IMG/VR virus record: IMGVR_UViG_3300049793_000100
Span: 1 to 44,930 of that record
Origin: a virus
DNA: 44,930 nt
Reading direction: 5' to 3' (one strand)
Within the stretch, counting starts at the first letter, position 1. Every line of letters starts with the position of its first letter. The notes under the pieces are model-generated. The model was not told the DNA's origin. It did no database searches and worked only from the letters and a program-made list of their open reading frames with translations. Made by a program: the position numbers and the translations under genes. Shown here one piece after another: positions 1-44,930 of this stretch.

Positions 1-2
1 CG

Positions 3-656
3 GCCGATATCTGCGGCAATTTCATTTTCAACAGCAACCATAAAGACGCTGTACGCAAGACGAAAAACGACCGCCGCTATGGGGTAATGTTCAGTGCGCA
101 GCAGCAGGCCGAGGACTTGGCACGCGACGGTATGAGCGGGGACTACTTCCCCAAGCTGTACGATTGGTTGCGCGCGGACGGCTATGCCATCGTGTCCGAG
201 CTGCTGCATACCTTCCCAATTCCGCCCGAATACAACCCGGCCACGCTGTGCCAAATCGCACCAAAGACCACGTCGACGCAAATGGCCATTGACGCCAGCC
301 AGGGCGGCGTAGAGCAGGAAATCGAAGAGGCCGTGGCGCAAGGGTTGCCAGGCTTCTGTGGCGGCTGGCTGTCGTCGATGATGCTCGATGCACTATTGGA
401 GCGCATGGGCAGCGCCCGGCGCCTGACGCACTCCAAGCGCCGCGAAATGCTGGACGCGCTAGGCTATGTGGCGCACCCGGCGTTACCCGATGGCCGCGTC
501 AACAATCTGGTCCTTCCCGACAACGGCAAGCCGCGCCTGTTCATTCTCAAGACGGCCGTCGACTACAGGATTGCCACGCCGGCCGAGGCCGCGAAGGCAT
601 ACGAGACGGCCAATAACTCGGGGCGTATGGCGTTTCCGTTCGCGGCGGCGCGATGA
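3..656 (+). CDS. Replicative primase-helicase, C-terminal part (partial)
   Basis: This open frame has no start in the window and is read from base 3. Its N-terminal residues include NFIFNSNHKDAVRKT and NDRRYGV, the sensor/arginine-finger region of D5/DUF5906-type superfamily 3 phage helicases. RDGMSGDYFPKLYDWL follows, which is typical of the C-terminal part of these proteins. The other part is the gene starting at 43208, which leaves the right edge in the phase that continues here. Direct joining gives KPM-TADICGNF, in frame. Relatives usually have a further short stretch between KPMIT and the NFIFNSNH block, so a few dozen bases may lie outside the window. The stop overlaps the next start (ATGA). 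Role: DNA unwinding and priming at the phage fork. Family assignment is confident; the exact length is unknown. Confidence 0.85.
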   Translation, partial: ADICGNFIFNSNHKDAVRKTKNDRRYGVMFSAQQQAEDLARDGMSGDYFPKLYDWLRADGYAIVSELLHTFPIPPEYNPATLCQIAPKTTSTQMAIDASQGGVEQEIEEAVAQGLPGFCGGWLSSMMLDALLERMGSARRLTHSKRREMLDALGYVAHPALPDGRVNNLVLPDNGKPRLFILKTAVDYRIATPAEAAKAYETANNSGRMAFPFAAAR

Positions 657-853
657 AGGGTAAACGCTGCTGCGGCTTTTGCCCCAAGGGCACGCTTGAT
701 CCGGGCGTTAACGCCCAGCGCGGCGGGTTGCCCATTTGCGACACGTGCGCGGAAGATTGGAATAAATGTTTTCCGCCGACGTTGACAACGGTCAATGATT
801 TACCTATAGTAACGATACCGTCAACAGAAGGGAACAAAAACCACCATGGATAA
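653..853 (+). CDS. Small zinc-finger-like protein, 66 aa
   Basis: The start ATG overlaps the stop of the helicase (ATGA), suggesting translational coupling. The protein opens MKGKRCCGFCPKG and has a second pair CDTC about 22 residues later, so two CxxC knuckles could bind one zinc ion. The C-terminal 20 residues are encoded across a strong promoter (782-810) and an operator (810-823). The frame also runs 8 bases into the next gene, so its tail may be unconstrained. I do not recognise a specific family. It could be a small nucleic-acid-binding or protein-binding accessory factor. Confidence 0.6.
   Translation: MKGKRCCGFCPKGTLDPGVNAQRGGLPICDTCAEDWNKCFPPTLTTVNDLPIVTIPSTEGNKNHHG
782..810 (+). 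promoter_or_regulatory. Sigma70-type promoter for the ParB-like early cassette
   Basis: TTGACA (782-787) and TATAGT (805-810) are separated by exactly 17 bases. Transcription should start near 817, leaving a short leader before ATG 846. The spacer closely resembles that of the promoter at 3799 (24 of 29 positions identical across the whole element), so the two belong to one promoter family. It lies inside the end of the upstream small gene. Confidence 0.8.
810..823. promoter_or_regulatory. Palindromic operator (TRACG-N4-CGTYA), site 1
   Basis: TAACGATACCGTCA starts at the last base of the -10 box and covers the likely transcription start. The same geometry is seen at site 2 (38662-38675). 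The half sites TAACG and CGTCA are mutually inverted apart from one transition. A protein bound here would block the promoter at 782. Confidence 0.6.
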
Positions 854-1691
854 TTTCAATACTGAGCTTGTCGCCGGCAATACTAAAGCGGCTATGAAAG
901 AGGCCGGGGCCATCAGCGCCGACCTGTGGCAAGTTGAGCCGCACCGTATCAATGTTGTGCCCGGCTTCAATGTCCGCATCCGCAATGAAAAATACGCGGC
1001 CCGCGTGCGCTGGATCGCCGACAGCATCAAGGCGAATGGCTTCTACCGCAATAAACCGTTGACCGGCTTCGTCGCGCGCGAGAACGGCGTCGACGTGATC
1101 TACATGACCGAAGGGCATCGCCGTTTCGAGGCGGTTTTGCTGGCCATGAGCGAAGGTGTGGAAATCCCGAATATCCCCATCGTCATCAAGCCCAAGGGTA
1201 CGAACATGGAAGACCTCACGGTCGACATGTACGTCAGCAACCAAAGCGAAAATGGCGACCTGACGGTCTACGAGCAAAGTTTGCTTTGCAAGCGCCTGGC
1301 GACGATGGGCGTCGAGTCGGCCACGATCCGCACGCGCCTGGGCTATTCGTCCGTGCAGTATGTCGATGATCTGCTCGCGCTCGCTGGCGCCCCGCTGGCC
1401 GTGCGTACCCTGGTCATCAATGAAGCCGTGGCCGCTACCGTGGCAATTCGCGCCCTGCGCAAGCATGACGACCGCGCGGGCGATGTGTTGGCGGCAGCGC
1501 TGGCGGCGGCCGGCGGCGTGCGCGTAACGCCGAAGAATTTGCCCGGCGCCGCGTTCACCAAATCAATCAAGAAACACGCCGAGCCGTTCTATAAGACCTT
1601 GGTCAACGTGCAGCAAGACCCCGGCTATCAGTATCTCTCGTTGGAGCTGCGCGCGGCCCTGGGCGAACTGATGAAGGGAATCAAGCAATGA
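846..1691 (+). CDS. ParB/Srx-fold protein with ParB-type HTH
   Basis: The protein has 281 residues. The N-terminal ParB-like domain contains YMTEGHRRFEAV (about residues 92-103), which matches the ParB/sulfiredoxin-fold box GHRRxxA. The following helical part, starting near LTVYEQSLLCKRLATMGV, resembles the ParB/KorB helix-turn-helix. It opens an operon: promoter at 782, operator on the start site, then ATGA overlap with the next gene. No ParA ATPase or parS array is visible, so a partition role is doubtful. Phage ParB-like proteins can be CTP-binding DNA clamps, nucleases or regulators. The family is well supported; the function is not. Confidence 0.75.
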   Translation: MDNFNTELVAGNTKAAMKEAGAISADLWQVEPHRINVVPGFNVRIRNEKYAARVRWIADSIKANGFYRNKPLTGFVARENGVDVIYMTEGHRRFEAVLLAMSEGVEIPNIPIVIKPKGTNMEDLTVDMYVSNQSENGDLTVYEQSLLCKRLATMGVESATIRTRLGYSSVQYVDDLLALAGAPLAVRTLVINEAVAATVAIRALRKHDDRAGDVLAAALAAAGGVRVTPKNLPGAAFTKSIKKHAEPFYKTLVNVQQDPGYQYLSLELRAALGELMKGIKQ

Positions 1692-2158
1692 ACAAACTGC
1701 ACGGCGCGATTATGAATATCCCTTGCCTAAATCCGCATGCCGAGGACAAGTGCGGCCTATATAGCCAGGGTCACCGTGACGCCCGCCACGCTGCAGCCGA
1801 ACTTGCATCAGCAATGCCCGAAGAGAAACCGACCGGCCAGGTGTACGGCATCATCGACCCGGACTATGGGCGCATCTATACGATGGTGCGCAAGCTGGCA
1901 TGGGAAGAGGGCTACGCTATCGGCCTGCACGGGTCATTTACGCGCGACCTCGATTTGATCGCCGTGCCGTGGGAAGCCGGCCGCAACTGCAAGCCCGAAA
2001 AGCTCGTGGCGCGAATCCTGCAGGCCACAGGTATGACAGTAGCGTGCACCAGCAACCCTGGCGACAAACCGTATGGGCGCCTCGTGTGGACCCTGTTGCT
2101 GCCAGAATTTGGCGACCCGCGTTTCGTCGACCTCTCGATCATGCCGGCGGCCACATGA
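1688..2158 (+). CDS. Conserved phage protein, possible nucleotidyltransferase-like fold
   Basis: The protein has 156 residues and starts in an ATGA overlap with the ParB-like gene. The notable block is YAIGLHGSFTRDLDLIAVPW (about residues 77-96). It has the Gly-Ser and Asp-x-Asp arrangement of nucleotidyltransferase folds, but the gap between GS and DLD is shorter than in classical members. A second part, VARILQATGMTV, follows. Similar proteins occur in many phages without assigned function. The call is by motif similarity only; it could equally be a non-catalytic relative. Confidence 0.55.
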   Translation: MNKLHGAIMNIPCLNPHAEDKCGLYSQGHRDARHAAAELASAMPEEKPTGQVYGIIDPDYGRIYTMVRKLAWEEGYAIGLHGSFTRDLDLIAVPWEAGRNCKPEKLVARILQATGMTVACTSNPGDKPYGRLVWTLLLPEFGDPRFVDLSIMPAAT

Positions 2159-2406
2159 GCGCAGCCAAACGTCGACGCAAGGCCCAGCTTGCCCGCCTGG
2201 TGCGCATGGACGCGACCTATAGCCGGCTGTACCTCAAAAGCAGTCCTCGGCGCGATGGACCGCGTTCCTGGCGCCTGCGGGTCGGTTGCGTGATCCCGCT
2301 AGGCGATGCGCTCGAAAGGGCAAAGCCGGGCGCGTGGGCGTCGCTGCCACGGTCTGACGAGGGGCGTTACATTTTGCTGCAGAATTTCAACAAAAGGAAC
2401 GCGTGA
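2155..2406 (+). CDS. Small basic protein, 83 aa, unknown
   Basis: The start was chosen at ATG 2155 because it forms an ATGA overlap with the previous stop, although the frame is open further upstream. The N-terminus is strongly basic (MSAAKRRRKAQLARLVR), which suggests nucleic-acid contact. The rest, ending LLQNFNKRNA, has no motif I recognise. It sits in a tightly packed chain of early genes and is probably co-translated with its neighbours. Confidence 0.65.
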   Translation: MSAAKRRRKAQLARLVRMDATYSRLYLKSSPRRDGPRSWRLRVGCVIPLGDALERAKPGAWASLPRSDEGRYILLQNFNKRNA

Positions 2407-2699
2407 TGTTCGTTCGTCAGTCGACCTACAATGCGAAGTGCCGCGCATTCGATTCGCTCGCTAGGCTCTATGTGGCCGAAGTCGACGAATGCGCGGCACT
2501 TCGCAAGCGATGGAATGCGCTGGTTGCACGCATCAACAAACTTGGGGGAGAGGCGTTTTTGAATGCTCCAAAGCCGGCGCAATTCACCAAGGAAGAAATC
2601 CAAAAACTGATTTTGCTTTGCCATCCCGACAAGCACGACGGTAAGCCGATGGCAAACGAAATGACAGCAAAGCTGCTGACCATGAAAGGGGGCGCTTAA
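2406..2699 (+). CDS. Minimal J-domain-like protein
   Basis: The protein has 97 residues, starting at ATG 2406 in a TGATG overlap (GTG 2403 is an alternative). The N-terminal half is helical and charged. The C-terminal half reads FTKEEIQKLILLCHPDKHDG followed by ANEMTAKLL. This contains the HPDK tripeptide-plus-lysine loop and part of the flanking helices II and III of DnaJ J-domains. J-domains stimulate the ATPase of DnaK/Hsp70. The domain is at the extreme C-terminus and abbreviated. The inferred role is recruitment of host DnaK for replication or assembly. The motif is clear; activity is unproven. Confidence 0.65.
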   Translation: MFVRQSTYNAKCRAFDSLARLYVAEVDECAALRKRWNALVARINKLGGEAFLNAPKPAQFTKEEIQKLILLCHPDKHDGKPMANEMTAKLLTMKGGA

Positions 2700-3184
2700 T
2701 GGGCTATGCTGTTGGATACGATGACCACTGGAAACGCGATGTGGGGTACGGCGTGCCCGCCTACTGCGACCATCCCGGCTGTACGGCCGAAATTGATCGG
2801 GGCTTGGGCTACATCTGTGGCGACGAAATTGGAGGGGGCGAACGTGGCTGCGGCCTGTTTTTCTGTACTGCGCACCAAGTCGGCTACGATCAAACTTGCG
2901 CCTGCTGCGCACCCAAGAAACGCCGTAAGTTTTTCGAGCCGAGCGCCGATCATCCGCAATGGCTAAAGCACAAGCTTACCGATGAAAGCTGGCAGGAATG
3001 GCGCGACGAAAACGCGGCCGAAGTTCTGAAAATGCAGGAGGCGCTTGCCGCTGCCAAGTACGCGAAGTTCTGCAAGCTGCGCGATGAAATGGGCAAACCG
3101 CGAACGCTCGGGGGCACCTACTATCCGAAGTATTCCGAGCGCGAGGCGTTCGAACTGGCCATAAAGGAAACGACATGCTCTTAA
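2699..3184 (+). CDS. Zinc-binding protein, 161 aa, unknown role
   Basis: The start overlaps the previous stop (TAATG). The N-terminal 75 residues contain many Cys and His residues in zinc-finger spacing (YCDHPGCTAEI, YICGDE, CGLFFCTAHQ, CACC), resembling a RING- or treble-clef-like module. The C-terminal half is charged and helical (EEALAAAKYAKF-type region). This layout, a Cys-rich N-terminal module followed by a helical tail, is common in phage proteins of unknown function. Candidate roles are nucleic-acid binding or interference with a host protein. Confidence 0.6.
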   Translation: MGYAVGYDDHWKRDVGYGVPAYCDHPGCTAEIDRGLGYICGDEIGGGERGCGLFFCTAHQVGYDQTCACCAPKKRRKFFEPSADHPQWLKHKLTDESWQEWRDENAAEVLKMQEALAAAKYAKFCKLRDEMGKPRTLGGTYYPKYSEREAFELAIKETTCS

Positions 3185-3705
3185 ATATCCTCGCGCATTT
3201 TCTTGCACGCCCTGCCGTTGCTGACTGGCTGATTCGTCGCGCCATGCGTACTCCCTATAGCCCGATCATCAGCGAGGGCAAATTGTATATGGAACGCTTC
3301 TGGCTGTTCAATCCGTACCCGGCCACGGGTGCATCTGGCGCCGACCGCAAGCGCTGGCAGTTCCCTATCTCGATCAGGCTGCACCACATCTTGCTGCCCG
3401 ATCAGGATCGCCATTTGCACGACCACCCTTGGAATGCGCGCACCTTCATTTTGCGCGGCGGCTACTGGGAGATTCGCCCGATTCCTGCCGACCATGAACA
3501 TTTCGGCCTCGCGGAAGGCTTCAATATTTACCGTTCGGCGGGGGACACTGCAGCGCTCGGGTTCGGCGAATACCATCGCATCATTCAAGTAAGCCATGGT
3601 GGCGTCTGGACACTGTTCGTGACTGGCAAATATCGAGGCACCTGGGGCTTTCTGGTCGACGGGGCGAAGGTCCAATGGCGCAAGTATTTAGGGTTGTCAA
3701 AATGA
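3175..3705 (+). CDS. Cupin-like phage protein
   Basis: The protein has 176 residues and overlaps the previous gene by 10 bases. A His-rich metal-binding motif DRHLHDHPWNARTFILRGGY (about residues 81-100) matches the first cupin box (HxHxxxx..G), and a later His (GEYHRI, then VSHGGVWTLFVTG) could complete the site. Such proteins resemble cysteine dioxygenase/cupin folds and are widespread in phages with unknown substrates. It closes the first early cassette before a short peptide gene and a terminator. Confidence 0.65.
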   Translation: MLLNILAHFLARPAVADWLIRRAMRTPYSPIISEGKLYMERFWLFNPYPATGASGADRKRWQFPISIRLHHILLPDQDRHLHDHPWNARTFILRGGYWEIRPIPADHEHFGLAEGFNIYRSAGDTAALGFGEYHRIIQVSHGGVWTLFVTGKYRGTWGFLVDGAKVQWRKYLGLSK

Positions 3706-3767
3706 CTAAAATTCGCACCGTGCCGCCCTGGTACATCAGCCTGTTTCGCCGGCTTTCCCGGAAATAA
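3702..3767 (+). CDS. Possible 21-aa basic peptide
   Basis: An ATGA overlap with the cupin-like gene opens a 21-codon frame, MTKIRTVPPWYISLFRRLSR..K, that ends just before the terminator at 3773. It is cationic with aromatic residues. The coupling and position suggest it may be translated, but it is too short to judge from composition and could be chance. Confidence 0.35.
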   Translation: MTKIRTVPPWYISLFRRLSRK

Positions 3768-3770
3768 CAA

Positions 3771-3797
3771 CAGCCCGCCTCGTGCGGGCATTTTCTT
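3771..3797 (+). terminator. Rho-independent terminator
   Basis: GCCCGC (3773-3778) pairs with GCGGGC (3784-3789) around the loop CTCGT and is followed by ATTTTCTT. It ends the 846-3767 operon immediately before the next promoter at 3799. Confidence 0.8.
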
Positions 3798-3798
3798 G

Positions 3799-3827
3799 TT
3801 GACGACGGTAAATTATTTATCTATAAT
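3799..3827 (+). promoter_or_regulatory. Strong sigma70-type promoter with repeated leader module
   Basis: TTGACG (3799-3804) and a consensus TATAAT (3822-3827) are spaced by 17 bases. The spacer contains TAAATTATTTATC and the leader contains TCATCAACTCAACGAAC. Both are repeated almost exactly in the minus-strand promoter at 9373-9401. It drives the 3861-5372 cassette. Confidence 0.85.
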
Positions 3828-3860
3828 CCATTCATCAACTCAACGAACCGGAGAAACAAA

Positions 3861-4112
3861 ATGCGCAACCTGATCCACACCAGCGAAATTACCGAAGGTA
3901 AGGCAGCAACCGCAATTTTCAACGCTTGCCGTGGCAATGAAGCGCGCGAGCGCACCGCAACCGTAACGTTTAATCAGTTCGGCACAGGTATCGAAGGGCT
4001 GCGGGCGGCAAAGACTGAATGTGACCGCCTCGATTGCGAGCTAAACCCCGCCCGGCCTATCTGCGCTGGGTTATTCAAAACTGGCGCTCGCGTCGCTTTG
4101 GCGCGGTGCTGA
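3861..4112 (+). CDS. Unknown phage protein, 83 aa (possibly extended by frameshift)
   Basis: First gene after the promoter at 3799. The ribosome site CCGGAG lies 8-12 bases before ATG, within the leader element AACCGGAGAAAC that also precedes 9093. The protein (MRNLIHTSEITEGKAATAIF...) has no recognisable domain. From about 4033 a second frame (-1) becomes coding-like and runs to 4207 with a stop that overlaps the next gene. The last third of this product may therefore be replaced by the other frame through frameshifting, or the two genes may overlap. Confidence 0.6.
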   Translation: MRNLIHTSEITEGKAATAIFNACRGNEARERTATVTFNQFGTGIEGLRAAKTECDRLDCELNPARPICAGLFKTGARVALARC

Positions 4113-4207
4113 CGCCTTTAGCAAAGCCGCGCCCTGATACACCCGAGGCATTCGCGCAGGAGCGCACCAAGGGCGTATTTGACGACCCTAACGAAAGTGA
4201 ATTATGA
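4034..4207 (+). CDS. Possible overlapping gene or -1 frameshift extension
   Basis: This frame has only a TTG start (4034) but reads like protein (RPAYLRWVIQNWRSRRFG, then PDTPEAFAQERTKGVFDD). Its TGA stop forms an ATGA overlap with the following gene, the same coupling used by nearly every neighbour. It overlaps the end of the 3861 gene in the -1 phase, and the heptamer AAACCCC at 4043-4049 is in phase for a -1 shift. It is either a separate 57-residue gene or the C-terminus of the upstream protein. Without it the tight gene packing would have a 90-base hole. Confidence 0.45.
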   Translation: MRAKPRPAYLRWVIQNWRSRRFGAVLTPLAKPRPDTPEAFAQERTKGVFDDPNESEL

Positions 4208-4425
4208 AAATTGAAAAACAGTTCAACAAGCGCGCGGCCGAGCTGGTCGAGGTGCAATCGCCTCTCATCCATCAAGGCCCGCAATACGCGCTTGGTGTCA
4301 AGGTCACTTTTGTTCGCGTGACGAACGACATTGACCGCTCTACTATCGCCATGCACATGACGCCCGATGAAGCCCTCGGGTTTGCTGTTCAACTGCTGCA
4401 AGCGGTGCAGAGGTTGACGAAATGA
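4204..4425 (+). CDS. Unknown small protein, 73 aa
   Basis: The start ATG overlaps the stop of the preceding frame by ATGA. The sequence MKIEKQFNKRAAELVEVQSP continues to a region with MTPDEALGFAVQLLQAVQRL, a likely C-terminal helix. No family recognised. It belongs to the chain of small overlapping early genes driven from 3799. Confidence 0.6.
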   Translation: MKIEKQFNKRAAELVEVQSPLIHQGPQYALGVKVTFVRVTNDIDRSTIAMHMTPDEALGFAVQLLQAVQRLTK

Positions 4426-4613
4426 GCAAGTCAATGCCAGATGAAATTAAAGTGCGTTTTGCTGCTCGCCAGAACGCGCACCCGAGCAAAGTTATTTGGG
4501 CGATGTTCGCAAACAATGAGTGGTACGTTTACGCGCAGTCCCGGCGCGTCGCAAACCGCTGGATTAAATCGTACATCGCCCAAGGTTTCCACATTTTCAC
4601 GGAGGTAGCATAA
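4422..4613 (+). CDS. Unknown small protein, 63 aa
   Basis: It begins in an ATGA overlap with the previous gene and ends in a TAATG overlap with the next. It is rich in aromatic and basic residues (VIWAMFANNEWYVYAQSRR) and resembles a small alpha/beta domain. No known motif. Probably co-translated with its neighbours. Confidence 0.6.
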   Translation: MSKSMPDEIKVRFAARQNAHPSKVIWAMFANNEWYVYAQSRRVANRWIKSYIAQGFHIFTEVA

Positions 4614-5017
4614 TGGACTCTGAATTTCCAATGAACCGCCCCTGCATTGACACGCCCTTATTTCGGTCATTGTTTATGGCAGCGCACACGGCCGAATCGC
4701 GTTTCGAGGCCGTGGCGGGCACCCCAAATCAATATGTAGTGTTTGATGAAGCATCGCAGGCCCGCCAGGCGCTTATTGCTCACATCGAGCGGCATGTTCA
4801 GATGGCGCTTGACCCGCGCATTTCGGAAGCTGCCGCCGCCCTGGTGCTGGCCGCGAAGATCGAAGCGCTCGAATGGGCGGCCACTCTCTGTACTGCCGAG
4901 GCTGACGAAGCCCGCATGATGGCCAGGCATGGCGGGACCGCGTTTGATGATGGGCGCGAGCAGGCCGCACAGAACCTTGCTGCCGATATCCGCGCGGGGA
5001 AGGGCTACACGTCATGA
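4613..5017 (+). CDS. Unknown protein, 134 aa, helical
   Basis: TAATG-type overlap with the previous stop. Alanine-rich and mostly helical in appearance. The C-terminal half (KIEALEWAATLCTAEADEAR ... DDGREQAAQNLAADIRAGKG) looks like a coiled-coil or helical bundle. Similar helical proteins with this ending occur in phage early regions, without known function. Confidence 0.6.
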   Translation: MDSEFPMNRPCIDTPLFRSLFMAAHTAESRFEAVAGTPNQYVVFDEASQARQALIAHIERHVQMALDPRISEAAAALVLAAKIEALEWAATLCTAEADEARMMARHGGTAFDDGREQAAQNLAADIRAGKGYTS

Positions 5018-5082
5018 GCTGTACCTTTATCGTCGCACTGACCCTGTGGATATTTTTGATAATTTACCTGGAAAACAAATGA
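5014..5082 (+). CDS. Tiny membrane peptide, 22 aa
   Basis: ATG 5014 overlaps the previous stop (ATGA), and its own stop forms an ATGA overlap with the next start. The peptide has an almost continuous hydrophobic segment (CTFIVALTLWIFLIIYL) flanked by a short polar end, so it would be a single membrane span. The double overlap makes it a likely real gene despite its size. It may act on the host envelope or simply couple translation. Confidence 0.55.
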   Translation: MSCTFIVALTLWIFLIIYLENK

Positions 5083-5372
5083 GCAGCTATAAGCTACCGC
5101 AGCCCATGAAGCTGCACTACGAGCGCCCGCACGGCCTATGTGTGCTGGAATACTACACGGCGGATCAGGTGCGCCAGGCCCAGCTTGACATCGTGGCGGC
5201 CGGTATTCCGGCAGGCTGGCAGATTGTGCCGAAAGTGGCAACCGACGACATGCGGGACGCGCCTACCGTCAAAATAGGGGGATGCTATTCGTGTTCGGCG
5301 CAATTGCCTAATTGGAATGAGGCGGCGGAAATCTACGCTGAAATGATTGCCGCAGCACCGGAACGATGGTAG
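5079..5372 (+). CDS. Unknown protein, 97 aa
   Basis: The start at 5079 was chosen because of the ATGA overlap with the membrane peptide; the frame is open upstream to 4929 but that would overlap two genes. It contains YYTADQVRQAQLDIVAAGIP and a CYSC motif. No family recognised. It is the last gene of the cassette, 60 bases before a strong terminator. Confidence 0.6.
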   Translation: MSSYKLPQPMKLHYERPHGLCVLEYYTADQVRQAQLDIVAAGIPAGWQIVPKVATDDMRDAPTVKIGGCYSCSAQLPNWNEAAEIYAEMIAAAPERW

Positions 5373-5432
5373 ACTCGCTGTTCGCTTGCAACGCCGTGTG
5401 CGAACCTTAAATGGTGAAACACCAGTTGTGCT

Positions 5433-5474
5433 AAAGCCCCGCCATTAGCTTACCCTTTTGGCGGGGCTTTTTCT
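5433..5474 (+). terminator. Rho-independent terminator
   Basis: AAAGCCCCGCCA (5433-5444) pairs with TGGCGGGGCTTT (5459-5470) and is followed by a T-rich run. It ends the plus-strand cassette. Its right arm lies inside the end of the convergent minus-strand gene, and the A-rich left flank would let it also terminate that gene, so it is probably bidirectional. Confidence 0.85.
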
Positions 5475-6148
5475 ATTGGGAGTGCTGCCAGCTTGGCCAG
5501 GACCGCAGCACGCGCCGCCTCCCCTGCCCCGTTCGACCTGGCCGCCATACTGTCCTGGGCGATCTTGCGCAGGGCTTCCACGTCATCCACATGCACGTTG
5601 AACTTATAGAGCCCCTGGGCGCCGCCACGGTCCCCTGTGGGCAGCAGGCCGGGGTAGACGTCCCCCATCATCAGCACTGGATAGCGGGTAATGCCGAACG
5701 CCCATGCCGCCGCCTTGATGAACTCTAGGTCGACATCGAAGCAGCGTATCTTTACTTGCACTAGATTGGCTACGGCATCTTTGCGGGCCTCCTTTGCCGC
5801 TACCTCTTCGGGCGTGGCATAACCGTTGATGCAGCCGGCGCACGTTCCACTTTTCGTGTACCTCTTTGAAATATGGCCGTTCTTACATGCCACGCCAGTA
5901 AAATAAGTGTTTTCCCCCACCCTTTGGGCATCGCTGCGGGACGCGAGTTGTCCACTACCATCACCCAATATAACGGGCTCTACTTTCTTTGTCGGGTCAA
6001 GGATCGGTGCGTTATTGGCGCGAATGCAGCCGGCGCACGTCCCGCTTGAGGTATATCTTTTTGCGATGTGGCCATTTTTGCATGCCACGCCAGTAAAATA
6101 AGTTTTTTCAAACGCTTTCTTGGCGTCTGCGCGAGTTATGAGAGTCAT
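5450..6148 (-). CDS. Protein with two zinc-knuckle repeats, possible accessory or homing-type gene
   Basis: The start was set at 6148 because a ribosome site (TTGGAG) precedes it; the frame is open further upstream. The 232-residue product has two near-identical modules (KTYFTGVACKNGHIAKRY with SGTCAGC, then NTYFTGVACKNGHISKRY with SGTCAGC). Each has Cys, His, and CxxC suitable for one zinc ion. This module is known at the N-terminus of some phage HNH-type proteins, but no HNH or GIY-YIG catalytic motif follows. The C-terminal part is an unrecognised domain (DVDLEFIKAAAWAFGITRYP, VYPGLLPTGDRGGAQGLYKF). Its position beside terminase and an AT-rich spacer, plus the opposite strand, suggest acquisition as a separate unit. 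Confidence 0.65.
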   Translation of the reverse strand: MTLITRADAKKAFEKTYFTGVACKNGHIAKRYTSSGTCAGCIRANNAPILDPTKKVEPVILGDGSGQLASRSDAQRVGENTYFTGVACKNGHISKRYTKSGTCAGCINGYATPEEVAAKEARKDAVANLVQVKIRCFDVDLEFIKAAAWAFGITRYPVLMMGDVYPGLLPTGDRGGAQGLYKFNVHVDDVEALRKIAQDSMAARSNGAGEAARAAVLAKLAALPIEKAPPKG

Positions 6149-6283
6149 AGTACGTTTTCTCCAAATGGGCAAAATGCTCACCGTATTATGGCACTGGCCG
6201 ACATATCCCGTCAATATTTCTCGGAATTATATTACCCCGACTTCAAACCCTGCACGCCGTTCACCTTGTCGCTCTGTATCTAT

Positions 6284-6345
6284 GTACTATATATGTATGA
6301 TAGATAGGACAGTACATAACATATCTATCATACATATATATGTAC
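6284..6345. repeat. Inverted repeat, 17-bp perfect inner arms
   Basis: TATATGTATGATAGATA (6290-6306) is followed after 15 bases by its exact reverse complement (6322-6338), and the outer ends continue with a small offset (GTAC...GTAC). There is no T-run, so it is not a normal terminator. It could be a cruciform, a protein-binding site, a packaging-related signal, or the end of an inserted segment. Confidence 0.7.
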
Positions 6346-6430
6346 TCTCTTTCCAGTAATCTATCTGAAATTTTAAGGGTAGAGGGGTATATAGAGAGAA
6401 AGAGTAATAGAATCAAAGGGTTAGCTTACC

Positions 6431-6473
6431 ACCCCGCCTTTTACCCCGAACTTTTTAAGTAAGAAGGAGGGGT
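6431..6473 (+). promoter_or_regulatory. Hairpin that would hide the terminase ribosome-binding site
   Basis: ACCCCGCCTTTTA (6431-6443) can pair with TAAGAAGGAGGGGT (6460-6473) through 12 base pairs with one mismatch and one bulge. The right arm contains the very strong ribosome site AAGGAGG (6464-6470). This predicts control of terminase translation by mRNA folding. AAGGAGG is 7 bases before TTG 6478, which decides that start. Confidence 0.5.
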
Positions 6474-6477
6474 ATGC

Positions 6478-7224
6478 TTGCGGATTGTGGCCGCTACACG
6501 GTACTATTTGCCCACTATGGCACTCAACTACAAACAACAGCGCTTCGTGAACGAATATTGCGTCGACGAGAACGGCACGCAGGCGGCTATTCGCGCTTCC
6601 TACTCGGAAAAAACCGCCGGGCAGATTGCGCATGAGCTGTTGAAAAAACCTGAGATTAAAAAAGCGGTCGAAGCGCGCATGCGGCAATTAGCTGTGGCGG
6701 CCTCCGTGACGCCCGAATGGGTCGTGGAACAATGGGCGCGGATCGCGGGCGCAGACCCTAATGATTTGGTGCGCATCCGGCGCCAGTGCTGCCGCCATTG
6801 CCATGGGCACGGGCATGCCTATCAATGGACCGAAGCCGAATTCACGGCCGCGCTCGACATGGCACTGAACGCGGGCCAAGAGGCGCCGGACGGTATGGGC
6901 GGCTTTGGGTTCGATCCGAACAAGGCACCGCATGAGGGCTGTCAGGAGTGTGGCGGCCAGGGTACGACCGATGTTCAGATCGCGGACACCCTCAAAGCAA
7001 AGTCACCTTTGTACGCTGGCGCCGAGCGCACGCGCAACGGGATCAAGATCACCATGCGCGACCAAGATAAGGCGGTCGAGAACTTGGCCCGCTATATGGG
7101 CATGATGGTCGACCGCAAAGAGATTAGCGGCCCTGGCGGCGGCCCGGTCCCTGTCGCTGGCCTGACGGCTGACGATTTCAGCGACGAACAGCTAGCCTCG
7201 ATGCTGGCCGGCCGCGCAAAGTGA
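6478..7224 (+). CDS. terS: Terminase small subunit
   Basis: TTG 6478 was chosen because AAGGAGG lies 7 bases upstream; ATG 6517 (MALNYKQQRFVNEYC) has no ribosome site but would give the family's usual N-terminus. The block KQQRFVNEYCVDENGTQAAI and the following helix match the Terminase_2 small-subunit family, which binds packaging sites in phage DNA. The middle carries two zinc-knuckle-like pairs (CCRHCHGHGH ... GCQECGG), typical of a longer subgroup. The C-terminus ends LASMLAGRAK. It overlaps the large subunit by GTGA. Confidence 0.85.
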   Translation: MRIVAATRYYLPTMALNYKQQRFVNEYCVDENGTQAAIRASYSEKTAGQIAHELLKKPEIKKAVEARMRQLAVAASVTPEWVVEQWARIAGADPNDLVRIRRQCCRHCHGHGHAYQWTEAEFTAALDMALNAGQEAPDGMGGFGFDPNKAPHEGCQECGGQGTTDVQIADTLKAKSPLYAGAERTRNGIKITMRDQDKAVENLARYMGMMVDRKEISGPGGGPVPVAGLTADDFSDEQLASMLAGRAK

Positions 7225-8669
7225 GCCTGAGCGACGCCGATATCGCCGAGGTGCTATTGCGGCGTCGACGGGCTCGCAAAGAGCTGTCCGAGTACATCAG
7301 CTATACATTCCCTAAAATGAAGCGCTCGGCATTCAGTGACGCCGTTTGCGCTGCGCTCGACAAATTCATTTTGGATATGCAAGCGGGCTTGCGCCCTATC
7401 CTGGTCCTGCAGGCGCCGCCGCAGCACGGCAAGTCCGAGATTGTCAGCCGGCGCCTGCCGCCCTTCCTGCTCGGGCGATTCCCCGATATGCGGATCGGCG
7501 CCGCGTCCTACTCGGATGGCTTGGCCAATACGATGACGCTCGACGTGCGCCGCAACCTGGCCGACGACAAGCACCAAAAGCTATTCCCGGCCAAAGTTGA
7601 AAAGCGCCGATACGACATCGACCGCACTACCGAATTCACGGCGCCCGGCGGCACTGGCGGCTATCTTGGCGTGGGCGTGGGCTCGGGCCTGACGGGGCGC
7701 CCTGTCGACATCGGCATCATTGATGACCCGGTAAAGAATCAGCAAGAGGCGTTGAGCCCGACGACCAAAGAAGGGCATTGGAACTGGTATCAAACCGTTT
7801 TCGTTACGCGGCTATCCGAGAACTCGGGGCAGATCATCATGGCCACGAGCTGGGCCGAGGACGATTTGCCGGCGCGCATTTGCCAGCACTACAAGGGCGA
7901 CCCTCGGTTGACCGTGCTGCGCTTCCCTGCGATCAACGAGCCTGGCGAAGTTGGATACAATCCCGCGCTGCCGGCCGGCCCGCTGGTCCCCGAGCTGCAT
8001 AGTCTTAAAAAGCTGCTGGAAACAAAAGCGCTTTTCTCTGATTATTGGTGGAGCGCGATCTACCAACAGAACCCGCGCAGCCTGGGCGGCAACGTGTTCA
8101 AGGAAAACGGCATTCGCTACTACCTGCCGAAAGACTTGCCGGCCAAGTTCGACAAGGTGCTAGCGTCTTGGGACTGCACGTTCAAGGATACGGACGGCAC
8201 CGATTATGTCGTGGGCCAGGTATGGGGCAAGCACGGCGCCAACAGCTATTTGCTCGCTCAGGTCCGCGATAGAATGTCGTTCACGCGCACTGTCGCCGAG
8301 GTCGTCAAGCTGCGCGAAGCCTGGCCGAAAACGCGCGAGGTGCTTATCGAGGACAAGGCGAACGGCCCGGCTGTCATCGATACCCTGAAAGGGAAAGTGC
8401 CCGCGCTGATCCCAATCGAACCGGACGGCTCGAAGCTCGCGCGGGCGCACGCGGTCACGGCGTATTGGGAAGCCGGCAATGTGTGGCTGCCGCACCCGGA
8501 TATCGCGCCATGGGTCGTGACCCTGGTTGCCGAGTTGACCGGTTTCCCTGCCGCTGCCAATGACGATCAGGTCGACGCCATGACTCAAGCGCTGCGCCGG
8601 CTCTATCCGCTCTTTGGTTCACTGGGCATCACCAAAGAGGCGCTAGACAAAGCCATGGGGCGCGGCTAG
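7221..8669 (+). CDS. terL: Terminase large subunit
   Basis: The 482-residue protein starts with GTG inside a GTGA overlap. The ATPase domain has Walker A LQAPPQHGKSEIV (about residues 61-73) and a Walker B-like block IGIIDDP near 165. The RNase-H-like nuclease domain shows SWDCTFKDTDGTDYVVGQVW (from about 317), EDKANGPAVID (about 377) and DDQVDAM (about 448), which provide the acidic metal-binding residues. Length and motif order are complete for the family. It is the packaging motor that cuts concatemers and drives DNA into the prohead through the portal. Confidence 0.95.
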   Translation: MSLSDADIAEVLLRRRRARKELSEYISYTFPKMKRSAFSDAVCAALDKFILDMQAGLRPILVLQAPPQHGKSEIVSRRLPPFLLGRFPDMRIGAASYSDGLANTMTLDVRRNLADDKHQKLFPAKVEKRRYDIDRTTEFTAPGGTGGYLGVGVGSGLTGRPVDIGIIDDPVKNQQEALSPTTKEGHWNWYQTVFVTRLSENSGQIIMATSWAEDDLPARICQHYKGDPRLTVLRFPAINEPGEVGYNPALPAGPLVPELHSLKKLLETKALFSDYWWSAIYQQNPRSLGGNVFKENGIRYYLPKDLPAKFDKVLASWDCTFKDTDGTDYVVGQVWGKHGANSYLLAQVRDRMSFTRTVAEVVKLREAWPKTREVLIEDKANGPAVIDTLKGKVPALIPIEPDGSKLARAHAVTAYWEAGNVWLPHPDIAPWVVTLVAELTGFPAAANDDQVDAMTQALRRLYPLFGSLGITKEALDKAMGRG

Positions 8670-8971
8670 AGCTTGACTGGAATGTCAGCGGCGGGGATGG
8701 CCTCAAATTTCGCCATAAATTCGAGGTCTTTTACTGCCCACACTTTCACAGCGCCGCTACCGCTCAATGAATTGTCGCCGCGAACCCGAGTCCACGAAGA
8801 GTACATATCGCCGTCGTTCGGTTTCGTGAAATACCAAACCTGACCGCGATTGCTGATTTCAACCAGTGCCAAACGGCTATTCTCGCCAAGAGTGAAGCGA
8901 ACGAGACTTTGCCCGACCGGCAAGCCATGATCGAATTTAATGCGTTCTTCGAGAGTGCGCGCGGCTGTCAT
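8666..8971 (-). CDS. Unknown small protein, 101 aa
   Basis: The start was set at 8971 because of an ATGA overlap with the upstream minus-strand gene. The product (MTAARTLEERIKFDHGLPVG...) looks beta-rich (QSLVRFTLGENSRLALVEIS) with a central aromatic region. Its 3' end overlaps the terminase end by four bases, tail to tail. No family recognised. It belongs to a three-gene minus-strand unit between terminase and portal. Confidence 0.6.
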   Translation of the reverse strand: MTAARTLEERIKFDHGLPVGQSLVRFTLGENSRLALVEISNRGQVWYFTKPNDGDMYSSWTRVRGDNSLSGSGAVKVWAVKDLEFMAKFEAIPAADIPVKL

Positions 8972-9093
8972 GCTGCCGCCAGAAATTCGTAGCTGCACAC
9001 ATGCGCGTTAGGTGGCAATTTGATCAAATTGCCGAAGTCGTCCGCGAACTGCAGCGAGTGGTCATACTGAATAAAAATGTTCCATGTGTTCAT
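8968..9093 (-). CDS. Unknown small protein, 41 aa
   Basis: ATG at 9093 is preceded by AACCGGAGAAACCAAA, nearly the same ribosome-site leader as the gene at 3861. The frame (MNTWNIFIQYDHSLQFADDF ... ending YEFLAAA) closes in an ATGA overlap with the next gene. The leader and the overlap together make it a confident small gene. Function unknown. Confidence 0.6.
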   Translation of the reverse strand: MNTWNIFIQYDHSLQFADDFGNLIKLPPNAHVCSYEFLAAA

Positions 9094-9134
9094 TTTGGTT
9101 TCTCCGGTTGCGCCCCGAAGGGCGCCGAGTTGAT

Positions 9135-9341
9135 TTAGGCCAGTGCAATAGCGGCGCGCAGTTCGGCGGCTTTGCGTTGCGCTTCCTGTTTGCGGCCCTC
9201 GAAGTAGTGGGCGCTTTCCAAGTTTGCGGCTTTGTCGCCGAACTGCGAGCGGAAAACAAAAGCACGCTCGTTGTTGAGATTGTGCGTAACGTCATGTTCG
9301 ACCATCAGCAATTCGCATTCCATTTCCAGTTTCGTTTTCAT
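9135..9341 (-). CDS. Unknown helical protein, 68 aa
   Basis: First gene of the minus-strand unit, about 30 bases downstream of the -10 box at 9373. It is charged and helical throughout (MKTKLEMECELLMVEHDV ... GRKQEAQRKAAELRAAIALA), compatible with a coiled-coil. No family recognised. A GC-rich hairpin near 9105-9125 separates it from the next gene. Confidence 0.6.
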   Translation of the reverse strand: MKTKLEMECELLMVEHDVTHNLNNERAFVFRSQFGDKAANLESAHYFEGRKQEAQRKAAELRAAIALA

Positions 9342-9372
9342 TTAGTGCCCCTGTTCGTTGAGTTGATGAGGA

Positions 9373-9401
9373 ATTATAGATAAATAATTTATCTAATGCA
9401 A
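9373..9401 (-). promoter_or_regulatory. Minus-strand promoter overlapping a perfect dyad
   Basis: On the minus strand TTGCAT (9401-9396) and TATAAT (9378-9373) are spaced by 17. The spacer contains TAGATAAA-N3-TTTATCTA (9377-9395), a perfect inverted repeat that reaches into the -10. The spacer, -10 and downstream leader (TCATCAACTCAACGAAC) repeat those of the promoter at 3799. Confidence 0.8.
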
Positions 9402-9453
9402 GCGCTATTTCGCCCTGTGCTAAAATTGCGCAAATTCCCCCGGAGCGTCGACC

Positions 9454-10890
9454 ATGACCGAACAACATCAAGGGCTGAAACTAGCCGCCGCCAAAATGCT
9501 ATCGCAAGGCGTGGCCGTCAAGTCGTATGACTATCCCGTTAAGCCTCCCGCGCTGGCGCCAGGCGTCGGCGGGGGCGCCTCGCTTCCGGTCATGGCCATG
9601 GACGCCCCTTGCTATACGATGGGCGCCCAATATTACGGCGTCGGCGGGGGCTTCCCTGGCTATCCGTACCTGGCGCAACTGACAACCCGGCCGGAATACC
9701 GCGCGATGGCGTCGGCGCTCGCCACGGAACTGACCCGCGAATGGATCGAATTCACCAGCAAGCAGGATGACGACGACAGCACTGCCGAGAAAATCAAAAT
9801 CATCGAAGAGGAATTTAAGCGGCTTGGCGTGCGCGGCACGATGATGACGGCCGCGCAACAGGATTGTTTTTTCGGCCGGGCGCAAATTTATATCAAGCTG
9901 CGCGAAGCCGACCCGAAAACCCCGCTGATTCTCGACCCGCGCACGGTCCCGCTTAACTCGCTCGATGCCGTTGTGGCAGTCGAGGCAATCTGGACGACCC
10001 CGGTCAACTACAACGCCCAAGACCCGACCGCGCCCGACTTCTACAAGCCGTCCGGCTGGTTCATGCTGGGCACGCAAGTCCACGCCTCGCGCCTGATGAC
10101 CATCATCACCCGCGAGCTGCCCGATATCCTGAAACCCGCTTTCAACTTCGGCGGCATGAGCCTGTCACAGCTCGCCGAGCCGTACGTCGACAACTGGCTG
10201 CGCACGCGCCAAAGCGTGTCGGACCTGATCAATAATTTCTCGACAACCGCGCTCGCTACTGACATGTCGCAAATCCTGCAGGGTGACGATGACGGCTCGG
10301 GGCTGCTCAATCGCGCCCAGCTCTTTACGGCGCACCGCAGCAACAAGGGTCTGATGCTGCTCGACAAAGAGCGCGAAGACCTCATTAAAGCCGACACGTC
10401 CCTGAGCGGCCTGCACGAGCTGCAAGCCCAATCGCAGGAACAGCTTTGCTCGGTCAGCCGCACGCCGGCTATCGTCCTCACCGGGATTTCGCCGGGCGGC
10501 CTGAACGCGAGCAGCGACAGCGAGATTCGCGTCTACTACGATTGGATTTCGGCGCAGCAGGAAGCGCACTGGCGCGCACCGCTCGAAACCGTCCTCAAGG
10601 TCGTACAGCTTTCCAAGTTCGGGGAAATCGATCCTGACATCGGCATCAACTTTATTCCGCTCTACCAGATGACGCCAAAGGAAGAGGCCGAGATTCGGAA
10701 ATCGGATGCTGATGCCGCCGTGGCCTACATCGGCGCCGGGGTGATTGACCCGAGCGAAGAGCGCGAGCGCCTGGCCCGCGATCCGAACAGCGGTTATCAG
10801 GGGCTCGACACAAGTATCGAAATCGTGCCGCCGACCGACCCCGCCGACGAAACGCCACCCGAGGGGATGAGCGATGCCCCGCCAGCCTAA
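9454..10890 (+). CDS. Portal protein (DUF1073 family)
   Basis: The 478-residue product carries the features of DUF1073 phage portal proteins: TTRPEYRAMASALATELTRE, the region GYRPHARASRLMTI-like reading TQVHASRLMTIITRELPD, and the segment VSRTPAIVLTGISPGGLNAS followed by RVYYDWISAQQE. Portals form the dodecameric ring at one capsid vertex through which DNA passes. The start ATG follows CCCCCGGAGCGTCGACC, a good ribosome site. The end overlaps the next gene by 17 bases. Place after terminase and before the minor head protein is canonical. Confidence 0.9.
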   Translation: MTEQHQGLKLAAAKMLSQGVAVKSYDYPVKPPALAPGVGGGASLPVMAMDAPCYTMGAQYYGVGGGFPGYPYLAQLTTRPEYRAMASALATELTREWIEFTSKQDDDDSTAEKIKIIEEEFKRLGVRGTMMTAAQQDCFFGRAQIYIKLREADPKTPLILDPRTVPLNSLDAVVAVEAIWTTPVNYNAQDPTAPDFYKPSGWFMLGTQVHASRLMTIITRELPDILKPAFNFGGMSLSQLAEPYVDNWLRTRQSVSDLINNFSTTALATDMSQILQGDDDGSGLLNRAQLFTAHRSNKGLMLLDKEREDLIKADTSLSGLHELQAQSQEQLCSVSRTPAIVLTGISPGGLNASSDSEIRVYYDWISAQQEAHWRAPLETVLKVVQLSKFGEIDPDIGINFIPLYQMTPKEEAEIRKSDADAAVAYIGAGVIDPSEERERLARDPNSGYQGLDTSIEIVPPTDPADETPPEGMSDAPPA

Positions 10891-11668
10891 GACCGCCCGC
10901 GCCGTCCACGCGAACCGGGGCATTGAGGTCAAATATTTGCGCGCCCTGCAAAGTATGATTGAGCAGATGGACCGCTCGATTGTCTATTGGCTGACCGCCG
11001 GCTATCGCGCCGAGCCGCCCCGTGTGGCCGCCCTGGTCGAGCTGGCCGAGGATGCGAGTCCCGCCGGCCGGATCAAGAAAATCCTTGCTGACCTGGCCGC
11101 CCGCTGGACCGCGCGATTCGAAGAGTTCGCCCCCAAGATCGCCGACGCCTATTTGCAAGGTATGTTCAAGGCCAGCGATTCGGCGATGCGGGCCGCGCTC
11201 AAGGATGCCGGCTGGTCTGTCGATTTCACGATGACGCCGGCCGTGCGCGACGCCTTCAATGCTTCGCTTGCCGAAAACGTGGGGCTGATTAAATCCATCC
11301 CGGCGCAATATCTGCAGCAGGTAGAGGGGACGGTAATGCGCTCCTACGCGGCCGGGCGCGACCTGGCGACGATGACCGCCGAATTAAAGCGACTTTACCC
11401 GGCCGCCAGTCACAGGGCCGAGCTGATCGCGCGGGACCAATCGAACAAGGCGAACGCGGTAGTTAACCGCACGCGGCAAATGGAACTTGGGATAACCGAG
11501 GCAATCTGGATGCACTCGCACGCCGGGAAAACCCCGCGCCCCTCGCACGTCGCCGCGAACGGTAAACGCTACAAAATCGCCGAGGGCTGCAAAATTGACG
11601 GCGAATTTATCCAACCGGGGCAAGAAATTAATTGCCGGTGTACCTCCCGGCCCGTGCTGCCCATCTAA
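10874..11668 (+). CDS. Phage minor head protein (Mu gpF / SPP1 gp7-like)
   Basis: The 264-residue protein is mostly helical. Near the C-terminus are RAELIARDQSNKANAVVNRT and MHSHAGKTPRPSHVAANGK, and it ends with PGQEINCRCTSRPVLPI. These are hallmarks of the phage minor head protein family (PF04233 type). Members are packaged in small numbers and associate with the portal. Gene order and overlap with the portal support the call. Confidence 0.9.
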   Translation: MPRQPKTARAVHANRGIEVKYLRALQSMIEQMDRSIVYWLTAGYRAEPPRVAALVELAEDASPAGRIKKILADLAARWTARFEEFAPKIADAYLQGMFKASDSAMRAALKDAGWSVDFTMTPAVRDAFNASLAENVGLIKSIPAQYLQQVEGTVMRSYAAGRDLATMTAELKRLYPAASHRAELIARDQSNKANAVVNRTRQMELGITEAIWMHSHAGKTPRPSHVAANGKRYKIAEGCKIDGEFIQPGQEINCRCTSRPVLPI

Positions 11669-11678
11669 GGGAAAAATC

Positions 11679-12455
11679 ATGACCGCGTTTCGCCAACTCA
11701 ATCAAGTATCGGACACAAACCCTTGGCCAGCTCGGGACGGCATGAACCCGTTGGCCGTTTCTGTGGGAATCAACGCTGATCTAAAATCGGTATCGATTAA
11801 CGGAATTCGCACGAACATCACGACGGCATCGGATTCGGTAGTCGAGAGGCTGGCATCCGTGCTGGCGCCGATCACCGGAATCGCCATGAGCATTGTCAGC
11901 ACGAGCGCCGCAGATGTCGGCATTTCCATTCTCGTATCGGCACTGGGGCCGAATGGTGCCCTTATGGCCCCGTTCCTTGTAACCCTGAACGGAACGACGC
12001 CCGTTGCGCTCGGCTCGCTTTCCCGCATCAATCGCCTGGCGCGATTAGGGGGCGATATTGCGGGTACAGTCACAGTATTCAATGGCGCTAATGTTTATTG
12101 CGGCATGATCGCGGGCGCGCAGATTTCGCGCAGCGCAACGTACGGGGTTCCGGCCGGCTATAAATTGGGGATCGGAACGTTTATTTCATCAATCCTGAAA
12201 AATGCCAACAATTCCCAAAATGCTTTTGCCCTCATAACTCTAAAATCGAAGCCCATGGCCTCGGCAGTGTTTGGCGGTCTACTTGATTTGTCGCTCAGTT
12301 CGGAAGCATCGAGCGGCTTGCTTTTACAGCAGGAATTGAGTACATCAATCACCGGGCCGGCCGATGTTCAAGTTACCGCCAAAGGGTCCGAGGCAAATCT
12401 TGACATACAGGTTTATTTAAGTGCCTGGCTCGCTAATGTTAATATCTACCCGTGA
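11679..12455 (+). CDS. Putative virion protein, unknown
   Basis: ATG 11679 was chosen as the first start after the minor head gene (AAGGGAAAAATC upstream). The 258-residue product is rich in small and beta-forming residues, with no cysteine pairs or catalytic motif (SRINRLARLGGDIAGTVTVF; LLDLSLSSEASSGLLLQQEL). Location between minor head protein and prohead protease, and composition, suggest a capsid-associated or head-fibre-like structural protein. I do not recognise the family. Confidence 0.6.
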   Translation: MTAFRQLNQVSDTNPWPARDGMNPLAVSVGINADLKSVSINGIRTNITTASDSVVERLASVLAPITGIAMSIVSTSAADVGISILVSALGPNGALMAPFLVTLNGTTPVALGSLSRINRLARLGGDIAGTVTVFNGANVYCGMIAGAQISRSATYGVPAGYKLGIGTFISSILKNANNSQNAFALITLKSKPMASAVFGGLLDLSLSSEASSGLLLQQELSTSITGPADVQVTAKGSEANLDIQVYLSAWLANVNIYP

Positions 12456-12475
12456 CTTATGCCATAATCCGAGCT

Positions 12476-13756
12476 ATGCCGAATTTGACAATCGCCCTAG
12501 ACCGCAGTTCCCGCCGCCTCGATGCTGACGGCCGGCTGCACGTCGACCGCTCGCATATTTCGAAAGCAGGCGTTAACCCCTACTACGGCAAGGAAATTCC
12601 CGAGTGGGAATCGCTGGGCCTGGAAGCGGACAAAATCTATCGCCTGTTGCGCGACCCGGTAGAATTGGAACGCGGCGCCCACACTTTTGCCCGCCTGCCA
12701 ATTCTCAAGGAGCACGTGCCGGTAACAGTTGACGCACCGCGCCCCGATCTGGTCGTGGGCGCCATCGGCTCGGAAATTAATTTCGCCCTCCCCTACCTTG
12801 ACGCCGATATTTGCGTGTGGGACGGAAAGGCGATTGCCGGTATCGAAACCGACAAGGTGCGCGAACTGTCGTGCGCCTATCGCTATGTGCCAGTGATGGA
12901 AGCCGGCGCCTATGATGGCGTCGAGTATGATGGGCGCATGACCGAGATTCGCGGTAATCACCTGGCGCTTGTAGAAGTCGGCCGCGCCGGGAACGATGTA
13001 GTTGTGGCCGACGCCAACCCTTTTATCAAAACCGAGGAACATGCCATGAAAATGAGTAAATTGGGCAAAGCCCTTTTTGCAGCATTGGCCGCAGCTTCCC
13101 CGGTGCTTGCGGCAGATTCTGCCTTGCCAGCACTGGTGGGCACTGCCAATCGCAAAACCTTCAAGAAAGAGGATGTCAAGGCCAAATTGCTGGCCCTCGA
13201 TGCCTCGCTCGATTCCAACAAGCTCGATGCTGTGCTCGATGCGATCATGGATGTCGAGACCGACCCCAAGCCGGCCGAAACTCCGATGGCTGCGGCCGAC
13301 GAGTCGCCAGCCGACAAGCTGCGCGCCCTGCTGGCGGGCAAGGTTGATGATGCCACGCTCGAAGAGGCTTGCGCACTGTTCGCGCCGGCTGCCGCCCAAG
13401 ACGCCGAAGGCGATACTGTCGGCGGCAAGGCTATCGATGCCAAGCCGGTCGACGTCAAAGCCGCGATGGACGCTTTCGGCGTCAAGCTGCGCGCAGAAAT
13501 GGCCGATGCCAATACCGCTCGCGTCGATGTGCGCGCGACTGTCGGCGATGTCCTGGGCATGGACTCGGCGGCCGATATCTACGGCTTCGCGCTGGATCAC
13601 ATGAAGATCGACCGCAAAGACGTTACCGGCGTGCCGGCGCTGCGCGCGTTGTACAAAGTCGCTTCGAGCAAGTCCGCTGCTGTGCTGCCTATCGCACAAG
13701 ACAGCGCGGGCGCTGTTGTGAAGTTCCCGGGCGCTGCCCGTTTCCGCAACGCTTAA
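12476..13756 (+). CDS. Prohead protease with fused scaffold (DUF2213)
   Basis: The N-terminal 190 residues match DUF2213: LDRSSRRLDADGRLHVDRSH, ILKEHVPVTVDAPRPDLVVG, YLDADICVWDGKAIAGIE, ELSCAYRYVPVMEAGAYDG and IRGNHLALVEVGRAG. The family is a serine-type prohead protease, His and Ser being in the EHVPV and ELSCAY blocks. The C-terminal half is Ala/Asp/Lys-rich, low in complexity and helical, as in scaffolds. ATG 12476 gives the normal N-terminus; GTG 12452 in a GTGA overlap is an alternative. An internal in-frame start at 13046 probably makes the scaffold alone. Confidence 0.85.
   Translation: MPNLTIALDRSSRRLDADGRLHVDRSHISKAGVNPYYGKEIPEWESLGLEADKIYRLLRDPVELERGAHTFARLPILKEHVPVTVDAPRPDLVVGAIGSEINFALPYLDADICVWDGKAIAGIETDKVRELSCAYRYVPVMEAGAYDGVEYDGRMTEIRGNHLALVEVGRAGNDVVVADANPFIKTEEHAMKMSKLGKALFAALAAASPVLAADSALPALVGTANRKTFKKEDVKAKLLALDASLDSNKLDAVLDAIMDVETDPKPAETPMAAADESPADKLRALLAGKVDDATLEEACALFAPAAAQDAEGDTVGGKAIDAKPVDVKAAMDAFGVKLRAEMADANTARVDVRATVGDVLGMDSAADIYGFALDHMKIDRKDVTGVPALRALYKVASSKSAAVLPIAQDSAGAVVKFPGAARFRNA
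13046..13756 (+). CDS. Nested scaffold protein (internal in-frame start)
   Basis: Inside the protease gene, ATG 13046 follows GAGGAA (13034-13039) at good spacing and opens MKMSKLGKALFAALAAASPV, in frame to the same stop. This would give a 236-residue acidic helical scaffold lacking the protease domain, as in lambda C/Nu3. The hydrophobic N-terminus resembles a signal peptide by chance or may be an assembly segment. It is inferred from the internal ribosome site, not proven. Confidence 0.5.
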   Translation: MKMSKLGKALFAALAAASPVLAADSALPALVGTANRKTFKKEDVKAKLLALDASLDSNKLDAVLDAIMDVETDPKPAETPMAAADESPADKLRALLAGKVDDATLEEACALFAPAAAQDAEGDTVGGKAIDAKPVDVKAAMDAFGVKLRAEMADANTARVDVRATVGDVLGMDSAADIYGFALDHMKIDRKDVTGVPALRALYKVASSKSAAVLPIAQDSAGAVVKFPGAARFRNA

Positions 13757-13771
13757 TAGGGGGATAACACC

Positions 13772-14896
13772 ATGAGCGGCTTTCAAAAACAAGTAAACCG
13801 GGACCAAGCCCCGGCGTGCGCTGGTGATTTCGCTTCGGCCAATCCCCGCGCCTCCGTGCTGGCTGGCGCTGCTGCGCTGGTTGCTGGCCTGGCCGGCGTC
13901 ACTGTCGGCAAATTCGCCTGGATCGATGACGACGGCCGTACGGTCCTCAGTCGCGGCACTGGCGTGCGCAAGCCAAACGGCTTCGTGCATCGGGAGCAGC
14001 AAGCGCTGATCACCGACTACCTGGCCGAATCGGGTAACCTGATCCCGCACGGCTTCCCTGTCACCCTGCATAGCCGGGGCGACTTCTGGGCGCGGGTTAC
14101 CGGCGCAGTCGCGGCCACCATCGGCGCCGCGCTGTATGCGTCGTATGCGACCGGCGATATCTCGTTGGCGCTGCCAACTGGCGCCGTTGTGACGGCCGCC
14201 ATCGGCTCGACCAATACCGGCTCGCTGGGCTCAACCTTTACCGCAACCGGCACCGGCACCAGCCTGGCAGTTACGGCGCTGACCGGCTACCTGGCTGTGG
14301 GCGATGTCATCAGCGGCACGGGCGTCACGGCTGGCACGACCATCGTTGCGCAAGTCAGCGGCACCACGGGCGCGGCCGGCACCTACACCACCAGCGCGGC
14401 TACCACGTCGGCGGGTGCAACGGTGACCTCGTTCGGTAAAACCCTGGTGACCACGGTAACAACCGGCCTGATCAGTGTCGGCGATACCGTTGCCGGCGGC
14501 GCAGGCTTCCCGGTCGGCGCAACTGTCGTTGCTCAAGTGAGCGGCACGGCCGGCGGCGCAGGCGTCTATACGCTCAGCGCAGCAGGCACCGCCTACACGG
14601 CCAGCGCGACCGGCGTCACCACCTACGGCATTACGATGAACGTTACGGGCGTTACTTCGGGCACCCTGGCCGTTGGCGACCCTGTGAGCGGCACTGGCGT
14701 GCCTACCGGCGCGGTTATCGCCTCCGAGGTCAGCGGCGTTGCTGGCGGCATCGGTGTCTATACCCTGGACATCGCGGCCACGGCCTACGCCGCATCGACC
14801 ACCGTCACCGTTGTGGCAGGTATTCTGTTGCCTGACTGGACGGCCCAATCGAACGCCGCAGTTGGCGAACTCGTTAAAATTTCCACCTGGGGCTAA
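13772..14896 (+). CDS. Capsid decoration protein with three inserted beta repeats
   Basis: The N-terminal 150 residues (GVTVGKFAWIDDDGRTVLSR, VHREQQALITDYLAESGNLI, GFPVTLHSRGDFWARV) and the last 25 (ending AVGELVKISTWG) match the phage structural cement/decoration proteins that stud capsids. Between them, about residues 165-348, are three repeats of about 60 residues containing LAVGDVISGTGV, AQVSG and GVYTLS, a repeat better known from tail fibre proteins. The repeats appear to be inserted into a loop, so they would project from the capsid. It sits directly before the major capsid gene. Confidence 0.8.
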   Translation: MSGFQKQVNRDQAPACAGDFASANPRASVLAGAAALVAGLAGVTVGKFAWIDDDGRTVLSRGTGVRKPNGFVHREQQALITDYLAESGNLIPHGFPVTLHSRGDFWARVTGAVAATIGAALYASYATGDISLALPTGAVVTAAIGSTNTGSLGSTFTATGTGTSLAVTALTGYLAVGDVISGTGVTAGTTIVAQVSGTTGAAGTYTTSAATTSAGATVTSFGKTLVTTVTTGLISVGDTVAGGAGFPVGATVVAQVSGTAGGAGVYTLSAAGTAYTASATGVTTYGITMNVTGVTSGTLAVGDPVSGTGVPTGAVIASEVSGVAGGIGVYTLDIAATAYAASTTVTVVAGILLPDWTAQSNAAVGELVKISTWG

Positions 14897-14899
14897 ATC

Positions 14900-15943
14900 A
14901 TGAATCCAATCCTGCAAGCACTGATGCAACAGGCGGGTATCCACTTTATGGGGGTCAATCCTGATTTCCAAGTGGACCGCGCCGCCAGCTCGCTGCGCGT
15001 TGCGCAAGACGGCTTCGCGTGCGATGCGCAACCGTCGCTGATCACCGTCAGCAATTCCGGCATCCCGGCCTTTCTCTCGACCTTCGTCGACCCAAAGCTG
15101 ATCGAAGTTCTTGTGGCGCCGATGAAGGCCGCAGAAATCGTCGGCGATGAAGTCAAAAAGGGCGATTGGGTCACCGAAACGGCCATGTTCACCATGATCG
15201 AATCGACCGGCGAAGTTTCCACCTATGGCGACTACAGCGAGAACGGTTCGACCGGCGTGAACAGCAATTTCCCGCAACGCCAGTCGTACCACTATCAAAC
15301 CATGTCGCAATGGGGCGAAAAGGAACTGGAACGCGCCGGCCTGGCCAAGATCGACTATGCAAACCGCATCAACATTGCGGGCGTGCTGACCCTGAACAAG
15401 TACCAGAACAAAACGTACTTTTTCGGCGTCGACGGCCTGCAAAACTACGGCTTGCTGAACGATCCAAACTTGCCTGCCGCGATCACCCCGACCGTCAAGA
15501 CGGCCGGCGGTACTGGCTGGACCAACGCGACCGCGCTGGAAGTCCTGGCCGACGTGGGCAAGATGTATCGCCAAGCTCAGGTGCAAGCCGATGGCATGAT
15601 CGACCTCGATACCGTCATGACCCTGGCCATGTCGCCGCTGTCGGAAGTCGCTTTGACCAAGACCACCGAATTCAACGTCAACGTTGCGGACCTCTTGAAA
15701 AAGAACTATCCGAATCTGACGGTGAAAACGGCGCCCGAGTACAGCACCGTTTCGGGCGAGCTGGTGCAACTGATCGTGCCAGAACTGGAAGGCCAGCGCA
15801 CCGCGTCGTGTGCCTTTACCGAAAAGATGCGCGCGCATCCTATCGTTGTCGGTACTTCGAACTTCAAACAGAAGAAATCGCAAGGCACCTGGGGCACGAT
15901 CATCTATCGGCCGTTCCTCATCACTTCGATGATTGGCGTGTAA
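14900..15943 (+). CDS. Major capsid protein (DUF2184-like)
   Basis: The 347-residue protein shows ASSLRVAQDGFACDAQPSLI, IPAFLSTFVDPKLIEVLVAP, KKGDWVTETAMFTMIESTGE, YHYQTMSQWGEKELERAGLA and LTLNKYQNKTYFFGVDGLQN. These are typical of the HK97-fold DUF2184/encapsulin-like major capsid proteins of myoviruses with a DUF3383 sheath. The end (GTWGTIIYRPFLITSMIGV) is the usual beta-strand close. It is followed by a terminator, consistent with high-level expression. Confidence 0.9.
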   Translation: MNPILQALMQQAGIHFMGVNPDFQVDRAASSLRVAQDGFACDAQPSLITVSNSGIPAFLSTFVDPKLIEVLVAPMKAAEIVGDEVKKGDWVTETAMFTMIESTGEVSTYGDYSENGSTGVNSNFPQRQSYHYQTMSQWGEKELERAGLAKIDYANRINIAGVLTLNKYQNKTYFFGVDGLQNYGLLNDPNLPAAITPTVKTAGGTGWTNATALEVLADVGKMYRQAQVQADGMIDLDTVMTLAMSPLSEVALTKTTEFNVNVADLLKKNYPNLTVKTAPEYSTVSGELVQLIVPELEGQRTASCAFTEKMRAHPIVVGTSNFKQKKSQGTWGTIIYRPFLITSMIGV

Positions 15944-15956
15944 GTTGTAAGCAAAC

Positions 15957-15983
15957 CGCCGGGGGCTTCGGTCCCCGGTTTTA
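15957..15983 (+). terminator. Terminator after the major capsid gene
   Basis: CCGGGG (15959-15964) pairs with CCCCGG (15973-15978) around GCTTCGGT, followed by TTTTA. It probably allows partial read-through to the neck genes so that capsid mRNA is more abundant. Confidence 0.75.
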
Positions 15984-16007
15984 TTCCCTGGAGAGGAAAC
16001 CAACATC

Positions 16008-16355
16008 ATGGCTACGAAAAAAGACAGCACTACCCATTACATTATCGGCTGCCGCCTGCCGACTGGCATCATTCTCGAACACCCGATGCAGCCGAAAAAA
16101 ACCATCACGCTCGATGGCCTGAATCGCATCAAGATTCTTGGTGCCGGCTACGCGACCACGCCTGTCGACGCTGACTTCTGGGAACACTGGAAGATGGTCC
16201 ACAAGGATTTCCCGGCGATGAAAACCGGCGCCATTTTCGAAGCCGGCACCGTCGAGGATGCCGCAGCCGTGGCCGCCGATCTGGCGAAAGAGAAAACCGG
16301 CTTCGAGAAAATGCCGCAAAAAGCGCAGGGCATCAAGTCGGCAAAAGAGGACTGA
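16008..16355 (+). CDS. Conserved head-neck region protein, unknown
   Basis: 115 residues with TITLDGLNRIKILGAGYATT and VDADFWEHWKMVHKDFPAMK, then an Ala/Lys-rich tail. Proteins with this core occur between capsid and head-completion genes in related myoviruses. The role is not known; a small virion or assembly protein is likely from position. The start has GAGAGG upstream. Confidence 0.6.
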   Translation: MATKKDSTTHYIIGCRLPTGIILEHPMQPKKTITLDGLNRIKILGAGYATTPVDADFWEHWKMVHKDFPAMKTGAIFEAGTVEDAAAVAADLAKEKTGFEKMPQKAQGIKSAKED

Positions 16356-16359
16356 TATC

Positions 16360-16758
16360 ATGACCATCGTCGTTTTCAATCCGGCGGCGTTTAAAGCCCG
16401 CTACCCGGAATTCGCCAGTGTGGCCGATGCCACGCTCGCGCTCTATTTCCCGGAAGCGGGCTTGTATCTGTCGAATACCGATGTCAGTCCGGTGCAAGAT
16501 ATCCCGCGCCGCACGATGTACCTAAACATGATCGTCGCCCACATTGCCGCGATGTCGGGCATCACCTCGGCAGACGGTCAGCCGCGCCCCGTGGGCCGCG
16601 TATCGCAGGCCGCCGAGGGTTCGGTATCGGCATCGTTCGAATACCTCACGCCAGGCATGGCCGCATGGTTCGCACAGACCACCTACGGCGCCGCCTTCTG
16701 GCAGGCTACAAGCAGCTTGCGCGGCATGCGGTATATCTGTCAGCCTACGGTCTACTGA
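16360..16758 (+). CDS. Head completion adaptor (DUF4054 family)
   Basis: ATG 16360 was chosen (the frame is open upstream into the previous gene). The 132-residue protein begins VFNPAAFKARYPEFASVADA and contains YLNMIVAHIAA and GRVSQAAEGSVSASFEY, ending TYGAAFWQATSSLRGMRYI. This matches the DUF4054 / gp6-like adaptor proteins that sit under the portal and connect head to neck. Gene order agrees. Confidence 0.85.
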   Translation: MTIVVFNPAAFKARYPEFASVADATLALYFPEAGLYLSNTDVSPVQDIPRRTMYLNMIVAHIAAMSGITSADGQPRPVGRVSQAAEGSVSASFEYLTPGMAAWFAQTTYGAAFWQATSSLRGMRYICQPTVY

Positions 16759-16760
16759 TC

Positions 16761-17216
16761 ATGGTCACGCGCACGCTACAGGGCACCGACGCCGTTATGC
16801 GTGCGCTGCAAAAAATCGCCGAGCGGATGGGCGGCGCGGTCGAAGTGGGGTTCATGTCGAACGCCACTTACCCGGACGGGACGCCCGTTGCTGCTGTCGC
16901 CTACTGGAACGAATTTGGCAAGGGGAACGAGAACGGGGAATTCCAGCCCCCTCGTCCATTCTTCCGGCGCATGATCGCCAAAGAGTCGGGCACCTGGCCG
17001 CAGAAAATGGCGCGGCTCGCAAAGGCCACGAATTACGATGGCCCGCGCGTGCTGGCGCTGATGGGCGAGGATATCAAAGGCGCCCTGCAGCAAAGTATCA
17101 ATGATTTCTCGTCGCCGGGCCTCAAGGCAAGCACCGTCGCGGCAAAAGGATTTGCGAAACCCCTTATCGACACTTCGCATATGCTCAACTCGATTACTTA
17201 CAAGGTGGAACCATGA
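16761..17216 (+). CDS. Head-tail joining protein (HK97 gp10-like)
   Basis: 151 residues from ATG 16761. Recognisable parts are AVEVGFMSNATYPDGTPVAA, YWNEFGKGN, PPRPFFRRMIAKE and KPLIDTSHMLNSITYKV. The pattern VAxxNEFG...PPRPFFR...PLIDTGxMxxSI is the signature of gp10-like/neck stopper proteins. It overlaps the next gene by ATGA. Confidence 0.85.
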   Translation: MVTRTLQGTDAVMRALQKIAERMGGAVEVGFMSNATYPDGTPVAAVAYWNEFGKGNENGEFQPPRPFFRRMIAKESGTWPQKMARLAKATNYDGPRVLALMGEDIKGALQQSINDFSSPGLKASTVAAKGFAKPLIDTSHMLNSITYKVEP

Positions 17217-17431
17217 AAAACATTTACGCTTATACCGACATCAGCGGCCCGAACCCTGGCTATATCTCGGTCAACGAACAAGACGACGGCACAGTAAGCG
17301 TATCCGTGCGCACGCGCGGCGCCAACAACGCTTCGTTTATCGCGCTGACCCCTGACCAAGCGGACGCCCTCGGCGCTGCCCTGACGCCCTCCCCCGTGGC
17401 CGCCAAACCGGCACCTATCAAAGCGAAGTAA
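17213..17431 (+). CDS. Unknown small protein in neck region, 72 aa
   Basis: It begins in an ATGA overlap. The sequence (NIYAYTDISGPNPGYISVNE ... ALTPDQADALGAALTP) looks like a small beta domain with a Pro/Ala-rich tail. No family recognised; the position suggests a minor structural or assembly factor. Confidence 0.6.
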   Translation: MKNIYAYTDISGPNPGYISVNEQDDGTVSVSVRTRGANNASFIALTPDQADALGAALTPSPVAAKPAPIKAK

Positions 17432-17433
17432 TC

Positions 17434-17805
17434 ATGGACTTGCGCAGCATCGCCAATAGCGTTTCGTCGACGGTGAATCCGAATATTTCGGTCATCGTCC
17501 GGCGTTCGTCCGGCTACACCATTGGCGCGGGCCGCAAGCAAGTGCCAGCCTATGCGGCCGACGTATCCGGCCCCGCACAGATGCAAGCGCTCGACAGCAA
17601 AGACCTCAAGCAACTGGACGGCCTGAACATTCAAGGCACCATTCGTGCGCTCTACTTGCGCGGCACCCTGGCCGGCGTCGTGCGCCCCGACAGCACGGGC
17701 GGCGACTTGGTGCTGATCGGCGCCGAAACGTGGCTTGTCGTCAAGGTGCTGGAATCTTGGCCGAGCTGGACGAAAGCCGCCATCGCACTCCAAGGGGGCA
17801 ATTGA
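17434..17805 (+). CDS. Neck/tail-terminator region protein
   Basis: 123 residues with VNPNISVIVRRSSGYTIGAG, PAQMQALDSKDLKQLDGLNI and GGDLVLIGAETWLVVKVLES. The same pattern is conserved between gp10-like and sheath genes in DUF3383-type myoviruses. It probably is a head-closure or tail-completion component. Assignment rests on gene order and remembered family pattern. Confidence 0.65.
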   Translation: MDLRSIANSVSSTVNPNISVIVRRSSGYTIGAGRKQVPAYAADVSGPAQMQALDSKDLKQLDGLNIQGTIRALYLRGTLAGVVRPDSTGGDLVLIGAETWLVVKVLESWPSWTKAAIALQGGN

Positions 17806-18305
17806 TGTATACCGTCAGCATCACCGAAGATGATGTAGTCGAAGCGCTGGCCGTGTTCCTGCAGCCGTTCTGTGGGGCTTCGACCATCGCCCGGACCCAA
17901 GTCAATCGCGTGGCCATGCCGCCTTCGCCGTGCGTAATGCTGACACCAATTCTCACGGTCGATTTGTCGACGCCCATCGTCACAAACGACGACGTGGCCG
18001 AAACGAGCGACATTCGCGCGCCTGCTCGCATTGATGTCCAAATTGATTTTTATGGTCCGACCGCTGCCGATTTCTGCAAGGCGACCAAGGGCGTTTGGCG
18101 CACCTCGTACGCAACCGACCAATTCCCGAGCGGGATAAAACCGCTTTATTGTGACGATGGCCGCAATTCGCCGTTGGTCACGGGTGAGGAGCAATATGAA
18201 AGCCGTTGGACGTTGACGGCTTCTATGCAATACAATCCTGATGTAACCGTACCCCAGCAATCAGCGGAAGAACTGGCGGCTTCGGTAATTCAGGCAGACA
18301 GCTAA
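17805..18305 (+). CDS. Neck protein, tail terminator-like (LIC_12616-type)
   Basis: ATG 17805 overlaps the previous stop (TGATG). The 166-residue product has TQVNRVAMPPSPCVMLTPIL, IDVQIDFYGPTAADFCKATK and a C-terminal strand YESRWTLTASMQYNPDVTVP. This fits the phage neck terminator family of contractile phages (LIC_12616-type proteins), which cap the tail tube and sheath. It is followed directly by the sheath. Confidence 0.7.
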   Translation: MYTVSITEDDVVEALAVFLQPFCGASTIARTQVNRVAMPPSPCVMLTPILTVDLSTPIVTNDDVAETSDIRAPARIDVQIDFYGPTAADFCKATKGVWRTSYATDQFPSGIKPLYCDDGRNSPLVTGEEQYESRWTLTASMQYNPDVTVPQQSAEELAASVIQADS

Positions 18306-18325
18306 CAATTAACATAGGTGAAATC

Positions 18326-19807
18326 ATGACAATTCCAGCAAGCGACATTGTTACCGTCAACCCCGGTGTCATCGGCGCGGGCGGTAATCCGCTGGCGCTG
18401 AATGGCGTTATCCTTTCCAAAAATACGCTGCTGCCTGCTCATGGCGTGCAGTCGTTTGCCAGCGCTGACGCCGTGTCGAATTTCTTCGGCCCTTCGTCGA
18501 CGGAATATGCATTGGCACAGACCTACTTTCTCGGCTTCGATAATTCCACGCTCAAGCCGGGTCTGATCTACTTCGCGCCGTATGCCGATGTCGCCCGCGC
18601 CGCGTGGCTGCAATCGGGTAGCCTGGCGGCGCTGAGCTTGACCGCGCTGCAAGCGCTGACTGGCGTGCTGACCCTGAGCGTCGACGGGACGCCGATCACT
18701 TCGAGCACTATCAACCTGTCGGCAGCGGCCAGCTTCAGCGCAGCGGCCACGCTCATCGCAGCGGGCTTCAGCGGGGGCGGCGCACCTACTTGCGCATGGA
18801 ACGCGGTCAATAGCACTTTCACGCTGACCAGTCCGACGACCGGCGCGACGTCGACCATTACCGCAGCAACGGGCACTTTGTCGGCCGGCCTGAAATTCAC
18901 TGTTGCGACTGGCGCCATTCTCTCGCAAGGTGCAGCTATCGATACGCCAGCGAGCGCGATGGATAACGTCAAAGCGTCCACGCAAAATTGGGTCGATTTC
19001 ACGACGATGTGGGAGCCGAATCTGGCCGCTAAAGAACTGTTCGCCGTCTGGACGAATGCGCAGAATCAGCGCTACGCCTATATTGCTTGGGACAGCGACG
19101 CGCAGGCGATCATCAACGGGTCGACTACCAATTTCGGCGCTGTCGCAAAGGCGCTTGCCTACGATGGTGTTGTGCCGGTTTACAACACGGCAGCGCTGGC
19201 CGTGTTCGTCCTGGGCACTGTGGCATCCATTGACTTTGCCAGCTTGAACGGGCGCATTACTGGCGCGTTTAAGTCGCAAAGCGGCTTCGAGCCGACTGTT
19301 ACCGATCAGCAGATTTCGGCGAACCTGTTGGCCAATGGTTACAGCTTCTACGGCTCGTATGCCACAGCGAATGACCATTTCAATTTCCTTTATAACGGGC
19401 AGATGTCCGGCAAATGGAAATGGCTCGATACCTTTGTCAATCAGGTCTACATGAACTCGCAATTCCAGCTCGCGCTGTTGTCGCTGCTGACTGCCGTTCG
19501 GTCGATCCCGTATAACGAATCGGGCTATTCGCTGATCCGCGCCGCGATGATCGACCCGATCACGGCCGCCCTCAACTTCGGCGGCATCCGGGCGGGCGTC
19601 ACGCTGTCGGCCTCGCAGAAAGCGCAAGTCAATCAAGCGGCCGGCCTGAACGTGTCGACCATCATCGAGCAGCAGGGCTATTATCTGCAAATTCTCGACC
19701 CTGGCGCCCAAGTGCGCGGCAATCGCGGCACGCCAGTTGTCAATTTCTGGTACACCGATGGCGGCGCGGTTCAGAAAATCACCGTCGCATCTATCGATAT
19801 CATCTAA
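18326..19807 (+). CDS. Tail sheath protein (DUF3383)
   Basis: The 493-residue product carries the DUF3383 pattern: GGNPLALNGVILSKNTLLPA, TYFLGFDNSTLKPGLIYFAP, WVDFTTMWEPNLAAKELFAV, YSFYGSYATANDHFNFLYNG and QVYMNSQFQLALLSLL, ending GTPVVNFWYTDGGAVQKITV. DUF3383 proteins are contractile sheaths, so this phage is a myovirus. The region between residues 100 and 200 is a beta-rich insertion like those exposed on sheath surfaces. Confidence 0.9.
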   Translation: MTIPASDIVTVNPGVIGAGGNPLALNGVILSKNTLLPAHGVQSFASADAVSNFFGPSSTEYALAQTYFLGFDNSTLKPGLIYFAPYADVARAAWLQSGSLAALSLTALQALTGVLTLSVDGTPITSSTINLSAAASFSAAATLIAAGFSGGGAPTCAWNAVNSTFTLTSPTTGATSTITAATGTLSAGLKFTVATGAILSQGAAIDTPASAMDNVKASTQNWVDFTTMWEPNLAAKELFAVWTNAQNQRYAYIAWDSDAQAIINGSTTNFGAVAKALAYDGVVPVYNTAALAVFVLGTVASIDFASLNGRITGAFKSQSGFEPTVTDQQISANLLANGYSFYGSYATANDHFNFLYNGQMSGKWKWLDTFVNQVYMNSQFQLALLSLLTAVRSIPYNESGYSLIRAAMIDPITAALNFGGIRAGVTLSASQKAQVNQAAGLNVSTIIEQQGYYLQILDPGAQVRGNRGTPVVNFWYTDGGAVQKITVASIDII

Positions 19808-19818
19808 GGGGCAGGATC

Positions 19819-20256
19819 ATGGCAGACACCACTATCACCAGCGCTAATAGCGTTCTCACCTTGGTCATTGCCGGCCTGTTCCCTGCCCCCGTGCAGATGC
19901 ATGGCTACGCGACTGACAAGGCATTTACCACGGAAGCGCTCGACCTGGCCGAAGTGCAGATGGGCGTCGACGGTCGCATGACGGCAGGCTATACGCCGAT
20001 GCCAACCAAGCAGACCATCACCCTGCAGGCCGACAGCCCGAGCAAGGCCATTTTTACCGCGCTGATTCAGGCGATGAAGACGGCCCGCGAGGTCTATTAC
20101 ATTTCAGGTTCGCTGTCGCTGCCAAGCACCGGGGAAAGCTTCACGATGACGCGTGGCATTCTGACCAATGCCAAGCAAATTCCTGACGGTCAAAAAGTCC
20201 TGCAGCCGGTCGACTACGTCATCACGTGGGAAAGCGTGAACGCTGCGCCGCTGTAA
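19819..20256 (+). CDS. Tail tube protein (DUF3277)
   Basis: 145 residues with YATDKAFTTEALDLAEVQMG, MTAGYTPMPTKQTITLQADS and SFTMTRGILTNAKQIPDGQK. This is the DUF3277 family of tail tube proteins paired with DUF3383 sheaths. Position directly after the sheath is canonical. Confidence 0.9.
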   Translation: MADTTITSANSVLTLVIAGLFPAPVQMHGYATDKAFTTEALDLAEVQMGVDGRMTAGYTPMPTKQTITLQADSPSKAIFTALIQAMKTAREVYYISGSLSLPSTGESFTMTRGILTNAKQIPDGQKVLQPVDYVITWESVNAAPL

Positions 20257-20261
20257 CCATC

Positions 20262-20321
20262 AAGCCCCGTGCGCCGGCAGAAATGCCACCTGCGACCTCT
20301 CCCGCAGTGCGCGCGGGGCTT
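20262..20321 (+). repeat. Long-loop inverted repeat after tube gene
   Basis: AAGCCCCGTGCGC (20262-20274) pairs with GCGCGCGGGGCTT (20309-20321), 12 of 13 positions. The loop is 34 bases and no T-run follows, so it may attenuate transcription or protect the 3' end of sheath/tube mRNA rather than terminate. Confidence 0.6.
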
Positions 20322-20366
20322 CCCCAAAACTAGGAGAGGAAAAACGATTCGGAGAGGAATCAAATC

Positions 20367-20834
20367 ATGGCACGCAATACAGTAAATTACAAAGTCGCCG
20401 ACACCGGCCGAGACCTCGGCAAAGTTTTCGTACTGACCGAAATGGATGCGAGCCGCGCCGAGTCGTGGGCTTTGCGCGCCCTGCTCGCGCTGATGGCCAA
20501 TGGCGTCGACATGCCGCCAGGCTTCGAGAATACGGGCATGGCCGGCGTCGCACAGATGGGCCTCAAGGCACTGGCGGGGCTGCGCTGGGAAGTCGCCGCG
20601 CCCCTGCTCGAAGAAATGTGGTCATGCGTGCAGATCATGCCCGACCCCGGCAAACCGCATGTGGTCCGCAACCTGATCGAAAGCGACATCGAAGAGGTGA
20701 TGACGCGCGTTAAACTGCGCTCGGAAGTGTGGGAGCTGCACACGGGTTTTTCGATAGCCGGCGCCCTCTCGAAATCCGCCGCCTCCCCGGCGGTAGCGGC
20801 ACCGGCAGGGCGAAAAAGTTCGCGGAATATTTAA
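20367..20834 (+). CDS. Tail assembly chaperone, short form
   Basis: 155 residues (MARNTVNYKVADTGRDLGKV, MDASRAESWALRALLALMAN, HVVRNLIESDIEEVMTRVKL). This is the usual protein between tube and tape measure. It ends in an Ala-rich, then basic tail (AGRKSSRNI) that is the frameshift bypass product. It corresponds functionally to lambda gpG: it coats the tape measure during tail assembly and is absent from virions. Confidence 0.85.
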   Translation: MARNTVNYKVADTGRDLGKVFVLTEMDASRAESWALRALLALMANGVDMPPGFENTGMAGVAQMGLKALAGLRWEVAAPLLEEMWSCVQIMPDPGKPHVVRNLIESDIEEVMTRVKLRSEVWELHTGFSIAGALSKSAASPAVAAPAGRKSSRNI

Positions 20835-20986
20835 ACATTCCTCCGATCATCGGCACGTTGATATCTAAGCGCATCGCCACACTGCATCAGCTCCAAACGG
20901 TGTATGGTGTGCGGGACGCTTACGATTTATTGGAAATCAGCATGGTCGACGACTACAATAGCGCATTAGCCAACCAGCAGGAATAA
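20367..20986 (+). CDS. Tail assembly chaperone, -1 frameshifted long form
   Basis: A -1 slip at the run CGAAAAAG (20811-20818) lets Lys-AAA re-pair one base back, giving a product of about 206 residues: join of 20367-20816 with 20816-20986. The added part reads AKKFAEYLNIPPIIGTLISK and LHQLQTVYGVRDAYDLLEIS, which is the typical T-domain of these chaperones and has no convincing start of its own. This is the lambda G/GT arrangement. The exact slip codon is inferred from the A-run; the domain continuation is seen directly. Confidence 0.85.
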
Positions 20987-20990
20987 TTGT

Positions 20991-22841
20991 ATGCCGACGA
21001 TCATCGATAGCTTGCTCGTAAAATTCGGAATGGACGACACCGAATTTCGTCGCGGCCAGGACAACGTCGACAAGCGCCTCAAGACCGCCGGCAAGACCGC
21101 CGATGAGACCGGCAAGAAACTGAAAAAGACCGGCGCCGATGCTAAGGAAGGTTTCGACAAGGCCGCATCGAGTGCTGTCAAGTTCCTGGCCATCATCGGC
21201 GGTACGATGGCTATCAAGAATTTCATTTCCCAGCAAATCGAAGCGGCGGCAGCGCTTGATCGCCTATCGAAAAATCTCGATCAGAACGTGTCGACAATTT
21301 CGGCCTGGTCGAACGCAACCGAGATTGCGGGCGGCACTGCGGCCGGCCTGCAGGGCACAATGGAAATGCTTAGTCGTTCGCAGACAGAATTGATGCTCAC
21401 GGGGCAATCGGGCCTGATCCCCTATTTCTCTGCCCTCGGTCTCTCGATGGCTGATGCGCAAGGCAAGGCAAAGCCCGTCGACGAAATCCTGCTGTCGCTG
21501 GCTGACAAGTTCGCGCGCATGGATCGTCCGACTGCGAACAACATGGGCAAGATGATGGGCATCGATCCGGGCACAATGAATTTGCTGCTCCGAGGCCGTG
21601 GCGAAGTCGAAATGATGATTCGGCGCCAGAAGGAATATACGGCGGTCACCAAAAATCAGGCCGAGGCTGCCACGCGCGTGCGCGAGCTGATCGTAAAAAG
21701 TCGCCAAGATTTCGAGGCGTTCGGCCGGCGCTTGATGGATATGGCAATGCCGGCGCTTGAAAAACTCTTTCAGGCATTCGACGCCATCGGCAATTGGATG
21801 CACGAAAACAGCGAATTTGTACAAATTTTCCTCGGCATTGTGGCCGCCGGCCTGGTAGCGATTGGCCTTGCCGTGACCCCGATCAATCTTGCGGCCGTTG
21901 CTGTCTTGGCGCTGGCTGCTGGTATCGCGCTGCTCTATCAAGATTACCTGACCTTCAAGCGCGGTGGCGATAGCCTGATCGATTGGGGTAAATGGGAACC
22001 TGGCTTTAAGGCGGCAGGGTTTGCGATCAAATGGATTCGGGGGCTTATCGGGGATTTGGTCTATCGTGCCGTCGCGGCGGCCGACATCCTGGGGGCCGTG
22101 TGGAATCGTGATTGGAAGCGCGCAAAGTTCGCTTTTGAAGAATTTAAAAACGGCACTGGTCCGGGGGCGTATGCCGAGCCCGACGCGCCGACTGCCACAG
22201 GGGGTGCGACAAAACCAGCAGCCGGCGGGGGCGATTCCGAGGCCAAAGCCCGTGCGTACTTTCAGGCGCAAGGCTGGACCAAAGAGCAGGCCGCAGGGCT
22301 GGCCGCCAACATCAAGACCGAATCGGACTTTTCACCAAGTGCTGTCGGCGATAGTGGCCAGGCGTACGGCCTCGCGCAGTGGCACCCTGATCGCCAGGCG
22401 GAATTTAAAAAGAAGTTCGGCAAGGATATCAAAGGATCGAGTCTTGAAGACCAATTGGCCTTCATGCATTACGAGCTGACGGCTGGCAATGAACAGGGCG
22501 CGGGCAACCGGCTGAAAAAGGCCACGAGCGCCGCCGACGCCGCCGGCACAGTCTCCCGATACTACGAGCGCCCGAGGGATGCGGACGGCGAGGCCGCCAA
22601 ACGGGGCGCCCTGGCTTCGCGCATGCTGGCGGGCATTCCGGGCGCCTCAAGTGCTGCCGCAGGCGCAGGGGCCGCGCAAACGGCTTCGGCGGGCCGCCCT
22701 GCCGGCAACAACAGCATTGAGAACCATATCGGCGAAGTGAAAATTTATACAGCGGCCACGGATGCGCCAGGCATCGCCAAAGATATGGGTAAGTCCATGG
22801 ACTACCTTTTTACCGCAAATGCTAACTACGGGCTATTCTGA
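20991..22841 (+). CDS. Tape measure protein with tail lysozyme domain
   Basis: 616 residues. The N-terminal coiled-coil (DSLLVKFGMDDTEFRRGQDN, then Lys/Asp heptads) is followed by FLAIIGGTMAIKNFISQQIE and a hydrophobic stretch near residues 280-316. The C-terminal domain (about 415-545) reads ARAYFQAQGWTKEQAAGLAA, IKTESDFSPSAVGDSGQAYG and LAQWHPDRQAEF, the phage tail lysozyme family, with Glu in TESDF (about residue 444) the expected acid. It sets tail length and probably opens peptidoglycan during DNA entry. By the usual 1.5 angstrom per residue rule the tail would be about 90 nm. Confidence 0.9.
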   Translation: MPTIIDSLLVKFGMDDTEFRRGQDNVDKRLKTAGKTADETGKKLKKTGADAKEGFDKAASSAVKFLAIIGGTMAIKNFISQQIEAAAALDRLSKNLDQNVSTISAWSNATEIAGGTAAGLQGTMEMLSRSQTELMLTGQSGLIPYFSALGLSMADAQGKAKPVDEILLSLADKFARMDRPTANNMGKMMGIDPGTMNLLLRGRGEVEMMIRRQKEYTAVTKNQAEAATRVRELIVKSRQDFEAFGRRLMDMAMPALEKLFQAFDAIGNWMHENSEFVQIFLGIVAAGLVAIGLAVTPINLAAVAVLALAAGIALLYQDYLTFKRGGDSLIDWGKWEPGFKAAGFAIKWIRGLIGDLVYRAVAAADILGAVWNRDWKRAKFAFEEFKNGTGPGAYAEPDAPTATGGATKPAAGGGDSEAKARAYFQAQGWTKEQAAGLAANIKTESDFSPSAVGDSGQAYGLAQWHPDRQAEFKKKFGKDIKGSSLEDQLAFMHYELTAGNEQGAGNRLKKATSAADAAGTVSRYYERPRDADGEAAKRGALASRMLAGIPGASSAAAGAGAAQTASAGRPAGNNSIENHIGEVKIYTAATDAPGIAKDMGKSMDYLFTANANYGLF

Positions 22842-22842
22842 T

Positions 22843-23595
22843 ATGCCAACAATCCCTTTTCCGAACGTGCCCAAGCTGCCAGGCGTGCCGGCCATTCCGC
22901 GTTCACCCAAGTTCCCGCCAAAGCTGCAAGCAGTGCTGGGGGTTATTCAAGGCGCCCTATGGAATGTGCTGCAGGTTCAAACCCAATGGGGCATCTTCGA
23001 TGCGAAGGGTAAGGCGCTGGCCGACCCTCGCAAATTTCAGGGGCTCGCGGGCAAGCTGCTCAATTCATTGGGCGGCACGAGCTATTCGACCGGCGCTGTC
23101 GATTTCAGCAAAGAAACCAAGGTTAGTGATTTCCCGCTTGAGCGTGGCGGCTTCGCCAATTACAACAAAGTGGAAATGCCGGCCGCACCGCTCGTAACCC
23201 TGTGCATGGGCGGCAGCGAAAAGGACCGCAAAAAATTCCTTGATGCGATTGACGCCGCATGCTTGTCGACGGACATGTACAGCGTCGTGACGCCCGAAGT
23301 AACGTATATCGGCTACAGCATCGAGCGGTACAGCTACCAGCGCCGGAACTCGCACGGCGCAACCCTGCTGATTGTGGAAATCTCATTGAAGGAAATCCGC
23401 GAAGTGTCGGCGCAATACTCTGTTGTTGATCGGGGCGCCATCGAAACGCCGAAGGATGCCGGCGCCACCCCGCAGGTCGACAACGGTAAGGTGCAGGCGG
23501 TCACGCCGAACAAATCGACTTTGAAAAGCATTGCCGACAAACTGCCCGGTCTGGCCACGAAGGCGACAACGCTATTGCAAGGCGGGGGAGGCTGA
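22843..23595 (+). CDS. Dit-like tail/baseplate protein
   Basis: ATG 22843 follows the tape measure stop. The 250-residue protein contains VSDFPLERGGFANYNKVEMP, LVTLCMGGSEKDRKKFLDAI, YSVVTPEVTYIGYSIERYSY and LIVEISLKEIREVSAQYS. This is the Dit-like N-terminal domain found in myovirus tail proteins next to the plug gene. It likely forms part of the baseplate hub-tube interface. The C-terminus is a flexible Lys/Thr-rich tail. Confidence 0.75.
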   Translation: MPTIPFPNVPKLPGVPAIPRSPKFPPKLQAVLGVIQGALWNVLQVQTQWGIFDAKGKALADPRKFQGLAGKLLNSLGGTSYSTGAVDFSKETKVSDFPLERGGFANYNKVEMPAAPLVTLCMGGSEKDRKKFLDAIDAACLSTDMYSVVTPEVTYIGYSIERYSYQRRNSHGATLLIVEISLKEIREVSAQYSVVDRGAIETPKDAGATPQVDNGKVQAVTPNKSTLKSIADKLPGLATKATTLLQGGGG

Positions 23596-23597
23596 TC

Positions 23598-23906
23598 ATG
23601 CAAACCATTCCGTTGCAACCTGTTCCATCGCAATCGCTGGCTGTCGTCCTCGGTGGCCAGAACTGTCAACTTCTGATCCGCCAGAAAACGCAAGGGCTCT
23701 TTATCGATATCAATTCGGATGGCGTCGACGTCGTCAATTGCGTGATCGCCCGCGACAGTGTGGGCCTGATGTGCCGCCAATATCTCGGCTTCGTGGGGAA
23801 CCTGATGTTTATCGATACCCAAGGATCGAGCGACCCGCAAGCGCCGGGCCTGGGCTCGCGCTTCCAATTGGTCTATTTCTCGGCGGAAGAATATGCCCTC
23901 GTTTGA
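23598..23906 (+). CDS. Baseplate plug protein
   Basis: 102 residues: QSLAVVLGGQNCQLLIRQKT, GVDVVNCVIARDSVGLMCRQ, YLGFVGNLMFIDTQG and GLGSRFQLVYFSAEEY. This pattern matches the small plug proteins of myoviruses such as Pam3 that close the lumen near the hub. It overlaps the hub gene by 14 bases. Confidence 0.75.
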   Translation: MQTIPLQPVPSQSLAVVLGGQNCQLLIRQKTQGLFIDINSDGVDVVNCVIARDSVGLMCRQYLGFVGNLMFIDTQGSSDPQAPGLGSRFQLVYFSAEEYALV

Positions 23907-24768
23907 ATCTAAAAAGCAGCTTCGCTTTGTGATCACGCTCGGAACCGGCAAATTCGGATCGAGCGCGAATAACGCTATTACGCTGCAGGGCTTCCGCGCG
24001 AGCGCCGATATCGAAAAGGCCGGCGGTATGATGATGTCGACCTTACGCGCCCGTATCTACGGCGTGCGCCAACAGGATATGAACAGCATCACCACCTTGC
24101 AGTGGAAGCCGCGCGCACTGATCCCGAACACCATTGAGGTGTACGCCCTGGACGGCACGGCCGAGACACTGGTATTTGCCGGCAACATCGTCAATGCGTG
24201 GGCCGACTATCAGGGGATGCCCGATGTGTTTTTGCAGATTCAGGCGCAGGCGGCATTCTTCAATGCGTTAAAGCCTGTGCCGCCGCGCAGCTTCAAAGGT
24301 CAAGTCGACGTCGCGTCGGTCATGGGCCAGATTGCGCGCGACCTCGGTTACACGTTCGAAAACAACGGCGTGACGACGCAACTTGTCGACGTCTATCTCG
24401 CCAATACCGGCTTGGAGCAGGCTAAAGACTTGGCGAAGGCTGCCGGCTGCGATCTCTACTTAGACGATAAAATTTTGGCGATCACGCCGCCGAACGCGCC
24501 GCGTAAAAGTGTCATCCCAAAAATTTCGAGCGAAACCGGGCTTATCGGTTACCCTACCTTCGATGGCGTGGGCGTCAACTTCCAATCGCTATTTAATCCG
24601 GCCGTGACCTTCGGCGGAACAATCAAACTCGTGACCGATGTGCAGCAGGCGGCGGGCGATTGGATCGTAACATCAGTATCCCATCGCTTGGAAGCTGAAA
24701 AGCCCGGCGGCGCGTGGTTCTCACAAATTAGAGGGAATGTAAATGGGCTCGCAGTCTCAAGCCGCTGA
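23893..24768 (+). CDS. Baseplate hub protein (gp27/gpD-like)
   Basis: 291 residues. ITLQGFRASADIEKAGGMMM, TLRARIYGVRQQDMNSITTL and VFAGNIVNAWADYQGMPDVF form the first beta domain. VDVASVMGQIARDLGYTFEN and LEQAKDLAKAAGCDLYLDDK form the second, followed by GVGVNFQSLFNPAVTFGG. The pattern is that of phage late-control/hub proteins that hold the spike. It overlaps the spike gene by 26 bases. Confidence 0.8.
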   Translation: MPSFESKKQLRFVITLGTGKFGSSANNAITLQGFRASADIEKAGGMMMSTLRARIYGVRQQDMNSITTLQWKPRALIPNTIEVYALDGTAETLVFAGNIVNAWADYQGMPDVFLQIQAQAAFFNALKPVPPRSFKGQVDVASVMGQIARDLGYTFENNGVTTQLVDVYLANTGLEQAKDLAKAAGCDLYLDDKILAITPPNAPRKSVIPKISSETGLIGYPTFDGVGVNFQSLFNPAVTFGGTIKLVTDVQQAAGDWIVTSVSHRLEAEKPGGAWFSQIRGNVNGLAVSSR

Positions 24769-25528
24769 CGGCATCCCGAGCGGGCAAGCACGGCCGCAAT
24801 CGACCTGGGGCGAATTTAATAATATTTCGTTTCTGGTACAGCAAGCCTTGTCGAAAATGCAGACGGCCACGCTCGTGCGCGTCGACGCTTGCACGAACTC
24901 GGGCGGCGTGTCCCCTGTGGGCTTCGTCGACGTCACGCCACTGGTCAACCAGCTTGACAGCCAGGGCAATCCGATGCCACACGTCACAATCCACAACGTG
25001 CCGTACTTGCGCATGCAAGGCGGCGCCAATGCCGTCATCATCGACCCGCAGCCGGGCGATATCGGCATGTGCGCGTTTGCTTCGCGCGACATCACGAAAG
25101 TAAAAGCGCAAAAGGTACAGTCGAATCCCGGCAGCTTCCGCCAATACAGTTTCGCAGACGCCATGTACTTGGGCGGCATGCTCAATGCGGCGCCGACGCA
25201 ATACGTGCAATTCAGCGCGGCCGGCATCAAATTACATTCCCCCGTGGCGATCATCTTGGAGGCGCCGACCATCGACATCGAATGCGCTACGCTGACCATG
25301 AACGCGAGCGCGGGCGCCACCCTCACGACGCCGACTTTTACGGTCAACGGTCTGACGCACCTGAACGGCAATACGACTGTTGCAGGTGACACGACCGTCA
25401 CGGGTGTGACGGGTATCACTGGTACGCTTGCAGTATCAGGGGACGTGACAGCGAACGGGATCAGCGTGCATAATCACCACCACGGCGGCGTTACTACCGG
25501 CAGCGGCAACACGGGGACACCAGTATGA
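24743..25528 (+). CDS. Baseplate spike protein (gp138 / gpV-like)
   Basis: 261 residues. The N-terminal OB-like part (TATLVRVDACTNSGGVSPVG, VDVTPLVNQLDSQGNPMPHV, AVIIDPQPGDIGMCAFASRD) matches the GP138-type N-terminal domain. The C-terminal part is a repetitive beta helix (LTTPTFTVNGLTHLNGNTTV and on) ending ISVHNHHHGGVTTGSGNTGT. The histidine cluster is the metal-binding apex of trimeric cell-puncturing spikes. Confidence 0.9.
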   Translation: MGSQSQAADGIPSGQARPQSTWGEFNNISFLVQQALSKMQTATLVRVDACTNSGGVSPVGFVDVTPLVNQLDSQGNPMPHVTIHNVPYLRMQGGANAVIIDPQPGDIGMCAFASRDITKVKAQKVQSNPGSFRQYSFADAMYLGGMLNAAPTQYVQFSAAGIKLHSPVAIILEAPTIDIECATLTMNASAGATLTTPTFTVNGLTHLNGNTTVAGDTTVTGVTGITGTLAVSGDVTANGISVHNHHHGGVTTGSGNTGTPV

Positions 25529-25884
25529 CGCGATATAACACATTGCTCTTGGATCAATCGGCTTGGGATTTGATCATTGATAGCGCCGGCAATATCGCCA
25601 CGGCGGCGCCAGAGTACGCGCTGGCGCAAGACGTGGCCAGCGCTGTGCGGCTATTCCTCGGCGAACTGTGGTACGCGGTCGAAAAGGGCATTCCCTATTT
25701 CGAAGATATTTTGGGGCACTTGCCGCCCCCATCGCTGTTGACGGGCTATATTGAGAAAGCGGCGTTGACAGTGCCCGGCGTGGTTTCCGCACAATGTATA
25801 ATCGAGACTTTCCAAGGGCGGGAAGTCACCGGCCAAATTCAATTTATTGACGAAACCGGGGCAGCAAATGGCGTTTTCTTCTAG
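25525..25884 (+). CDS. Baseplate wedge protein, gp25-like
   Basis: 119 residues starting in an ATGA overlap with the spike. The pattern DLIIDSAGNIATAAPEYALA, QDVASAVRLFLGELWYAVEK and GIPYFEDILGHLPP matches gp25/GPW-type wedge proteins that start sheath polymerisation. It overlaps the J-like gene by 17 bases. Confidence 0.85.
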   Translation: MTRYNTLLLDQSAWDLIIDSAGNIATAAPEYALAQDVASAVRLFLGELWYAVEKGIPYFEDILGHLPPPSLLTGYIEKAALTVPGVVSAQCIIETFQGREVTGQIQFIDETGAANGVFF

Positions 25885-27085
25885 CGTTCCACGCATTCAA
25901 TTCACCCTGGCGGGGCTCGTCATTCCGCCCGAGTCCGAAATTTTATCGGGTGTGCAGACGGACATGGATGCCGCGTTTGGCGGCGGCCTGAATCCCGCGC
26001 TCGAAACGCCACAGGGTCAGCTCGCATCGAGCGAAACGGCCATCATTGGTGACAAAAATAACGAGCTGGCTTACGTCGTCAATCAGGTCGACCCCCGCTA
26101 CGCCGAGGGGCGCTTTCAGGATGCCATCGGCCGCATTTACTTCCTGGCCCGAAAGCCCGCGATCCCTACGGCCGTGACCGCCACGCTCAACGGTCTGCCC
26201 GGCACGGTCATCCCTGTTGGTACGCTGGCGCAAGACACGAGCGGCAACACGTATGCCAGCTCGGGCACAGTGGTCATTGGCGCAGGCGGGGTCGTCAACG
26301 CTGAATTCCAAAACCTTGTCGACGGGCCGATCCCGTGCGCAACGGGCACGCTTACCTTGGTCTATCAGGCCATCGCAGGATGGGACGCGATCACCAATGC
26401 CGACGAAGGCACGCCGGGCAGCCTGGTCGAAAGCCGGGCCGATTTCGAATACCGGCGCGCAAACTCCGTCGCCCTCAATGCTCACGGCACGCCGAATTCG
26501 ATCTACGCCGAAGTGTTCAACATTGATGACGTGATTGACGTCTATGTCAAAGACAATCCGGCCGGCACGACCGTGCTTACCGGCGCCACGAATTATCCGA
26601 TGCTTCCGCACTCGGTCTATGTGGCCGCTGTGGGCGGCACCGATGCACAAGTAGCCGATGCTATCTGGCGGAAAAAGGATGTCGGCTGCGATTACAACGG
26701 CAATACTTCGGTGACCGTGACCGACCCGAGCGGCTACAATTACCCGCCGCCGTCATACGTCGTGAAGTTCGAGCGCCCTATCGCGCTGCCGATCCTGTTC
26801 GCCGTCGAAATTGCCAACGATCCCGGCTTGCCCGCAAATATCGTTGCGCTCGTCAAGGCGGCCATTATCGCCAGGTTTAACGGCGTCGACGGATCGGCCC
26901 GCGAGCGCATCGGTTCGCGCATCCTGGCCAGTAGCTACTACGCCCCAATCGTCCGTGTAGCCTCTACCGTTTCGCTGATCAGCGTGCAAATCGGAACTGT
27001 GACCGCCACGCTGCAGCAAGTGCTTGTCGGGATTGACCAGCGGCCGACGCTCGACCCTGACGATATCGAAGTTACTTTGGTCTGA
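25868..27085 (+). CDS. Baseplate J-like protein
   Basis: ATG 25868 gives MAFSSSVPRIQFTLAGLVIP; 405 residues. QLASSETAIIGDKNNELAYV, VDPRYAEGRFQDAIGRIYFL, EGTPGSLVESRADFEYRRAN and PLPHSVYVAAVGGTDAQ-like text (LPHSVYVAAVGGTDAQVADA) are typical of the baseplate J/gp47 family, which links wedge units into the ring. Length is normal. Confidence 0.9.
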   Translation: MAFSSSVPRIQFTLAGLVIPPESEILSGVQTDMDAAFGGGLNPALETPQGQLASSETAIIGDKNNELAYVVNQVDPRYAEGRFQDAIGRIYFLARKPAIPTAVTATLNGLPGTVIPVGTLAQDTSGNTYASSGTVVIGAGGVVNAEFQNLVDGPIPCATGTLTLVYQAIAGWDAITNADEGTPGSLVESRADFEYRRANSVALNAHGTPNSIYAEVFNIDDVIDVYVKDNPAGTTVLTGATNYPMLPHSVYVAAVGGTDAQVADAIWRKKDVGCDYNGNTSVTVTDPSGYNYPPPSYVVKFERPIALPILFAVEIANDPGLPANIVALVKAAIIARFNGVDGSARERIGSRILASSYYAPIVRVASTVSLISVQIGTVTATLQQVLVGIDQRPTLDPDDIEVTLV

Positions 27086-27092
27086 CGCTGCC

Positions 27093-27725
27093 ATGATTGA
27101 CGTAGAAAAAACAATTATCAGCCAGTATGGGAATTCGGCGGCAATCACACAATTGATTGCCGGCATGAATGCGTATATCGACCCTCGCGCCGATATCGAT
27201 AATTTCTTTAACTTCGTTTGGAATGTCGACACGGCGCAAGGGTTCGGCCTGGATATTTGGGGGGCTATCGTCAACGTCGGGCGCGACGTGACAATTCCCG
27301 AAGTGCTGACGTATTTCGGTTTTAGCGAAGCTGGCGACGCCGAGCCGTTCGGGCAGCAATCATTCTTCAATAGCACCGCGTCATCGAATACCTATCGCCT
27401 GGGCGATGATGTTTATCGCGTGCTGATCCTTTCGAAAGCGTTGGCGAATATCTCGGACAGCACCGCCGCCAGCTTGAATAGGCTGCTGCAAAATCTGTTC
27501 CCCGGCCGGGGACGCGCATACGTTCTTGACTCGGGCGGGATGAAAATTCAATACACCTTCGAGTTTCTGTTAGAGCCGTTCGAATATTCAGTGCTGACCC
27601 AATCGGAAGTGATCCCGAACCCGGCAGGCGTCGGCTCGGTTATACTCCAAGTCGATGTGGGGTCAACGTTCGGGTTTATGGAAGCTGGCGGCCAGCCCTT
27701 CGGTCAAGGTGTATTTTTTATATAA
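27093..27725 (+). CDS. Baseplate protein (DUF2612)
   Basis: 210 residues from ATG 27093. The block FNFVWNVDTAQGFGLDIWGA followed by IVNVGRDVTIP, and YRVLILSKALANISDSTAAS with NRLLQNLFPGRGRAYVLDSG, identify DUF2612, the partner that follows J-like proteins and corresponds to gp48/tail protein I. It connects wedge to tail fibre. Confidence 0.85.
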   Translation: MIDVEKTIISQYGNSAAITQLIAGMNAYIDPRADIDNFFNFVWNVDTAQGFGLDIWGAIVNVGRDVTIPEVLTYFGFSEAGDAEPFGQQSFFNSTASSNTYRLGDDVYRVLILSKALANISDSTAASLNRLLQNLFPGRGRAYVLDSGGMKIQYTFEFLLEPFEYSVLTQSEVIPNPAGVGSVILQVDVGSTFGFMEAGGQPFGQGVFFI

Positions 27726-27736
27726 TAGAGGCAGAT

Positions 27737-30085
27737 ATGCAATCAACGAACCAGCCGGATAAAGTCTCAACCCCATTTGCTGACATCGGCGTCAAGCGTC
27801 CAATTCCCGAAGCGTCCCAAATCGGTATCACCGATGGTGCGGCATCGTTCACGGACGGCTTTCCGCCAAAGACTTTCTTGCCGCTCGCAGTGGGCGGCGT
27901 TCCGCCGGCCGGCGAAGATTTCAACGGCATTCTGTTCCTGATCACGGCTATTCAACAATGGCAATCGGCTGGCGGCGGCTTCAAGTACGACGCCACTTTT
28001 GCGACCGATATCGGCGGGTATCCGAAGGGTGCGCGGCTGGATAATGCAACGCACGATGATATCTGGATTAACACGGTCGAGGACAACACCACGAATCCCG
28101 ATACGGGCGGCGCGGGATGGGTTGCGCTGTCGGAACTCGGCAAGTTCAAAGCGACCGGCGTCGGCTCCATCAACATCATTGATTGCGGCGCGAAAGGCGA
28201 CAACAGTCACGACGATTATCCGGCATACGTGCTGGCTAAAACGCTGATCGGCAGCGGGCGCATTGTGTGGCCGAACACGTCGGTCAACATCTACAATCTG
28301 ACCAGCTATCCAAATGCCGCCGACATTCTGGAAGGCCCATTGCTCGATGTGGCGGAAGGCGTCATTATCAATATTCCGCAGGCGCTGGGGCTGGATGCGA
28401 CTTACGGCAACGGGTCGATTCGCGTCGTGCGCGCGACTCGCTTTCATCAGTCGGTCAAGGACGTGACGTTCTATGCATCCCCTCAATCGAGCGAACACGT
28501 GCAAGAGCGCACGCAATGGCCTACCGTGTCGGAAGCTGACCGCGCCAGCGTTACGGCCATCGATTGCACCGTGGCGACCCTGGGCAACATGAAGCCCAAG
28601 AAAATCGATTGGGACGTGCCGACCGATGTTTTCGTAACGGATGCGTTCACGTCGACGACCACGAATACCGCCGTGTGCAGCACGGTAGGTGGTCAACTAC
28701 ACCTGGGCATGATCGACTTGGAACCGGGCGAAGCCGTAAGCGCCAGTTTCGCCGGCTATACCGCGAGTTCCATCGGTTTCGCAATCATTCATTGCGAGGG
28801 CGGGTACTACGGCATGTATGGCAGCAACGTCAACGGCATCCTGACGACGTTCTATAAATTGTCCGGTGTTGCTCGCCCGACCCCGGTTGCACTCACGCCA
28901 GAAACTTACCAGCACGCCAGTTACTTCCCGCTCGCGTCGGTGATGACTATCAAGAAACTGGACGCCCGCCACGCGGCGTTTTGCCTGAACGGCGTTGCAG
29001 TCTATACCGTGGAAACCGCGAGCGATATTATCTCGGCAGGCTTCGGCAATTATCCGGTTTCGTCGTCGACGCTGACGCTGGTCGACGTCATGAAGCATTC
29101 GAACTTGCGCCCCCTGAACGGAATGACGGGCATCAACCTGGCCGTGTTCGGCGACTCGATCACTGCTGGCGACGGCGCACAGCACGTCTACGGCTGCTGG
29201 CCTGAACAGCTCAAAGCGAATTTTGACGGCGCTGCCGGCCTGCGAATCAAGACCGTTCAAAATTACGCTGTGCCTGGTGCGACCACGGGCGCGCAAAAAG
29301 TGCTTTGCACCTCGTTGGCCATCGCCGACGCCAATATCGTTCTTGCGCTGCTCGGCACCAACGATATTCAGGGCGGCATTTCGGTTGCCTCGTTCTTGTC
29401 GTCCATCGGCGAAATGATCGACACTTGCGTTGCTGCGGGCAAGCCGATCATCTTCGGTATCCCACCAATGTTTTACGGCATGGTGCAGGCAAGCGGGCGT
29501 GGCAACAACACGCTGAACTACGAATTGGGCGCACCTTACCGCACCGGCCTGATGCGCCTGTGTGCATCCCGTGGCGTCAAGTGTATCGACACTCTCGGCG
29601 GCTTGGGTCCGATTCTTGCGACCTATCTTGACGCAAGTTTCAGTCAAGACCCCCTGGTGTATGACAACGTGCATCCGTCGTTCTTCGGCCGCAAGATGCT
29701 CGCGCAACTGTTCGGCAATGCGATCCTGGGCGAAATCGCCAAGAATACAGCCGTGGCCGAATTTGGGACGTTGCTCCCTACTTCCGGTTTGGCCGCAGGA
29801 TCGCTGTTCACGACCGAACCGGGGCGGTTAAGCCTCAACCAAAACGTTGGTATTACCAGCGTGTCGGGGGTGATCGATATTCTTTCGGGCATCGCTGACG
29901 GCACGATTATCTACACTCTGCCCGAACGCGCCTGGCCTGACCGTTCCCGCCGGTTCATTGAAGGCACCAGCGTCGGCGTTACGACATGCCTGCTCACTGT
30001 TGGCACGACGGGCGCGATTCGTATCTACGGGGCGCCTGCTGCCGGCGGCTATGTGAACCTTGAAATGACTTACGCAACGCGTTAA
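27737..30085 (+). CDS. Tail fibre/receptor-binding protein with SGNH esterase domain
   Basis: 782 residues. The N-terminus (ADIGVKRPIPEASQIGITDG, FPPKTFLPLAVGGVPPAGED) is the common virion-attachment part of fibres. A beta-helix start follows (IIDCGAKGDNSHDDYPAYVL). From about residue 465 is an SGNH hydrolase: FGDSITAG (Ser about 474), LGTNDI (Asn about 540) and YDNVHPS (Asp about 641, His about 644). Such domains deacetylate surface polysaccharides. The protein is probably the host-range determinant, with enzymatic trimming of O-antigen or capsule. The substrate cannot be read from sequence. Confidence 0.85.
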   Translation: MQSTNQPDKVSTPFADIGVKRPIPEASQIGITDGAASFTDGFPPKTFLPLAVGGVPPAGEDFNGILFLITAIQQWQSAGGGFKYDATFATDIGGYPKGARLDNATHDDIWINTVEDNTTNPDTGGAGWVALSELGKFKATGVGSINIIDCGAKGDNSHDDYPAYVLAKTLIGSGRIVWPNTSVNIYNLTSYPNAADILEGPLLDVAEGVIINIPQALGLDATYGNGSIRVVRATRFHQSVKDVTFYASPQSSEHVQERTQWPTVSEADRASVTAIDCTVATLGNMKPKKIDWDVPTDVFVTDAFTSTTTNTAVCSTVGGQLHLGMIDLEPGEAVSASFAGYTASSIGFAIIHCEGGYYGMYGSNVNGILTTFYKLSGVARPTPVALTPETYQHASYFPLASVMTIKKLDARHAAFCLNGVAVYTVETASDIISAGFGNYPVSSSTLTLVDVMKHSNLRPLNGMTGINLAVFGDSITAGDGAQHVYGCWPEQLKANFDGAAGLRIKTVQNYAVPGATTGAQKVLCTSLAIADANIVLALLGTNDIQGGISVASFLSSIGEMIDTCVAAGKPIIFGIPPMFYGMVQASGRGNNTLNYELGAPYRTGLMRLCASRGVKCIDTLGGLGPILATYLDASFSQDPLVYDNVHPSFFGRKMLAQLFGNAILGEIAKNTAVAEFGTLLPTSGLAAGSLFTTEPGRLSLNQNVGITSVSGVIDILSGIADGTIIYTLPERAWPDRSRRFIEGTSVGVTTCLLTVGTTGAIRIYGAPAAGGYVNLEMTYATR

Positions 30086-30095
30086 GGGGCCGACA

Positions 30096-30401
30096 ATGGA
30101 TCAAACAGTAATTAACGCTGTAATTGGTGTAGTCATGGCCTGCGGCGGTATCGCAACGGGCGCGTTGGGTTGGTGGGCGCGCACCATGTGGGACCAAGGC
30201 AAAGAGAACGCCGACCGCATCACCAAACTTGAATTGACCGTGGCGCGGGACTACGTATCGAACCCAGAATTGTCGGCAGTGGTCAAGGACATCAAGGACG
30301 TTCTTGTTGCCGCCGTGGGCGACCTACGGGAAGACATCAAAGATATCGGTAAGCGCGTGGACGGCCTGACCCAACATCGGCGCGCAGGTGATCCATCATG
30401 A
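30096..30401 (+). CDS. Membrane-anchored coiled-coil protein, possible holin partner
   Basis: 101 residues with one membrane span (INAVIGVVMACGGIATGALG, about residues 6-25) followed by a charged helix (RITKLELTVARDYVSNPELS, VVKDIKDVLVAAVGDLREDI). This TM-plus-coiled-coil plan is common immediately before endolysin genes. It may be an antiholin- or XhlA-like protein. It overlaps the endolysin start by ATGA. Confidence 0.65.
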   Translation: MDQTVINAVIGVVMACGGIATGALGWWARTMWDQGKENADRITKLELTVARDYVSNPELSAVVKDIKDVLVAAVGDLREDIKDIGKRVDGLTQHRRAGDPS

Positions 30402-30886
30402 CGCCGCAAGAATTACTTGATGCAGCGATCATCCCGGCGCTCACTTTCCTAAAGCTTGATAGCCTGGCCGCTCGTCATGAAATGCTGGCTATCGCGCTGC
30501 AAGAGTCGGGCATCGAGCATCGTCGCCAGGTCATTGCAGACGGCCGGGAGGCTGGCCCGGCGGTTTCGTTCTGGCAGTTCGAGCAGGGCGGCGGCTGCAA
30601 GGGCGTTCTGTCGCATCCTGCCACTGCGCAGCGCATGCGGCTCGCCTGTATGGAACGTGGCGTTCTGGCGACCCCCGCAACGCTTTGGGAAGCCATGAAG
30701 AGCGATGACGTTCTCGGGGCATGTGCGGCCCGCCTGCTGCTCTATACGCTCCCTGGCCAGCTCCCCAAAGCGTCAGTCGACGGATGGGCGCAATATGTCG
30801 CCGCGTGGCGGCCGGGCAAGCCCAAGCCCGATACGTGGGCGGCGCACTGGCAGACTGCGGGCGAAGTAGTCCGGGGGTTCGTGTGA
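30398..30886 (+). CDS. Endolysin (lysozyme-like)
   Basis: 162 residues. The block LAIALQESGIEHRRQ (about residues 29-43) followed by AGPAVSFWQFEQGGGCKGVL has the Glu-Ser-Gly and WQFE pattern of lysozyme/transglycosylase-fold phage lysins, the Glu in QESG being the likely catalytic acid. No signal peptide, so holin-dependent export is expected. The lysis-cassette context supports the call. Confidence 0.75.
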   Translation: MTPQELLDAAIIPALTFLKLDSLAARHEMLAIALQESGIEHRRQVIADGREAGPAVSFWQFEQGGGCKGVLSHPATAQRMRLACMERGVLATPATLWEAMKSDDVLGACAARLLLYTLPGQLPKASVDGWAQYVAAWRPGKPKPDTWAAHWQTAGEVVRGFV

Positions 30887-31233
30887 AAATTGATTGGATG
30901 CTGACCATTCTCGCGTCGTGCGCTGTCGTCGTTGTCGTTTCATTCTGGCAGGCGCACCGCCGGCCGGGGTTCGATTTCAATGCCTTCGATTTAGTGACGG
31001 AAAACGGCAAGGTCAGCAACGAGAAATTTACTTTCATGTGCGCGTTTGCCATGACAACATGGCTGATGGTGGACTTGCACCTAAAAGGGAAAATGACCGA
31101 AGGGTATTTGGGCCTGTATATTGCCGCATGGGTAGGCCCGCTGGTTGCGAAAGTCATTTTCAAAAAGACCGACATGCCCGGCACAATCACGGCGTCGAAA
31201 AGTAGCGAAACTATCACAACGACGGGACAATAA
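30883..31233 (+). CDS. Putative holin, 116 aa, multiple TM
   Basis: GTG 30883 overlaps the endolysin stop (GTGA). Three hydrophobic segments are visible: MLTILASCAVVVVVSFW (about 6-22), FTFMCAFAMTTWLMVDL (about 51-67) and YLGLYIAAWVGPLVAKVI (about 75-92), then a polar tail. Size, topology and place between endolysin and spanin suggest a holin, although the family is not one I can name. Confidence 0.65.
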   Translation: MKIDWMLTILASCAVVVVVSFWQAHRRPGFDFNAFDLVTENGKVSNEKFTFMCAFAMTTWLMVDLHLKGKMTEGYLGLYIAAWVGPLVAKVIFKKTDMPGTITASKSSETITTTGQ

Positions 31234-31234
31234 A

Positions 31235-31729
31235 ATGAACAAAATAATCAGTCGCATTGTCGCAAACCCCGCTGTGCTATTGTGGCTAGTATTGGCGGCG
31301 TTTGTGTGCGGGTCGATATTGGCCGGCGGCGCCGCATGGAAATTTCAAGGCATGCGCCTGGACGCGACCAAAGCCGAGTACAAAGGCTTCGTGGCCACAG
31401 TCAAGGCGCAAGGGGAGGCTGCGCAGACCGTGGCTAAAGCGCAAGCCGAGCGCGACAAAAAATTAAAGGAAGGGATCGACCGTGAACATCAAACTGATAT
31501 CGCTCGCCTTACTGCTGACAATCAGCGGTTGCGCAACGAACGTGCCCATACCAATTACGTGCCCGCCGCCCCCGCCGGTTCCCGAAGTCCTAACCTCGCC
31601 TGTTTCGACCGAACCGAGCTTGAACGAGCGCTTCAACAGTTTGACAAAGGAATTTCGGGCATCCTTGGTGAAGGCGACGCGGCAACAGTAGGGCTCAATA
31701 CTGCGCGGACGTGGGCTCAGTCAAAGTAG
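31235..31729 (+). CDS. Inner-membrane spanin (Rz-like)
   Basis: 164 residues from ATG 31235. An N-terminal membrane anchor (VLLWLVLAAFVCGSILAGGA) is followed by a long charged helix (AEYKGFVATVKAQGEAAQTV through ADNQRLRNERAH), the classic i-spanin plan. A complete second spanin gene is embedded in another frame (31482-31691). Together they fuse inner and outer membranes at lysis, which implies a Gram-negative host. Confidence 0.85.
   Translation: MNKIISRIVANPAVLLWLVLAAFVCGSILAGGAAWKFQGMRLDATKAEYKGFVATVKAQGEAAQTVAKAQAERDKKLKEGIDREHQTDIARLTADNQRLRNERAHTNYVPAAPAGSRSPNLACFDRTELERALQQFDKGISGILGEGDAATVGLNTARTWAQSK
31482..31691 (+). CDS. Outer-membrane lipoprotein spanin (Rz1-like), embedded
   Basis: GTG 31482 follows AAGGAAGGG (31466-31474). 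The 69-residue product has a lipoprotein signal (IKLISLALLLTISGC, Cys at residue 17) and a proline-rich segment (ITCPPPPPVPEV), exactly as in Rz1. It lies entirely inside the i-spanin gene in the +1 frame, as in lambda and Bcep781-type phages. Confidence 0.9.
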   Translation: MNIKLISLALLLTISGCATNVPIPITCPPPPPVPEVLTSPVSTEPSLNERFNSLTKEFRASLVKATRQQ

Positions 31730-31832
31730 CCCGTTCCATGGCAACGGCGTCGTCGACGTCCATTTTCCCGACGACGCCCAGCAACACTAGCACGGCCAGT
31801 ATGCAAAGTGCATCTTTCAAGTTTTCCATCAT
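31695..31832 (-). CDS. Small membrane protein, 45 aa
   Basis: The start overlaps the upstream stop (ATGATGG, ATGA type). There is one hydrophobic segment (LCILAVLVLLGVVG) and an acidic tail (MDVDDAVAMERA). The 3' end overlaps the spanin gene tail to tail by 35 bases. Last gene of the minus-strand cassette. Function unknown. Confidence 0.5.
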   Translation of the reverse strand: MMENLKDALCILAVLVLLGVVGKMDVDDAVAMERATLTEPTSAQY

Positions 31833-32134
31833 TCCCCCGTTCGATCCAAAAATACCCGATAGGCAGCCTGCATACCGCGCAGACCTCCCCCGGAATTGTC
31901 GTACACCTTCGCCATGTCGGCCGCCAACTGCATAGGAAGGGTGACGGGGCGCGAATCCCGGCCCGTGGCGCCCTTTTCGGCAGCCTGTGCGGCACTTTCC
32001 TTGCATACCCTCAGTCGCGCGTCGTAGCGGCCACATTGCGGCGGCTCAGGGTCGTTCGTGTCCCAAGCCAGCCCGCAAGGTCCGCATTGCGTCTGATCGC
32101 CGTATTGCCTGGCGTGGCAAGCGCGGCGGTTCAT
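31829..32134 (-). CDS. Zinc-knuckle protein, 101 aa
   Basis: The N-terminal part is Cys-rich (MNRRACHARQYGD, CGPCGLAWDTNDPEPPQC), compatible with one zinc site. The C-terminal part RPVTLPMQLAADMAKVYDNS then GLRGMQAAYRVFLDR is a helical segment seen in similar proteins of other phages. Start and stop are joined to neighbours by TAATG and ATGA overlaps. Function unknown. Confidence 0.65.
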   Translation of the reverse strand: MNRRACHARQYGDQTQCGPCGLAWDTNDPEPPQCGRYDARLRVCKESAAQAAEKGATGRDSRPVTLPMQLAADMAKVYDNSGGGLRGMQAAYRVFLDRTGE

Positions 32135-32211
32135 TATTCACCCGAGCGGAAAATACAGGCCAGCCAAAAGCCGATCACAATGCCAATGCTCAGCGCGGCG
32201 ACGATGCTCAT
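32134..32211 (-). CDS. Tiny membrane peptide, 25 aa
   Basis: The frame from ATG 32211 to TAA 32134 encodes MSIVAALSIGIVIGFWLACI followed by FRSGE, a single membrane span with a short polar end. It is coupled on both sides (ATGA with the HTH gene, TAATG with the zinc-knuckle gene). A probable real gene of unknown role. Confidence 0.5.
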   Translation of the reverse strand: MSIVAALSIGIVIGFWLACIFRSGE

Positions 32212-32378
32212 TTGGTACGACCTTTCTTTTTGCTGTCGCGGTAAGTTTTGTACCACGTCGACATGTAGATGGCCGAGCGCGTCAGACCGACTTGCTGGGC
32301 GGCCGCGTATGGGGTCACGCCGTCGACCATGACGAGCTTGCGGGCCTTGACCATTTCCGCCGATTCTTTAGCTGCCAT
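32208..32378 (-). CDS. Small helix-turn-helix protein, 56 aa
   Basis: From ATG 32378: MAAKESAEMVKARKLVMVDG, then VTPYAAAQQVGLTRSAIYMS and a basic tail (TYRDSKKKGRTK). The middle is a clear helix-turn-helix of the resolvase/transposase-like type, VTPYAAAQQVGLTRSAIY being the DNA-reading unit. Such mini-HTH proteins are common in phage genomes and may regulate transcription. It overlaps the DUF3310 gene by 11 bases. Confidence 0.7.
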   Translation of the reverse strand: MAAKESAEMVKARKLVMVDGVTPYAAAQQVGLTRSAIYMSTWYKTYRDSKKKGRTK

Positions 32379-32730
32379 TGTCGTCACCCGCCATTTCCGC
32401 CAAGCCCTGTAGCGTGTGGGCGGCCTTGCGAATGTCGAGCATGCCGCCCTTGTCGCGCTCCCGTGCCAGGTAGGCGATTGCTGTACCCTTCATGTAGCCC
32501 CGGAACTCTTCGGGCGTGAGCCAGCGTTTCAGCACTTCCCACGGCTGATAGTCTCCCAGCTTTTTGTAGTGGTCCCCGCCCTCTTGAACATCGAGCGCCG
32601 AAGGGGCCGTGGCCGGCATTGGCGGCGCTGGGCGCGTAGGCTGCGGCAGCGGCGCAGGTTGCCCGATAGGCATACACGCGCCGCTACATTGGCCGGTAGG
32701 GTAATCGCAACCCGCTTGGATACAAGACAT
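32368..32730 (-). CDS. DUF3310 protein
   Basis: 120 residues. The first 45 are Cys/Pro-rich (CDYPTGQCSGACMPIGQP). The rest is a full DUF3310 domain: VQEGGDHYKKLGDYQPWEVL, WLTPEEFRGYMKGTAIAYLA, RERDKGGMLDIRKAAHTLQG. DUF3310 is found in many phages, sometimes annotated nucleotide-kinase-like, without proven activity. It is the first gene after the promoter at 32760-32788, with AACCGGAGA as ribosome site. Confidence 0.8.
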   Translation of the reverse strand: MSCIQAGCDYPTGQCSGACMPIGQPAPLPQPTRPAPPMPATAPSALDVQEGGDHYKKLGDYQPWEVLKRWLTPEEFRGYMKGTAIAYLARERDKGGMLDIRKAAHTLQGLAEMAGDDNGS

Positions 32731-32759
32731 TGAAAATCTCCGGTTAGTAAAGTGCCTTG

Positions 32760-32788
32760 ATATTAGCTCAATTATTTATCTACGTCAA
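32760..32788 (-). promoter_or_regulatory. Minus-strand promoter for the DUF3310 cassette
   Basis: On the minus strand TTGACG (32788-32783) and TAATAT (32765-32760) are spaced by 17. The -35 lies inside the last codons of the polymerase gene. The spacer carries TAGATAAA, one half of the dyad seen at 9377-9395. Confidence 0.7.
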
Positions 32789-34855
32789 CGGCTTGTATCC
32801 TACGTCGCGCAAAATTGCCTCGGACTTGGCCATGTACCAATCGTAATCGATATCGTCCGGGAACTGATCGGGCAAGGTCATGCACGGCCGGGCGCCGTAG
32901 CTGCCGCCGACGAGATTGCCGTTCGTCGCGTAGAGGATCGGGCCTGGCGAATTGCGGCCGTAATACCAGCGGATCACCTTGCCGAGATATTCTGGCGTTT
33001 GCGGCGAAAAGCACGCCACATAGGCATCGTGCGCACCCGCCAGCACCTTGCCGCGCGTCGGGTCATTGCGTTCCCACTGCCGACCAATTTTCGTCCACCC
33101 GCACGCTTCGAGTGTGGCAACCATGTCCATTACCCTGGCGCCCTTGCGCGGCCCTTCGCCCCACATCTTGACGGCGCCGCCGGCAACCTTTTGGATGGTG
33201 ACAAATTTCGTGATGTCGCGGCACGCGGAAATCGTGTAGAGCAGCGGCGTACCATCAGCGAGGAAGGCGGCCACGGCATCGCTACAGATTTCGCTGTCCG
33301 GCGATTTCTTCATGATCAAACTAGCTTTGGCATACTCGCCTTTGCGCTTGATGTCGTCGACCGTCTTGATGGCGAAATAGGCATTCACGTCGCGCGCATA
33401 GAGCGCCACATAATCTTCGGTTTCCATCGTCAAGCCTGTGCGCTTTTCCCACTCGGCGATTAGCCAATCGCTCGCGGGGATAAGGTGGCGCGGGCAGTTG
33501 ATCACGATGCCGTCAGTATTGGCCGACACGACCGGAATGTCATACGCCTCTAACCACTCGATGAGCATCAGAATTGCGAGCTGGCCGCTGATCGTCGTTT
33601 GAATCAACATTTCCGGCGCAAACTCGACGCTGTACGGGCTGCCGGTCTTGCCGAACGTCCCGTTAATCATGATCTTGCCGCCTTCGTTCTCGGCCTGTGC
33701 GTCCTCATACTCGCGGCTTTTCGTGTCGCCCGCTTTTTTAAGTTTCCCCTGCAGCTCTTTGGCCTCAAGGCGCGTTTCTTTGATGTCCGAAAACTCGCGG
33801 ATAAATGCTGGGCCGAGCGCCGCTGGCCACGCGCCGGAATTAATCATCAGCGTAGGGTAGTAGCTGGCCACGTCGGGCATTCGGATTTGATAGTTCGCGT
33901 CGCTGCGCAGCGCCAGGGCTTTTTCTTGCGAGTGCAAGCCGCCGATGCCGAGCTTATAGGTCGTGGCGCCGATGGTCACCGTCAGCCCTTCGAGCTGCGC
34001 CGGCAGCGGTACGCACTTCCCTTTCGTGCCCTCATCGTCGCCGCTGCCGCCGTACATGCTGCGCGGCGGGTTGATCGTGAACACCGACTGGCGCACCATT
34101 TCGAGCGCGTGCTGTAGCTGCGGCGCCTGGTAGGCGATGAAGTCAGGCACGCGGAAACGGAACGTCAGACCCCAATCGATATTCGGTTTAAAAATCTTCC
34201 GCCCCGTGGCCTGCTCGCATCGCCGCTTTAGCACGGCCTCTGCTACCTGGGCATCGGATTTGCTGCGCAAGTCCATACCGTACTTGATGCCGAGGTGTTC
34301 GCGCTGGCGAACCTGGGCGGCCACGCCATCGAACAGGAATTCGAGCTGGCCCAAATCGTTTTCGCAATACGCGTCGACGATGGGGATTTCGGCCGGCGCC
34401 AAGTAGTGATCGGGCTCATACGGCAAATCTTGCATGGTCCGGTAATGCGCCCGGCCGGCGAAAAGCTTTTGTGAGCCAGCGCCGGGGATTACTTCCATGA
34501 TGTCGATGTGGTCCTCGGGTTCCCAATCGGGCAACCCTAGTTCCCACGGCTTGATTTTCTCGACGATGATGCGGTCATTCTGCCATTTCAGTTGTTCGGC
34601 CGTGTAGCCCATAAACGCCGAAGTGATCATGGGTACATCGTAGCGCCGGCCGTTGAACGACACGACGCAATAGGCCGCAAAGAGCAGCCGCATGCGCGCG
34701 ATATCTTCCGGGCCGAACGCCTGCCCCGCATACAGGCGGAACGCGTAGGCGTGACCGCCGCGCGGGCGAAACTTGAGTAGCCAGTAGTTTTTGAAACACT
34801 CTGTATCGTAGAATGCGATTGGCCGTTTTGCGTCGACCGGCGGCAGCGGGATCAT
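32780..34855 (-). CDS. Family B DNA polymerase
   Basis: 691 residues from ATG 34855, which overlaps the upstream stop (ATGA); a start 12 bases earlier is less likely. The exonuclease has Exo I FYDTECF, Exo II SFNGRRYDVP and Exo III DAYCENDLGQLEF. The polymerase has motif A DVASYYPTLMIN, motif B KIMINGTFGKTGSP and motif C VSANTDGIVI. In motif C the usual DTDS is NTDG: the second Asp, the main metal ligand, is kept and the first is Asn. A variant of this kind occurs in a phage polymerase B subgroup. It is the replicase of the phage, last gene of the minus-strand replication operon. Confidence 0.9.
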   Translation of the reverse strand: MIPLPPVDAKRPIAFYDTECFKNYWLLKFRPRGGHAYAFRLYAGQAFGPEDIARMRLLFAAYCVVSFNGRRYDVPMITSAFMGYTAEQLKWQNDRIIVEKIKPWELGLPDWEPEDHIDIMEVIPGAGSQKLFAGRAHYRTMQDLPYEPDHYLAPAEIPIVDAYCENDLGQLEFLFDGVAAQVRQREHLGIKYGMDLRSKSDAQVAEAVLKRRCEQATGRKIFKPNIDWGLTFRFRVPDFIAYQAPQLQHALEMVRQSVFTINPPRSMYGGSGDDEGTKGKCVPLPAQLEGLTVTIGATTYKLGIGGLHSQEKALALRSDANYQIRMPDVASYYPTLMINSGAWPAALGPAFIREFSDIKETRLEAKELQGKLKKAGDTKSREYEDAQAENEGGKIMINGTFGKTGSPYSVEFAPEMLIQTTISGQLAILMLIEWLEAYDIPVVSANTDGIVINCPRHLIPASDWLIAEWEKRTGLTMETEDYVALYARDVNAYFAIKTVDDIKRKGEYAKASLIMKKSPDSEICSDAVAAFLADGTPLLYTISACRDITKFVTIQKVAGGAVKMWGEGPRKGARVMDMVATLEACGWTKIGRQWERNDPTRGKVLAGAHDAYVACFSPQTPEYLGKVIRWYYGRNSPGPILYATNGNLVGGSYGARPCMTLPDQFPDDIDYDWYMAKSEAILRDVGYKPLT

Positions 34856-35031
34856 GCGGGCACCCATCCTTTAAGCTCGACATAGGTGGCCTCGCCCCGG
34901 ATGCAACAACAGCCGTCCGCGCGCATCTGCACGTGACATTGAGCGTGCGTGTCGTCGTGCCGAATCCCGACAAACTGAAAGCCGGTTTCGTTCGGCAAGT
35001 CCCGCAATGGTTTAATGGCGCGTACGTGCAT
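34852..35031 (-). CDS. Small Cys-rich protein, 59 aa
   Basis: ATG 35031 comes directly after the TAA of the upstream gene (TAAATG), and its TGA overlaps the polymerase start. The product (MHVRAIKPLRDLPNETGFQF ... CHVQMRADGCCCIRGEATYV) has Cys residues that could bind metal. No family known. It is wedged between MazG-like and polymerase genes, so a replication accessory role is possible. Confidence 0.6.
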   Translation of the reverse strand: MHVRAIKPLRDLPNETGFQFVGIRHDDTHAQCHVQMRADGCCCIRGEATYVELKGWVPA

Positions 35032-35439
35032 TTAGAATTTCTTCCCGTTCTCGGTTGCGCGGTTTTCCGCTTTGTGGTCCGGCCGCTGGGCATTGAAGGC
35101 TAGTTTCTCGACGATGGCGCCGCCGAGGTCCATATTCAGGCCGCCTGCCAGGTCGCAAATGCGAATGACGGCATCGGCCAATTCGACTTCGAACATGGGG
35201 CGATGGGGCAATTTATCATCCATCAGGTTTTTGCGGTAGCCTTCCAAACCCTCGCTCACTTCGCTATGCACGAGCGCGAGTTTCGTGCCGACCCACAGCA
35301 TGAAAAATTTCTTTGGCCAATCGCGCACATCCTCGCCCGTTTCGGCGTCAATCCACCAGCCAGAAGCGAACGCCGCTTGGTAGCAGGTGTGAACCAGCGC
35401 TGCGCCAGCCGTGGCAATATCGATTTTATTTTCATCCAT
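35032..35439 (-). CDS. MazG-like nucleotide pyrophosphohydrolase
   Basis: 135 residues. The helical core has LALVHSEVSEGLEGYRKN (EVSEGLE, the first acidic metal motif) and FEVELADAVIRICDLAGGLN (ELADAVIRICD, the second), then IVEKLAFNAQRPDHKAENR. This ExxE...ExxD pattern identifies the all-alpha NTP pyrophosphatase superfamily. Likely roles are nucleotide pool cleaning or lowering alarmone levels during infection. Confidence 0.85.
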   Translation of the reverse strand: MDENKIDIATAGAALVHTCYQAAFASGWWIDAETGEDVRDWPKKFFMLWVGTKLALVHSEVSEGLEGYRKNLMDDKLPHRPMFEVELADAVIRICDLAGGLNMDLGGAIVEKLAFNAQRPDHKAENRATENGKKF

Positions 35440-35488
35440 TTTCGTATCTCCGAGAAATGCCCGACCCCGAAGGGCCGAGCGGTTGCGA

Positions 35489-36592
35489 TTAGGCCAGCAT
35501 CAGCCCGTTTTGAATCAGCGTCACGTCAGTCCACCCGCCGGCAATCAGGGTTTCATACGGTGCGCCCTGTGCCAATGCCGTCATCTGGCGGCCGACTGGT
35601 GCTGCAGGCGGGGCCATTGGATAGCCAGGGGGCGCGGCAGGGTAACCCGGTGGCTGTGCAACTGGCGGCGGCATCTGCACGAAACCCGTATTAGGCATAA
35701 CGGGGATTGGTGCATTGGCAGTCGGCGCAGGGTATCCGGGCATCGGCACAGAACCAGCGGGGGCCAAAGGGGCAGGGTAGCCCGGTGGCATTGGCGCCGC
35801 TGCCGGGGCTTGAGCCATCGGATAACCGGGAGGTGCGGCCGGATAGCCTGGCGGAACTGGTGCGGCCGGATAGCCTGGCGGAACTGGTGCGGCAGCAGGC
35901 ATGCCCGGCGGGGCCATTGGGTAGCCAGGGGGCACAGCGGCGGGCATCGGCAGGGAACCGGCCGGCGGGGTCATAGTCGCACCCTGTGGCAATGCTGCCA
36001 CGCCAAAGCCAGCGCTCGCCACATCGGGGCCAAACGTGATTTCAGTACCGTACGCACGGAAGCAAATTTGCGAATGGTTGAGGTAAATGCCGGGCTTCTG
36101 GTCGTTCATGTTGCTGTCGGCGGTCATGCTGACTTCGACAAAATAGCCGGGCTTGACGAAATCTTTTTGCATAATCTGCACGAAGCCGCCGCCCTCGGCC
36201 TGGTAAATCTTCGGCGCAAACCCGCCCGAAAATTTCAGAATCCAGTTACCCCGGAAACCTTCGGTGTCGCAGTTCTTGCGGCCCTTGCGCTCAGGGTTCG
36301 GGCGGGCGTCGTCGCCATCTTCGATCTTCCACGAGAAACGGTCGCTCGCTGCGAATTGAGGGAACGCTTGATTGCCCAGCGCCCACAGCTTGCCGCCCCA
36401 TTCGGTATGCGCCCAATGAGGTTCGCCCTGTTTCGGGATGGCCAGCTTGAACCAGTAGTCGACGCGCTGCTGCCCTTTGTTGATGCCGTTCTTGACAACC
36501 AGCGGATTGCCCTGCTGATCGGTCGTCGACGGGTCGTACAGCGAGCCCTGAACGATCCGACCGACCGGGGTAGTAATAGCGATTTTTGCCAT
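35489..36592 (-). CDS. Single-stranded-DNA-binding-like protein with PPGYP-repeat tail
   Basis: 367 residues. The first 190 form a beta-rich domain (MAKIAITTPVGRIVQGSLYD, DYWFKLAIPKQGEPHW, GFAPKIYQAEGGGFVQIMQK, PGYFVEVSMTADSN) resembling phage OB-fold ssDNA-binding proteins of the DUF2815 type. It is followed by about 130 residues of disordered sequence with around eight PPGYP motifs, then a short folded end (APYETLIAGGWTDVTLIQNG). Position between exonuclease and polymerase supports replication or recombination. OB-fold assignment is inference from pattern and context. Confidence 0.7.
   Translation of the reverse strand: MAKIAITTPVGRIVQGSLYDPSTTDQQGNPLVVKNGINKGQQRVDYWFKLAIPKQGEPHWAHTEWGGKLWALGNQAFPQFAASDRFSWKIEDGDDARPNPERKGRKNCDTEGFRGNWILKFSGGFAPKIYQAEGGGFVQIMQKDFVKPGYFVEVSMTADSNMNDQKPGIYLNHSQICFRAYGTEITFGPDVASAGFGVAALPQGATMTPPAGSLPMPAAVPPGYPMAPPGMPAAAPVPPGYPAAPVPPGYPAAPPGYPMAQAPAAAPMPPGYPAPLAPAGSVPMPGYPAPTANAPIPVMPNTGFVQMPPPVAQPPGYPAAPPGYPMAPPAAPVGRQMTALAQGAPYETLIAGGWTDVTLIQNGLMLA
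35832..35885. repeat. 27-bp tandem duplication in PPGYP region
   Basis: Two identical 27-base units (35832-35858 and 35859-35885), each starting GGTGCGGCCGGATAGCCTGG, with a partial third copy. It keeps frame and adds nine residues per unit, showing that the linker grows by slippage or recombination. Confidence 0.8.
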
Positions 36593-36607
36593 GATGATTC
36601 CTTTAAA

Positions 36608-37732
36608 TTATTTGCCAAAAATGCGGCGCACATCGGCGGGATTATCGGAAACCAATTTTATTGATCCCGGTGGAGTGATACTGTAGGCTTTAATGACGCT
36701 TTCGTCAACGCCGAGTTTTATCGCTTGCCCTGGCGTCTTGGTTCCCGGCTTCGATAGGTCAACGCCCATGACAGAACCGAGCGCGATAATTTGCGCATGC
36801 GGGACTATCCAGACCGTGCGGCCGTAAGTGCTTTCGACATGATGATACGGCAGACGATAGCCGCGCTTGACGTGGGCTTTGACTGTCTCTTGCATGCCGT
36901 CGACGCGCGACTGCAAGCGCTCTAACGCTCTTTCCATGAACCGCAGTTCCAAGCTTGCGGCTTCGGGCGCCAGTTCGACCGGGGACGACGTTACGGCGAA
37001 TTCCGCATCGGAATACGCGGCTTGCTGTAGCGCTGCGCAGGCGTGGCGGCCAGGGCAATGCCTGCACTCGCTGTTGGTCATGGCAGTCGGGTTCGGCCCC
37101 AGTGCTGCGAGGGCGGCAGCACGCAAGATATTGCGCTGCGCGCGAAGGTCCGACGCTCGCAATGTCCATGTGCGCACCGGAGCGCCTTTGTAAAAGCATC
37201 GAGGCTGAATGACCGTAAAATTGACAATCAAATGTTGGTCAAGCGTGCCCGCTGGCGTGTTCAAGAGCTGCGCGAGAAAATCAATGATCCCGTCAATATA
37301 TGCCACACCCTGATCGTTCTCGAATTCGTCGACGAAGCGATGCCCGAATTTATAATCTAGCACTTCGAGCGTGTGGCCGTAGTGCGCCCAAATATCGGGC
37401 GTGCCCCAGCAATGCTCGTTGATACCTGGGATCGCTACGGGCTGTTCGACATAAAGCGGCGTGCCGGCCGGGATGCGCTGTGCCACAGTGTCGACGACCA
37501 GCTCGCCCCCTTCTATCATTTCCTCGGTAACGACGTTGTTATTCGGCGTCACCTGGCCTTCGCAGACATCGCGGCCCGCCAGCATTTCGGCGAACACCCA
37601 ATGCGCCGCCGTACCTTCCAGACTTTCGGGCGTGTCGGGCTGCGGGTAAAGCCGGTTCATGGTCACCCACATGGCGCAGCGCCGCCACGCACCCGCCCCG
37701 GAGGGCGGCAAGATTGAATGTGCGCCGGCCAT
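36608..37732 (-). CDS. PD-(D/E)XK nuclease, DUF2800 / Cas4-RecB-like
   Basis: 374 residues. It opens SILPPSGAGAWRRCAMW with Cys19. The nuclease core is EGTAAHWVFAEML, then CWGTPDIWAHYGHTLEVLDY followed by KFG, i.e. the D...(L)DYK active-site pattern, and QGVAYIDGI. Three cysteines follow in ECRHCPGRHAC. One N-terminal and three C-terminal Cys are the iron-sulfur arrangement of AddB/Cas4-like nucleases. It probably processes DNA ends for recombination. It lies next to the ssDNA-binding-like gene. Confidence 0.85.
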   Translation of the reverse strand: MAGAHSILPPSGAGAWRRCAMWVTMNRLYPQPDTPESLEGTAAHWVFAEMLAGRDVCEGQVTPNNNVVTEEMIEGGELVVDTVAQRIPAGTPLYVEQPVAIPGINEHCWGTPDIWAHYGHTLEVLDYKFGHRFVDEFENDQGVAYIDGIIDFLAQLLNTPAGTLDQHLIVNFTVIQPRCFYKGAPVRTWTLRASDLRAQRNILRAAALAALGPNPTAMTNSECRHCPGRHACAALQQAAYSDAEFAVTSSPVELAPEAASLELRFMERALERLQSRVDGMQETVKAHVKRGYRLPYHHVESTYGRTVWIVPHAQIIALGSVMGVDLSKPGTKTPGQAIKLGVDESVIKAYSITPPGSIKLVSDNPADVRRIFGK

Positions 37733-37734
37733 GA

Positions 37735-38607
37735 TTAGCTACGGGCCGCAATGATAGCGTCGACGCTGGCCGCGATGTGCGGAATCAGGTCGAGGCGATT
37801 ACCTGCCAGCGGCAGCGCCGGGACGCCGTATTGCTGGCAGCATTGCGTAACTTCCTCTTGCGTGATTTTGCCGGCAGGGACGGCCGCCGCAACACGGCCG
37901 ATCAGCGCGACATACGCCAATTTCGGGTCAGCGGTAGAGGAAGGGGCCGCAGCCGGCGGCAGGGGAACCGGGGCGGCGCTCGGCAATCCCGCAACAGCCC
38001 CGGCAGGCATCGGGGAAGATGCAAAAGCATTCGGCGGCGCTGGCGGTGCGGCGGGGGCGCCCATCAGTTGACGCAATTCCGCTTCGACCTGATCGACTAA
38101 AGCCTGATCGGTTTTCGGCTTTTTGCGCCAGGTTCCATCGGCGACGGTCGCGCGGCTGCCGGCATGAATACGGCTGTCCCACGGGAAGCCGCGTTTATCG
38201 ACTACTGCAAGGTTTGCCGTAGGGGGTGCAACAGGAGGCGCCACGTTCGCGGGCGGCGCTGCAGGCAGTCCGGGGACGGGCGCGTGATTGGTCGAAAAAG
38301 GCATCGCCACGGGGGCAGTCGACGCAAGAGGTGCATCCGCAGTAGAGGGGGCAATTGCCCCCGGCGGCAAAGGGGCAGGTTTCCCGAACGCCGCGAAGGC
38401 TGCAGGGTCACCGGGCGGGCTGAAAGCAATTGCGGCGTCGGTCAGATCGCCATCACGCGCCAGGTCCGCAACAGGGTCGACGGGGGCGGCAAACTGCGGC
38501 ACGCGGGCGAATTCTTTCGCTACCGGATATGCCAGAATAAAACCGGCTACCGCTTCGCGCTGCTCTTGCGTCAGACCCGAAGGGTCAACATGGATTTGCA
38601 TACTCAT
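37735..38607 (-). CDS. Conserved replication-operon protein with Ala/Pro-rich linkers
   Basis: 290 residues, first gene of the minus-strand replication operon (promoter 38648-38676, AAGGAG ribosome site). Low-complexity Ala/Pro segments separate a conserved core VDKRGFPWDSRIHAGSRATV with ADGTWRKKPKTD, and a C-terminal helical unit (VTQCCQQYGVPALPLAGNRL). The core is recurrent in phage genomes beside nuclease or recombinase genes but has no established function. A scaffold-like replication accessory is plausible. Confidence 0.65.
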   Translation of the reverse strand: MSMQIHVDPSGLTQEQREAVAGFILAYPVAKEFARVPQFAAPVDPVADLARDGDLTDAAIAFSPPGDPAAFAAFGKPAPLPPGAIAPSTADAPLASTAPVAMPFSTNHAPVPGLPAAPPANVAPPVAPPTANLAVVDKRGFPWDSRIHAGSRATVADGTWRKKPKTDQALVDQVEAELRQLMGAPAAPPAPPNAFASSPMPAGAVAGLPSAAPVPLPPAAAPSSTADPKLAYVALIGRVAAAVPAGKITQEEVTQCCQQYGVPALPLAGNRLDLIPHIAASVDAIIAARS

Positions 38608-38633
38608 TTTGGGAAAACTCCTTTAAAGGTTGA

Positions 38634-38662
38634 TTGACAGCAAGCGCAGTATTAACCATAAT
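38634..38662 (+). promoter_or_regulatory. Plus-strand promoter for the methyltransferase
   Basis: TTGACA (38634-38639) and CATAAT (38657-38662) are spaced by 17. The operator 38662-38675 covers the start site, with the same geometry as at 782-823. The ATG of the methyltransferase is 30 bases downstream of the -10. Confidence 0.8.
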
Positions 38663-38676
38663 AACGTCACCGTCAA
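38648..38676 (-). promoter_or_regulatory. Minus-strand promoter for the replication operon
   Basis: On the minus strand TTGACG (38676-38671) and AATACT (38653-38648) are spaced by 17. It overlaps the divergent methyltransferase promoter, so the two cannot easily be used at once. The operator occupies its -35. Confidence 0.7.
38662..38675. promoter_or_regulatory. Palindromic operator, site 2
   Basis: TAACGTCACCGTCA matches TRACG-N4-CGTYA. It lies on the start site of the plus-strand promoter and on the -35 of the minus-strand promoter, so one bound protein could control both transcripts. Confidence 0.65.
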
Positions 38677-38691
38677 CAGGATATCGCGCAA

Positions 38692-39585
38692 ATGAACGTT
38701 TTAAATTTAGATTGCCGCATGGGTTTATCGATGCTCCCTGATAACAGCGTCGACGCGATTCTCACCGATCCGCCGTACGAAATCGGATTCATGGGCAAGG
38801 CGTGGGATTCGACCGGAATTGCTTATGACGTCAACATGTGGCGCGAAGCGCTGCGCGTGCTGAAACCTGGCGGCCACATTCTCGCGTTCGGCGCCGCCCG
38901 CACCTATCACCGGCTGGCGTGCGCTATCGAGGATGCTGGCGCCGAAGTGCGCGATTCGATAGCTTGGCTATATGGTAGCGGATTCCCGAAATCGCAGAAA
39001 GTGGGCGACGGGTGGGGTACTGGAATGAAGCCTGCGCATGAGCCGATATGTGTTGCACGAAAGCCGCTTTCGGAAAAGACTATCGCGGCGAATATGGCGC
39101 TGCATGGCGTCGGCGGCATCAATATCGAGGCATGCCGCGTGCCCATCGACCCGGTCGCAGATGCGTCGCAACTGCGCACCATGAGCGTCAGTCAGCACCA
39201 CGGCCGCGACGGCTGGGGCATGAACACTGCAGGGGCAAATCCTGTTGCGCGCGTGCTGGGGGAGGAAGGGCGCTGGCCGGCGAATCTGATACACGACGGA
39301 TTGGGCGAAGAATGGGCCAGGTTCTTCTACTGCGCCAAGCCGAGCAAGAGCGAGAAAGGCGCGGGCAACGATCATCCGACAGTCAAGCCTGTGGCGCTCG
39401 GGCGCTACCTGGCCAAGCTGGTGTGCCCTGCCGGCGGCGTGATCCTTGATATGTTCGCCGGCTCGGGGTCGTTCGGCGTGGCCGCCCAGCTCGAAGGCTT
39501 CCAGTACATCGGGTTCGATGATGACCCGGTTTCCTGCGAGCTGGCGAATCGTCGCTTAATGCTTCCGCTTACCGTTACCGCGTAA
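38692..39585 (+). CDS. DNA methyltransferase (beta-class, DPPY)
   Basis: 297 residues. Motif IV TDPPYEI is near the N-terminus (residues 25-31) and the AdoMet-binding motif I DMFAGSGSFGVAAQLEG near the C-terminus, after HPTVKPVALGRYL. This order is that of beta-class amino-methyltransferases; DPPY favours N6-adenine, but N4-cytosine cannot be excluded. No restriction endonuclease is adjacent, so it is an orphan enzyme. The convergent RAMA gene overlaps its 3' end by 30 bases. Possible roles are protection from host restriction or epigenetic control of phage promoters. Confidence 0.9.
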   Translation: MNVLNLDCRMGLSMLPDNSVDAILTDPPYEIGFMGKAWDSTGIAYDVNMWREALRVLKPGGHILAFGAARTYHRLACAIEDAGAEVRDSIAWLYGSGFPKSQKVGDGWGTGMKPAHEPICVARKPLSEKTIAANMALHGVGGINIEACRVPIDPVADASQLRTMSVSQHHGRDGWGMNTAGANPVARVLGEEGRWPANLIHDGLGEEWARFFYCAKPSKSEKGAGNDHPTVKPVALGRYLAKLVCPAGGVILDMFAGSGSFGVAAQLEGFQYIGFDDDPVSCELANRRLMLPLTVTA

Positions 39586-39921
39586 GGTGCTGATCTTGGA
39601 GAAATCGCGCGCACCGGGAAACTTGGCCGCCCAAAAATCCCAGCCATTCATGGGGCGGCCGGTAATCTTGACGGCGGCGGCCGACACGCTCGGGAAGCGT
39701 TCGCCGAGCATTTCGATTGCGCCGTCGCGTACATGGCCCCAATACGGCCGATCCTTATACCACGCCATAAGCGCCGTACCTTCGGGAAAAATGACACCTG
39801 GCGCAGCTTCCATGCCTTCGGGCGTCACGCCTAACACTTCGCGCAAAATTGCGTCGGCACTTTTCTTGCTATCTAAAAGGGCTTTGGCAACGGCGGGGCT
39901 TACTGGAATTGTCTTACGCAT
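39556..39921 (-). CDS. RHH + RAMA domain protein, SeqA-like modified-DNA reader candidate
   Basis: 121 residues. ATG 39921 was chosen for its ribosome site (TTAGGAG); the upstream open frame crosses two operators. The N-terminus MRKTIPVSPAVAKALLDSKK with SADAILREVLGV resembles the ribbon-helix-helix arm of SeqA. The rest, FPEGTALMAWYKDRPYWGHV, FPSVSAAAVKITGRPMNGWD and FW, matches the RAMA domain (restriction enzyme adenine methylase associated), predicted to recognise modified DNA. It is encoded against the methyltransferase, with overlapping 3' ends. A regulator that reads the phage's own methylation is the natural hypothesis. Confidence 0.7.
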   Translation of the reverse strand: MRKTIPVSPAVAKALLDSKKSADAILREVLGVTPEGMEAAPGVIFPEGTALMAWYKDRPYWGHVRDGAIEMLGERFPSVSAAAVKITGRPMNGWDFWAAKFPGARDFSKISTLRGNGKRKH

Positions 39922-39957
39922 TTTGCAAACTCCTAAAAAGTTGAGTGGGTCGATTAT

Positions 39958-39971
39958 TGACGACTCCGTTA
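39958..39971. promoter_or_regulatory. Palindromic operator, site 3
   Basis: TGACGACTCCGTTA fits TRACG-N4-CGTYA. TTGACG here (39957-39962) can serve as a plus-strand -35, with CACAAT 19 bases later, for the SF2 helicase gene. It also precedes the divergent RAMA gene. Confidence 0.55.
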
Positions 39972-39995
39972 ACAAGCGGCGCACAATTGCAGTAT

Positions 39996-40009
39996 TGACG
40001 ATCTCGTTA
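39996..40009. promoter_or_regulatory. Palindromic operator, site 4
   Basis: TGACGATCTCGTTA, 38 bases centre-to-centre from site 3, in the same orientation; TATTGACGA...CGTTAACAAG is shared by both. Two sites in tandem between divergent genes suggest cooperative binding or looping. Confidence 0.55.
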
Positions 40010-40032
40010 ACAAGAGCCAATTTAAATTTCCT

Positions 40033-41790
40033 ATGACTACGCCATTACGCCCCTTTCAGCAAGCACTAGAGCGCGACATTTATGCAGCGTGGAACACGCC
40101 CGGAGTCGTCAACGTCATGCCCGTGGCGGCCACGGGTTCGGGTAAAACCGTCGTCCTGTCAAAGTTACTTTATGATGAGCCCGGCGCGTCGGCGGCCATA
40201 GCGCACAGGCAAGAATTGGTGAGTCAGATTTCTATCGCCCTCGCGCGCAACGGTGTACGGCATAGGATCGCGGGCGCTAAAAAAGGTTCCAATCTCGTGC
40301 GCGTAATCTCGGCGCTGCAGGTTGCCGAGCTGGGCTATTCGTTCCTGGACCCGAACGCGAAAACCGGCGTCGGCGGCGTGGACACGATTATTCGCATGGA
40401 CCCTAACGATAGTTGGATGAAACAGGTACGCTTGCAAGTGCAGGACGAAGCGCACCACGTCTTGAAAGAAAATAAATGGGGCAAGGTTGCCGCGATGTTC
40501 CCCAATGCGCGCGGCCTGTTCCCGACTGCCACGCCAGCGCGAGCGGACGGGAAGGGGCTCGGGCGTCATCATGACGGCATCGTCGACCAGATGGTGCTTG
40601 CGCCGTCGATGCGCGACATCATCAATATGGGCTACCTGACGGACTACCGCATTTTTGCGCCGCCCTCCGATCTGGATTTGGGCGAGGTTGCTATCGGCGA
40701 TTCGGGCGAGTACGTCAATTCGCAACTGCGAACGGCCGTGCGTAAATCCCACATCACGGGCGATGTCGTCGACCATTATCTGAAAATTGCGCCAGGCAAG
40801 CTGGGCGTAACGTTCGCTGTCGATGTGGAAACCGCCGGGGATATCTCGGCCGCCTTCCGCGCGCATGGTGTACCCTCCGAAGTGGTCAGCGCCAAGACGC
40901 CGGACGGGCTGCGGGCCGACATCCTGCGCCGCTACAAGCGCCGCGAAATCCTGCAGCTCGTCAATGTGGACCTGTTCGGCGAAGGCTTCGACCTTCCCGC
41001 AATCGAGGTCGTGAGCTTCGCCAGGCCGACCGCATCATTCCCGCTCTACGTGCAACAGAAGGGCCGCACGCTGCGCCTGATGCTGACGGCCGAAGAGTTA
41101 CGGGATTACGACAGACTGACGGACGACCAGCGGCGCGGGGTGATCGCCCGAAGCGGCAAGCCCTATGGCATCGTCATCGACCATGTCAACAATGTGGTCC
41201 GTCATGGCCTGGCGGATGCTGGGCGCGTCTGGACGCTCGACCGGCGCGAGCGCGGCGCCGCCGGCAAGAAATCGGACGCGATACCGCTGGCCCCGTGCCT
41301 CAATCCTGTATGCATGTTTCCTTATGAGCGCGTATTGCCAAAATGCCCGTACTGCCACACGCCACGGCCGCCGCCGAAAGCGCGCAACGGCCCGGAGTTC
41401 GTCGACGGCGACCTGACCGAATTGGACCCTGATGTATTGCGCCAGATGCGTGGCGAAATCAGCCGCGTCGACGGGGAGTTCTACGCGCCCAAGGGGCTCG
41501 ACCAAATGGCCGCGATGGGCGCCCGCAAGCATCACCACGCCAGGCGCGAAGAGCAGCGGGCATTAAGCAATGCAATTGCCTGGTGGGCGGGCCTGGAAAG
41601 CGCACAGGGGCGCGGGGAGAGCGAAAGCTATCGCCGGTTCTATTTTAAATTCGGGCTCGATGCTGCTAGCGCCCGAACCCTCGGCACGCGCGAGGCAGCA
41701 GAATTGACGCAACGAGTCAACGCCGAGTTACAAAAATATGGCATTGACGGGACCGTCAACGCTGCCGCATACTTTGCCCATCATCAATAG
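40033..41790 (+). CDS. Superfamily 2 DEAD/DEAH-box helicase
   Basis: 585 residues. Motif I MPVAATGSGKTVVLSKLL (about residues 29-46), motif II VQDEAHHV, motif III LFPTATPAR and motif VI-like QQKGRTLR are present. A C-terminal zinc site follows (PCLNPVCMFPYE with KCPYCH) and a final helical region. It belongs to the UvrB/SSL2-like phage helicases, which act in replication initiation or recombination. The ATG has no good ribosome site (AATTTAAATTTCCT), so translation may be weak or from a leaderless transcript. Confidence 0.9.
   Translation: MTTPLRPFQQALERDIYAAWNTPGVVNVMPVAATGSGKTVVLSKLLYDEPGASAAIAHRQELVSQISIALARNGVRHRIAGAKKGSNLVRVISALQVAELGYSFLDPNAKTGVGGVDTIIRMDPNDSWMKQVRLQVQDEAHHVLKENKWGKVAAMFPNARGLFPTATPARADGKGLGRHHDGIVDQMVLAPSMRDIINMGYLTDYRIFAPPSDLDLGEVAIGDSGEYVNSQLRTAVRKSHITGDVVDHYLKIAPGKLGVTFAVDVETAGDISAAFRAHGVPSEVVSAKTPDGLRADILRRYKRREILQLVNVDLFGEGFDLPAIEVVSFARPTASFPLYVQQKGRTLRLMLTAEELRDYDRLTDDQRRGVIARSGKPYGIVIDHVNNVVRHGLADAGRVWTLDRRERGAAGKKSDAIPLAPCLNPVCMFPYERVLPKCPYCHTPRPPPKARNGPEFVDGDLTELDPDVLRQMRGEISRVDGEFYAPKGLDQMAAMGARKHHHARREEQRALSNAIAWWAGLESAQGRGESESYRRFYFKFGLDAASARTLGTREAAELTQRVNAELQKYGIDGTVNAAAYFAHHQ
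41744..41773 (+). promoter_or_regulatory. Promoter and operator (site 5) inside the helicase end
   Basis: TTGACG (41744-41749) and CATACT (41768-41773) are spaced by 18. The perfect palindrome TGACGGGACCGTCA (41745-41758) covers the -35, the same layout as at 42836. It would drive the gene at 41799 and the cassette after it. Confidence 0.6.
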
Positions 41791-41798
41791 GGGGTTGC

Positions 41799-42008
41799 AT
41801 GGATATGCCAGTTCAGACAAAGCCGCTATGGCGCATGCCGGGTAGTCAACTGTGTTGCCTGATCGGCCGCAATCGCACGGCGCGTAAACGCTTCGCGCTG
41901 ATGCAGGCCGAGGCGTGGCCGCTGTTCCGGTATGCTGCACCTACACCACGACGCGACCCCATTGCAATCAAGCGCTATAAGCGCGAGCAGCGAGCCCATA
42001 ATGCATAA
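41799..42008 (+). CDS. Small basic protein, 69 aa, unknown
   Basis: It begins after AATAGGGGGTTGC, a good ribosome site. The product is basic (RNRTARKRFALMQAEAWPLF, PIAIKRYKREQRAHNA) and could bind nucleic acid. It overlaps the next gene by 8 bases. No family recognised. Confidence 0.55.
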   Translation: MDMPVQTKPLWRMPGSQLCCLIGRNRTARKRFALMQAEAWPLFRYAAPTPRRDPIAIKRYKREQRAHNA

Positions 42009-42345
42009 GGTGCTTTGTTGCGGCGGGCGTGACTTTGCGGACTATGCGTTAGTTGAATATGCGCTCGCACATTTGTATTCGCATTTTGGGGCGTTCGCTG
42101 TGATTCACGGTAATGCAAAGGGCGCAGACAGACTTGCCGCATTTTGGGCAAAACAAAAAGGGCTGCCCGTAATTCAAGTCGACGCAAATTGGGATTTTTA
42201 CGATAAGCGTGCGGGCAGCTTGCGCAATAAATGGATGCTCGAATTATGTGGGCCGACATACGCTGTCGCTTTCCCTGGCGACATCGGCACGGCACATATG
42301 GTTCGGCAATTGGAATTCGCTAACGTCACAGTGTGGAAATTATGA
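42001..42345 (+). CDS. SLOG-family protein (DUF2493 / YspA-like)
   Basis: 114 residues from ATG 42001. VLCCGGRDFADYALVEYALA, VIHGNAKGADRLAAFWAKQK and DKRAGSLRNKWMLE are the three hallmark blocks of the DUF2493 SLOG family, Rossmann-like nucleotide- or ligand-binding proteins. Related SLOG domains are proposed to sense nucleotide-derived signals, also in anti-phage systems. The phage role is unknown; it might bind or sequester a host signal nucleotide. It overlaps the next gene by ATGA. Confidence 0.8.
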   Translation: MHKVLCCGGRDFADYALVEYALAHLYSHFGAFAVIHGNAKGADRLAAFWAKQKGLPVIQVDANWDFYDKRAGSLRNKWMLELCGPTYAVAFPGDIGTAHMVRQLEFANVTVWKL

Positions 42346-42827
42346 GTCCTGAAATCATCAAGTGGGCCACTCGGCACCACGTCAGCTTGCAGGCGCTACA
42401 CGAGCTGCAAGATATGTTCGGCATGCTCGGCGGCCACGTCATGCCGGATAAGCACAAGGGCACGAGCGAAGCGGCAGCACAAGCGGCCGTGCGCCTGGAA
42501 GCTGCACAAAAGGGCGTGCGCCTCTTCCGTAACAACGTCGGCGCCCTGCTCGATAGTCGCGGCGTGCCGGTGCGCTTCGGCCTGGCGAACGATTCCAAAG
42601 AGGTCAACGACGTGATCAAATCGAGCGACCTAGTAGGCTGGCGGCGCCGGCTGATCCTGCCCGAGCATGTCGGCACAGTCATTGCACAAACGGTGCTGCG
42701 CGAAGTGAAAGAGCCGGGGTGGACGTACGTCGGCGACGAACACGAAGCGGCTCAATTGGCTTGGTTGCAGCTCGGCGCATCCGATGGCGCGGACGTGGCA
42801 TTTTGCACGGGCGTGGGCACGCTATAA
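42342..42827 (+). CDS. VRR-NUC-type nuclease
   Basis: 161 residues from ATG 42342 (ATGA overlap). The core RNNVGALLDSRG, RFGLANDSKEVNDVIKSSDL, VIAQTVLREVKEPGWTYVGD, EHEAAQLAWLQLGASDGADV and AFCTGVG has the Asp...Glu-x-Lys pattern of the VRR-NUC (PD-(D/E)XK) family. Such phage enzymes are structure-specific or Holliday-junction-type nucleases. The neighbouring helicases and replication genes fit. Confidence 0.8.
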   Translation: MSPEIIKWATRHHVSLQALHELQDMFGMLGGHVMPDKHKGTSEAAAQAAVRLEAAQKGVRLFRNNVGALLDSRGVPVRFGLANDSKEVNDVIKSSDLVGWRRRLILPEHVGTVIAQTVLREVKEPGWTYVGDEHEAAQLAWLQLGASDGADVAFCTGVGTL

Positions 42828-42835
42828 ATTGACCG

Positions 42836-42864
42836 TTGACGCTATCGTCACCGACGCACATAAT
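42836..42864 (+). promoter_or_regulatory. Promoter and operator (site 6) of the mini-TetR gene
   Basis: TTGACG (42836-42841) and CATAAT (42859-42864) are spaced by 17. The perfect palindrome TGACGCTATCGTCA (42837-42850) overlaps the -35. This fits autoregulation by the product of the next gene. Confidence 0.75.
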
Positions 42865-42893
42865 ACCCACTAGATTTCTCACTGGAAAATATC

Positions 42894-43202
42894 ATGATTA
42901 AACGACTGCAGCCTGACAACCGCAAACAGGAAATTTTGCAAGCCGCCATCCGTGTGGCCGCTCGCTCGGGCGGCTGGGCGAAGCTGACGCGCGACGCCGT
43001 GGCACGCGAGGCCAAATGTTCGGAGGGTTTGCCTTCCAAGTATTTCGGCACCATGGTTAACTTCAAACGCGCCATCATGCGCGCAGCCGTGACCGGCGAA
43101 CACCTGGCCGTGATCGCGCAAGGTATCGCGGCCGGCGACAAGTCGGCCCTGAAAGCCAGCAAGGAATTGCAACAGAAAGCCCTCGCCACGCTGCAAGGCT
43201 GA
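42894..43202 (+). CDS. Mini-TetR-type DNA-binding protein, candidate repressor
   Basis: 102 residues. It matches a TetR N-terminal domain: RKQEILQAAIRVAARSGGWA (helix 1), KLTRDAVAREAKCSEGLPSK with YFG (helix-turn-helix and helix 4 start), and FKRAIMRAAV. Only about 50 residues follow, so the ligand-binding domain of normal TetR proteins (about 200 residues) is missing. TetR proteins bind palindromes as dimers, and a perfect palindrome lies on its own promoter. It is the leading candidate for the protein that binds the six operators. The assignment of sites is inference. Confidence 0.8.
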   Translation: MIKRLQPDNRKQEILQAAIRVAARSGGWAKLTRDAVAREAKCSEGLPSKYFGTMVNFKRAIMRAAVTGEHLAVIAQGIAAGDKSALKASKELQQKALATLQG

Positions 43203-43207
43203 CCGCC

Positions 43208-44930
43208 ATGAGTGAGCTGCCGTTAGCCTTACTTCCCTTTGCGCCATACCATCAGTTTGTAATTTATCTCGTTCAACCGAGCCGCACGCGGCCAGGCAAG
43301 ACGGACAAATTTCCCTGTTGCGCTCGTACGGGCCGCGTCGTCAACGCCCACGATCCTCAGTATTGGACGGACGCACCTACCGCTATTGCTGCGGCTGCGC
43401 ACTTTAGCGTCCACACGGGCCAGAATTACGGCGTCGGCTTCGTGCTGACCGAGAACGATCCGTTCTGGTTTTTGGACATGGATAATTGCCAGGTCAACGG
43501 CGACTGGTCCCCTCTCGCAAAGTCGCTTTGTGAGATATTCGGCGGCGCCGCGCTTGAGGTCAGCCAGTCGGGCACCGGCTTGCACTTGTTCGGCGTCGGC
43601 CGCCCTCCCGCACACGGCTGCAAAAATGAAGCGCTGGGCTTGGAGTTCTACCACTCAGGTAGGTTTGCGGCGCTGACTGGCACCCACGCCAGTGGCTCGG
43701 CTGCTGTGGACTTTACGGCCGCGCTCCCCTGGCTCGTGGCAAACTATTTCCCCGCAACGTCCGGGCCGGGCTTTGATCCCTCGCTCGATCTGATGCAGCA
43801 ATGGGCGCTTGCCTGTACCGAAGGTCCAGCGGAAGAGTGGCGCGGGCCGACCGATGACGAAGAGCTGATACGCCGCGCACTGCAATCGCGCTCGACTGGC
43901 GCCGCGTTCGGCGCCAAGGCCAGCTTTGCGGACCTGTGGACTTGCAATATCCCCGTGCTGGCCAAAGCCTACCCCGATGACGTGCGGGCCTACGATTCGA
44001 ACCGCGCGGATTCAGCGCTTGCGCAGCACTTGTCGTTCTGGACCGGCCGCGATCATGAACGTATCGCCCGCCTGATGCCGCGCAGCGCCTTGAACCGCGA
44101 CAAGTTCGAGCGCCCCGATTATCTGCCCCGCACAATCATGGCTGTCTGTGCGCGCAATATGGACGTGCTGACGGATAAGGCGCCCGAACCCCTCGCGGGC
44201 AGCGTGGCGGGGCCATTGCCGAGCGCTGGCGGGCATCAGCCCGTACAGCCGACGCTCGTTACCGGCTCTATCTACCTGAACATCGAGGACCAATTTAAAT
44301 TATTCGTCGGTTGCGTCTACGTGCGCGATATCCACAGGGTTTTAGTTCCCGGCGGCCTGCTGCTCAAGCCCGACCAGTTCAAAGTAAATTATGGCGGCTA
44401 TGTGTTTCAAATGGACACGGCGAACGAAAAGACTACGCGCGATGCTTGGGAAGCGTTCACGCAATCGAACGCCTATCGCTGCCCACGTGCCGATTCGTCA
44501 TGCTTCAAACCTGAATTGCCGCCCGGCTCCCTGGTCGAGCGCGGCGGCCAGGTATTCACGAACACATATTGGCCGGTCGAAGTGCCGCGCAAAGTGGGCG
44601 ACCCTACGCCGTTCCTGATCCACTTGCAAAAGGTGCTGCCCGACGACCGGGACCGCCTGATTTTGTTGTCCTACATGGCCGCGTGCGTGCAGCACAAGGG
44701 CTATAAATTCCAATGGGCGCCGCTGCTGCAGGGCGTCGAGGGTAACGGCAAGACCCTGTTCACCCGGTGCGTCGCCGAGGCCGTGGGGCGCCGCTATGTG
44801 CATTGGCCGAAGGCTTCCAAAATCTGCAAAGAGTTCAATGCATGGATGATCGGCAAATTGTTCTATGGTGTCGAGGATATCTATGTGCCCGAACAGAAGC
44901 GCGAGATTATCGAGGAACTAAAACCGATGA
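43208..44930 (+). CDS. Primase-polymerase / helicase, N-terminal part (partial)
   Basis: 574 codons before the right edge. The N-terminal prim-pol domain has FLDMDN (Asp90, Asp92) and QSGTGLHLFG (Gly122, His126), the catalytic acids and the SGTGxH loop of NrS-1-like primase-polymerases. A linker is followed by an SF3-type ATPase with Walker A QGVEGNGKTLF (Lys515) and LFYGVEDIYVPEQKREIIEE (Walker B region). It ends at KPM and continues at base 3 of the window. The complete enzyme would prime and unwind DNA at the fork. It lies behind the mini-TetR gene and may share its promoter at 42836. Confidence 0.9.
   Translation, partial: MSELPLALLPFAPYHQFVIYLVQPSRTRPGKTDKFPCCARTGRVVNAHDPQYWTDAPTAIAAAAHFSVHTGQNYGVGFVLTENDPFWFLDMDNCQVNGDWSPLAKSLCEIFGGAALEVSQSGTGLHLFGVGRPPAHGCKNEALGLEFYHSGRFAALTGTHASGSAAVDFTAALPWLVANYFPATSGPGFDPSLDLMQQWALACTEGPAEEWRGPTDDEELIRRALQSRSTGAAFGAKASFADLWTCNIPVLAKAYPDDVRAYDSNRADSALAQHLSFWTGRDHERIARLMPRSALNRDKFERPDYLPRTIMAVCARNMDVLTDKAPEPLAGSVAGPLPSAGGHQPVQPTLVTGSIYLNIEDQFKLFVGCVYVRDIHRVLVPGGLLLKPDQFKVNYGGYVFQMDTANEKTTRDAWEAFTQSNAYRCPRADSSCFKPELPPGSLVERGGQVFTNTYWPVEVPRKVGDPTPFLIHLQKVLPDDRDRLILLSYMAACVQHKGYKFQWAPLLQGVEGNGKTLFTRCVAEAVGRRYVHWPKASKICKEFNAWMIGKLFYGVEDIYVPEQKREIIEELKPM

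Follow-up and report, generated by a model that had tools for sequence, protein, structure and literature searches.

The closest described counterparts of the small phage gene considered here are SeqA of Escherichia coli (PF17206), the RAMA domain of the Caulobacter methyltransferase CcrM (PDB 6PBD), the metazoan RAMA protein MPND, and the stand-alone DUF2924/DUF4357 proteins of plasmids and prophages, while its neighbor belongs with the orphan beta-class methyltransferases of phages (phrog_67), which are common in mycobacteriophages. The RAMA domain is predicted to be a reader of adenine methylation, or more broadly a binder of modified DNA. In CcrM, it is essential for the activity of the enzyme and binds the non-target strand, with non-specific DNA phosphate contacts, and three of its residues, Ser315, Asn330, and Trp332, are reported to bind DNA phosphates and to be required for activity (PMC6787082). 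MPND, in which the same Pfam domain is fused to an MPN domain, also binds DNA; its preference for 6mA is disputed, with no such preference found in one study (PMC9963953), and the literature on the preference of RAMA for modified DNA is mixed more generally (PMC9963953, PMC11037411). The RAMA studies that we found concern the domain within larger proteins, and their results conflict; in the literature searched, which comprised open papers, no description of a protein joining RAMA to a ribbon-helix-helix (RHH) module was found.

The gene lies in the window, by which we mean the whole stretch of 44,930 nucleotides that was analyzed, and which derives from a contractile-tailed phage with terminase, portal, tail sheath, and tape measure genes, together with replication genes encoding a phage DNA polymerase, a Gp2.5-like single-stranded DNA-binding protein (SSB), and a helicase. 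Two anchors delimit the locus, namely the gene of a 290-aa proline-rich protein on the left (phrog_11133; 37735-38607, minus strand) and that of a ResIII/SF2 DNA helicase on the right (phrog_16; 40033-41790, plus strand). Between them stand a methyltransferase gene (38692-39585, plus strand) and the gene of a 121-aa protein, P0001 (39556-39921, minus strand), which overlap tail to tail by 30 bp (39556-39585), in agreement with the convergent arrangement described in an earlier note on this DNA. Our preferred account as a whole explanation, although we hold it tentatively and give it rather less than an even chance, is that this small protein is a methylation-tuned accessory DNA binder, built of an RHH module and a RAMA domain and belonging to the early regulon. 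Several further features of the window deserve mention in their own right: the Gp2.5-like protein (35489-36592) carries a long tail of PPGYP repeats at its C-terminus, and its gene contains an exact 27-nt tandem repeat (35832-35885); the C-terminal half of a 782-aa tail-fibre-like protein (27737-30085) shows weak similarity to lipases/esterases; and two direct 86-nt copies, 83% identical, are found at 5829-6109 in a minus-strand gene, the product of which matches endonuclease VII-like families.

The 297-aa methyltransferase can be placed with the orphan beta-class amino (N6A or N4C) DNA methyltransferases. It matches PF01555 (E 3.7e-28) and phrog_67 (1.9e-67), and its motif IV (DPPY, residues 26-29) near the N-terminus precedes motif I (FAGSGS) in the C-terminal part, which is the motif order of the beta class. 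Its core motifs, alike in the phage orphan enzymes, are kept across an eight-way alignment, and it is about 50% identical to many mycobacteriophage enzymes. The window copy differs from its close relatives, such as those of L091 and L126, in lacking two internal stretches totaling about 110 residues, which the relatives keep as variable, TRD-like sequence, so that its target cannot be read off from them. A sigma-70-like promoter (TTGACA-17-CATAAT, 11 of 12 positions matching; 38634-38662, plus strand) precedes the gene. No cognate endonuclease was found next to it, its neighbors being the 290-aa protein, the small gene, and a helicase common to relatives with and without the methyltransferase; a restriction-modification system was rejected on the absence of an endonuclease partner, and the orphan status claimed in the earlier note, with its DPPY and FAGSGS motifs, is upheld.

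The small gene runs from an ATG at 39921 to a stop at 39556, with an AGGAG Shine-Dalgarno-like element (39930-39934, minus strand) eight bases before the start; a 154-aa version from a TTG start is unneeded and would traverse the operators discussed below. It is not an antisense artefact, since full-length relatives are encoded by other phages, at 36-68% identity, and by bacterial plasmids, at about 35%. They came to light only through the helicase locus and through alignments of the family; when P0001 was used by itself to scan IMG/VR and GTDB, no relatives were returned. By profile and model, the C-terminal two thirds of the protein are a RAMA domain (residues 36-117; 39571-39816, minus strand), an assignment that is firm once homologues are included. 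Taken singly, P0001 matches DUF2924 (2e-6), RAMA (6.8e-5), and DUF4357 (1.5e-4), all under the Pfam cut-offs; RAMA (PF18755) was matched by all seven phage homologues scanned (best 2.9e-9), one of which (G018/L108) clears the curated cut-off with 36.6 against 35.2 bits, and the NCBIfam CcrM model was matched by four of the ten members of the wider family alignment. The AlphaFold model (mean pLDDT 84) was compared by Foldseek with 350,542 PDB chains, and the two chains of CcrM came first (6pbd_B, probability 0.97, E 0.06) and second (6pbd_A, probability 0.96, E 0.13), so that both the fold search and the homologues sustain the RAMA domain that had been proposed for the protein. None of the PDB and BFVD fold matches falls below E 0.001, which we count against our preferred explanation; the BFVD search gave chance-level matches only, as did phmmer of P0001 alone against the PDB (dodecins, E 0.5), and profile matches to PlyP35 in the PDB (E 0.1) were taken for chance similarity. 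PADLOC matches to PDC-S14 span mainly the RAMA stretch. In the profile alignment with CcrM, S78, N92, and W94 fall on the phosphate-contacting Ser315, Asn330, and Trp332, and R114 is, by eye, the counterpart of Arg350, while the position of His317 is taken by Ser80. Fold and contact residues are thus alike, and the phage domain differs in standing on a separate polypeptide with an RHH module rather than fused to a methyltransferase.

The first 30 residues (39832-39921, minus strand) likely adopt a SeqA-like RHH fold, according to the AlphaFold secondary structure and the family profile: a strand-forming segment is followed by helices at residues 9-18 and 22-30, with no strand in the monomer model. 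When a profile of ten RHH-RAMA proteins was compared with 177,635 PDB sequences, the N-terminal domain of SeqA ranked first, aligned from residue 1, at a weak E of 0.046; two of the ten members matched Pfam SeqA_N, at best with 0.013, and three matched VAPB_antitox, an antitoxin family, at best with 7.6e-4, and P0001 alone gave no RHH match in the Pfam scan. The SeqA-like start claimed in the earlier note is therefore supported, weakly, by the family and not by the single sequence. Both SeqA and the phage protein are small, with a C-terminal DNA-binding module behind an N-terminal one that here is weakly SeqA_N-like (MxTIEVD...SADxxLRxxL), and they share a candidate link to adenine methylation and replication. 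The phage protein differs from SeqA in ending in RAMA, with no match in its 121 residues to the GATC-binding C-terminal domain, and in adjoining swappable phage methyltransferases. Taken furthest, this likeness would make it a phage SeqA analogue in which a CcrM-type RAMA replaces the GATC reader; such a protein would read adenine (or N4-cytosine) methylation independently of sequence, serve any swapped-in methylase, and sequester newly replicated phage or host DNA; we regard this more specific form as rather unlikely.

Comparison with related phages bears on how closely the small protein and the methyltransferase are bound to one another. A search with the neighboring helicase returned 34 related viral loci, in which the slot between the 290-aa gene and the helicase is variable. 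The 121-aa family is present in 11 viral records, including the window, always in the same slot beside the helicase and in the same orientation, and nine of the 11 have in that slot a methyltransferase of one of three types, with one more having methyltransferases nearby. The tail-to-tail pair with a DPPY enzyme was found in six records (the window, L091, L092, L126, L127, and L001), the overlap being 27-39 bp in L091, L092, L126, and L127 and about 15 bp in L001. Elsewhere, the RAMA gene accompanies a SNF2-like helicase and an SPPY methyltransferase (L099, L104) or a DLPY methyltransferase (L132), or stands 3.6 kb from two methyltransferases (L108), and in one 50.9-kb record (L110/G020) four Pfam models (N6_N4, D12, Dcm, and N6_Mtase) gave no match. 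The recurrent overlap in six phages would suit a split CcrM-like enzyme, in which the RHH-RAMA protein is the detached tail of CcrM, a trans-acting DNA-binding subunit of the adjacent RAMA-less methyltransferase that the RHH dimerizes, all the more as RHH-RAMA proteins align with the C-terminal portion of models for CcrM-type and type II methyltransferases and CcrM itself needs its RAMA domain and binds the non-target strand with it (PMC6787082). Such an enzyme is nevertheless improbable, given that one RAMA lineage accompanies DPPY, SPPY, and DLPY methyltransferases and, in L110, none that was found, and that RAMA is absent beside many close methyltransferases (L093-L097, L100, L111, and L112). 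The comparison of L091 with L092 points the same way: their helicases are 96% and their RAMA proteins 92% identical, whereas their methyltransferases share only 60%, so the methyltransferase has been exchanged and the RAMA gene kept. On this sequence comparison, the small protein may be a partner to DNA marking in general, retained while the enzyme is swapped. Cassettes of a SNF2-like helicase and an SPPY-type methyltransferase occupy the slot of the DPPY enzyme at L099:2226-4570, L104:995-3312, L098:632-2988, and L101:205-2549, and by this exchange the slot is, as far as gene content can tell, a modification or anti-defense hotspot. At L120:7907-7972, in an otherwise empty slot, a remnant of a methyltransferase start (72% over 22 residues) suggests recent loss of a cassette.

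A second thread linking the two genes is a 16-bp operator, TTRACGNNNNCGTYAA, which occurs without mismatch at 39957 and 39995 and with one mismatch at 38661, in accordance with the earlier note, which had placed two copies in the RAMA promoter region and a third in the methyltransferase promoter. The site ATAACGTCACCGTCAA (38661-38676) lies at the end of the methyltransferase -10 box, divergent with the 290-aa gene, and TTGACGACTCCGTTAA (39957-39972) and TTGACGATCTCGTTAA (39995-40010) lie between the RAMA gene and the helicase, upstream of both; others are TTGACGCTATCGTCAC (42836-42851), 58 bp upstream of a TetR-like gene, and GTAACGATACCGTCAA (809-824), upstream of a ParB-like gene at 846. 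A further operator of the TTGACGNNNNCGTCAA regulon is present at 36693. With up to two mismatches, the window contains 21 sites against 4.9 expected. The two operators in the promoter region of the RAMA gene and the one in the methyltransferase promoter, together with an architecture that resembles SeqA, could be taken to indicate an autoregulatory epigenetic switch, in which the RHH-RAMA protein binds the operators, reads their methylation, and times replication and the expression of its own writer. The relatives speak against it, however: with one mismatch allowed, 43 operators were counted in RAMA-plus loci, where 1.2 were expected, and 68 in RAMA-minus loci, where 3.8 were expected; the density is about the same in RAMA-less relatives (2.1 against 2.6 per 10 kb), well over chance in both groups and at homologous promoters; and L110, which carries RAMA, has no operator near that gene. 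A better candidate for the operator-binding protein is a predicted 102-aa DNA-binding protein (42894-43202, plus strand) similar to TetR_N (0.0077, below the cut-off), since its gene is near-universal, being found in 37 of 38 records, and in many of them is preceded by an operator about 57 bp upstream; it is probably the repressor of the early genes. We therefore rejected operators as RAMA binding sites as a leading idea and consider the switch highly improbable. As judged from their distribution across the phage group, the TTGACGNNNNCGTCAA operators define a regulon that takes in the entire early region, in which methyltransferase, RAMA gene, and helicase are co-regulated, and this co-regulation does not imply that RAMA reads the operator.

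Counts over whole records give the pairing a different weight from counts over the slot. With L001 excluded because it had been retrieved by a methyltransferase search, a methyltransferase is present somewhere in nine of 10 RAMA-plus and 21 of 28 RAMA-minus records, which is no enrichment (p=0.65); within the slot, the figures are eight of 10 and 10 of 28 (p=0.027, with related records counted as independent). Either gene also occurs without the other, a methyltransferase without RAMA being found in L093-L098, L100, L101, L111, and L112, and strict co-occurrence was accordingly rejected on this record-level result and on L110. The pairing of the RAMA gene with the methyltransferase is loose. 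Of the writer and stand-alone reader envisaged in the earlier note, the recurrence of the pair in related phages stands; exclusive partnership does not, with one RAMA lineage beside three enzyme types, and neither does a shared operator as the mark of a two-gene switch. The record-level baseline is also what one would expect of the closest rival to our preferred explanation, namely a generic nucleoid-like or DNA-protecting protein, blind to methylation, which would use the backbone contacts of RAMA, for example, to hinder host nucleases, and which would lie near methyltransferases because they share an anti-defense slot carrying swappable modification cassettes. Published RAMA domains agree with such a protein in binding without base specificity, and in MPND 6mA had no effect (PMC6787082, PMC9963953).

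RHH-RAMA proteins outside this phage group bear on the same rival from both sides. The architecture is rare by sequence search and extends beyond this methyltransferase pair: five full-length matches turned up in a strict search covering 398 genomes from a single phylum, and tblastn located it in eight of 72,556 plasmids and in one isolated phage. Three GTDB matches to the phage alignment were set aside as not being RHH-RAMA proteins, L134 and L138 because they resemble GIY-YIG/RAMA proteins and L136 because it is a larger fusion containing RAMA. Stand-alone examples on plasmids and in some genomes are annotated as DUF2924/DUF4357 or hypothetical proteins. Members such as WP_194732013.1 of Rhizobium sp. 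007 have the same architecture at full length; the bacterial and plasmid proteins have a canonical TIEIDFxV...YNDVIRRLL start, and the phage group forms a distinct, shorter branch. Most bacterial loci inspected have no methyltransferase neighbor, which favors the methylation-blind binder. What weakens it, beside the enrichment within the slot, is repeated adjacency to unrelated methylation genes in separate elements: in addition to the three beta-class types, the RHH-RAMA gene adjoins a Dam-class methyltransferase in Rhizobium phage RHph_X2_26 and in contig L088, an N6 methylase and an S subunit on a plasmid of Rhizobium, and, on plasmids of Rhodococcus, DUF499/DUF1156 operons, DUF499-centered operons being described as BREX-related systems with an N6-methyltransferase (PMC12839542). 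On two plasmids, the gene is convergent with the DUF499-DUF1156-helicase operon (L156:12001-18274 in pRJH2; L155:1621-7124 in pGD02.2.1). We judge the methylation-blind binder somewhat unlikely.

Recurrence beside unrelated methylation genes is the best hint of a link to methylation, and loose coupling is the best hint against a dedicated pair; the reading of a mark, as opposed to one sequence, would fit both, and on that ground, with modest confidence, we prefer a general methylation-tuned binder to the split enzyme and the autoregulatory switch. According to this preferred explanation, the 121-aa protein would be an accessory early phage DNA-binding protein, expressed through the TTGACGNNNNCGTCAA operators as part of an early regulon that also includes the methylase and the replication genes, most likely under the control of the small TetR-like protein. 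Its SeqA-like RHH module would probably dimerize or oligomerize it, and its RAMA domain, the counterpart of the DNA-phosphate clamp of CcrM, would bind DNA with little sequence specificity; the RHH fold, dimerization, and DNA binding are all argued from homology. The protein would then most likely coat or cluster phage (or host) DNA in a manner dependent on, or tuned by, methylation, with an effect that is SeqA-like yet not tied to the mark of one enzyme, and with replication timing or the shielding of newly made DNA as the output. A methylation-reading switch is possible. A 121-aa RHH-RAMA protein beside a candidate writer that is naturally exchanged among phages offers a compact test of whether RAMA reads a mark, a sequence, or neither, and if it does read the mark, these phages would possess a SeqA-like protein that evolved outside the Dam/SeqA lineage and reads with another domain.
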